A stretch of 39,728 nucleotides of DNA from Granulicella sp. L46 (GTDB lineage: Bacteria; Acidobacteriota; Terriglobia; Terriglobales; Acidobacteriaceae). Both the position numbers and the translations under genes were made by a program. The DNA is taken from contig NZ_LMUT01000009.1 in assembly GCF_009765785.1 (NCBI RefSeq), positions 282,197-321,924 on the forward strand, given 5' to 3'. Below, in pieces: positions 1 through 39,728 of the stretch; position 1 is the first letter of the stretch, and each line of letters opens with the position of its first letter. Under the pieces are notes generated by a model. That model was not told the origin of the DNA. It was given only the letters and a program-made list of their open reading frames with translations, and made no database searches.

Positions 1-95
1 TCGCTCGGCGATTCCACCTCCACCAACTCCCGCAGCCGCGCCCTCAGCCGCCCTTCGCCAGCCGAAACAACCCGCTCCAAATCCATCATTCTCAT
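1..95 (-). CDS. N-terminus of probable M20-family metallopeptidase (runs off the left edge)
   Basis: Reading leftward from an ATG at 95 there is an open frame of 31 codons to the window edge. It has a charged amphipathic start and ends in LVEVESPS, which matches the first conserved helix and strand of M20 (glutamate carboxypeptidase-like) peptidases, usually L-x-E-L-V-x-I-E-S-P-S. In-frame ATGs at 89 and 86 are alternative starts. It is divergent from lpxC, with a 113-base intergenic region that contains a perfect 18-base palindrome. The metal ligands lie outside the window, so the family call rests on one short motif. Confidence 0.45.
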   Translation of the reverse strand, partial: MRMMDLERVVSAGEGRLRARLRELVEVESPS

Positions 96-157
96 GGCAA
101 TACCCTACCGCGACTCGCTAATCCCCGCATCTCCCACCCCGCACCACGCCGACGACC

Positions 158-175
158 TGTGGCAAATTTGCCACA
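158..175. promoter_or_regulatory. Perfect 18-bp palindrome, candidate operator between the M20-like gene and lpxC
   Basis: TGTGGCAAATTTGCCACA is identical to its reverse complement over all 18 bases. It lies between two divergent starts (95 on minus, 209 on plus). A TATACC hexamer at 197-202 sits just before the lpxC start. TGTG...CACA ends resemble CRP/FNR or Rex-type half sites, but the regulator cannot be named from this. Confidence 0.5.
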
Positions 176-208
176 CTTTACTTTTCGTAATCCAGGTATA
201 CCCTTCAT

Positions 209-1189
209 TTGCGGTACATTTCGCGAGATATTCTGCTGTCTACGAATCCACAACTCGAGCACACCATCCACACCCCACTGGATTTCCAGGGAGTGGGTCT
301 GCACTCCGGCGCCGCCGTCTCCATGCGCCTCGTCCCCGCACCCGCCGGCTCCGGCATCGTCTTCCGCCGCTCCGACCTCGACAACTTCGAAATTCCCGCT
401 ACCGGCCGCAACGTGGCGCGCGTCTCCTACGCCACCTCGCTCATGCGCCAGGGCGTCCTCATCCAAACCACCGAGCACCTTCTCTCCGCCCTCATCGGCC
501 TCGGCGTCGACAACGTCATCGTCGAAATCGACAACCTCGAGGTCCCCATCCTCGACGGCAGCTCCCTCCCCTACGTCTCCGCCATCCTCGCCACCGGCCT
601 CAAGCGCCAGCGCCGCAAGCGTGAATACCTCCGCATCCTCAAGCCTGTCGAGGTCCGCGAAAATTCTCCCTCCGGCGACAAATTCATCGGCGTCTATCCC
701 GGCGACGGCTACTCCATCCACTACGCCATCGACTTCCCGGAACCCATCGGCCACGATACCTTCAGCGGCGACCTCGAAGCCGGAGCCTACGCCGACCTCA
801 TCGCTCCCGCCCGCACCTTCGGCTTCAAAGAAGACGAAGCCATGCTCCGCGACATGGGCCTCATCCGCGGCGTATCCGACGACTCCGCCATCATCGTCAC
901 CCGCACCACCCCCACCCACCCCGGCACCGTCCTCAATGGACCCCTCCGTTTCCCCGACGAGTTCGTCCGCCACAAAGTCCTCGATCTCATCGGCGATCTC
1001 GCCCTCGCCGGCCGCCGCATCTGGGGCCGCGTCGTCGCCGAGCGGGCCGGCCACGCCATGCACACCGCCCTCGTCCAAAAGCTCCTCCACGACCGCTCCG
1101 CCTGGGAACTAACTCACCGTTCCGAAGCCGCCGAAGTTAAGGCAGCAACGAGAGAATCTGTGTCCTCCCTCGCATGGCAACAAGTCTGA
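209..1189 (+). CDS. lpxC: UDP-3-O-acyl-N-acetylglucosamine deacetylase
   Basis: LpxC catalyses the first committed step of lipid A synthesis, a Zn-dependent deacetylation of UDP-3-O-acyl-GlcNAc in the cytoplasm. The 326-aa product has the family marks in order: GVGLHSG near residue 30, TTEHLLSAL with the first zinc His, a DGSSLPYV segment, HKVLDLIGDL with the other His and Asp ligands, and a late GHAMHTALV containing the catalytic-region His. The only usable start in the frame before the N-terminal motif is TTG at 209, because a TAA lies in frame at 188-190. TATACC at 197-202 is so close that the transcript may be nearly leaderless. Its presence implies an LPS-bearing outer membrane. Downstream folK is 136 bases away and separated by a repeat. 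Confidence 0.95.
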   Translation: MRYISRDILLSTNPQLEHTIHTPLDFQGVGLHSGAAVSMRLVPAPAGSGIVFRRSDLDNFEIPATGRNVARVSYATSLMRQGVLIQTTEHLLSALIGLGVDNVIVEIDNLEVPILDGSSLPYVSAILATGLKRQRRKREYLRILKPVEVRENSPSGDKFIGVYPGDGYSIHYAIDFPEPIGHDTFSGDLEAGAYADLIAPARTFGFKEDEAMLRDMGLIRGVSDDSAIIVTRTTPTHPGTVLNGPLRFPDEFVRHKVLDLIGDLALAGRRIWGRVVAERAGHAMHTALVQKLLHDRSAWELTHRSEAAEVKAATRESVSSLAWQQV

Positions 1190-1223
1190 CACCGCTTCTC
1201 CAAGACATCGTCTTTCAAACATC

Positions 1224-1264
1224 TGTCATCCTGAGCGGAGCGCAGCGCAGTCGAAGGACCCCGA
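1224..1264. repeat. Dispersed intergenic repeat, GTCATCCTGAGC class
   Basis: The stretch begins TGTCATCCTGAGCGGAGCGC and ends GTCGAAGGACCCCGA. A shorter relative lies at 23427-23458. It is GC-rich, self-complementary in part, and fills the lpxC-folK gap without a coding frame. It belongs with the other GTCATYCYGAG repeats listed here. Confidence 0.6.
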
Positions 1265-1325
1265 AAAACTTCGCCCCGCCCTTACCTCACGCCCTTTTCA
1301 GCCACCACACCCGGGACAGTCGCGC

Positions 1326-1796
1326 ATGATCGCCGCCATCGCCCTCGGCTCCAACCTCCCCTCCGCCTACGGCCCTCCCGAAGCCAACCTCCATACGGCC
1401 CTCACCCGCCTCGCCGACCTCGGCCATGTCATCGCCGTCTCCACCTTCCACGCCACCGACCCCGTCGGCTATCTCGATCAGCCGCGCTTCCTCAACGCAG
1501 CCGCCCTGCTCGAAACCAACCTCACCCCCATCGACCTCCTCCACCAACTGCTCGCCATCGAGCACGCCATGGGCCGCGACCGTTCCACCGCACCTCCCAA
1601 AGGCCCCCGCATCATCGACCTCGACCTACTCCTCGTCGAAGACCTCACAGTCCAAACCCCCGAGCTAACCCTCCCCCACCCCGCGCTTCACGAACGCCGC
1701 TTCGTCCTCGCCCCCTTAGCCGAAATCGCCCCCGGCCTTCAACACCCCACCCTCCACCGCACCATCGCGGATCTCCTCGCCAACCTCCCCGCATAA
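1326..1796 (+). CDS. folK: 2-amino-4-hydroxy-6-hydroxymethyldihydropteridine diphosphokinase
   Basis: HPPK transfers pyrophosphate from ATP to 6-hydroxymethyl-7,8-dihydropterin in folate synthesis. The 156-aa protein has normal family length. Visible marks are the N-terminal LGSN (residues 7-10), FLNAAA near 55-60, and PRIIDLDLLL at 94-103, where D98 and D100 match the two Mg-binding aspartates, followed by the LPHP motif near 120. The start is ATG at 1326; no strong ribosome binding site is visible. It stands alone on the plus strand, with a minus-strand terminator immediately beyond its stop. Confidence 0.94.
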   Translation: MIAAIALGSNLPSAYGPPEANLHTALTRLADLGHVIAVSTFHATDPVGYLDQPRFLNAAALLETNLTPIDLLHQLLAIEHAMGRDRSTAPPKGPRIIDLDLLLVEDLTVQTPELTLPHPALHERRFVLAPLAEIAPGLQHPTLHRTIADLLANLPA

Positions 1797-1831
1797 AACA
1801 AAAAGCCCCAGCCATAACCTCAGCTGGGGCT
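1797..1831 (-). terminator. Rho-independent terminator of the porin gene
   Basis: AGCCCCAGC (1804-1812) pairs perfectly with GCTGGGGCT (1823-1831) around a 10-base loop. Read on the minus strand the hairpin is followed by a T-rich run (complement of 1795-1803), so it ends transcription leaving the porin gene at 1852. No U tract follows on the plus side. Confidence 0.85.
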
Positions 1832-1851
1832 CAAGTGAATCTCCTCCACGA

Positions 1852-3441
1852 TCAGAAGGTGAAACGACCACCGATCGTCGGAGCAAAGTTGCTGTTGTGC
1901 AGATAGGGCACGCCCGGGCCATGAGGAATGGCGATGGCCATGCCGCCATAAACGAAGGAATAGGCAAGCCCGGCAAAACCATCGAAGCGCTTGGTGAAAT
2001 GATGATCCATATACAGTGAACCCTCGTTAAGAGCGCCGGCGCAGGAAGCGCGGAAGCCCGCTTCAACCGAGCACGTCTGCGGAGTACGGAAGTTGTTCTG
2101 CAACTGCTCATACCAGGCAAACGTGATATCCGTCTTGTCGTCGTAAGCGTACTTCACGCCGGTCCACCAAACCCTCAGGATCTTTTCCGTATCAAGATTG
2201 TTGTCTTCGACACCGCTCATGATGTAGCCGCCCTGGTCCGAAGCACCAACGCCTAACGGGTTGTGCGGATTGTTCTGCCAGATGTATTCGAACCCGGCAT
2301 AGAACTTGAAGATCTCCCCGTTATATTTGCCAGCACCCATGATGGCGTTGTTGTCGGTCACGATGCCGTAGACCGTGTCGCTCGTCGGGATCAGATTCGC
2401 CCCGGTGATCGGGTTCGTATTGATGCTATTCGTGGTCGACTGATACGGCGCCGCCAAACTCTGAGGCCCCAGCAACGGGTTCAACACGCTGATCGCCTGG
2501 TTGTAATGCTGGTAGACAGCGTCGGCCAGGAACTTGCCAAACACCCCGCCAAGGTCCCCGCCATACGCATTGTTATGCGCCGTCTCCGGTGTACAGTTGG
2601 CGGCAGTCCACGTCGCGGAGGCCGAGAAGCAGCCGCCATTCCCATCAGCAAATTTATACATCGCGGCGAGATGAACGGGCCCATAAACAAGCCGATACTT
2701 CATCGCATCATCCCAGCGGCTGTCCTCGGTATCGCCGCCGCCCGACATCGTGCCGTTATACCCGATGTACGAGAAGGCATAGCCGCCGCCCGCAGGATCG
2801 GTAACAAGCATCACATCCGTACCCAGAGAGCGTTGCCGACCGAACGTCACCGTTCCGAAAATCGTGGACGATATCCCGCCATAGTATTCGTCATTGAAGA
2901 CCTGCCCCGCGCGCGCACCGTCAATCGCCATCGAATAGCTGGCCCTGGGAAGCCCGTTATTAACGATGTCAGTCTTTGACGCGTTAGCCAACAAGCCGGA
3001 ATTCGGATTGATGCCACTGGAAGCGTTGAAGACCACATACCAGTCCGGGTGAAACTCTACTTTGCCGCGAATCCCAAAACCTGTCTGCTGCAGGTTGTTC
3101 GGTGCAACGAGAAACCGGTGTTGATACCCATTCCGATTCACCAATGACTCGCCCTCGTAGTTGTAGCCATTCACCGGCAGACCGTGGCTAACCCAGCCCA
3201 GGCCAATGTCATACGCCCCGTACACGGTGATGCCATGCCACGTTAGCGAGCAATCTGTGGCAGCGAACTCGTGTCCGCTTGTGCAGGGGTCCGGGGTCTT
3301 CGGCGAAGATGCCTTCTGCGTTCCCGCCTGTTGCGCCTTCGCCATCCCAGCGCCCAAAATCAAACAGACAGAAAGAAGTGCCGACGCGCAGCCAAAGCGT
3401 CCGCACCGCGAGAGATCAAATGACCAGCGATTCGTTTGCAT
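1852..3441 (-). CDS. Outer-membrane porin (beta-barrel)
   Basis: The 529-aa protein has a Sec signal peptide (hydrophobic core near residues 19-32, probable cleavage after AKA at 34-36). It then shows repeated alternating aromatic/glycine strands and ends in GRFTF; a terminal Phe is the usual BAM recognition signal. Segments such as YGAYDIGLGW, FGIRGKVEF and GTVTFGRQRSLG resemble the general bacterial porin (porin_4) class. It is divergent from a HTH-TOBE regulator with 81 bases between. The ATG at 3441 overlaps an inverted repeat resembling a ModE operator and has no Shine-Dalgarno, so the mRNA may be leaderless or the true start may lie a little inside. Substrate is unknown; the neighbour suggests an oxyanion, but that is inference. 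Confidence 0.85.
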   Translation of the reverse strand: MQTNRWSFDLSRCGRFGCASALLSVCLILGAGMAKAQQAGTQKASSPKTPDPCTSGHEFAATDCSLTWHGITVYGAYDIGLGWVSHGLPVNGYNYEGESLVNRNGYQHRFLVAPNNLQQTGFGIRGKVEFHPDWYVVFNASSGINPNSGLLANASKTDIVNNGLPRASYSMAIDGARAGQVFNDEYYGGISSTIFGTVTFGRQRSLGTDVMLVTDPAGGGYAFSYIGYNGTMSGGGDTEDSRWDDAMKYRLVYGPVHLAAMYKFADGNGGCFSASATWTAANCTPETAHNNAYGGDLGGVFGKFLADAVYQHYNQAISVLNPLLGPQSLAAPYQSTTNSINTNPITGANLIPTSDTVYGIVTDNNAIMGAGKYNGEIFKFYAGFEYIWQNNPHNPLGVGASDQGGYIMSGVEDNNLDTEKILRVWWTGVKYAYDDKTDITFAWYEQLQNNFRTPQTCSVEAGFRASCAGALNEGSLYMDHHFTKRFDGFAGLAYSFVYGGMAIAIPHGPGVPYLHNSNFAPTIGGRFTF

Positions 3442-3463
3442 ATGTATACGATTTTACATAACG
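3441..3463. promoter_or_regulatory. ModE-like inverted repeat between porin and TOBE regulator
   Basis: TATGTA (3441-3446) and TACATA (3455-3460) are perfect inverted arms 8 bases apart. The right side extends to TACATAACG, one base from the ModE half-site TATATAACG. The left extension is weaker. The site overlaps the porin start codon and lies 60 bases upstream of the regulator gene, so it could control both. Confidence 0.4.
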
Positions 3464-3522
3464 ATTTTTGGATGTACTCTATGCGCCGATTTGCTTGATC
3501 AGATCTTCAGGAGACGAAATTT

Positions 3523-3936
3523 ATGTCAGACGTAGACGTTCTACTAAAACCCCGTGAAGCCGCAGCCGCTCTGGGTGTCAGCTATCCGACATTAAAACAA
3601 TGGATCCTCGCCGGCACCCTCAAGACCATCAAGACCCCCGGAGGACACCACCGCATCCCCCAAAGCGCCCTCAACCCGCTCATGAAATCCAAACCCACCA
3701 CCGCCCGCAAAACCTCACGCGAACGCTTCCGCAACGTCAGCGGCCGCAATCAACTTGTGGGCACCATCACGCAGGTAAAAATCAGCGGCCTCCTCGCGCA
3801 AGTCAGCCTCAAAATCGGCGACCAGCAGATCACTTCCATCATCACCTCCGACGCCGCCCGCGAGATGCAGCTCCGCAAAGGCCAGACCGCCGGTGCCCTC
3901 ATCAAATCCACCGAGGTCATGATCGTCCGCGTCTAG
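3523..3936 (+). CDS. HTH-TOBE molybdate-type regulator or molybdenum-binding protein
   Basis: The 137-aa protein has two parts. Residues about 6-55 are an excisionase/MerR-like winged helix (EAAAALGVSYPTLKQWI, then the wing PGGHHRIP). Residues about 70-137 are a single TOBE/Mop domain (GRNQLVGTITQVK to VMIVRV), which in related proteins binds molybdate or tungstate. The fusion is shorter than ModE, which carries two Mop repeats. The start at 3523 follows AGGAG at 3509-3513. It is divergent from the porin across a ModE-like inverted repeat, which fits an autoregulated oxyanion sensor. No mod transport genes lie in the window, so the ligand is inferred from the domain only. Confidence 0.85.
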   Translation: MSDVDVLLKPREAAAALGVSYPTLKQWILAGTLKTIKTPGGHHRIPQSALNPLMKSKPTTARKTSRERFRNVSGRNQLVGTITQVKISGLLAQVSLKIGDQQITSIITSDAAREMQLRKGQTAGALIKSTEVMIVRV

Positions 3937-3952
3937 TTCATCAGCGCCGCAA

Positions 3953-4336
3953 TCATCGCAGCGTCACCACCGTATCGCGCCCCTTCGAGTCCCGATACTC
4001 CACCAACTTGCCCGTCATCGTCGCTACCTTCGCTCCCTCATCCGTAACCAGAAACGCCGGCACATCCGCATCCAGCAGGCACGCCACATACGCCACGCAG
4101 TGCATCTCCACCGGCGTCCCCACACGGTCACCATGCTGGATCAACGTCACATACATTGGCGCGTTATAGTTCTGCAGCAACACGTCATTCGAATAGTTGA
4201 TCAATACCTGCGCGCCCTGCTCCTTCACCCCATCGCGCACAACCGACCCCAGCGGATCCCGCACATACAGCCGCTGCCTATTCCAAACCACAAACACCAC
4301 GGCCACGACCACCAGCAACAAAATAAGCTTCCTCAA
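3953..4336 (-). CDS. Small membrane-anchored protein of unknown function
   Basis: The 127-aa product has one N-terminal hydrophobic helix (residues 4-20, LILLLVVVAVVFVVW) followed by a soluble domain of about 105 residues, probably periplasmic. It contains two Cys (in HCVAYVACLL) and ends near TVVTLR. I do not recognise the family. It is convergent with the TOBE gene (16 bases apart). It lies 63 bases downstream of the flavoprotein gene on the same strand, separated by a 14-base tandem repeat, so it may be co-transcribed with it. Confidence 0.65.
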   Translation of the reverse strand: MRKLILLLVVVAVVFVVWNRQRLYVRDPLGSVVRDGVKEQGAQVLINYSNDVLLQNYNAPMYVTLIQHGDRVGTPVEMHCVAYVACLLDADVPAFLVTDEGAKVATMTGKLVEYRDSKGRDTVVTLR

Positions 4337-4369
4337 TCCAACCTCCCTGAAATCAGCGATTCAAATACC

Positions 4370-4397
4370 AACTGAGAACTAACAACTGAGAACTAAC
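4370..4397. repeat. Two tandem copies of a 14-bp unit
   Basis: AACTGAGAACTAAC occurs twice head to tail (4370-4383 and 4384-4397), followed by a partial third AACTA. It sits in the 63-base gap between two minus-strand genes. Two copies of an A-rich unit are a simple microsatellite-like expansion; no function is evident. Confidence 0.8.
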
Positions 4398-4399
4398 AA

Positions 4400-6088
4400 C
4401 TACTTCTTCTCCTCGTGATACTCCTGCTCCGAATTAATCCCCCACACCGCATCCTTATCGACATACCCCGTCGCAATCCCATCCACCACCGCCATCGCCG
4501 TCAGCATCGAGTGGTCCTGATTGTTGTACTTGTGCATCCCATTCCTCCCCACCAGGAACAAGTTCTCAAAACGATCCATCCACGTCCTAAGCTCGTCAAA
4601 GCGATCATAGGTCCCAAAGTACGCCGGATACGTCTTCGGCACTCGAACCACGTGCGCATCCAACACCTCCGCCGTCTTCAATATCCCAATCTTCTCCAAC
4701 TCTCCCGCCGCAAATTTCTTCAGCTCTTCGTCCGGCATCGTCCACAGCGCATCGGTCTCATAGCAGAAATACTCAAGCCCAATCCAAACCTTCGCTGGAT
4801 CAGCCACCATATAAGGACTCCAGTTATTAAAAATCTGCAGCCGCCCCAGCAATACGTCCGGCTCCTGGATATAAATCCAAGTATCCCGTATGCGCGTCTT
4901 ATCCGACTCCGTAACATCCAGCTTATTCGCCAGCACGCCCACCGTAATAAAGTCCCGATACTGCAGTCCCTCGCTAACCTCGCGCACATTTCCAGGAACC
5001 TCAACCTTCAGCGCCCGCACCAAATCGCGCATCGGCATCGTCGACAAAAAATAGTCCCCCTCAAACCGCCGAGTCTCCCCCCCAGCATTCACCGCCTCGA
5101 CCGCCACCACACGCGTGCCCTCAACCTCCAACCCAACCACGTTCCACCCCATGGCGATCTCGCCGCCCATCGCGACAACCTTCTCCGCAACATGCTCCCA
5201 CAACTGCCCCGGCCCAAACTTCGGATACAAGAACCGCTCAATCAGCGAAGTATCCGTCCCCTTCTGCGCAATATCCTTCCCACCCTCCGTCGTCGCGCGC
5301 GGCGAAAACATCTTCCTCACAAAGTGTTTCAGCGCAGTCGTCAAACTCAATCCTTTGATCCTCTGCGCACCCCACTCCGCCGAGATCGTGTCGCAAGGCG
5401 TCCCCCAAACCTTCTCCGTATAACTCTTGAAAAACGTCAGGTAAAGTTCACGCCCAAACCGATTGATCAAGAAATCCTCAAGGCTCTTCTCTTCCTTAAT
5501 CGGCCGCAAGCGGCTCATCACATAACTCAAGCCGATCTTCACCATCCGCACCGGCCCCAGGTTCGACACAGTCGTTCCACTCAGCTTAATCGGATAATCA
5601 AAAAACTTCCGCAGATAATAAATCCGGCTCTTCCGCGGCCTCACCAGCATCACCAGGTCGTCACTCTCAGGAGCCGCCGCACCCACCACGGTCACGATCG
5701 GCGCATGCTCCGCCAACTCCTCCGCACTCACATCCTCGCCCGTGTCCCCCACCTTCAACGGCCCCATCCCACGCAACGGAGGCTCTTCCTCTACCGCAAC
5801 CGGCACAGCCACCGTCCGCTGCTGCCCCTGGTAACTAATCTCCGCCGCACCCTCATCCGACTCCACCGGCATCAAGTCCATCCACCATTGCATCACCCGG
5901 TCGCTCTTCGAAAAAAACCTGTGCCCCCCAATGTCCATCCGATTGCCCTTATACCGAATCGTCCGCGAGATCCCCCCAATCTCCTCCGACGCCTCCAGCA
6001 CAATCGGCTGCACATCCGTCTTGCGCAGAAACTCCAGCGCCGCCGTCAGCCCCGCCGGTCCCGCGCCGATCACGATCGCCTTCTTCAT
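4400..6088 (-). CDS. FAD-dependent oxidoreductase related to UDP-galactopyranose mutase / amine oxidases
   Basis: The N-terminus has a Rossmann dinucleotide motif ([15 protein letters not shown], residues 6-20). It is followed by the second FAD contact EIGGISRT and [12 protein letters not shown], typical of the Glf/protoporphyrinogen-oxidase-like flavoproteins found in surface-polysaccharide loci. A C-terminal [14 protein letters not shown] segment completes the FAD site. At 562 aa it is longer than classical Glf (about 370-400). Residues about 80-145 form a Pro/Glu/Ala-rich stretch between the WWMDLMP and [14 protein letters not shown] segments that looks like an insertion. It is divergent from the UbiA gene (268 bases apart). 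Substrate unknown; a role in activated-sugar or lipid-linked sugar chemistry is inferred from its neighbours. Confidence 0.85.
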
Positions 6089-6356
6089 CTAACGCACCAA
6101 CGCACCGGAACCCATCCGGCCCGCAACTTTCTCTTCATCATTCAACGCAACGCCATGCCTGCGCTCCATCCACATGCACCCTCATCCCGCGGGTCGGTGC
6201 CCCTTCAGCGTCGATAAGCGGAACTGTCAGTATATCGTCCGCCCCTACCGCAGGCTCGTCTCTTCGCTCCTCTCCACGCTCACGGCATCTAAATCGATGC
6301 ACGCTATACTGATGCTGCCAGCGCCAGCAACTACCGCCGCCCGGAGCCCCTTGCCG

Positions 6357-7412
6357 ATGTCTCAAAGTGAGCCCACCAGAATTCCGTTCGGAGAGCGGCT
6401 CCGCGCCCACCTCGCCATCGCGCGCCTCGATCACTCCATCAAGAACCTCTTCGTCCTCCCCGGCGTCATCGTCCCCCTCAGCGTCGATCCCTCCCTCTTC
6501 AATCTCCACCTCGTCAAGACCCTCGTTTTGGCCTTCGTCTCCATCACCCTCGTCGCCTGCAGCAACTACGTCATCAACGAAGTCCTCGACGCGCCCTTCG
6601 ATCGCCTTCATCCCATCAAGAAAAACCGCCCTGCCGCCCGCGGCCTCGTCAGTATCCCCGCCGCCTACATCCAGTGGCTTCTCATGATGATCGCCGGCGT
6701 CGCCATCGGCCTCACCATCTCGAAGATGTTCGCCCTCATGGCCCTCATCCTCTGGATCATGGGCTGCATCTACAACTTCCCGCCCATCCGCTCCAAAGAC
6801 GTTCCCTACCTCGACGTCCTCACCGAATCCATCAATAACCCGCTGCGCATGTTGCTCGGCTGGTACGCCGTAACGAGCGTCCTCATCCCGCCGGTCTCAC
6901 TCCTCATCGCCTACTGGATGATCGGCTGCTACTTCATGGCGCTCAAGCGCTTCAGCGAGCTCTCCGAGCTACACAAGTCCGGCGACCACGCTCTCGCCGG
7001 CTCCTACCGCGCCTCCTTCAAGCGCTACACCCCGGAATCTCTCCTCGTCTCCGTAGTCTTCTACGCCTCCACCGCGATGCTCTTCCTCGGCGCCTTCATC
7101 ATCCGCTATCGCATCGAGCTCATCCTCGGCTTTCCCTTCGTCGCGTTCACCATGGCCATCTATCTCAAGCTCTCTTTCAAACCCGAAAGCGCCGTCCAGA
7201 ACCCCGAGAAACTCTATCGCGAGCCCCTCCTCATGGCCTCCTTCGCTACCACGGTCATCGTCATGGGACTTCTCCTCTTCATTCGTATGCCGCGCCTCGA
7301 ACAATTCTTCGGGCCCACGCTTCCGCCCTCCACGGCTCCCGCGCCCACCTCATCGAAACGACAAAGCCCCTCTCTCCCCACCGTGCACCTCGTGGAGATA
7401 GAACACGCATGA
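6357..7412 (+). CDS. UbiA-family polyprenyl-phosphate phosphoribosyltransferase-like membrane protein
   Basis: This is a polytopic UbiA-fold protein with about eight or nine hydrophobic helices. The first catalytic motif is NEVLDAPFDRLHPIKKNRP. The N-[DE]-x-x-D-x-x-x-D-x-x-H-P pattern with K and RP is that of decaprenyl-phosphate phosphoribosyltransferases (DPPR synthase, Rv3806c class), not ubiquinone UbiA. The second motif region YLDVLTESINNPLR fits. The start at 6357 is chosen because GGAG lies at 6342-6345 and a TATACT hexamer at 6305-6310 would place transcription start after the earlier in-frame ATGs. About 35 C-terminal residues after the last helix are Pro/Ser-rich. The stop overlaps the next gene (ATGA), so they are translationally coupled. 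The product is probably a polyprenyl-phospho-pentose, by family inference. Confidence 0.87.
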   Translation: MSQSEPTRIPFGERLRAHLAIARLDHSIKNLFVLPGVIVPLSVDPSLFNLHLVKTLVLAFVSITLVACSNYVINEVLDAPFDRLHPIKKNRPAARGLVSIPAAYIQWLLMMIAGVAIGLTISKMFALMALILWIMGCIYNFPPIRSKDVPYLDVLTESINNPLRMLLGWYAVTSVLIPPVSLLIAYWMIGCYFMALKRFSELSELHKSGDHALAGSYRASFKRYTPESLLVSVVFYASTAMLFLGAFIIRYRIELILGFPFVAFTMAIYLKLSFKPESAVQNPEKLYREPLLMASFATTVIVMGLLLFIRMPRLEQFFGPTLPPSTAPAPTSSKRQSPSLPTVHLVEIEHA

Positions 7413-9010
7413 GGCAACAAACGGCTTCGTCTCCGAAGACCCCCTCCCGCTCCTACCCATTGCTCGCCCTGTTCCTTCTTCTCTCCACCGCACTTTCGCT
7501 CGTCTGGTCGCACGTGCGCCTTATGTGGAACGACGAGTTCCTCTCTTTCTACTCCGACGGCGTAGCCACCTTTAAGCAAGTCATCCTCGTCCAGCTTCAC
7601 CACCCCATCTCCCTCGACCCCCCCACCTATCACCTGCTCTCACATCTCTGCATGGACATCCTCGGGCGCAACGCAATCGCCTTGCGCCTGCCCGCTCTCG
7701 CCGGCTTCCTGCTCTTCCAGCTCTGCCTCTTCTTCTTCGTCCGCCGCCTCGCCGGAGACCGCTCCGCAATCATCGCCATGGCGGTCCCCCTCCTCACCGC
7801 CAGCTTCCGCTACTCCGTCGAAGGCCGCCCCTACGGCCTGCTCCTCGGCCTCTACGCCCTCAGCCTCCTCTGCTGGCAACTCGCCACGCTCGACGACGAT
7901 ATCCCCCGCAACCGCATCATCTCCCTCGCCGGCCTCACCCTCTCCATCGCCCTCGCCATCACCAGCCACTACTTCGGCGTCCTCATCCTCATCCCCGTCT
8001 CCCTCGGCGAACTCTCCCGCACCTACATCCGCAAGCGCCTCGACTTCGGCGTCCTCACCGCCCTCGCACTCGGCTTAGCCTCCGTAGTCCTCATCCTTCC
8101 CTTCCAGCGCGCCCTCATGGTCTACCGCCAGCACTACTACATCACTGGCGTTAACATCCGCAACATCAGCCAGGGCTATCGCGAACTCTTCCTCCGCTAC
8201 ACCACCTGGCCGATGCCCCTCCAAAAGCTCGCCGCGGCCGCAATGGTCGTTCTCACCCTAGCCCTCGCTTACGCCGCCTACCAGCGCTTCAAGCGCCGCC
8301 CGCCCACCGAGCACGCCTACACCTGGATCGCCCTCTTATCGATGGCTCTCCTGCCCCTCTTTGGATACCTCCTCGGCCGCTTCGTCACCCACACCATGGA
8401 GGTCCGCTACGTCATCGCAGCGCTCATCGCCTTCGCCGCCACCTTCGGCATCGTGCTCGAGCGCAGACTACGCAGCAACACCTTCTACTACTCCGCTCTC
8501 ACCTTCATCGCAGCAGCGGCCCTCGTCATCAACACCCACAACATCCTTCAGGAGCACCGCGCCTCTCTCGCCATTCTCGCGAGCCTGCAACCCTCCCCCG
8601 CCCTCGCCACCGCGCTTGCCGCGAATCCTACCGCACCGATCTATGAGCAGAGCCTGGGCAACTTCTTCGTCGACTCCTACTACACCCCCGATCCCGCTCT
8701 CCGCGCCCGCATCACCCTCCTTTACAACTCTCAGCGCGAAATCTTCTTCCTCAAGCACGACACGTACTCCATCTCCGCAAACAATCTCCAGCACTTCACC
8801 ACGCTGCCTGCCATAAATTACGATCAGTTGATAACAGCACCTGGCCCACATCTCCTCATCCAGTGGCAGGACGGCTGGAATTGGACTGACCAGGCTGCCG
8901 CCTCAGAGCACGCAACAGTCACCCCGCTTGGCCCTTCTTTCGGTGGCCAAGCCGTCGCTGTCCAATGGTCCCAGCCAAACCGTACTATGGAAATCAGCAC
9001 GGCCCACTAA
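7409..9010 (+). CDS. GT-C type membrane glycosyltransferase (GT39/PMT_2-like)
   Basis: The 533-aa protein has about ten membrane helices in its first 370 residues and a periplasmic C-terminal domain. The first loop holds the acidic pair WNDE (residues about 40-43), which in GT-C enzymes binds metal or the lipid-phosphate sugar donor. VEGRPYGLLLGLYALSLL is the second signature, common in GT39-like transferases. It starts inside the stop of the UbiA gene (ATGA at 7409), so both are made from one mRNA. The context suggests it uses a polyprenyl-phosphate sugar made by the UbiA product. Acceptor unknown. Confidence 0.85.
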   Translation: MRQQTASSPKTPSRSYPLLALFLLLSTALSLVWSHVRLMWNDEFLSFYSDGVATFKQVILVQLHHPISLDPPTYHLLSHLCMDILGRNAIALRLPALAGFLLFQLCLFFFVRRLAGDRSAIIAMAVPLLTASFRYSVEGRPYGLLLGLYALSLLCWQLATLDDDIPRNRIISLAGLTLSIALAITSHYFGVLILIPVSLGELSRTYIRKRLDFGVLTALALGLASVVLILPFQRALMVYRQHYYITGVNIRNISQGYRELFLRYTTWPMPLQKLAAAAMVVLTLALAYAAYQRFKRRPPTEHAYTWIALLSMALLPLFGYLLGRFVTHTMEVRYVIAALIAFAATFGIVLERRLRSNTFYYSALTFIAAAALVINTHNILQEHRASLAILASLQPSPALATALAANPTAPIYEQSLGNFFVDSYYTPDPALRARITLLYNSQREIFFLKHDTYSISANNLQHFTTLPAINYDQLITAPGPHLLIQWQDGWNWTDQAAASEHATVTPLGPSFGGQAVAVQWSQPNRTMEISTAH

Positions 9011-9024
9011 GCCAGAGGTTTGAC

Positions 9025-10713
9025 ATGGATCGCCCCGGAAAGCATCGACTCGTCAACATTGCAGCCGCACTGCTCCTTGCCGAGGCCGCCGCCACCTCCA
9101 TCCAGAAGTTCATGCTCTTTCGCCGCGACCCGCTCGCCTTCGACGACGCGTACATGTTCCTCCGCTATGCCCGCAACATCCGCCACGGCTTCGGCTTCTC
9201 CTGGAACCTCGACAGCGTCCACACCTACGGCCCCACTTCGCTCCTCTGGAGCTTCTGCGCCGTCATCCTCAGCTACATCCCCACCGACCCATGGACGCAG
9301 CTCATCCTCGGCTCCTGGTTCTTCTCCATCGCCGCCGTCCTCGCCATGGCCTGGGCCGTCACCGCCAATGCGCAAAGTGACTGGCTACGCAGCCCGCTGC
9401 GCGCCCTCGCCCTCATCGCCGTCCCGCTCTTCGCCTCACCCTTATTCCAGGGCAACCAGTTCAACGGCATGGAGACCACGCTCGCCACCACGCTCTGCGC
9501 CCTCTTCGTCGGCCTCACCCTCCTCTGGCGAGCCGGTCGGATATCCCCTGCAATCCCTGGCGCCATCGGCCTGCTCCTCTTCCTCGCCCGCCCCGAGTCC
9601 GCACTCATCACCGTCCTGCTTCCTCTGCTCCTCTGGCTTCTGCTCGAGCACCCGCGCCCCGCACTCAAGTCGCTTCTCACGCTCTACAGCGTCTTCTTCG
9701 CCGGCGTACTCATCGAACTCATCGCCTGCCAGCTTTACTTCGGCACGCCCGTCCCTCTCAGCGTCTACATGAAAGGCGGTCACGCCTACCTCGGCTATGG
9801 CGGCGTCTGGTATCCCAGCCTGCTGTTGATCGCCTTCCTCACCGCGCTGCAACTCTTTCTTGCTGCCCTCATCCTGCTCGCTCGCCGTCGTGATGTGCGC
9901 CTGGTCCTCGCCTGCCTCCTACCCGTCCTCCTGATGGTCGCCTACCTCGGCACGGTCACCCAGATCATGGGCTTCTACAGCCGTTACTACGTTCCGTACT
10001 CCCCGCTCATCATCGTTCCCGCAATCCTCATCCTTGATCGCTGGCTCACCATCCCCACCACCGACTCCGACGCATGGTCCCGCCACACCCTGCGCAACCG
10101 TGGCGCGCTCACCGCCGTCATGTTGCTCTTCTTCCTCGTGTTCTCATCCGAGGCTGTAAAGGCCAAATTCCGCCATCACGGACACGGCCGCCACGACGTG
10201 TACGTCCCCGCCCAGTTCAACATCACCGCCAGCGCCCCGCTCCCCAACACCGACTGGAAGACCATGATGCTCGCCGTCACCGACGACCTCATCGCCCCAC
10301 TCCCCCCAGGCATTACCGTCGCCTCCTCCGAAGTCGGCTACCTCGGCGAACGCGCCTCCAGGCTCAATGTCATCGACCTCGCCGGCCTCAACGACACCGA
10401 CATCGCTCTCCACGGCTTCAACATGAGCCGCTTCCTCGCCCGCAAGCCAGATCTCATTTGGATGCCCCACAACGACTACACCTACCAGCGCGGCATCATG
10501 TTCTCCGATCCCGCCTTCCTCGCTCAATACGATCTCTACGCAGGCGCCGGCAACTTCGGCGTAGCTGTCCGCAAGGACTCATCCGCCCGCCCGCAGATCG
10601 AAGACCAGCTCAATATCTTCTGGTCACACCTCTACCCCGGCACCAACCCCTCCGACTACCTCGTCCACTCCGTAACCTGGAGCGGCCTCCAGCACAGCGT
10701 CCCCAACGACTAG
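9025..10713 (+). CDS. GT-C type membrane glycosyltransferase, AftB/arabinosyltransferase-like architecture
   Basis: The 562-aa product has an N-terminal helix, then the acidic motif DDAYMFLRYARN and GFGFSWN. This pattern (D-D-A-x-x-x-x-R-Y-x-x-N...G-x-G...W/F-N) is shared with mycobacterial AftB and related polyprenyl-phosphate-sugar dependent transferases. About ten helices follow, and a periplasmic domain with EVGYLGERASRLNVIDLAGLND. The start at 9025 has AGAGG at 9014-9018. An upstream in-frame ATG at 8965 would overlap the previous gene and lacks such a site. It is the third gene of the UbiA operon, 14 bases after the previous stop. Donor and acceptor are inferred, not visible. Confidence 0.84.
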   Translation: MDRPGKHRLVNIAAALLLAEAAATSIQKFMLFRRDPLAFDDAYMFLRYARNIRHGFGFSWNLDSVHTYGPTSLLWSFCAVILSYIPTDPWTQLILGSWFFSIAAVLAMAWAVTANAQSDWLRSPLRALALIAVPLFASPLFQGNQFNGMETTLATTLCALFVGLTLLWRAGRISPAIPGAIGLLLFLARPESALITVLLPLLLWLLLEHPRPALKSLLTLYSVFFAGVLIELIACQLYFGTPVPLSVYMKGGHAYLGYGGVWYPSLLLIAFLTALQLFLAALILLARRRDVRLVLACLLPVLLMVAYLGTVTQIMGFYSRYYVPYSPLIIVPAILILDRWLTIPTTDSDAWSRHTLRNRGALTAVMLLFFLVFSSEAVKAKFRHHGHGRHDVYVPAQFNITASAPLPNTDWKTMMLAVTDDLIAPLPPGITVASSEVGYLGERASRLNVIDLAGLNDTDIALHGFNMSRFLARKPDLIWMPHNDYTYQRGIMFSDPAFLAQYDLYAGAGNFGVAVRKDSSARPQIEDQLNIFWSHLYPGTNPSDYLVHSVTWSGLQHSVPND

Positions 10714-10725
10714 TCGACCACATCC

Positions 10726-13365
<2,640 letters not shown>

Positions 13366-13388
13366 CGTTCTCTCCTGTTCCAACTAGC

Positions 13389-13575
13389 CTCATGCCGTTG
13401 TTTTTTCTCGCCGTCGCTTTTCTTTCCTGCCGTTGCTTTCTCTCTAGCCGTTGCTTTTCTTTCTGTCATTCCCATCGGGAATCTGCTTCTTCTCTTGCCC
13501 TTGCCGTTGCCTTTCTTTGACAATTTCTAAAAGAAATTGTCATTCCGAGCTCCGCGAGGAACCTGCTGTCTCCCG
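13389..13575. repeat. Degenerate tandem and stem-loop repeats upstream of clpB
   Basis: The 304-base gap between clpB and the DUF1275 gene is filled with imperfect copies of GCCGTTGCTTTTCTTTC (near 13392, 13430, 13447, 13503). Two GTCATTCC elements (13465, 13540) follow the last copies. GACAATTTCT (13519-13528) and AGAAATTGTC (13532-13541) form a perfect 10-bp stem with loop AAA. A related stem-loop lies at 21196-21218. No coding sequence is apparent here. Confidence 0.7.
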
Positions 13576-13669
13576 TTCTCGCCATCAGCCAAAAGCTAAA
13601 AGCTCTTCGCCACTCATCGACCTCCAGAACCGCATCCCTCGCATCGAACCGCCCAAGCGAATCAAGCCA

Positions 13670-14368
13670 ATGCCCATGCCCAACTCCCAAACCAACTCTT
13701 CAACCGCCGAACACCAGGTAGCCGGCTCTCTTCTCTCCGCCATCCTTCTCGCCATCACCGGCGGCTCACTCGACGCCTTCATCTACCTCAACCACGGCCA
13801 CGTCTTCGCCGCCGCCATGACCGGCAATGGTGTCCTCCTCGGCGTCGCCATCCTGCATCACGACTACGCCCAGGCCCTCCGTCATCTCCTGCCCATCTTC
13901 GGCTTCATCACCGGCATCTTCTTCGCCAACCTTCTCGACAAATCCCTCAAGCATCACGCGGTCACCGTAGGCCTCATCTGCGAAATCTCGGCACTCTTCG
14001 TCGCCTCATTCCTTCCCGGCCACTTCCCCGACCTCGCCTTCGTTCCCATCATCTCCATCGTCGCCGCGTACCAGATCACCAGCTTCCGCCAAGTCGATAC
14101 CTACGCCTACAACTCCACCTTCATCACCAGCAACCTCCGCACCGCGGTCGATGGCTTATATGACGCCCTCACCCCCGCAAAACGCAAAGCCGGACTGCGC
14201 AAATTCCGCGAACTTTCCTGCATCGTCCTCGCCTTCCTCGGCGGCGCCATCGCCGGCGCCATCCTCTCCTCGCATCTCTACAACCACACCCTCTGGCTCA
14301 TCGATCTACCGCTGGTCGCCGTACTCCTCCTCACCCTCTTCCGCCTTCACTCCACCTCCGCCAGATGA
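13670..14368 (+). CDS. DUF1275 (YoaK) family membrane protein
   Basis: The 232-aa protein has about six hydrophobic helices and the DUF1275 signature at its N-terminus: LLAITGGSLDAFIYLNHG followed by FAAAMTGNGVLLG. A later FRQVDTYAYNSTFITSNLR segment matches the family's second conserved block. The start is ATG at 13670 (or 13676); upstream sequence in this frame is repeat DNA, so the longer frame was rejected. The family's function is not established; a transport-like role is often assumed. It is convergent with hsp20, and a minus-strand terminator overlaps its stop. Confidence 0.85.
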   Translation: MPMPNSQTNSSTAEHQVAGSLLSAILLAITGGSLDAFIYLNHGHVFAAAMTGNGVLLGVAILHHDYAQALRHLLPIFGFITGIFFANLLDKSLKHHAVTVGLICEISALFVASFLPGHFPDLAFVPIISIVAAYQITSFRQVDTYAYNSTFITSNLRTAVDGLYDALTPAKRKAGLRKFRELSCIVLAFLGGAIAGAILSSHLYNHTLWLIDLPLVAVLLLTLFRLHSTSAR

Positions 14369-14406
14369 AAAAAGTGGGCGAGCCCGCTCTTCAATCGGGC
14401 CCGCCC
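14368..14406 (-). terminator. Rho-independent terminator of hsp20
   Basis: GGGCGAGCCCG (14376-14386) and CGGGCCCGCCC (14396-14406) pair with one mismatch around a 9-base loop. On the minus strand this is followed by a run of six T (complement of 14368-14373). It serves hsp20 and abuts the stop of the convergent DUF1275 gene. Confidence 0.85.
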
Positions 14407-14447
14407 CAAGGCATTCGCTTCTAACTTCTTATGCTCTTCAAACCTTC

Positions 14448-14945
14448 TTACGCCTTCGCGTTCGCCTCAACCTGCTTCTGAGCCGCCGGCGCAACCTGTA
14501 CCTGGATCTGCTTCGGTTGAGCCTCAGCCTTCTTCGCAAACGAGATGCTCACCACCCCATCCGCGCTCGTCGCCTCGACCTTCTCCGTGTTCACCGTCGA
14601 AGGTAGGGTGAAGCTGCGCATAAAGCTCCCGAAACGACGCTCAATGCGATGAAAATTCTCTTCCTTTTCCTCGCTTTCGAACTTGCGCTCGCCCTTTACC
14701 GTCAGCGTCCGCCCTTCCACCCGAATATCCAGGTCCTCGCGACGAATTCCCGGAACCTCAAGCTTCAACACCAGCTTGTGGGCATCCTCGTACACATCCA
14801 CCGCCGGAACAAAGTTCCCGGCAACCAACGCCTCAGACGCCTCTTCCGGCCGGGCAAAGTCCTGAAAAATCGAGTTCAGCCGATTCTGCAACACAGCCAC
14901 ATCATTCAAACCACTACGAAAGGGAACAAACCGAGTCAAAGTCAT
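14448..14945 (-). CDS. Small heat-shock protein, Hsp20/alpha-crystallin family
   Basis: The 165-aa holdase binds unfolding proteins as large oligomers. After an N-terminal arm (FVPFRSGLNDVAVLQNRLN) the alpha-crystallin domain runs from about residue 48 (VPAVDVYED) to 140. It includes LKLEVPGIRREDLDIRVEG, the R-x-x-G-x-F-x-R block (ERRFGSFMRSFTLP), and the A-x-x-x-x-G-V-L-like ATSADGVVSISFAK. The tail is Lys/Ala/Gln-rich and lacks a clear I-x-I motif. The start at 14945 has a strong AAGGAG. Its partner chaperone ClpB lies 1 kb away on the same strand but in a separate transcript. Confidence 0.93.
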   Translation of the reverse strand: MTLTRFVPFRSGLNDVAVLQNRLNSIFQDFARPEEASEALVAGNFVPAVDVYEDAHKLVLKLEVPGIRREDLDIRVEGRTLTVKGERKFESEEKEENFHRIERRFGSFMRSFTLPSTVNTEKVEATSADGVVSISFAKKAEAQPKQIQVQVAPAAQKQVEANAKA

Positions 14946-15009
14946 CGCCCTATCTCCTTGATTTCATTGAGTAGGAGTCCGGTCTTCCCGAACTCCGCAC
15001 TACCTTAGA

Positions 15010-15026
15010 CGCAAGTATAGCGCAAG
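15010..15026 (-). promoter_or_regulatory. Candidate hsp20 promoter with a direct repeat one helical turn apart
   Basis: On the minus strand CTTGCG occurs twice at an 11-base period (complements of 15010-15015 and 15021-15026) and a TATACT hexamer lies between them. It is 65-80 bases upstream of hsp20. The hexamer is a fair -10. The spaced repeat could be an activator site or part of an alternative sigma promoter; a good -35 was not found. Confidence 0.3.
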
Positions 15027-15121
15027 AGTTGCATAAAATGTGACAGAAGCTCACTCACTTGCTCGACGGCCACCCAACCACCCGCTCAAGGTATCCTGAC
15101 TCCATCTCAGGAGGCCATTCC

Positions 15122-16993
<1,872 letters not shown>

Positions 16994-17027
16994 CTCTGCC
17001 AAGTCCCTCATTGCCTTTGTTTTTCTG

Positions 17028-17150
17028 GCTGTCATCCCGCAGGGATCTGCTTTTGTTTTTGCTTTGCACTTGCTTCTGCACTTGCTTTTCTGGCTGTCAT
17101 TCCGAGCGCAGCGAGGAACCTGCTTCTCGCTTGCGCAGCAAGCGCCCGTT
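17028..17150. repeat. Dispersed GTCATTCCGAG repeat, two partial copies
   Basis: A short copy (GTCATCCCGCAGGGATCTGC, near 17034) is followed by T-rich TTGCTTTTCTGG spacers and a long copy from 17096 (GTCATTCCGAGCGCAGCGAG). In the long copy CGCTTGC (17128-17134) and GCAAGCG (17138-17144) form a 7-bp stem with loop GCA. The homologous copy at 21.2 kb has CGCTCGC/GCGAGCG, a compensatory pair change. It fills the ggt-M50 gap. Confidence 0.75.
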
Positions 17151-17161
17151 CTCCCGCGCCA

Positions 17162-17896
17162 CTACTTCGCTGCGGTCGCGGTCTCCGCCAATCGACCATT
17201 CGCAAAGAGCAGGATCGTGTTGAGCCTTTGCACAACCTCTTGTTTCGCGCGAATGCTGGCAGAAAGAGCCAGCAGCCGCTCTGTCAATTCTTTTACGCCC
17301 GCCCAGTCGCCCCTATCTCGAAGCTCTTGCAAAATAGGCGCCGCTTCATGACAGCGAATGTGAAAGCGCAATGTCTCAAACCCCTTGCGATCGAACAGTG
17401 TGCTGAGAATCTGCAAGCCATCGCTCTTTAGTTTGCGTGCTTTAATCGGAATCAGACTAGCGACGGCGAGAAGGGTGCTTCCCACAAAGAGGTATTTGGC
17501 GATCCCTCCCAACGTGCTCTGACGAGCCGCGATCGGATAAAGCAGCGCTGCGAAAACAAGGTTGGCCAACGGACCCGCCGTTACAAAGAGAAGGTGTCGC
17601 AGCCGCATCATGTCGTCAGGACGTGTCAGTTGCATGTTGACCCATCCGGACAACACGTTCATGCCCCGCCAATCAAGATCCCACCTTGTTTGCCAACGCA
17701 GGCAACTAACTCTGAACTCCTTGACGCGGAATCCACAAGCTATCCCCACAACGAGGTGACCGCTTTCATGGACGGCGACTAGTAAAACGTACGCTGCATA
17801 GAACGCGAGCCACACCGCTACCAAAGAAGCGACGTCTTTGAACACCGTCGTCGCGGCCGGTTTCACCAAAAGCGTGGCTACGTTAATCAAGGGCAT
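17162..17896 (-). CDS. M50 (site-2-protease-like) membrane metallopeptidase
   Basis: The 244-aa protein has an intramembrane zinc motif HESGH at residues 43-47 within a hydrophobic helix. It then has the GPLANLVFAALLY helix and a KLKSDGLQIL segment in the position of the third-ligand Asp motif of M50 proteases. After the last helix there is a C-terminal soluble part of about 80 mostly helical residues, no PDZ domain, and little conserved sequence. Family enzymes cut transmembrane proteins, but some members act as maturation or export factors. No anti-sigma partner is next to it, so the substrate is unknown. It is downstream of the SGNH gene on the same strand (61 bases). Confidence 0.75.
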   Translation of the reverse strand: MPLINVATLLVKPAATTVFKDVASLVAVWLAFYAAYVLLVAVHESGHLVVGIACGFRVKEFRVSCLRWQTRWDLDWRGMNVLSGWVNMQLTRPDDMMRLRHLLFVTAGPLANLVFAALLYPIAARQSTLGGIAKYLFVGSTLLAVASLIPIKARKLKSDGLQILSTLFDRKGFETLRFHIRCHEAAPILQELRDRGDWAGVKELTERLLALSASIRAKQEVVQRLNTILLFANGRLAETATAAK

Positions 17897-17957
17897 GGCT
17901 TCGCGACAAGTCTACCCTCAAAGCCACAACGCAGAACCTCGGCAACGTTATCCACTC

Positions 17958-18764
17958 CTACTTCCCCGCCGCGATCGCCGCCTCCGCCATCGGCTGCATA
18001 ATCGCATACCCCGCCGCATTCGGATGCACCCCATCCTTACTAATCCCCGGCTTCATCCCACCATCCGGCCCAGCCATAGCAGTCCAGTAATCCAAATACG
18101 TAAGCTTCTCCTGCCCGCAATAATCTTTCAGCCAGGCATTCAGAGCCTCAATCGTCTGCGGCACCCCGGCAACCGACGGCCGCCACGGATACTGCGCCGC
18201 CGGCAGCGTAGACGCCAGAATCACGCGAATCCCATTCGCCTGCGCAATCTCCACCATCCCCTTAAAATTGTCCTCAATCATCTCCAGTGTCGACGGCCCC
18301 GTATTCCCCGCAATATCGTTCGTCCCTGCCAGGATCACCACTGTCTCCGGATGCAACGCCACCACATCCTGCCGAAACCGCACCAGCATCTGCGGCGTCG
18401 TCTGCCCGCTGATCCCCCGATTCACATAAGGCTTCCCCGGAAAGAATGACCCGCCGTTATACTCCCACGCATCCGTAATCGAGTCCCCATAGAACACCAC
18501 TCTCCCCGCAGCCTCCGCCGGCAGCGCCTGGTCTGCCTCGCGATACCGCCCCAGCTGCGCCCAATCCTGCAACTCCGCCTTCATCTTGGCATTGTCCGCC
18601 TCCATCTTCGCCTCACTCCCCGACGCTACTTGGGCTGCGGGCGGCGTTGGAGCCGCAGCAGGATTCGTAACCTGTGCCGCCGGCGGCGGGGGCACACTCG
18701 TCTGCGCACCCGTCGTCATACTCATCGCCATCCCTGCCGCCACCACACCAACCATCCAGCGCAT
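17958..18764 (-). CDS. Exported SGNH/GDSL-type hydrolase
   Basis: The 268-aa protein begins with a signal-peptide-like stretch (residues 1-20), then a Pro/Ala-rich linker (23-50). The SGNH catalytic blocks follow in order: GDSIT with Ser95, NRGISGQTT with the oxyanion Gly, LAGTNDIAG with the Asn, and SKDGVHPNAAGY with the Asp/His pair. The fold is that of lipase/acyl esterases such as platelet-activating-factor acetylhydrolase-like proteins. The substrate is probably an acylated sugar or lipid in the periplasm. It lies 37 bases after the M3 peptidase gene, so the two are probably one operon. Confidence 0.9.
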   Translation of the reverse strand: MRWMVGVVAAGMAMSMTTGAQTSVPPPPAAQVTNPAAAPTPPAAQVASGSEAKMEADNAKMKAELQDWAQLGRYREADQALPAEAAGRVVFYGDSITDAWEYNGGSFFPGKPYVNRGISGQTTPQMLVRFRQDVVALHPETVVILAGTNDIAGNTGPSTLEMIEDNFKGMVEIAQANGIRVILASTLPAAQYPWRPSVAGVPQTIEALNAWLKDYCGQEKLTYLDYWTAMAGPDGGMKPGISKDGVHPNAAGYAIMQPMAEAAIAAGK

Positions 18765-18801
18765 CAGTGCTCCTTCAACTTTCGACAGTCAGCTCGGCTC
18801 G

Positions 18802-20982
18802 CTACTTCCCGTCATCCACCAATCCAAGATCCTTCAGCATCGGCGCAACGGTCGGCTGCGCGCCCAGCCACGTCGAATACATCTTGTCCAAATCCTGCGT
18901 ATTCCCGCGCGAGAGCACCATCGTCCGGAACCGGTCGCCATTCGCCCGAGTCAACCCGCCATGATCCTCGAACCACTGGTACGCCGCATCATCCAGCATC
19001 TGCGTCCACGAGTAGGCATAATACCCAGCCGCATATCCATTCGCCCAGATATGCAAAAAGTAGCTCGACCGATACCGCGGTGGCACCGCCGCCAGATTCA
19101 AATGCACCTTGGTCAACGCCGCTTTCTCAAAGTCATCCACATTCTCGAGCGGAGCCGTCGCCGGCAGCGTATGCCACTGCATATCCAACTGCGCCGCCGC
19201 CAGTGCCTCGGTCACTAAATATCCCTGGTCGAACTTCGCCGACTTCTTGATCTTCGCCACGAGATCATCCGGCATCGGTGCTCCCGTCTTGTAATGCAGC
19301 GCATAATGCTTGAACACCGCCGGATAGCTAGCCCAGTGCTCATTGAACTGCGACGGAAACTCCACAAAGTCGCGCGGCGTGCTCGTGCCCGACAAGCTCG
19401 GATACATCGTGTTCGCAAACATTCCATGCAGCCCATGCCCAAACTCGTGGAACATCGTCGTCACATCGGAGAAGCTAATCAGCGCAGGCTGTCCCGGCGC
19501 CGGCTTCTGGAAGTTTGCCACGTTATAAATCACCGGCAGCGTCTTCAGCAGCGTCGACTGCCCCACAAAATTACTCATCCACGCCCCACCCGCCTTGTTG
19601 TCGCGCTTGAAGTAGTCAAAGTAAGCCAGCGCCAGCGGCTTGCCATTCGCATCGAACACCTCAAAGACCTTCACATCCGGCTGATACACCGGGATGTCCT
19701 TACGCTCCTGGAACGTCAACCCATACAGCTGATTGGCCGCATAGAAAACGCCATCCTGCAGCACGCGATTCAGCTCAAAGTACGGCTTCACCTGCGAATC
19801 ATCCAGGTCATACTTCGCCTTCCTCACCTGCTCCGCATAAAAATTCCAGTCCCAGGGCTGCACCTGGAAACTGCCACTCGCCATCCCGCTACCCTTGCCC
19901 GCATTTTGTTTATCGATCAGTGCCTGAATCTCCGCCTGCTCGCTCTTAGCCCTCGCCGTCGCCGGCCCCACCAGTGCATCCATAAACTTCTGCGCCGCCT
20001 CAGGAGTCTTCGCCATCTGGTCCTGCAGCACCCACGCCGCATAATTCGGGAACCCCAGCAGCTTCGCCTTCGTCGCTCTCACCTGCGCCAAACGCGCGAT
20101 CGTCGCACGCGTGTCATTCGCATCATTACGCTCGGTCCTCGTCCACGAGTCATCAAACATCGCCTTCCGCGCATCGCGATTGCTCATGAACGTCAGGTCC
20201 GGTTGCTGCGTCGTGTTCTGCAGCGGAATCACATACCCCGCCGTCCCCCGCTCCTTCGCCGCCAACTGTGCTGCCTGCACCTGCGCGTCGCTCAACCCCG
20301 CCAGCTTCGACTTGTCCGTCGTCACATACGCCGCAGCCTTCGTCCCCGCCAGCAGCTTGTTCATAAACGTGTTCGACAGCACTGCATCTTCTTCATTCAA
20401 CTTCTTCAGCTTCGCCTTATCCGCATCGTTCAACTTCGCGCCCGCCTTCACGAACTGGCGATAATCCACCTCCACCAACCGCAGCGACTCGGCATCCAGC
20501 TTCAACGTCGCGCGCGCGTCATACACCTTCTGCACCCGCGCAAACAATTTGTTGTTCAGATAGATCGCATCCTGCAGCGCCGCCAGCTTCGGTGTCTCGA
20601 CATCCTGCACCTTCTGCAGCGTGTCATTCGTATTCGCCTGCGTCACCCCAAAGAACACCAGCGTCACGCGATTCAGCAGCTGTCCCGCCTTCTCCATCGC
20701 CACAATCGTGTTATCGAACGTAGGCGCCGCCGGATTATCCGCAATCGCCTCATTCTCCTTCAGCGCCTGCGCAATCCCCGCCTCAATCGCCGGCTGGTAA
20801 TCCGAATCCTTGATCTTGTTAAACGGTGGCGCCTGAAACGGCAGCTTGCTCTCCGCATAAAAAGGATTCGACGGCCCAAACGCCCCGCCTCCATTCGGCG
20901 CCCCACTCTGCGCACTCGCACCCGCCGCCGCCATCGCTCCTGCCATCGCCAATACGCACATCCTCTCCAACCGCTTCATCAT
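18802..20982 (-). CDS. dcp: M3-family oligopeptidase, peptidyl-dipeptidase Dcp-like, exported
   Basis: Dcp-type enzymes release C-terminal dipeptides or cut short peptides. The zinc motif is HEFGH at residues 512-516 in TMFHEFGHGLHGMF, with the third ligand Glu expected about 25 residues later (DFVEFPSQFNEHW). The two long helical halves and the C-terminal YAAGYYAYSWTQMLD block are characteristic of M3. A signal peptide (VLAMAGAMAAAGASAQS) suggests a periplasmic location, unlike cytoplasmic E. coli Dcp. The start at 20982 is preceded by GGAG; an ATG 16 codons upstream was rejected for lack of one. Dcp versus the closely related PrlC cannot be settled by eye; the signal peptide favours Dcp. 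Confidence 0.92.
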   Translation of the reverse strand: MMKRLERMCVLAMAGAMAAAGASAQSGAPNGGGAFGPSNPFYAESKLPFQAPPFNKIKDSDYQPAIEAGIAQALKENEAIADNPAAPTFDNTIVAMEKAGQLLNRVTLVFFGVTQANTNDTLQKVQDVETPKLAALQDAIYLNNKLFARVQKVYDARATLKLDAESLRLVEVDYRQFVKAGAKLNDADKAKLKKLNEEDAVLSNTFMNKLLAGTKAAAYVTTDKSKLAGLSDAQVQAAQLAAKERGTAGYVIPLQNTTQQPDLTFMSNRDARKAMFDDSWTRTERNDANDTRATIARLAQVRATKAKLLGFPNYAAWVLQDQMAKTPEAAQKFMDALVGPATARAKSEQAEIQALIDKQNAGKGSGMASGSFQVQPWDWNFYAEQVRKAKYDLDDSQVKPYFELNRVLQDGVFYAANQLYGLTFQERKDIPVYQPDVKVFEVFDANGKPLALAYFDYFKRDNKAGGAWMSNFVGQSTLLKTLPVIYNVANFQKPAPGQPALISFSDVTTMFHEFGHGLHGMFANTMYPSLSGTSTPRDFVEFPSQFNEHWASYPAVFKHYALHYKTGAPMPDDLVAKIKKSAKFDQGYLVTEALAAAQLDMQWHTLPATAPLENVDDFEKAALTKVHLNLAAVPPRYRSSYFLHIWANGYAAGYYAYSWTQMLDDAAYQWFEDHGGLTRANGDRFRTMVLSRGNTQDLDKMYSTWLGAQPTVAPMLKDLGLVDDGK

Positions 20983-21070
20983 CGCAGAGCTCCTATTCTC
21001 CGACCCTACGCCGCACCCCCTCCCCAACACAACCTCTTTCGTCGCTCACCCCGGGGATTTGCCTTCCGTC

Positions 21071-21280
21071 TGTCATTCCCAGCAATGTATGAGCCTGTCC
21101 GTCCCCACACACTTCCGTCATCTCGACCGAACCCTGAGCGCGGTCGAAGGGGAGTGGAGAGACCCCTGTATTGACTTCTGCCCTTGCCTTTCTTTGACAA
21201 TTTCTGAAGGAAATTGTCATTCCGAGCGCAGCGAGGAACCTGCTTCTCGCTCGCGCAGCGAGCGCCCGTTCTTCCCGCGT
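21071..21280. repeat. Repeat-filled intergenic region upstream of asnS
   Basis: The 311 bases between the M3 gene and asnS hold several dispersed repeats and no gene. One is a GTCATCTCGACCGAACCC element from 21117, ending in GAGACCCCTGTATT. Another is a stem-loop GACAATTTC (21196-21204) / GAAATTGTC (21210-21218). A GTCATTCCGAGCGCAGCGAG element from 21216 ends in a 7-bp hairpin CGCTCGC-GCA-GCGAGCG (21248-21264). Near-copies lie at 13.5 kb and 17.1 kb. Confidence 0.75.
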
Positions 21281-21293
21281 AAACTATATCTGC

Positions 21294-22649
21294 ATGCCCA
21301 TCGAAACCTCTTCCGCCCCCTCCCCCATCACCACCATCGCCGACATCGGCAAGCACGAAGGCCAATCCGTCACTCTCCGCGGCTGGCTCTACAATCTCCG
21401 CGCCTCCGGCAAGCTTCTCTTTCCCATCTTCCGCGACGGCACCGGCACCATCCAGGGCATCGTCCCCAAAGCCGCCGTCCCCGAGCATGTATTCGAAACC
21501 CTCAAGTCCCTCACCCTCGAATCCTCCCTCGTCGTCACCGGCCGCGTCCGTGCCGACGCCCGCGCCCCCTCCGGCTTCGAGCTCGACGTCGACGACGTCA
21601 CCATCACCCAGCGCATCCCCGACGAAACCCCCTACCCCATCCAGCTCAAGGAAGCCGGCGTCGACTTCCTCATGGAGAACCGCCACCTCTGGATCCGCAC
21701 CCCCCGCCAGTCCTCCATCCTCCGCATCCGCGCGACGATCATGCGTGCCGCAGCCAAATACTTCGACACCAACGGCTTCATCCGCACCGATCCACCCATC
21801 CTCACCCCCAACGCCTGCGAAGGCACCTCCGAGCTCTTCGAGATGGACTACTTCGGCGACGACAAGGCCTACCTCACCCAATCCGGCCAGCTCTACATCG
21901 AAGCCACCGCCATGGCGCTAGGCCGCGTCTACAGCTTCGGCCCCACCTTCCGCGCCGAAAAATCCAAGACCCGCCGCCACCTCACCGAGTTCTGGATGAT
22001 CGAGCCCGAGGTCACCTACATGGACCTCGACGGCCTCATGTCCCTCGCCGAAGCCTTTCTCACCCACATCGTCACCCGCGTCCTCGAGCTCCACACCGCC
22101 GACCTCAAGACCATCGGCAAAGACGTAACCAAGCTGGAAGCCGTCATCGCCCCTTCGCCCTTTCCACGTTTGACCTACGACGAAGCCCACGCCATGCTAG
22201 TCGACGCCCACGATAAAGGCCTCATCGAAACCGTCCACCAATACGGCGACGACTTCGGCAGCCCCGACGAGACCTTCATCAGCTCCCAATTCACCAAGCC
22301 CGTCATGGTCCACCGCTACCCCGCCGCAGTCAAAGCCTTCTACATGCAGCCCGACCCGCAAGACCCCACCAAGGCTCTCTGCGTAGACGTCCTCGCCCCC
22401 GAAGGCTACGGTGAAATCATCGGCGGCAGCCAACGCGTAGACGACTACGACCTCTTAAAATCCCGCATCGAAAGCCACAACCTCCCCATGGCAGCCTTCC
22501 AGTGGTACCTCGACCTAAGAAAATACGGCAGCGTCCCCCACTCAGGATTCGGCATGGGCATAGAGCGCTGCGTAGCCTGGATCTGCGGCCTAGAACACGT
22601 CCGCGAAACCATCCCCTTCGCCCGCACCCTCAACCGCATCTACCCGTGA
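21294..22649 (+). CDS. asnS: Asparaginyl-tRNA synthetase
   Basis: This class IIb synthetase charges tRNA-Asn. The 451-aa protein has an N-terminal OB-fold anticodon-binding domain (about 20-125, [21 protein letters not shown]) and the catalytic core with motif 1 near 150, motif 2 [21 protein letters not shown] (near 220-240) and motif 3 [16 protein letters not shown] near the C-terminus. The details favour AsnRS over AspRS: no AspRS-type insertion, and the motif 2 region ends in TEFWMIE. A TAAACT hexamer ends 8 bases before the ATG and no Shine-Dalgarno is present, so the mRNA may be nearly leaderless. An RNA with an Asn anticodon loop lies 1.5 kb downstream. Confidence 0.96.
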
Positions 22650-22753
22650 TTTACCTGGAAATCCGCAAATCGTTGCTATACAAAGTGGAGAAACGCTGAA
22701 CTTTGAACAGAAGTTAGCCGAAGGGCTTTACAAACAGCTTAGGGGCCGCCGCG

Positions 22754-23314
22754 ATGGATCTGGAAGATAGATTATTCGAGCTGAAGGTCCTGCAACCGCT
22801 TGGCGCTTCAGTAGATCGATATTTTTACGTCAAACTCGTCGGAGTCAGTCATCTGAACCCCGATCGCACCAGTCGAAAAAATGTCATCAAGACTTTAATT
22901 CAAGGTCAAGAGTTGAAGCTACGTAGGGAACCCACGAACATCTACGATCCAAACGCAATTCTCGTTTGCACTGAGGATGGCAGGGGCGCCGGATATCTCG
23001 ACGCGCGTCTCGCGGGAGACGTTACGCGCAGCATGAAACAGGACGTGCGCTGGCGGTCCTATGTTCGCAGGGTGCTTCATGAAGATGGCACCACCCATTG
23101 GGGTGTCGTTGTATGTATGGTCCGATACAACAAGCTGACTGACAATGCTTCATCCACACCAGGTCTAAGCGGGCCTGAATTTCTAGCGAAGCACTACCCG
23201 GATTACAAACGTATCGAACCGCAAGCCCCATTAGAAACGCTTCCAAGATGGGCGGTGCTGACTATTGCCGGATTACTGCTGCTTGCCTTAGTAATTGCTA
23301 TCCATAGCTGCTGA
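22754..23314 (+). CDS. HIRAN-domain protein with a C-terminal membrane helix
   Basis: The 186-aa protein carries a HIRAN domain at about residues 22-95: VKLVGVSHLNP, then IQGQELKLRREPTN-YDPNAI-V, and GAGYLDARLA. HIRAN folds bind DNA 3' ends in HLTF-type proteins and occur as stand-alone bacterial domains of unknown role. The last 20 residues (WAVLTIAGLLLLALVIAIHS) form one hydrophobic helix, so the protein looks tail-anchored with the domain in the cytoplasm. AGGGG lies at 22739-22743. Its base composition is visibly lower in GC than asnS, suggesting acquired DNA. It is the first gene of the accessory stretch that also holds the RNA array and the Ro60-like gene. Confidence 0.82.
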   Translation: MDLEDRLFELKVLQPLGASVDRYFYVKLVGVSHLNPDRTSRKNVIKTLIQGQELKLRREPTNIYDPNAILVCTEDGRGAGYLDARLAGDVTRSMKQDVRWRSYVRRVLHEDGTTHWGVVVCMVRYNKLTDNASSTPGLSGPEFLAKHYPDYKRIEPQAPLETLPRWAVLTIAGLLLLALVIAIHSC

Positions 23315-23426
23315 AGAACAACAGTGCGAAAACTTCGCCATACACACCCTTTGTGCTCTTGCCTCTAGTGGTTATCACGCGACGAGCGCGACCAGCACAG
23401 CCCATCTCCGACCCACCCAAAACCCC

Positions 23427-23458
23427 TGTCATCCTGAGCGCAGCCGAAGGACCCCGAG
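23427..23458. repeat. Dispersed GTCATCCTGAGC repeat
   Basis: TGTCATCCTGAGCGCAGCCG followed by AAGGACCCCGAG is a shorter relative of the element at 1224-1264. It lies in the 560-base non-coding stretch after the HIRAN gene. Confidence 0.65.
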
Positions 23459-23523
23459 TCCGTCCACCTCACCCCTACCCCTCAACCCTTTCTCACCAAC
23501 CCTCGAAGGGGCACAGCTGGTAG

Positions 23524-23543
23524 CCCAAGGCTTTAGCCTTGGG
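23524..23543. repeat. Strong hairpin of the CCCAAGGCTTTAGCCTTGGG type
   Basis: CCCAAGGC (23524-23531) and GCCTTGGG (23536-23543) pair perfectly around TTTA. A second small hairpin CGCGC-AAA-GCGCG follows at 23565-23577. No U tract follows, so this looks like a REP-type intergenic element rather than a terminator. Confidence 0.6.
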
Positions 23544-23769
23544 TCTCCGTGCCATAAACCAGCCCGCGCAAAGCGCGCACCACTCTGCCGAAGGTCGGAG
23601 TGCAGGCGAAGCCGGAACGACTAAATTGCTTTCCCCAATCCAGTTTCTAAATCCACTTACAAAAATAATCCCAGCAATATCCAATAATTCCCTTGCATTA
23701 AATCTTTATAACTGGCAAAGTAACACCTGCGTAGGAGAAGCCCGATGAATTACAAATCGCACAACACGA

Positions 23770-23855
23770 TGCGTAGGTCCCCAGAGAGCAATCTCTGCGG
23801 CGATCGCCGGGCTTTGTTTATTGCAGCTCAAAGCTGGTAACGCTACACCTACGCA
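23770..23855 (+). ncRNA. Candidate structured RNA upstream of the Y RNA array
   Basis: TGCGTAGGT (23770-23778) pairs perfectly with ACCTACGCA (23847-23855). Inside are CAGAGA-GCAA-TCTCTG (23782-23797, GNRA tetraloop), the palindrome CGGCGATCGCCG (23798-23809) and CAGCT-CAA-AGCTG (near 23825-23837). A second TGCGTAGG at 23728 could compete for the same 3' strand. It lacks the GTGGCG...TACTTC core of the four units downstream, so it is not counted as one of them. Strand is assumed from its neighbours. Confidence 0.4.
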
Positions 23856-23877
23856 CAAACCCAACAACCTAACTAAC

Positions 23878-23949
23878 TCCTGAGTGGCGTTGACGATAGT
23901 TACTTCGCTCAAACCTCGACCAACACTGTCGTCGCTCGTTCCCTCAGGA
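23878..23949 (+). ncRNA. Y RNA-like unit A (short form, no tRNA-like module)
   Basis: Terminal stem TCCTGAG (23878-23884) / CTCAGGA (23943-23949). The conserved GTGGCG follows on the 5' side (23884-23889). The second helix is GACGATAG (23892-23899) / CTGTCGTC (23926-23933), with one G-U pair. The conserved TTACTTC starts at 23900, and TTCC sits just before the closing strand. The loop is a plain pyrimidine- and A-rich 26 bases with no T arm. The architecture matches that of a Y RNA: a Ro-binding stem with conserved internal-loop bases. Only 6 bases separate it from unit B. Confidence 0.75.
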
Positions 23950-23955
23950 ACCCCT

Positions 23956-24049
23956 CTGTCAGTGGCGCACTTCATGGCTACTTCTCGGTAGGTCCCGCAA
24001 GGGCTGGGTTCGAATCCCACTCACGCCTTGAAGGATTATTCCCTGACAG
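23956..24049 (+). ncRNA. Y RNA-like unit B with a partial tRNA-like module
   Basis: Terminal stem CTGTCAG (23956-23962) / CTGACAG (24043-24049). GTGGCG follows it. The second helix is CTTCATGGC (23970-23978) / GCCTTGAAG (24025-24033), with one mismatch. Then come CTACTTC, and TTCC before the closing strand. Inside are a GNRA hairpin CCC-GCAA-GGG (23994-24003) and a canonical T arm TGGG-TTCGAAT-CCCA (24005-24019). There is no acceptor stem or D arm, so it is a reduced mimic, and no conventional tRNA can be folded here. Confidence 0.8.
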
Positions 24050-24051
24050 AA

Positions 24052-24097
24052 CTGCGCTCTCCACGCAGCCGCAAACCCGCGTCTGCAGTGAGCGCAG
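24052..24097 (+). ncRNA. Hairpin between Y RNA-like units B and C
   Basis: CTGCGCTC (24052-24059) pairs perfectly with GAGCGCAG (24090-24097). An inner CAC-GCAG / CTGC-A-GTG helix with one bulge extends it. It starts 3 bases after unit B and ends 11 before unit C, and is followed by AAAA rather than a U tract. It may be a processing signal or a spacer; strand is assumed. Confidence 0.4.
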
Positions 24098-24107
24098 AAA
24101 ATCAAGT

Positions 24108-24243
24108 TAGGCCGGTGGCGCAGAGTACAGTTACTTCGCCTGTTAAGCGGGAGGTCGCAGGTTCGAATCCTGCCGCGGACGTAAGTCTGTGTAGCTCAGT
24201 GGCAGAGCACCTAATTACTGTCCTCGACTTATTCCCCGGCCTA
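24108..24243 (+). ncRNA. Y RNA-like unit C carrying a circularly permuted tRNA-Asn mimic
   Basis: Terminal stem TAGGCCGG (24108-24115) / CCGGCCTA (24236-24243). GTGGCG, then second helix GAGTACAG (24123-24130) / CTGTCCTC (24218-24225, one mismatch), TTACTTC, and TTCC before the closing strand. The insert is a tRNA in permuted order. Anticodon arm: TTCGC-CTGTTAA-GCGGG (24135-24151; 7-base loop with GTT, Asn). Variable loop AGGTC. T arm: GCAGG-TTCGAAT-CCTGC (24157-24173). Acceptor 3' strand CGCGGAC (24174-24180), tetraloop GTAA, acceptor 5' strand GTCTGTG (24185-24191, 7 pairs with two G-U). Then TA, and D arm GCTC-AGTGGCA-GAGC (24194-24208). The acceptor is capped, so no CCA end is possible. 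Confidence 0.85.
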
Positions 24244-24284
24244 TAAAACCATCCAGTAACTCTGGATAGAAAGTGAAGCTTGCA

Positions 24285-24623
24285 ATGGGCAGGCCATACA
24301 TCAAAGGAGGAACGCCGATAGGCTCCGACTCCTTATGCAAAACCTGTAGTTATGCGCAGATTATGTCGGGCTTCCGCGAGTCCGAGTTACTCACCATCTG
24401 CCATAACCCGGACCCGTACTTAACCGTGCCCTTCAATATCTACGAGTGCACGCGTTACTACGACAAAAATCGGCCGAGCTACAACCAGATGCAGAAGCTC
24501 GCCATCCACGTCGAACCCAAGACCCTCAAGCCCGCCGGCTTCCGCACCGGCATCGGCTTTCAGGAGTCCGTAAAAGTCACCGTAGGCACCACCGACGATG
24601 ACGATGAGTACGACGACGACTAA
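24285..24623 (+). CDS. Small Cys-rich protein with an acidic tail, inside the Y RNA array
   Basis: The 112-aa product has a CKTC pair (residues 18-21) and two later cysteines (in TICHNPDP and YECTRYYD), a set that could bind one zinc. Near the end are the segment HVEPKTLKPAGFRTGIGFQ and a terminal run of Asp/Glu (DDDDEYDDD). I do not recognise the family. ATG at 24285 is preferred; GTG at 24273 is possible. A hairpin ATCCAG-TAACT-CTGGAT (24251-24267) precedes it. It sits between RNA units C and D and upstream of the Ro60-like gene, so a job in the same ribonucleoprotein is plausible but inferred. Confidence 0.7.
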   Translation: MGRPYIKGGTPIGSDSLCKTCSYAQIMSGFRESELLTICHNPDPYLTVPFNIYECTRYYDKNRPSYNQMQKLAIHVEPKTLKPAGFRTGIGFQESVKVTVGTTDDDDEYDDD

Positions 24624-24628
24624 CCCAT

Positions 24629-24757
24629 TCGCCGGTGGCGAAGAAGACAGCTACTTCGTAGAGCGCCGTCCGCAAGGACGGAGGTCGCGGGAACCCGCCG
24701 CAGCCGCAGGCTGCGTAGCTCAGACCAACACCGCCGTCTTCACTCATTCCCCGGCGA
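24629..24757 (+). ncRNA. Y RNA-like unit D with a differently permuted tRNA-like module
   Basis: Terminal stem TCGCCGG (24629-24635) / CCGGCGA (24751-24757). GTGGCG, second helix GAAGAC (24643-24648) / GTCTTC (24736-24741), CTACTTC, and TTCC before the closing strand. The module reads: GAGC (24661-24664), hairpin CCGTCC-GCAA-GGACGG (24666-24681), AGGTC, T stem GCGGG/CCCGC with its 7-base loop reduced to AA, acceptor CGCAGCC-GCA-GGCTGCG (24699-24715, 7 perfect pairs), TA, GCTC (24718-24721). GAGC and GCTC can pair as the D stem, so the chain is opened in the D loop. It begins 6 bases after the small Cys-rich gene and ends 36 bases before the Ro60-like ATG. Confidence 0.78.
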
Positions 24758-24771
24758 GTACCACCACCAGC

Positions 24772-24788
24772 CACCTTGAAAGGAGGTG
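24772..24788 (+). promoter_or_regulatory. Ribosome binding site of the Ro60-like gene, possibly masked by a hairpin
   Basis: AAAGGAGG at 24780-24786 is a near-perfect Shine-Dalgarno 6 bases before ATG 24793. CACCT (24772-24776) can pair with AGGTG (24784-24788) around it, covering part of the site. It lies 15 bases after RNA unit D. Confidence 0.45.
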
Positions 24789-24792
24789 CGCC

Positions 24793-26139
24793 ATGAAGTT
24801 AAACATCCTGAAGCTCTCTCACCTCGCGCGTCCCCGCACCCACGAGCGCGCGCCCGCCGCCGTCCTCACCCCGGAGCAGTCGCTCCGCCGCAGCGTCCTC
24901 GCCTGCATGCTCTGGGAAGACGAGTTCTACGAGTCCGGCGCCACCATCGCGTCGCGCCTCCGCGAGCTCGTCCCCCAGGTCGCGCCCGCCACCGTCGCCG
25001 CGCTCGCAATCGAGGCCCGCTCCGCCATGAAGCTGCGTCACGTCCCGCTCCTTCTCGTTCGCGAGATGGCGCGTCACGCCACCCACCGCAGCCTCGTGTC
25101 CGAGACTCTCGCCTCCGTCATCCAGCGTGCCGACGAGCTCTCCGAGTTCGTAGCCATTTACTGGGCCGACGGAAAGCAGCCGCTCTCCGGCCAGGTCAAG
25201 AAGGGTCTAGCCGCCGCCTTCCCGCGCTTCGACGAATACGCGCTCGCCAAGTACGATCGCGCCACCGTCGTTCGTCTCCGCGACGTCCTGTTCCTCTCGC
25301 ACGCCAAGCCGCGTGACGCCGAGCAGGCCGCCGTCTGGAAGCGTCTCGTCGACGGACAGCTCGCCACTCCCGACACCTGGGAGGTCGCACTCTCCGCTTC
25401 GGGAAGCTCCGGAGTCTCGGCCTCTGCGCAGACCAAGCGCGACACCTGGGAGCGTCTGCTCACCGAGCGCAAGCTCGGCGCCCTCGCCCTCCTGCGCAAC
25501 CTTCGCAACATGAAGGACGCAGCCGTGTCGGAACACCTCGTCCTCAACGCACTCGCTGCGATGAACGCCGAGCGCGTCCTCCCGTTCCGCTTCCTCGCCG
25601 CCGCGCGCCATGCGCCACAGTGGGAAGAGGCACTCGAGGCCGCAATGTTCCGCGCGGTTTCCGAAGGAAAGCGTCTCGCCGGACACACCGTTCTCCTTGT
25701 CGACGTGTCCGGGTCCATGATCGCGTCGCTCTCCCGCCGTTCGGAGATGAACCGCGTCGACGCAGCCTACGGTCTAGCCGTGCTGCTGCGCGAGATCGCC
25801 GAGAAGGTAAGCATCTTCACCTTCTCGAACTCGGCGAAGCTAGTTCCCTCTCGTCGCGGATTCGCTCTCCGCGATGCGATGGAAGCCAGTCAGCCGCACC
25901 TTGGAACCAATCTCGGTGCGTCACTGGTAACCGTGCACGATGAGGTCCCGCACTACGACCGCCTCATCGTCATCACCGACGAGCAGTCGCACGATCGCGT
26001 CTCCGCACCCCGCAACCACGGATACGTGATCAACGTCGCCTCTGCGAAGAACGGAGTTGGCTATGGAAGCTGGACCCACATCGATGGCTGGAGCGAGTCC
26101 GTCATCGACTACATCCGCGAACTAGAGCTCGCGGTTTAG
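24793..26139 (+). CDS. rsr: TROVE-domain Ro60 orthologue (Rsr), RNA-binding ring protein
   Basis: Ro60 proteins are HEAT-repeat rings that bind misfolded RNAs in the central hole and Y RNAs on the outside; in bacteria they work with exonucleases in RNA turnover and stress. The 448-aa protein has the TROVE helical repeat region at about 20-290 (LACMLWEDEFYESG, ARSAMKLRHVPLLLVREMARH, LRNLRNMKDAAV). A von Willebrand A domain follows with a complete MIDAS: DVSGSM at 304-309, Thr372 in GTNLG, and D396 in ITDEQS. It is shorter than the 530-540 aa of human or Deinococcus Ro60. The start at 24793 has a strong ribosome site; an in-frame ATG at 24598 would translate through RNA unit D and was rejected. 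Confidence 0.94.
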   Translation: MKLNILKLSHLARPRTHERAPAAVLTPEQSLRRSVLACMLWEDEFYESGATIASRLRELVPQVAPATVAALAIEARSAMKLRHVPLLLVREMARHATHRSLVSETLASVIQRADELSEFVAIYWADGKQPLSGQVKKGLAAAFPRFDEYALAKYDRATVVRLRDVLFLSHAKPRDAEQAAVWKRLVDGQLATPDTWEVALSASGSSGVSASAQTKRDTWERLLTERKLGALALLRNLRNMKDAAVSEHLVLNALAAMNAERVLPFRFLAAARHAPQWEEALEAAMFRAVSEGKRLAGHTVLLVDVSGSMIASLSRRSEMNRVDAAYGLAVLLREIAEKVSIFTFSNSAKLVPSRRGFALRDAMEASQPHLGTNLGASLVTVHDEVPHYDRLIVITDEQSHDRVSAPRNHGYVINVASAKNGVGYGSWTHIDGWSESVIDYIRELELAV

Positions 26140-26188
26140 CCCACCAACCGTGCTCGCGCAATCCCCATTGCGCGGGCACGCAAATCCT

Positions 26189-26680
26189 CTACGCGCTGAC
26201 CGCGAAAAGCCCCTCGCCATTCACACTTGAACGCACACTCACCTGCGCCAGGCTCTTAGCCACCTGCCCCAGCATCTCCGTCGGATGCATCGGCTTCGCC
26301 ATCAAAGGAAAGTCGTGCCCCGCATCATAGGCCCGTATCAAATCCACACTCCGCGCATGCCCGGAGAACAGCACCACCTTGCACCCCGGCGCCATCGCGA
26401 CCATACCCAGCGCCAGCTCCACGCCATTCATCTCCGGCATCGCCACATCGCTGATCAGCAGATCCGGCGCCCGCACGCTCGCCATCTCCAGCGCCGTCTT
26501 CGCGTCATACGCGCGCACCGCCCGATAACCTGCATGCGTCAAAATCATCGCCAGCGTATCCGCCACCAACGGCTCATCATCGACAACCATAACGATAGGC
26601 CGCTCTACCAACATCTCGACCGCGTCGTCCACCGGCACTTCACTCATCGAAACCACTTCCGAACCGCACGTTGGGGACAT
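26189..26680 (-). CDS. Stand-alone response-regulator receiver protein
   Basis: The 163-aa protein is one CheY-like receiver (about 28-145) with no output domain. It has the acidic pair VVDDEP, the phosphoacceptor Asp in LLISDVAMPEMNG, the conserved Ser in LFSGHA and the Lys in MAKPMHP. An N-terminal tail of about 27 residues is acidic and unordered-looking. ATG at 26680 is chosen because AGAGG precedes it; a GTG at 26701 is possible. It is convergent with the Ro60-like gene, and no histidine kinase is adjacent. The target is unknown. Confidence 0.9.
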   Translation of the reverse strand: MSPTCGSEVVSMSEVPVDDAVEMLVERPIVMVVDDEPLVADTLAMILTHAGYRAVRAYDAKTALEMASVRAPDLLISDVAMPEMNGVELALGMVAMAPGCKVVLFSGHARSVDLIRAYDAGHDFPLMAKPMHPTEMLGQVAKSLAQVSVRSSVNGEGLFAVSA

Positions 26681-26922
26681 CGGGGATACCTCTAAACACA
26701 CCCTAGGCGTCTCGTTCTGTCATGGGTTAACTCTTTTCCACGTTGATTCGTCTATTCCAGTCAGGTCACATCAGCTTTAGTTAAGTTCCGTCAGATCAAT
26801 TAACCGTACGAATCATTAGACAAACATCTCGTTTTGTGCTTAAATTTCATCAGAATTTGGCAACGGTTCATCACGATAAGGCGTCGATAAGCTATACAAC
26901 AGTTGGCATAAGGAGGCCAACC

Positions 26923-27219
26923 ATGGACGACAACGAAAAGACCCCTCTCGCCACCATGCGCTTCGACTCCATCTCGCAAGTGGATGTCCCCAAGGGCCGC
27001 GACGGTAAACATAAGAAAATAATCACCCAACTGCTCGGCGACATTTCCCAGCTCAGCGCCGGTTCTGCGCTCAAAATCCCCCTCGCGGAGCTCCCCGACA
27101 CCAAAGAAAACATCCGCGCCGCCCTCAGCCGAGCCGCCGCCCAGAAGAAGCTCTCCATCGCGACCTCCAGCAACAGCGACTACCTCTTCGTCTGGAAAAC
27201 GAACGAACCCATCAGCTAG
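26923..27219 (+). CDS. Small conserved-looking protein of unknown function
   Basis: The 98-aa product starts at ATG 26923 after AAGGAGG (26910-26916), a strong ribosome site. The sequence is polar and mixed alpha/beta: a middle helix (KHKKIITQLLGDISQLSAGS), a second helix (TKENIRAALSRAAAQKKLS), and a final strand pair ending YLFVWKTN. The layout resembles small DNA- or RNA-binding folds, but no family is recognised. The 240 bases upstream are AT-richer and hold a TATACA hexamer at 26894-26899, a fair -10. Confidence 0.75.
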   Translation: MDDNEKTPLATMRFDSISQVDVPKGRDGKHKKIITQLLGDISQLSAGSALKIPLAELPDTKENIRAALSRAAAQKKLSIATSSNSDYLFVWKTNEPIS

Positions 27220-27370
27220 ACCCCACGGTCGTCAGCCTAGTCCCCAAAACCTCACCTTCTGCCGCAGCGTAACCTGATTCGAGTACCCTTATACCGGTAC
27301 TGCGAATCCACGAACCGCTGCGCCCACCCGCATCTTTCCGCGCCCGCGCCAGCCAGAACGAGAGGACACC

Positions 27371-28342
<972 letters not shown>

Positions 28343-28355
28343 CGGCAACCTCTCC

Positions 28356-28397
28356 GGGTGCCCCATCCGTTCGCTCCTTTGCGCACGGGTGGGGTGC
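28356..28397. repeat. Hairpin between cysK and the convergent M56 gene
   Basis: CCCCATCCGT (28361-28370) pairs with ACGGGTGGGG (28385-28394) with one G-U pair and a 14-base loop. No U run follows on either side. It resembles the GTGCCCCATCC intergenic repeat class and may also slow convergent transcription. Confidence 0.55.
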
Positions 28398-28436
28398 GAA
28401 GGCTCGACAGCTCTTGCTTTCTGAGAGGCGCAGAGT

Positions 28437-30347
28437 TCAATTGATCGATGGCTTATCAACTCGCTCGATCACCAGAACCTCCATGGGAGCCTTGATCGGT
28501 ATTACCCTCAGGCCTAGCTGTCCTTGGAGTGCGGTAAACATGGAGACGGTCAGTTCGTCTGGTTGCGGAGGCGTTGCACCTGGAGGCGCAGAAAGACTCT
28601 TAACCGAAACGCCGTTCAAGACAAAATCATAGTTACCCCGCAACCCTGTCTGATCCACTACGAGCCGATCTCCATCTGGCTCCTGGGTCATTAGCCAATT
28701 GGCAAGCCAACTCATCCGAACCGCAGTTCCCGTCACCTGATTTGGCCCCGTTTGATTGATGCCAGGAAACGGGCCTCCTTTGGGTTGACTGATCGTCGGA
28801 GCAGCACCCTTCGCTGGCGGCGGGGGCGGCGGCGGGGGCGGCGGCATGCGCGAACTGGCCACTTCGTCCGGCACCTCAACAGTCTTGAGTTTCGGTCCTC
28901 CCTTCGCGACAACCAGTCCGTATGCTGGGAGCTGCTTCATCGTAGCGTTCAACTTGAGCTGACACCGTTCCTCAAGCAGAGACTGCAACATCAACTGAAA
29001 TTGCTGGAGCGAATCCATGAGGCCCAACTTGTTCATCGACGCCACGGTCGACGCATCCGCCTTTGCTTCGACATCGAAAGTATCCCGGTCGAGCCAGGCT
29101 GGGCCACCAACCAGTTGATCGTCCAGCGGAGCCCGAATGTTGTAGGCCGACTTGATCAGCGCCCTCAGCGAAATATGCGTAGCGCTCATGCGGCCATCAC
29201 GCCGGTCCCACAGCATCGACGGCATCTCGTCACTCTTGCTCGGCTTGATCGTTGCCACCTCGAAGCTCGGACGAGGACCGTTCGCATGCAGTATTTGTGC
29301 GTATGACGGATTGAACAGCATCATGCCAAACATCACCGGCCCGAGGACCGCACAACTGCCCACGAGAGCCAATCCTAGCTTTCTGTTGCGGTTCAGCTTT
29401 TGTGCGCGGGACGTCATAATCTTCTGGAGCCGGCGATTTAAATCCGCTCCAGTGATGCCTGAGTTGCAGAGAAGGGGCGATTCAACACAGAACCGACACG
29501 CTTTGAGCAGGCCTTCGGCGTAGGATGCGGGCTGTTTCACAATGCCAACCACTGCCTCGTCGCATGCTTGCTCGCGCTCCTCTATCAATCGATGCTCGAT
29601 CCACCACACCAGCGGATGAAACCAGAAGATCGCTTCTACGACCATATGGAGCGCCGCAGTAAGGTTGTCCATCCTGTTTCTGTGCACGACCTCATGGGCC
29701 ATAATGGCCCTCATCTCGTCGTCTTCAAGGCGCACCGAAAGTCCCGCGGGCCAAATCAACACGGGTCGGAGGACACCGAATATCCCCGGTTCCAAAAGTT
29801 CATGAGAAACCAGCAAGTCAATCCCCTGCGCGCCAATAGAGCCCTCCAATTCACGCAGCAGTTCTACCTCAACACCCGACTCCACCTTTTTGGCGTTCTG
29901 GAGCACCTTGAAAATACGTTTCCAACGGGTAATCCAAACCAGCAGTACGACTGCCACGCCGCTGAGCCACACCATCGCGACCGCCATGGGTATCCACTCA
30001 AACGAAGTTAGCTTGCTGGAGGACATGAGCCGTTGGGATGGAACTTGTGGAACCGACGCCTGCGTAAACGGTTGGCCGACCGAATCGAGCACGGAATAAA
30101 TTGCGGTTTGCGATCCAACATATTGAGGGTGGGGTAAACGTCCGCCGACCGCCACCAACAACGAGAACGGAATGAGAAATTTTGCGGACGCAATCAGCCA
30201 CAAGCTATACCGGATCCGCGCCTCATGCCGTCGCAACAAAAATGCCACGAAACCAACGGCCAGGGCGAACACCGTGGATTGCCAGAGATGATTGGCTAAC
30301 GCAGGCCATACGTCAGCGATGGCAGCAGACAGTTCTTGTAGGATCAT
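28437..30347 (-). CDS. BlaR1-like M56 membrane metallopeptidase with TIGR03435 C-terminal domain
   Basis: The 636-aa protein has N-terminal membrane helices, an M56 zinc motif HEVVH at 218-222 followed by RMDNLTAALHMVVEAIFWFHPLVWW, and REQACDEAVV, all typical of BlaR1/MecR1 protease domains. A further helix near 325 leads to an extracytoplasmic C-terminal domain (about 355-636) of the TIGR03435 type: SFEVATIKPSK, ISLRALIKSAYNI, GGPAWLDRDTFDVEAKAD, LLEERCQLKL. This domain replaces the penicillin-binding sensor of true BlaR1. A run of ten Pro lies near 550. It overlaps the BlaI gene by 4 bases (ATGA), so the pair is a sensor-protease/repressor system with an unknown signal. Confidence 0.9.
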   Translation of the reverse strand: MILQELSAAIADVWPALANHLWQSTVFALAVGFVAFLLRRHEARIRYSLWLIASAKFLIPFSLLVAVGGRLPHPQYVGSQTAIYSVLDSVGQPFTQASVPQVPSQRLMSSSKLTSFEWIPMAVAMVWLSGVAVVLLVWITRWKRIFKVLQNAKKVESGVEVELLRELEGSIGAQGIDLLVSHELLEPGIFGVLRPVLIWPAGLSVRLEDDEMRAIMAHEVVHRNRMDNLTAALHMVVEAIFWFHPLVWWIEHRLIEEREQACDEAVVGIVKQPASYAEGLLKACRFCVESPLLCNSGITGADLNRRLQKIMTSRAQKLNRNRKLGLALVGSCAVLGPVMFGMMLFNPSYAQILHANGPRPSFEVATIKPSKSDEMPSMLWDRRDGRMSATHISLRALIKSAYNIRAPLDDQLVGGPAWLDRDTFDVEAKADASTVASMNKLGLMDSLQQFQLMLQSLLEERCQLKLNATMKQLPAYGLVVAKGGPKLKTVEVPDEVASSRMPPPPPPPPPPAKGAAPTISQPKGGPFPGINQTGPNQVTGTAVRMSWLANWLMTQEPDGDRLVVDQTGLRGNYDFVLNGVSVKSLSAPPGATPPQPDELTVSMFTALQGQLGLRVIPIKAPMEVLVIERVDKPSIN

Positions 30348-30727
30348 GCCTTGTCTTCCTTCCGCAGCTTCTTGAGCATCTTCTCTGCGTACTCGACGTC
30401 GTCCAGCGTCAGTTTCCCGGCGCTGATGAGGTGAGCGACGATGGGCCGCGATTCGCCGCCAAATAGCGTAAGCAACTCCTCGATGAAACTCCGCTGCGCC
30501 GCATCTCTCGAGATCACCGGTGCGAAGATGTGGAAGTTTCCAAGCTTTCGCACGCGGCCCAACGCTTCCTTGGCCTCAAGCCGATAGACGGTCGTCTGGG
30601 CGGTCGCGTAAGAAGGTCTCTTCTTTGCAGGGAAGGCCTCCTGTATCTCGCGTATGGATGCTTCCCCTCTCTTCCACAAGATCTCCATAATCTCTCGTTC
30701 TAGTCTCGACAGTCGCAGTTCCTTCAC
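30344..30727 (-). CDS. BlaI/MecI-family transcriptional repressor
   Basis: The 127-aa protein is a winged-helix repressor of the penicillinase-repressor family. It has the N-terminal LSRLEREIMEILWKRGEASIREI helices, the recognition helix region SYATAQTTVYRLEAK, and a C-terminal dimerisation and cleavage region. A GTG start at 30727 follows AGAGG at 7 bases. A longer frame with ATG at 30793 would run through the operator-like sequence and was rejected. The stop overlaps the M56 gene, whose product should cleave this repressor when the signal arrives. TACA-AA-TGTA at 30755-30764 is a plausible autoregulatory operator. Confidence 0.92.
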   Translation of the reverse strand: MKELRLSRLEREIMEILWKRGEASIREIQEAFPAKKRPSYATAQTTVYRLEAKEALGRVRKLGNFHIFAPVISRDAAQRSFIEELLTLFGGESRPIVAHLISAGKLTLDDVEYAEKMLKKLRKEDKA

Positions 30728-30754
30728 GTCAATACCTCTCGACCCTATAAATAA

Positions 30755-30764
30755 TACAAATGTA
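30755..30764. promoter_or_regulatory. Candidate BlaI operator
   Basis: TACAAATGTA is an inverted repeat with the TACA/TGTA half-sites of known BlaI/MecI operators. It lies 28 bases upstream of the blaI GTG within an AT-rich stretch that also holds TATAAATAAT. A weaker ACAA-GCATG-TTGT repeat follows at about 30772-30784. Confidence 0.5.
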
Positions 30765-30992
30765 TGTTTTAAACAAGCATGTTGTATGTGCATAGTTTCG
30801 GTGGTCGATTGTCTTCCTGCTCGCCTAAGCTGCTGCTTCGTCTCAGCACCTCAAAACGGCATGCGCGACAATTGCGAATTCCTGCAAAAGAGTTTTCGTG
30901 ACAGTTATTTGCGCGCAGCATCACATGCCTGCGGCCACGCCCAGGTTCGTAACCTACCCAAACATCTCCGCCGCACTATCATCAACCCAACC

Positions 30993-31095
30993 ATGAACCT
31001 CTTCGACCACACCCGCGTCATCCTCGAACGCGACCCCGCCGCCACCTCGCGGCTCATGGTCCTCACCTGCTACCCCGGTCTCCAGGCCGTCTGGG
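30993..31095 (+). pseudogene. Truncated 5' copy of cysE
   Basis: The frame from ATG 30993 encodes MNLFDH, then [19 protein letters not shown] and GLQAVW, nearly identical to the first 40 residues of the intact cysE at 31724. Four codons are missing after MNLFDH, and the match stops at TCTGGG (31095), after which the sequence is unrelated. Similarity also extends about 118 bases upstream (30875-30992 against 31607-31723), so the promoter region was copied too. It has lost the whole catalytic domain and cannot be functional. Confidence 0.85.
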
Positions 31096-31176
31096 TTCCA
31101 CCGCGTAGGCCCGGGAGAACAAGCTAGGTAGAGCCGGTTTGACGACTTAAGCCGAAGACGGGAATATGCTTCAACC

Positions 31177-31563
31177 ATGAGAACCAAGACGTTGGTCCTT
31201 ATCTCTTCCTCGCTTGAATTGGCAACCGGACTCGTACTCATTGCCGTTCCAAATCTTGTTGCGAACGTTCTGCTTTCTACAGGACTGACACCGGCCGGAG
31301 AGGCTGTTGCCAGAGTAGGCGGGTTCGGTCTCTTTTCGCTTGCCCTTGCTTGCTGGCCGGAAGGCGAAGGCGACAACAAGCGGCCCATCACGGCGCTGTT
31401 TGTCTATAACCTCGTGGCAGCGTGTTACCTGGGTTATCTGCGAATCGGTGGGGAGTTCACTAGTCATCTCCTCTTGCCAGCCAGTGTTCTTCACGGACTA
31501 TTGGCGGTGCTGTTTGCTCACCCGGCCTACAAGAGTGTCGTCGATAGAGACCCCGTTATGTGA
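31177..31563 (+). CDS. Small four-helix membrane protein of unknown function
   Basis: The 128-aa product has four predicted membrane helices: about 5-30 (VLISSSLELATGLVLIAVP), 45-60 (VGGFGLFSLALAC), 71-88 (TALFVYNLVAACYLGYL) and 95-115 (LLLPASVLHGLLAVLFAHP). I do not recognise the family. The start at 31177 has only a weak GGGA upstream. The gene is less GC-biased than cysE and lies exactly between the broken and intact cysE copies, which suggests it arrived with the event that duplicated the cysE 5' end. Confidence 0.65.
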   Translation: MRTKTLVLISSSLELATGLVLIAVPNLVANVLLSTGLTPAGEAVARVGGFGLFSLALACWPEGEGDNKRPITALFVYNLVAACYLGYLRIGGEFTSHLLLPASVLHGLLAVLFAHPAYKSVVDRDPVM

Positions 31564-31606
31564 AGCGTGTGCTCCTCGTTCTCGAAGGTGGCGTTTTCGG
31601 CAAGTT

Positions 31607-31838
31607 CGAATTCCCGGCATAGAGTTTTTGTAACCGCCTCGCTACGCTCCGCATCAGACGCTTATGCGAACGCCCCCGCTCGCAAGCTGTCCAAAACCCA
31701 CCCGCGCTATCATCAACCCATCCATGAACCTCTTCGACCACATCCGCGAAGACACCCGCTGCATCCTCGAACGAGACCCCGCGGCCACCTCGCGGCTCAT
31801 GGTGCTCACCTGCTATCCCGGTCTCCAGGCCGTTTGGG
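31607..31838 (+). repeat. Parent segment of the cysE 5' duplication
   Basis: This segment covers the cysE upstream region and first 38 or so codons. It matches 30875-31095 as a direct repeat. The coding part is about 90 percent alike by eye and the upstream part more diverged. The two copies flank the small membrane-protein gene. Confidence 0.75.
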
Positions 31839-32485
31839 CCCACCACATCAACCACTGGCTTTGGTGCAAACACTTTAAGCTCATCGCCCGCCTCGGTTCC
31901 CAGATTGTCCGCTTCTGGACCGGCATCGAGATCCATCCCGGCGCCACCATCGGCCGACGCCTCTTCATCGACCACGGCATGGGCGTGGTCATCGGCGAAA
32001 CCGCCATCGTCGGCAACGACGTCACCATCTACCAGGGCGTCACCCTCGGCGGCACCGGCAAGATCAGCGGCAAGCGCCACCCCACCCTGCGCGACAACGT
32101 CTTCGTCGGCAACACCGCCAACATCCTCGGCAACATCACCATCGGCGAAAACTCCCGCGTCGGCGCCGGCTCCGTCGTCCTCCGCGACGTCCCACCCGAC
32201 TCCACCGTCGTCGGTGTCCCCGCGCACATCGTCTACCAGGCCGGCAAGCGCGTCCTCATCACCGACCCCCGCGACATCAACGACCCACTCTCCGACGTCA
32301 TCCTCACCCTCGCCGACCAGATCCGCGCCCTGCAATCCCGCGTCGACCACCTCGAGGGCGACATCCACCAGGTCGTCATCCACGAGCCCGCCCTCTCCCT
32401 CACGACCGAGCAACAGGAGAGCGCCCAGTACCGCACCGACCTCGAATCCCGTCCCGGCTTCGTCGTCGACGGTGAGGGAATCTAA
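31724..32485 (+). CDS. cysE: Serine O-acetyltransferase
   Basis: CysE acetylates serine with acetyl-CoA, giving the substrate for CysK. The 253-aa protein has the N-terminal helical domain ([19 protein letters not shown]) and a left-handed beta-helix built from hexapeptide repeats: [25 protein letters not shown], with the catalytic His/Asp in FIDHGMG, then VTLGGTGK and GAGSVVL. After the helix a 70-residue extension (residues about 185-253) is charged and partly coiled-coil. It does not end in the usual C-terminal Ile segment of E. coli CysE, though the last residue is Ile. ATG 31724 is the start shared with the truncated copy; no strong ribosome site is seen. Confidence 0.93.
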
Positions 32486-32515
32486 CCCCCCGAAACCATC
32501 AGACGCCTCAGCAAA

Positions 32516-32564
32516 CGCAGAAAGGGCGCCCGCTACCCGAAAAGTAGCTAAAGCGCCCTCTGCG
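32516..32564. terminator. Large imperfect hairpin after cysE, probable terminator
   Basis: CGCAG (32516-32520), AGGGCGC (32523-32529) and GCTAC (about 32532-32536) pair with GTAGC, GCGCCCT (32553-32559) and CTGCG (32560-32564). It lies between the convergent cysE and exported-protein genes. No long U run follows either strand, so it may act in both directions or be only a stabilising hairpin. Confidence 0.55.
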
Positions 32565-32623
32565 TAACCCGAAACGAGGCTAAGTCAACACCCCGACCAA
32601 CCCATTTCCAGCCAAAACAGGGC

Positions 32624-33247
32624 TTACTGCTTCGGCGTGCCCGACGAAGCCGTCTGTGGCAGCATGCTCTTCGGCACGGGCGGCGGTGTCACCGCGTACT
32701 CCACTTTATCCTTGCCAGCAGGCTGGGCAGCCGACAGGGGCCACACGTAAGGAGCAGTCGTTGTATCTCCGTAACCCATGCGAGGATAACGGCTTATAGC
32801 CACGGTCGAACGGTCGAGGCGCACATAAACATCCGCCTTGCCCTTCCGCTTTTCCAATAGGCTGCTGCCCTCATTGCTCAACTCCACGCTGTGCCCATCC
32901 ACCGTGAACGCCAGCTTCTCACCGTCAAACGCATCCGGCACCTTCACGCCATCCGCCAGCGGCCCCATCGAGACCACCGCCGTCCCCACGCCGGGAACGA
33001 AGAAATACATGTAGCCAGTGTTCTGTATGTCATAGTTAAGCTGGACTTTAGCAACCATGCCATCGATCGTCAGCACGCCATCGCGCACCCGCGCAGAGAT
33101 CAAATGATCAGGCATAGCGGACGGCTGAGACGCCGTCGCTGACACGGGAACAGCCCTAGCCTGGGCCTGCGCCTGGCTCGCAGCCGCCATGGAAAGCGCC
33201 GCCACCAGCGCCAATGTTGAATAAACTCTTTGAGAAAATTGAGACAC
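32624..33247 (-). CDS. Exported protein of unknown function
   Basis: A GTG at 33247 with GGAGG upstream gives a 207-aa precursor with a signal peptide (TLALVAALSMAAASQAQAQA). The mature part has strand-rich segments such as GVLTIDGMVAKVQLNYDIQNTGYMYFFVPGVG and ADVYVRLDRSTVAISRYPRMGYGD, and a Pro/Thr/Ser-rich tail. It has no cysteines and no domain I recognise. It is probably periplasmic or surface-associated. An ATG 9 codons upstream lacks a ribosome site. Confidence 0.75.
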   Translation of the reverse strand: MSQFSQRVYSTLALVAALSMAAASQAQAQARAVPVSATASQPSAMPDHLISARVRDGVLTIDGMVAKVQLNYDIQNTGYMYFFVPGVGTAVVSMGPLADGVKVPDAFDGEKLAFTVDGHSVELSNEGSSLLEKRKGKADVYVRLDRSTVAISRYPRMGYGDTTTAPYVWPLSAAQPAGKDKVEYAVTPPPVPKSMLPQTASSGTPKQ

Positions 33248-33414
33248 GAGTACCTCCAATCGAATTGCCGTCATAGATGTGTGGGATCACGTACGACATG
33301 TATAGAAGCACCTCAATAACCAAACGCGTTTCAACTGCAATCAGTCAGTTACATATGAACAATCTTTGGTACTGTGCAAACTTTTGCGTGTATCTGTCCG
33401 AATATTTTCCTGCT
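33248..33414. other. Intergenic region at the GC-skew reversal
   Basis: The 167 bases are AT-rich for this genome (for example CAGTCAGTTACATATGAACA and GAATATTTTCCTGC) and hold no coding frame. The + strand is C-rich to the left and G-rich to the right regardless of gene direction. I found no cluster of TTATCCACA boxes here. Confidence 0.5.
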
Positions 33415-34440
33415 CTAGCGATGCGTTAGTGGACCCACGCCGGTTCCCAATAACTCAATGGCCCGGAGCATTTGGGCGTGCGGCAACGGCCCGCCGCTCA
33501 TCATCAGTGTGATGCGTGAGACTTCGCCAAGGGCGTCGCTGACACTGTGCATCTTTCGCGCAACAGTATCCGGATCGCCAACAAAGAAGGCTCCGTCCTC
33601 CGATCGCTGGGCATCGAAGGCCGCGCGCGTCGCCGGTGGCCAACCCCGCTCGCGGCCGATGCGCGTAAAGGTTGTGGAATAGGCCGGCCACAGAATATCG
33701 GCAGCCTCCTGCGTAGTGTCGGCGAGGAAGCCGATGCCATGTACGGCCACGTCGAGCGACTCGGGCGCGTGGCCGGCGCGACGGCCCGCTTCTCGATAGA
33801 GGTCCACAAGTGGCCGGAATCGGTGCGGTTCACCGCCGATGATGGCAACAGTCAGCGGCAGTCCCAGCATTCCAGCGCGGACGAAGGACGCTGGGGTTCC
33901 TCCTGCGCCGAGGCGGATCGGCAGTCGGGCCTGGAACGGACGCGGCCAGACGCCTTGCCCGGTGAGTGAGGGACGGTGTTTTCCCTCCCACTCGACGCGG
34001 GTTTGGTCGCGGAGCTGGAGTAGCAGGTCAAGCTTCTCGGCAAAGAGTTCGTCATAGAACTTGGTGTCGTAGCCGAAGAGCGGATAAGACTCGATGAATG
34101 AGCCGCGGCCAACGATGATCTCGGCGCGACCCTGCGAAACGAGGTCAAGCGTAGCGAAGTCCTGGAAGACGCGAACTGGATCATCAGAGCTCAAAACAGT
34201 GACCGCAGAAGTCAGGCGGATGTTCTGCGTGCGCGCAGCAGCAGCGGCCAGGAGTACCGCCGGCGACGACGCGATGTACTCCTCGCGGTGGTGCTCGCCA
34301 ATCCCGTAGACATCGACGCCGGTGCGATCGGCGAGTTCAATCTCCTCAAGGAGCTGGTGAACGCGTTCTGCGCCGAGCTCGCCGGGCGCGCGGCCGGAGC
34401 CGAGAGGTGTCTCAACAAAGCTATCGATACCGATTTGCAT
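33415..34440 (-). CDS. LLM-class flavin-dependent oxidoreductase (luciferase-like)
   Basis: The 341-aa protein has the bacterial luciferase-like TIM barrel: MQIGIDSF at the start, VYGIGEHHREEYIASSPAVLLAAAAART (the G-x-x-E-H-H flavin block), VFQDFATLDLVSQGRAEIIVGRGSF, and IRLGAGGTPASFVRAG. These enzymes use reduced FMN, or F420 in some lineages. The substrate cannot be told from sequence. The start at 34440 gives the usual N-terminus; ATG 34449 is 3 codons earlier, and neither has a good ribosome site. It is divergent from ychF (94 bases). Confidence 0.9.
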   Translation of the reverse strand: MQIGIDSFVETPLGSGRAPGELGAERVHQLLEEIELADRTGVDVYGIGEHHREEYIASSPAVLLAAAAARTQNIRLTSAVTVLSSDDPVRVFQDFATLDLVSQGRAEIIVGRGSFIESYPLFGYDTKFYDELFAEKLDLLLQLRDQTRVEWEGKHRPSLTGQGVWPRPFQARLPIRLGAGGTPASFVRAGMLGLPLTVAIIGGEPHRFRPLVDLYREAGRRAGHAPESLDVAVHGIGFLADTTQEAADILWPAYSTTFTRIGRERGWPPATRAAFDAQRSEDGAFFVGDPDTVARKMHSVSDALGEVSRITLMMSGGPLPHAQMLRAIELLGTGVGPLTHR

Positions 34441-34534
34441 GATGACCATTGGATGAGTGAGGCAACCACAGCGACTCATGGCAGCGATTGCGTGCGCATG
34501 TTCCAATAGATAGAGAAAAGGAATTGTCTGAATC

Positions 34535-35635
34535 ATGCCTCTGAACTGCGGAATTGTCGGACTGCCGAACGTCGGAAAGTCCACCATCTTTAATGCGCTG
34601 ACAGCCTCCAAGGCTGCGGCGGCGAACTATCCCTTCTGTACCATCGACCCGAATGTCGGCATTGTGCCCGTTCCGGATACGCGCATGGATCGCATTGTGA
34701 CCATGGTGAAGCCGCACTCGATCGTCCCCACGACCATGGAGTTTGTGGACATTGCCGGCATCGTGGAAGGCGCGAGCAAGGGTGAAGGTCTGGGCAACCA
34801 GTTCCTCTCGCACATTCGGCAGACCGACGCAATTCTGCACGTGGTGCGTTGCTTCTCCGATCCTGAGGTCATCCACGTCGCGGGCGGAGTCAATCCCATC
34901 CACGACATCGACATCATCAACACGGAGCTTCTGCTGGCGGATCTCGACACCGTGGAGAAGCGGCTCAACAAAGCCGAGAAGGCCGCCAAGTCTAACGCCG
35001 CGACCGCCGCAGCCAAGACCGAACTCAGCACCATCCAGAAACTCCTCGAAGTCCTTAACGCCGGCAAACCAGCTCGGACGGCCGATCTTGAGGACTCGGA
35101 AAAGTTAGTTGCCCGCGATCTCTTTCTGATCACCATGAAACCGCAACTCTACGTCGCCAACGTCGATGAAGACGGCATCGCTGACGGCAACGACTTCACC
35201 AAGCTCGTGGAGCAGCGTGCGGCCGAAGAGGGCAGCGAGGTGGTGCGGATCTGCGGTGCGATGGAGGCCGAGATTGCTCAACTGGAACCTGCAGAGCGGA
35301 CCGAATTTTTGGAAGCTGCGGGTTTGGAGGAGCCGGGATTGAATCGGCTGATCCATGCGGCGTATCGGCTGCTGGGACTGATTACGTACTTCACGTCGGG
35401 CGTGCAGGAGGTTCGCGCGTGGACCATCAAGCGCGGGACGAAGGCTCCTGGAGCTGCGGGCGTGATTCACTCGGACTTTGAGCGCGGCTTCATCAAGGCC
35501 GATTGCTACGCCTGCGAGGACCTGTTCCGGCTCGGCAGCGAGCAGGCGGTGAAAGAAGCGGGGCTGCTGCGGTCGGAAGGCAAAGAGTACGTGGTGAAGG
35601 ACGGCGACATTCTGTTCTTCAAGTTCAACGTGTAG
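34535..35635 (+). CDS. ychF: Redox-regulated ATPase YchF (OBG-family GTPase fold)
   Basis: YchF/OLA1 binds the 50S or 70S ribosome and hydrolyses ATP rather than GTP. The 366-aa protein has Walker A GLPNVGKSTIFNAL (residues 9-22), DIAGIVEGASKGEGLGNQFLSHIRQ for switch II, a helical insertion (about 125-195), and a C-terminal TGS-like domain (from about 280: LITYFTSGVQEVRAWTIKRGTKAPGAAGVIHSDFERGF). The NKxD motif is replaced by NVDEDG, as usual in YchF. It is the first of three same-strand genes (ychF, ddl, ilvA) separated by 115 and 48 bases. Confidence 0.97.
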   Translation: MPLNCGIVGLPNVGKSTIFNALTASKAAAANYPFCTIDPNVGIVPVPDTRMDRIVTMVKPHSIVPTTMEFVDIAGIVEGASKGEGLGNQFLSHIRQTDAILHVVRCFSDPEVIHVAGGVNPIHDIDIINTELLLADLDTVEKRLNKAEKAAKSNAATAAAKTELSTIQKLLEVLNAGKPARTADLEDSEKLVARDLFLITMKPQLYVANVDEDGIADGNDFTKLVEQRAAEEGSEVVRICGAMEAEIAQLEPAERTEFLEAAGLEEPGLNRLIHAAYRLLGLITYFTSGVQEVRAWTIKRGTKAPGAAGVIHSDFERGFIKADCYACEDLFRLGSEQAVKEAGLLRSEGKEYVVKDGDILFFKFNV

Positions 35636-35750
35636 ACGCCGGACGCCAGCCGACCAAGACCGTGCACTAACGGGCGAGGGCGTGCCATGGATGGTTCATT
35701 GTGATTCCGGATGCAGACGCACAGGCGGTGCGTGATCGACACTGAAGAAT

Positions 35751-36860
35751 ATGGCGAAGAAGAAACTGCGCGTAGGGATTCTGTTTGGTGGTCGGAGTGG
35801 CGAGCACGAGGTGTCGTTGCGTTCGGCGCGATCGATTCTGAAGGCGATTGACCGGAAGAAATACGATGTGGTGGAGCTGGGCATCAGTCCGGAGGGCCGC
35901 TGGCTGCAGGGTCGCAAGGCGCAGGCGCTGCTGGGTGAGGGGGCGGCGGTGGGCGCGGGGGAGGCTGGGGTTTCGATTGTGAGCGCGGCGGCGGCGCCGG
36001 GTTCGGGGACTGGGCTGGATGTGGTGTTTCCCGTGCTCCATGGAACGTTTGGCGAGGACGGCACGGTGCAGGGTCTGTTTGAACTGGCCGACATCGCCTA
36101 CGTGGGTTCGGGTGTTCTTGGTTCGGCCGCGGCGATGGACAAGGACGCGATGAAGCGCATGTTTGTGGCTGCAGGCTTGCCGCTGACTCCGCATGTGACG
36201 TTGCTGCGCAGCGAGTGGAGAGCGGATCCGAAGAAGGCGACGCGGGTGATTGAGAAGGCGCTGTGCTATCCCGTGTTTGTGAAGCCGGCGAACCTGGGGA
36301 GTTCGGTGGGGATAAGCAAGGTCAAGGTGCGTGGGGAACTGGCAGCGGCGATGGATCTGGCTGCGAGCTTCGATCGGAAGATTGTGATTGAGCAGGGCGT
36401 CGGCGGACCCGGTGTGAAGCCGCGCGAGCTCGAGGTGGCTGTGCTGGGTAACGATGCGCCGGAGGCCAGCGTGGTGGGTGAGATTGTGCCGGCGAAAGAG
36501 TTCTATGACTACGAGGCGAAGTACGAGCTGAGTGGTCCGGATGAGAGCGTTTGCATTCTTCCGTCGAAGTTGTCGAAGGCGGAAGAGAAGAGGATTCGCG
36601 CGATGGCCGTGGCCGCGTTCAAGGCGTGCGATTGTGCGGGGCTTGCACGGGTGGATTTCCTGATGGCTCCGGCAACTAAGGGAAAGCGTGCCGAAATTGT
36701 GTTGAACGAGGTCAATACCATGCCAGGATTTACGTCGATCAGCATGTATCCGAAGCTATGGGCTGCGAGCGGGCTTCCTTACGCGAAGCTGATCGATCGG
36801 CTAATCGAGTTGGCGATGGAGCGGCACAAAGAAAAGATGGAGACTAGCTTCTCGCGCTAG
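35751..36860 (+). CDS. ddl: D-alanine--D-alanine ligase
   Basis: Ddl makes the D-Ala-D-Ala terminus of peptidoglycan precursors by ATP-grasp chemistry. The 369-aa protein has the N-terminal GILFGGRSGEHEVSLRSA, then HGTFGEDGTVQGLFELADIAYVGSGVLGSA with the substrate Glu/Ser, the ATP-grasp Lys in FVKPANLGSSVGISKV, and the metal site VLNEVNTMPGFTSISMYPKLW. The YxxxKY block (YDYEAKYELS) indicates the D-Ala:D-Ala form rather than D-Ala:D-Lac. A Gly/Ala-rich loop near residues 60-85 is longer than in E. coli DdlB. The coding strand here is strongly G-rich, unlike plus-strand genes left of 33 kb. Confidence 0.96.
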   Translation: MAKKKLRVGILFGGRSGEHEVSLRSARSILKAIDRKKYDVVELGISPEGRWLQGRKAQALLGEGAAVGAGEAGVSIVSAAAAPGSGTGLDVVFPVLHGTFGEDGTVQGLFELADIAYVGSGVLGSAAAMDKDAMKRMFVAAGLPLTPHVTLLRSEWRADPKKATRVIEKALCYPVFVKPANLGSSVGISKVKVRGELAAAMDLAASFDRKIVIEQGVGGPGVKPRELEVAVLGNDAPEASVVGEIVPAKEFYDYEAKYELSGPDESVCILPSKLSKAEEKRIRAMAVAAFKACDCAGLARVDFLMAPATKGKRAEIVLNEVNTMPGFTSISMYPKLWAASGLPYAKLIDRLIELAMERHKEKMETSFSR

Positions 36861-36908
36861 ACCTGCGGCTGCGACCGCTGGCGACGCTGAGAGGCTACGA
36901 TAGACAGA

Positions 36909-38138
36909 ATGAGTATGACAACCACTTCACTGACATTGGCCGACATCCTCGCGGCGCGCGAGCGAATTGGCACGGCTGTCTATCGCACGCCGTGCACGCG
37001 GTCCGAGATGCTCTCGCGCATGACCGACCAGAGCGTCTTTCTGAAGCTTGAAAACCTGCAGATGACGGGCAGTTTCAAGGAGCGTGGCGCGCTCAACAAG
37101 ATTGCGATGCTGACGCCGGAGCAGGCGAAGCGTGGAGTGGTGGCGGCTAGTGCGGGGAATCATGCGCAGGGCGTCGCATATCATGCGACGCGGCGTGGGA
37201 TTCGCGCCGTCATTGTGATGCCGCTGACGACACCGCTCGTGAAGGTTACGGCGACGCGCGGGTTTGGCGCCGAGGTCGTGCTGCATGGCGGCAATTACGA
37301 TGAGGCTTGCATCGAGGCCACACGGCTCTGCGAAGAGCAGGGTATGACGTTCATTCATCCATTCGACGATCCGCTGGTCATGGCTGGGCAGGGAACCATC
37401 GGACTGGAGCTGCTGGAGCAGGTGGAAGACTTGCAGGCTGTGGTCGTGCCGATCGGCGGCGGCGGGTTGATTGGCGGAATTGCTTGCGCGGTGAAGGAGA
37501 TCAAGCCGAGCGTCCGCGTGATTGGTGTGCAGACTTCTCGGTTGCCCTCGATGCGCGATGCGATCGAGGCACATCATCCGGTGACGCTGGAACCTGCGAC
37601 GACGATCGCCGATGGTATTGCGGTGCGGCGCGCGGGCGAGGTCACGTTTCCGGTGGTCGCGAAGTATGTCGACGAGATTGTGACCGTCGACGAGGACGAG
37701 ATTGCCAGCGCGATTCTGACGCTGCTGGAGCGCGAGAAGACGCTGGCTGAAGGTGCGGGCGCGACCGCGCTGGCGTCGCTGCTGCAGAAGCGGACGAGCC
37801 TTGCGGAGGGCACGCGCACCGCGGTATTGGTATGCGGCGGCAATATCGACGTGACGCTGCTGAGCAGGATCATCGAGCGCGGTTTGGTGCAGGATGGGCG
37901 CTTGATTCGGCTGCGGATTCACTTACTGGATAAGCCTGGAGCGCTGACCGAGTTGACTACGCTCATCGCCGCGCATCGCGTGAATATTGTGGATACGTTG
38001 TATAACCGCGCGTACTACGGGGTGAATCTCGGCGACACGACGATCGATATCACTATGGAGACGCGCGGTCGCGAGCAGGTGGAGCAGTTGCTGGCCGCGA
38101 TGACCGAAGCAGGGTACAAGCACAGCCGCGTGCTCTAA
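36909..38138 (+). CDS. ilvA: Threonine ammonia-lyase (threonine deaminase) with ACT domain
   Basis: This PLP enzyme converts threonine to 2-oxobutanoate, the first step of isoleucine synthesis. The 409-aa protein has the fold-type II core with PLP Lys57 in GSFKERGA, SAGNHAQGVAY, and the phosphate-binding PIGGGGLIGG. A single C-terminal ACT-like domain (about 330-409, RIHLLDKPGALTELTTLIA) follows, the short form of about 400 residues rather than the two-domain E. coli IlvA. This form may be less sensitive to isoleucine; the ligand is not visible. No strong ribosome site precedes ATG 36909. It follows ddl by 48 bases. Confidence 0.94.
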   Translation: MSMTTTSLTLADILAARERIGTAVYRTPCTRSEMLSRMTDQSVFLKLENLQMTGSFKERGALNKIAMLTPEQAKRGVVAASAGNHAQGVAYHATRRGIRAVIVMPLTTPLVKVTATRGFGAEVVLHGGNYDEACIEATRLCEEQGMTFIHPFDDPLVMAGQGTIGLELLEQVEDLQAVVVPIGGGGLIGGIACAVKEIKPSVRVIGVQTSRLPSMRDAIEAHHPVTLEPATTIADGIAVRRAGEVTFPVVAKYVDEIVTVDEDEIASAILTLLEREKTLAEGAGATALASLLQKRTSLAEGTRTAVLVCGGNIDVTLLSRIIERGLVQDGRLIRLRIHLLDKPGALTELTTLIAAHRVNIVDTLYNRAYYGVNLGDTTIDITMETRGREQVEQLLAAMTEAGYKHSRVL

Positions 38139-38272
38139 GTGCGAGGGTCCAGAGACAAGGGCCTTGACGCTAAGGGCACTCAGTTAGCCACGTTTCGCGA
38201 AGGGCTGGGGGAACCTTGGGTGAGACTCACCTTTGGTAACGTTACTCGCTATGCTCGAGGCAGAGGTGTTGC

Positions 38273-38833
38273 TTGGGGAAGCTTTGGGCTGCGTGTTTGG
38301 TGTTGGTTTTGGGGATGGGTTGTGGAAGTGCGAAGGCTCAGTACGGCTTGTATGCCATGGGGAGCGGCGGGTACCTGGGATCGGTGAACGCGGGGCAGGG
38401 TTCGCTGGTGGTTTCGCAGAATAGCCTGTCGGCTTATGGTGGCACGTTTGGGTTTTATGACTCGTTGCTGCACGCGGGGCCACTGCATCTCGGCGCGGAT
38501 GCGCGATATGTGATCGAGTCCAGCGGCGGCAGTACTCGTTATGGCAACCAGATACGCAGCGGGTTGATCGGGCCGCGGTTAGCGTTGCGGAGCCGTGGGG
38601 TACCGTTCAGTCCTTACGTCCAATTTGAGATTGGCGGGGTGGGCACAAACTATGGGTACTACGCTTCGCGCTCGACGAGCTTTGCGTATCAGATCCAGGT
38701 TGGACTGGATTATGCCGTGGCGCGGCACGTGGATGCGCGCATTGAATACGGTGGCGGCCAGATTGGCTCGGCGTTTGATGGCTATCGGCAGGGAATGCAG
38801 CAGGTGGGAATTGGGCTTGTGGTGCGCTTCTAG
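38273..38833 (+). CDS. Small outer-membrane beta-barrel protein
   Basis: A TTG start at 38273 with AGAGG at 38262-38266 gives a 186-aa precursor. It has a signal peptide (KLWAACLVLVLGMGCGSAKA) and about eight amphipathic strands, for example AYGGTFGFYDSLL, LHLGADARYVIE and FAYQIQVGLDYAVARHVDARIEYG, and ends in GIGLVVRF with the terminal Phe. It is the size of OmpA/OmpX-like 8-strand barrels. Function unknown. Confidence 0.8.
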   Translation: MGKLWAACLVLVLGMGCGSAKAQYGLYAMGSGGYLGSVNAGQGSLVVSQNSLSAYGGTFGFYDSLLHAGPLHLGADARYVIESSGGSTRYGNQIRSGLIGPRLALRSRGVPFSPYVQFEIGGVGTNYGYYASRSTSFAYQIQVGLDYAVARHVDARIEYGGGQIGSAFDGYRQGMQQVGIGLVVRF

Positions 38834-38922
38834 GGGTGGTACTGCCCTGGTGGACTGTACAGTGCAAATGGGATGTATAGCCTTGAGTGGATAGTACAGC
38901 GCGGGTGGGAGAGCCCGCCTGG

Positions 38923-39489
38923 TTAGTATTCGTCTTCTTCGTCCGCTGGCGCTAAATCATCCGTCTCTTTCCTGCTTTCGGCGAGTTCTTCGAGGAAGCG
39001 TTGTGTTTCCTCTACTTGTTCGGGGTCTTCGTCGACGGAGAGGAGGGTGCCATCTTCGTCGTGGAGGAACTCGCGAACGGCCTGGGACTCGTTGGTCGTG
39101 ACGTTGTGTGCGTTGGATGCGGCGATCTGCAGGTTATAGAGCATGGCGGCGGCGCGCTTGGGATCGAGGCGATTCTGACCGAGCACAGTGAGCACCATGG
39201 AGAGAGCGAGTTGGACGGAGTTGGCGTCTTCGAGGGGCGGGAAATCGAGGATGACGGGGCCGCGGGTATTGGCGTAGTACTGGGCCAAGATAGGCTCGCG
39301 TCGGATGGCGTCGAGTTGGTTGCTGCCGAGGTCGCAGATGATGTTGCTGGTGCCGTCGTCGGGCGGGTGGAGGGCGCGGTGATGGGCGTTGGCGCTGGTG
39401 TGATGGAAGCAGAGAGGCTTGCCGCGCAGGGCGGGCGATTGGCAGCGGCGGCCGCTGGGGCGGATGTGACGGCAATAGAGCGTGGGCAT
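38923..39489 (-). CDS. Protein with an N-terminal Cys/His zinc-like motif, unknown function
   Basis: The 188-aa protein begins with a compact Cys/His motif: [11 protein letters not shown] (residues 6-16), then [13 protein letters not shown] ending at residue 30. C6, C16, C27, H29 and H30 are candidate ligands. A proline-rich middle ([10 protein letters not shown]) and a helical part ([34 protein letters not shown]) follow, and the tail is strongly acidic ([11 protein letters not shown]). Strong AAGGAG precedes the ATG. The C-x-H...G-x-x-C-x-x-P-A-L...C-x-x-H pattern recurs in acidobacterial proteins of unknown role, to my knowledge. The helical part suggests a nucleic-acid or protein-binding adaptor, as inference. 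Confidence 0.8.
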
Positions 39490-39547
39490 GGTTCTCCTTG
39501 AGGGCTGAGGGATACCCCCCTCCCTACTTTCACTTTTCGGTTAGCGA

Positions 39548-39597
39548 AGTCGTTTGGAATGTGCTAGTTGGCGTATGAGCGTTGCTTTCAAACGACT
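39548..39597. repeat. Perfect 9-bp inverted repeat upstream of the zinc-motif gene
   Basis: AGTCGTTTG (39548-39556) and CAAACGACT (39589-39597) are exact inverted copies 32 bases apart, in an AT-richer stretch 60-110 bases upstream of the minus-strand gene. They could be paired operator sites; GAATG/CATTC flanks one side of each. Confidence 0.5.
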
Positions 39598-39651
39598 CAT
39601 TCTAAATGGGTTAAATGTATGATCTTCTCTTGATTGGAGTTAGGGGCTTAA

Positions 39652-39728
39652 ATGCGAACGCTGCAGCGGCGGTTGCCGATGCAGCGGTTGATGTTGGGTT
39701 TGATCTCTACTTCTAGTTTACCAAGTTG
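39652..39728 (+). CDS. Possible gene start running off the right edge
   Basis: ATG 39652 opens a frame that is still open after 25 codons at the window end (begins MRTLQRRLPMQRLMLGLIS). AGGGG at 39641-39645 is well placed, and GGAG lies at 39635-39638. A basic start followed by hydrophobic residues would fit a signal peptide, but the stretch is too short to call a family and could be chance. Confidence 0.3.
   Translation, partial: MRTLQRRLPMQRLMLGLISTSSLPS

Follow-up and report, generated by a model that had tools for sequence, protein, structure and literature searches.

A putative Ro60-associated Y RNA of Granulicella sp. L46 carries a circularly permuted tRNA module with an anticodon loop

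The window analysed here is a stretch of 39,728 nucleotides from Granulicella sp. L46 (contig NZ_LMUT01000009.1, positions 282,197 to 321,924), in which several RNA units stand between a gene for asparagine--tRNA ligase and a gene for Rsr, the bacterial orthologue of Ro60. The features of the locus are as follows:

21294..22649, + strand: asnS, asparagine--tRNA ligase (NCBIfam NF003037, 538.6 bits)
22754-23314: HIRAN-domain protein (Pfam search), between asnS and unit A
23728-23855: unit A, a long-stem RNA element 5' of the Y RNAs B1, B2 and C
23879..23948, + strand: Y RNA unit B1, with a Y stem and counterparts in relatives
23955..24049, + strand: Y RNA unit B2, with a Y stem and, besides it, just two hairpins, one T-arm-like (TGGGTTCGAATCCCA) and one with GCAA; counterparts in relatives
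24110..24241, + strand: Y RNA unit C, a Y-type stem with a permuted tRNA module at its tip (from sequence and fold)
24285..24623, + strand: Cys-containing small protein, encoded between units C and D (searched as ORF 24273-24623)
24630..24755, + strand: Y RNA unit D, a second permutant, with a D-loop opening
24793..26139, + strand: Rsr, TROVE + VWA (Pfam PF05731, E 1.2e-12, and PF13519, searched with the longer ORF 24598-26139)

Unit C adjoins the TROVE + VWA (Rsr/Ro60) gene found by Pfam, which is downstream, and units similar to it stand 5' of Rsr in relatives. A long terminal stem joins its 5' and 3' ends in the fold of 24108-24243. This Y stem contains GGCCGG...CCGGCC together with the motifs GGTGGCG and TTCCCC, which we take to be Rsr-binding. 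A search of the + strand from 23300 to 24850 returned no sigma-70-type promoter pattern, a result that says little for this phylum. No tRNA module was seen in the sequence of unit B1. The window's copy of unit B2 has no clean acceptor-like stem; in the counterpart at locus L042 the T-arm-like and GCAA hairpins lie inside a 7-bp acceptor-like stem (TGGCAGA/TCTGCCA), an arrangement that appears similar to a tRNA minihelix opened at its natural ends.

Unit A has an 8-bp closing stem (TGCGTAGG/CCTACGCA) and the inner motifs CGATGA, GATGCGTAGGTC and GGCGATCGCCGG. Elements like it were found by pattern search 5' of the Y RNAs in 11 related loci, of which L045 and L144 are one genome; the pattern missed the window's own copy, which was seen by eye. 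Unit A had no Rfam match at the gathering score and is possibly a leader or another non-coding RNA. The small protein at 24285-24623, in which a CxxC motif and an acidic tail were read by eye, gave a tblastn match in 7 of 10 relatives' neighbourhoods and no Pfam hit. asnS was rejected as a functional partner, as it was found near Rsr in 3 of the 10 relatives' neighbourhoods (L043, L044 and L045; that of L051 holds just 0.3 kb upstream), where the mimics beside it read ATG, CAT and ATC and none reads GTT. Its position upstream of unit C looks like plain synteny and not like part of the system. RNA repair by RtcB was rejected as a constant partner for the window's genome, G000, which gave 0 matches; RtcB was found in 10 of the 16 genomes searched, in 4 of them at a distance from Rsr of about 1 kb or less. 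In a Bryobacterales MAG (locus L213, 1344-5636), 25 Rfam tRNA hits, many of them low-scoring, lie beside Y RNA and Rsr. One of these hits (5566-5636) overlaps a Y RNA unit, and RtcB lies among the hits by coordinates.

The module at the tip of unit C occupies 24137-24211 and runs from the anticodon arm through the T arm and an acceptor closed by GTAA to the D arm, in tRNA numbering:

24137..24151, + strand: anticodon arm; 29-31 CGC, loop 32-38 CTGTTAA, 39-43 GCGGG
24152..24156, + strand: variable loop AGGTC (44-48), in which C48 partners G15
24157..24173, + strand: T arm of 5 pairs, GCAGG-TTCGAAT-CCTGC
24174..24191, + strand: acceptor stem of 7 pairs closed by GTAA, the natural tRNA ends being fused
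24194..24208, + strand: D arm GCTC-AGTGGCA-GAGC
24210..24211, + strand: CC, 27'-28', the lower 5' strand of the anticodon stem, paired with 43-42; the opening follows this CC

The anticodon loop lies at 24140-24146 with GTT at 24142-24144, U8 and A9 at 24192-24193, and A26 at 24209. The acceptor consists of a 3' strand CGCGGAC (24174-24180), the GTAA (24181-24184) and a 5' strand GTCTGTG (24185-24191), with G-U at 2 of its 7 pairs. No CCA is encoded at the acceptor end, which is closed by GTAA instead. A sequence-only reading of this DNA had proposed a permuted tRNA mimic within a Y RNA, its natural ends fused, and the order and all of the arms that it named were found where it had placed them. 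Put into tRNA order (24185-24209 followed by 24135-24180, a 71-mer, with the first G of GTAA as G73, 72 nt in all), the module was called tRNA-Asn(gtt) by ARAGORN, with a cloverleaf that includes GTT and G73. In its natural order the window gave no tRNA by ARAGORN and nothing by Rfam at gathering scores. Free folding of 24108-24243 (-53.7 kcal/mol, z -2.34, 4 of 200 shuffles as good), a check which the same reading had suggested alongside the permuted tRNA search, recovered the Y stem, T arm, acceptor and D arm and placed the anticodon hairpin in a shifted position.

Covariance models were used to search for relatives of the module. Two of these, R1 from ten aligned C-type modules and R2 from 58 modules, include the window, so that their scores for unit C are partly by construction; R3 was built from nine relatives with the window left out. 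On the 5.48-Mb genome of the organism itself, R3 returned the unit C module at 100.7 bits (E 2.6e-21). The next best of its 6 matches at E <= 0.01 was a tandem tRNA-Ile/tRNA-Ala pair (36.3 bits, E 3.0e-5). Tandem tRNA genes imitate the permuted order, which suggests a route by which such permutants could arise. Weak raw matches were not taken as Y RNAs, the second-best in the own genome being this tandem pair. R1 at E <= 0.01 matched 361 of 398 family genomes, taken by score as mostly plain or tandem tRNAs, and R2 at E <= 1e-7 matched 75 of 113 genomes of the class of the Pelotomaculum genome; apart from the Pelotomaculum unit these were taken as tandem tRNA genes by score alone and left unused. 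Uncleaned tallies were 31 of 396 phylum genomes (E <= 1e-7), 57 of 397 order genomes (E <= 1e-9) and 33 of 200 around Asticcacaulis (E <= 1e-7).

Rsr relatives were found in 11 of the 101 genomes searched, own genome counted. Genome searches with the models together with 80 named Rsr loci yielded 181 distinct units, which were sorted into 88 of an anticodon-loop class, 30 YrlA-like and 63 other or unparsed. The 88 parsed modules are spread over several phyla and include 2 (L230 and L236, loop CTTTTAA) that resemble tandem tRNA-Lys and may be false; among the 30 YrlA-like units, 2 (L088_1329 and L162_5328) are badly parsed. The loci span Acidobacteria and Terriglobia (several genera), Bryobacterales, Asticcacaulis, Caulobacter and Hyphomicrobiaceae, with some from MAGs, and also come from Pelotomaculum, a Clostridiales MAG and a Deltaproteobacterium. 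The pools leave out 20 rows with a foldable arm and no Y context, of which L220, L222, L223 and L224 may be genuine, 4 rows with no TC motif, of which L140_5332 looks genuine, and the L047 unit.

The Rfam YrlA model RF02553 matched unit C at 36.4 bits (E 6.2e-6) over model positions 23-88 of 114, with a gathering cut-off of 69. As it falls below this score, unit C is a variant beyond the current Rfam model and not a strict RF02553 member; at the cut-off RF02553 gave no match in 13 loci with related units. The Rfam tRNA model matched unit C weakly, at 21.6 bits. Hits to Acido-Lenti-1, mascRNA and GRIK4 in the window were below cut-off and were set aside. Y RNA units at L213 (5566-5636) and L149 (5110-5172) pass the Rfam tRNA cut-off because the 5' strand of the Y stem is read as acceptor and D arm.

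Pairing across the module was evaluated in 57 distinct modules. Standard pairs filled 97.9% of pair cells in an alignment fitted to the model, and this fell to 33-47% of cells when partners were slid. Two-sided changes were observed at 18 of the 21 pairs, 227 in total versus 52 in shuffles. The 31-39 pair, which the parser required, varies between CG, AT, GC and TA and shows 13 changes on each side and 13 joint changes on the Rsr tree. Comparison shows in this manner a permuted secondary structure that these RNAs would share. The acceptor loop is not conserved; it was GNRA in 22 of the 79 relatives parsed for it (9 of the 88 modules were not), a lower limit, and 3 to 41 nt long, upper limits, as the rule counts unbroken stems only. 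The fused ends under a GNRA cap described in the sequence-only reading are hence real in unit C, with the cap itself confined to a minority of parsed relatives.

That reading had opened the tRNA between positions 26 and 27, which was not borne out, as 27' and 28' follow the D arm and pair with 43 and 42. In unit C the downstream CC gives two C-G pairs in place of two G-U. A hairpin using the upstream UU (24135-24136) as 27-28 is less preferred, since these bases hardly vary with their partners 42-43, and paired 97.3% of cells, almost equal to the 97.9% of the split stem, both figures coming from an alignment fitted to the split-stem structure. In the 25 modules that lack G at one or both of positions 42 and 43, downstream 28'/27' made 45 of 50 pairs and upstream 28/27 made 35 of 50, in a test for which the parser demanded at least one downstream pair. 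Modules with C42 have G as the downstream base in 9 of 9 cases, and the upstream base cannot pair there. Covarying cases at 27'-28' are few, with two-sided changes in 4 and 3 of the 57 modules and 5 joint changes per pair on the Rsr tree. When upstream 29 is unable to pair with 41, downstream 29' pairs in 11 of 11 cases of the parsed set, the rule of which itself demanded that one of the two pair; it does so in 10 of 10 units of a relaxed set, which excludes five rows that are one-base-shifted readings of otherwise fully pairing units. Comparison puts the probable opening inside a complete, two-stranded anticodon stem, after position 28 or 29.

Further evidence came from pair 15-48, which joins segments that the permutation moved apart. 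This pair belongs to no model used, with the parsing requiring a 4-pair D stem. It is G-C in 62, A-U in 13 and other in 5 of the 80 anticodon-loop modules parsed for it (8 of the 88 were not). Seven independent pairs on the Rsr tree (45 rows) comprised 6 concordant, 0 discordant and 1 with no difference (sign test p 0.031), and in 61 other Y-like units the counts were G-C 38, A-U 15 and other 8. Positions 8-14 are U-A in 78 of 80 modules and the GG of the D loop is present in 79 of 80. The 15-48 contact, which is brought out by comparison, is together with 8-14 and GG the best evidence that the module would take the tRNA elbow.

The anticodon loop itself turns over rapidly. The 84 loops with U33 hold 32 kinds of triplet, with GTT (17) the commonest, followed by CAT (10) and GTC (8), and five same-genus relatives read CAT, ATG, CAT, ATC and GAA. 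The exact loop CTGTTAA was found in 12 of the 88 modules. On a tree of 52 Rsr proteins, which leaves out L213 and L216 on account of stops, the triplet changes at least 34 times; this is fewer than the shuffled mean of 37.8 (p 0.002), and close relatives share the triplet somewhat. Columns 34, 35 and 36 take 22, 22 and 18 steps and are among the fastest, close to what shuffling gives and to the 23 steps of linker base 30'; U33 takes 2 steps and bases 54-58 take 0 to 2. The fast 34-36 set against the nearly fixed U33 imply that the shape of the loop is kept and its coding identity is not. Asparagine identity of the module is, judged by this turnover, not conserved. Wholesale loop differences are also seen within two pairs of Rsr relatives that lie close together on the tree (distance about 0.1), namely L204/L207 (CTCTGGA/CTGACAC) and L169/L170 (CTCCTAA/CTGAGGA).

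The loop does keep combinations of bases that are seen in tRNAs. Positions 36-38 read UAA in 40, CAC in 12 and GGA in 6 of the 84 loops, and 33-38 match an own-genome tRNA loop in 52 of 88 units (shuffled mean 34.4) and in 18 of 50 distinct loops (shuffled mean 11.6, p 0.008). One loop on the list of real loops (Lys TTT) was corrected by hand, and the distinct-loop statistics retain some relatedness. G37 goes with G36 in 6 of 8 G37 loops (Fisher p 1.3e-4, distinct loops); on distinct loops the association of C36 with C38 only just reaches significance (p 0.044) and that of T36 with A38 does not (Fisher p 0.24). Coupling of 34-35 with 36-38 is weak (p 0.087, distinct loops). The link between 36 and 37-38 suggests that the loop may be under a constraint beyond that of a plain handle.

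The tRNA-Asn likeness noted from the sequence alone is real. Out of 47 distinct own-genome tRNAs, tRNA-Asn(gtt) was the closest to unit C (76.4% identity, ungapped), followed by tRNA-Lys(ctt) at 74.0% with one gap. tRNA-Asn also remained best after masking of the anticodon (35 vs 32 for Lys) or of the loop (31 vs 28); when the loop was masked and unit C was read with the CC opening, tRNA-Asn tied with tRNA-Arg(CCT) at 27 each. The recent or selected derivation from a tRNA-Asn that had been proposed on these grounds was not supported as stated, given the other triplets of relatives and the repeated triplet changes. An old tRNA-Asn-like ancestor of the module is possible, since GTT outnumbers every other triplet and turns up in groups that are only distantly related.

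Unit C is not the only permutant of its cluster. In unit D, GAGC at 24661-24664 pairs with GCTC at 24718-24721, enclosing an anticodon stem CCGTCC/GGACGG with a GCAA cap, a reduced T loop and an acceptor hairpin CGCAGCC/GGCTGCG; it is matched weakly by R3 (25.9 bits, E 8.4e-5 in the window). A set of 17 D-loop permutants was assembled from 17 pattern matches by setting aside L107, in which GCTC falls in the acceptor hairpin, and adding unit D, which the pattern had missed on account of the reduced T loop. These read (GG)YA-GAGC-anticodon hairpin-variable loop-T arm-acceptor hairpin-UA-GCUC-AG. GAGC, the T arm and GCTC were demanded by the pattern and are not independent evidence; undemanded were GGYA before GAGC (11 of 17), a purine at 26 (17 of 17), UA at 8-9 (14 of 17) and AG after GCTC (12 of 17). 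Their anticodon stems have at least 4 pairs, of differing sequences, in 16 of 17, and the anticodon loop has 3 or 4 bases in 15 of 17. The 30 YrlA-like units follow the known YrlA plan, with the anticodon stem as joint and no anticodon loop. Of the 93 loci that have at least one anticodon-loop or YrlA-like unit, 12 combine these two kinds, a D-loop-opened unit is accompanied by an anticodon-loop unit in 11 and by a YrlA-like unit in 1, and all three kinds occur together in 5; these are counts of loci and not species, as the loci differ in length and some overlap in genome.

The likeness of YrlA to the D, T and acceptor arms of tRNA is described in the available part of PMC8394870; there the stem tethers Rsr, TruB and DusA modify the tRNA-like domain, and this domain binds PNPase. 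The YrlA structure 6CU1 is circularly permuted relative to tRNA according to the accessible portion of PMC11472068. Unit C is like YrlA (RF02553; Salmonella 6CU1) in being encoded with rsr, in its permuted T arm, closed acceptor hairpin and D arm, and in joining the Y stem via the side of the anticodon stem. It has a 7-nt anticodon loop, whereas the Rfam YrlA consensus closes by a 4-pair helix without such a loop, and unit D, unlike YrlA, has its opening in the D loop. According to the excerpt of PMC7790460 consulted, work on the function of Rsr and Y RNAs in bacteria had been confined to Deinococcus. Unit C resembles the Y RNA/Rsr/PNPase system of Deinococcus radiodurans (RYPER) as an Rsr-associated Y RNA that may be expected to act as a tether. 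Tethering of PNPase was shown there, going by the parts of PMC7790460 and PMC8394870 at hand, and would be expected for unit C by analogy.

Taken together, we consider it probable that unit C belongs to the YrlA-type Y RNAs that accompany Ro60, that a complete permuted tRNA module with an anticodon loop serves in it as a docking handle, and that it is neither a tRNA gene nor specific for asparagine. In structural terms, a tRNA would have been opened inside its anticodon stem, its natural ends fused and an Rsr-binding stem grafted into the opening. Unit C would be expressed, bind Rsr through its stem and most likely present a tRNA body of L shape at the far end of that stem. A tRNA-binding partner could then grip the tRNA-like elbow and thereby become tethered to the Rsr ring; PNPase is a candidate by the Deinococcus analogy, possibly also tRNA-modifying enzymes, by which the module may itself be modified. 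Other openings, in the D loop or anticodon loop, would present the same body at different angles.

A wider reading takes the Y RNA clusters to be permutants of one tRNA body, with the Rsr stem grafted at one of three places, D loop, anticodon stem or anticodon loop, and with all three kinds sometimes present in the same cluster. The U-turn loop, fast triplet and tRNA-like 36-38 of the anticodon-stem class would in that case act as bait for anticodon-reading enzymes, either nucleases or enzymes that modify position 37. This is a tentative proposal that we hold to be possible rather than likely.

It is doubtful that the fast-changing loop is specifically a decoy, competing with tRNAs for stress- or phage-triggered anticodon nucleases while Rsr/Y RNA guards against or senses tRNA damage. 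The part of PMC7790460 consulted raises the YrlA tRNA-like domain as a possible competitive inhibitor of anticodon nuclease, an idea that the anticodon-loop class fits better than YrlA does. The rapid 34-36 next to a nearly fixed U33, the tRNA-like 36-38 and the RtcB genes close to Rsr in 4 of 16 genomes are consistent with a decoy; the rate of 34-36, however, is like that of linker base 30' and thus gives no sign of positive selection, YrlA itself was by the same source not cleaved, RtcB has no match in the genome of the window, and the short anticodon loops of most D-loop permutants do not fit.

Gene conversion with genuine tRNA genes, by which the loop would sample real tRNAs and unit C would have taken tRNA-Asn sequence, appears unlikely. 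In 42 of the 88 modules the loop exactly matches one of 43 own-genome tRNA loops, the anticodon is coupled to 37-38 as in tRNAs, and tRNA-Asn is the best match of unit C even with anticodon or loop masked. These observations are offset by the flanking stem, mostly CGM/KCGGG, which belongs to the Y RNA family itself irrespective of the anticodon, by the tie with tRNA-Arg(CCT), by the scarce coupling of 34-35 to 36-38, and by A34, present in 8 of 84 loops compared with 1 of 43 real loops. That unit C is instead a permuted tRNA-Asn gene of the algal and archaeal kind, with a transcript that is closed into a circle, cleaved at the acceptor loop and then serves translation, is very improbable despite the full tRNA-Asn obtained on re-ordering and the existence of permuted tRNA genes (PMC3978253, in part), because a normal tRNA-Asn(GTT) gene is present in the genome (L020), RtcB as candidate ligase is unmatched in G000, no CCA is encoded, anticodon and acceptor loop vary among relatives, and the flanks pair into a Y stem 5' of Rsr.

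Mimicry of tRNA by a larger RNA is known from tmRNA and from viral tRNA-like structures, from which unit C differs in having no free acceptor end. The permuted tRNA genes of algae and archaea, as covered in the available text of PMC3978253, are opened at several places of the cloverleaf (types I-V) and share with unit C the order 3' half, linker, 5' half; they are processed to working tRNAs, unlike unit C, which has no CCA and no conserved anticodon and lies inside a Y stem.

The circularly permuted order of YrlA with respect to tRNA has already been published, in the portion of PMC11472068 seen. What is new, as far as checked, is a class of Y RNA that keeps the anticodon loop, along with cluster mates opened in the D loop or, in the YrlA-like units, in the anticodon loop. 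No report of anticodon-loop or D-loop-opened Y RNAs was recognised in the literature searched, which is a weak negative since the primary Y RNA papers fell outside it. For annotation, caution is warranted, as two relatives' Y RNA units pass the Rfam tRNA cut-off and tandem tRNAs imitate the permuted order. The published idea of a Y RNA that inhibits an anticodon nuclease becomes directly testable with this class. The wide spread of the anticodon-loop class and the sister RNAs opened elsewhere in the cloverleaf suggest that selection holds the shape of tRNA rather than its order or coding identity, and these natural permutants let one ask what Rsr's partner reads on a tRNA.
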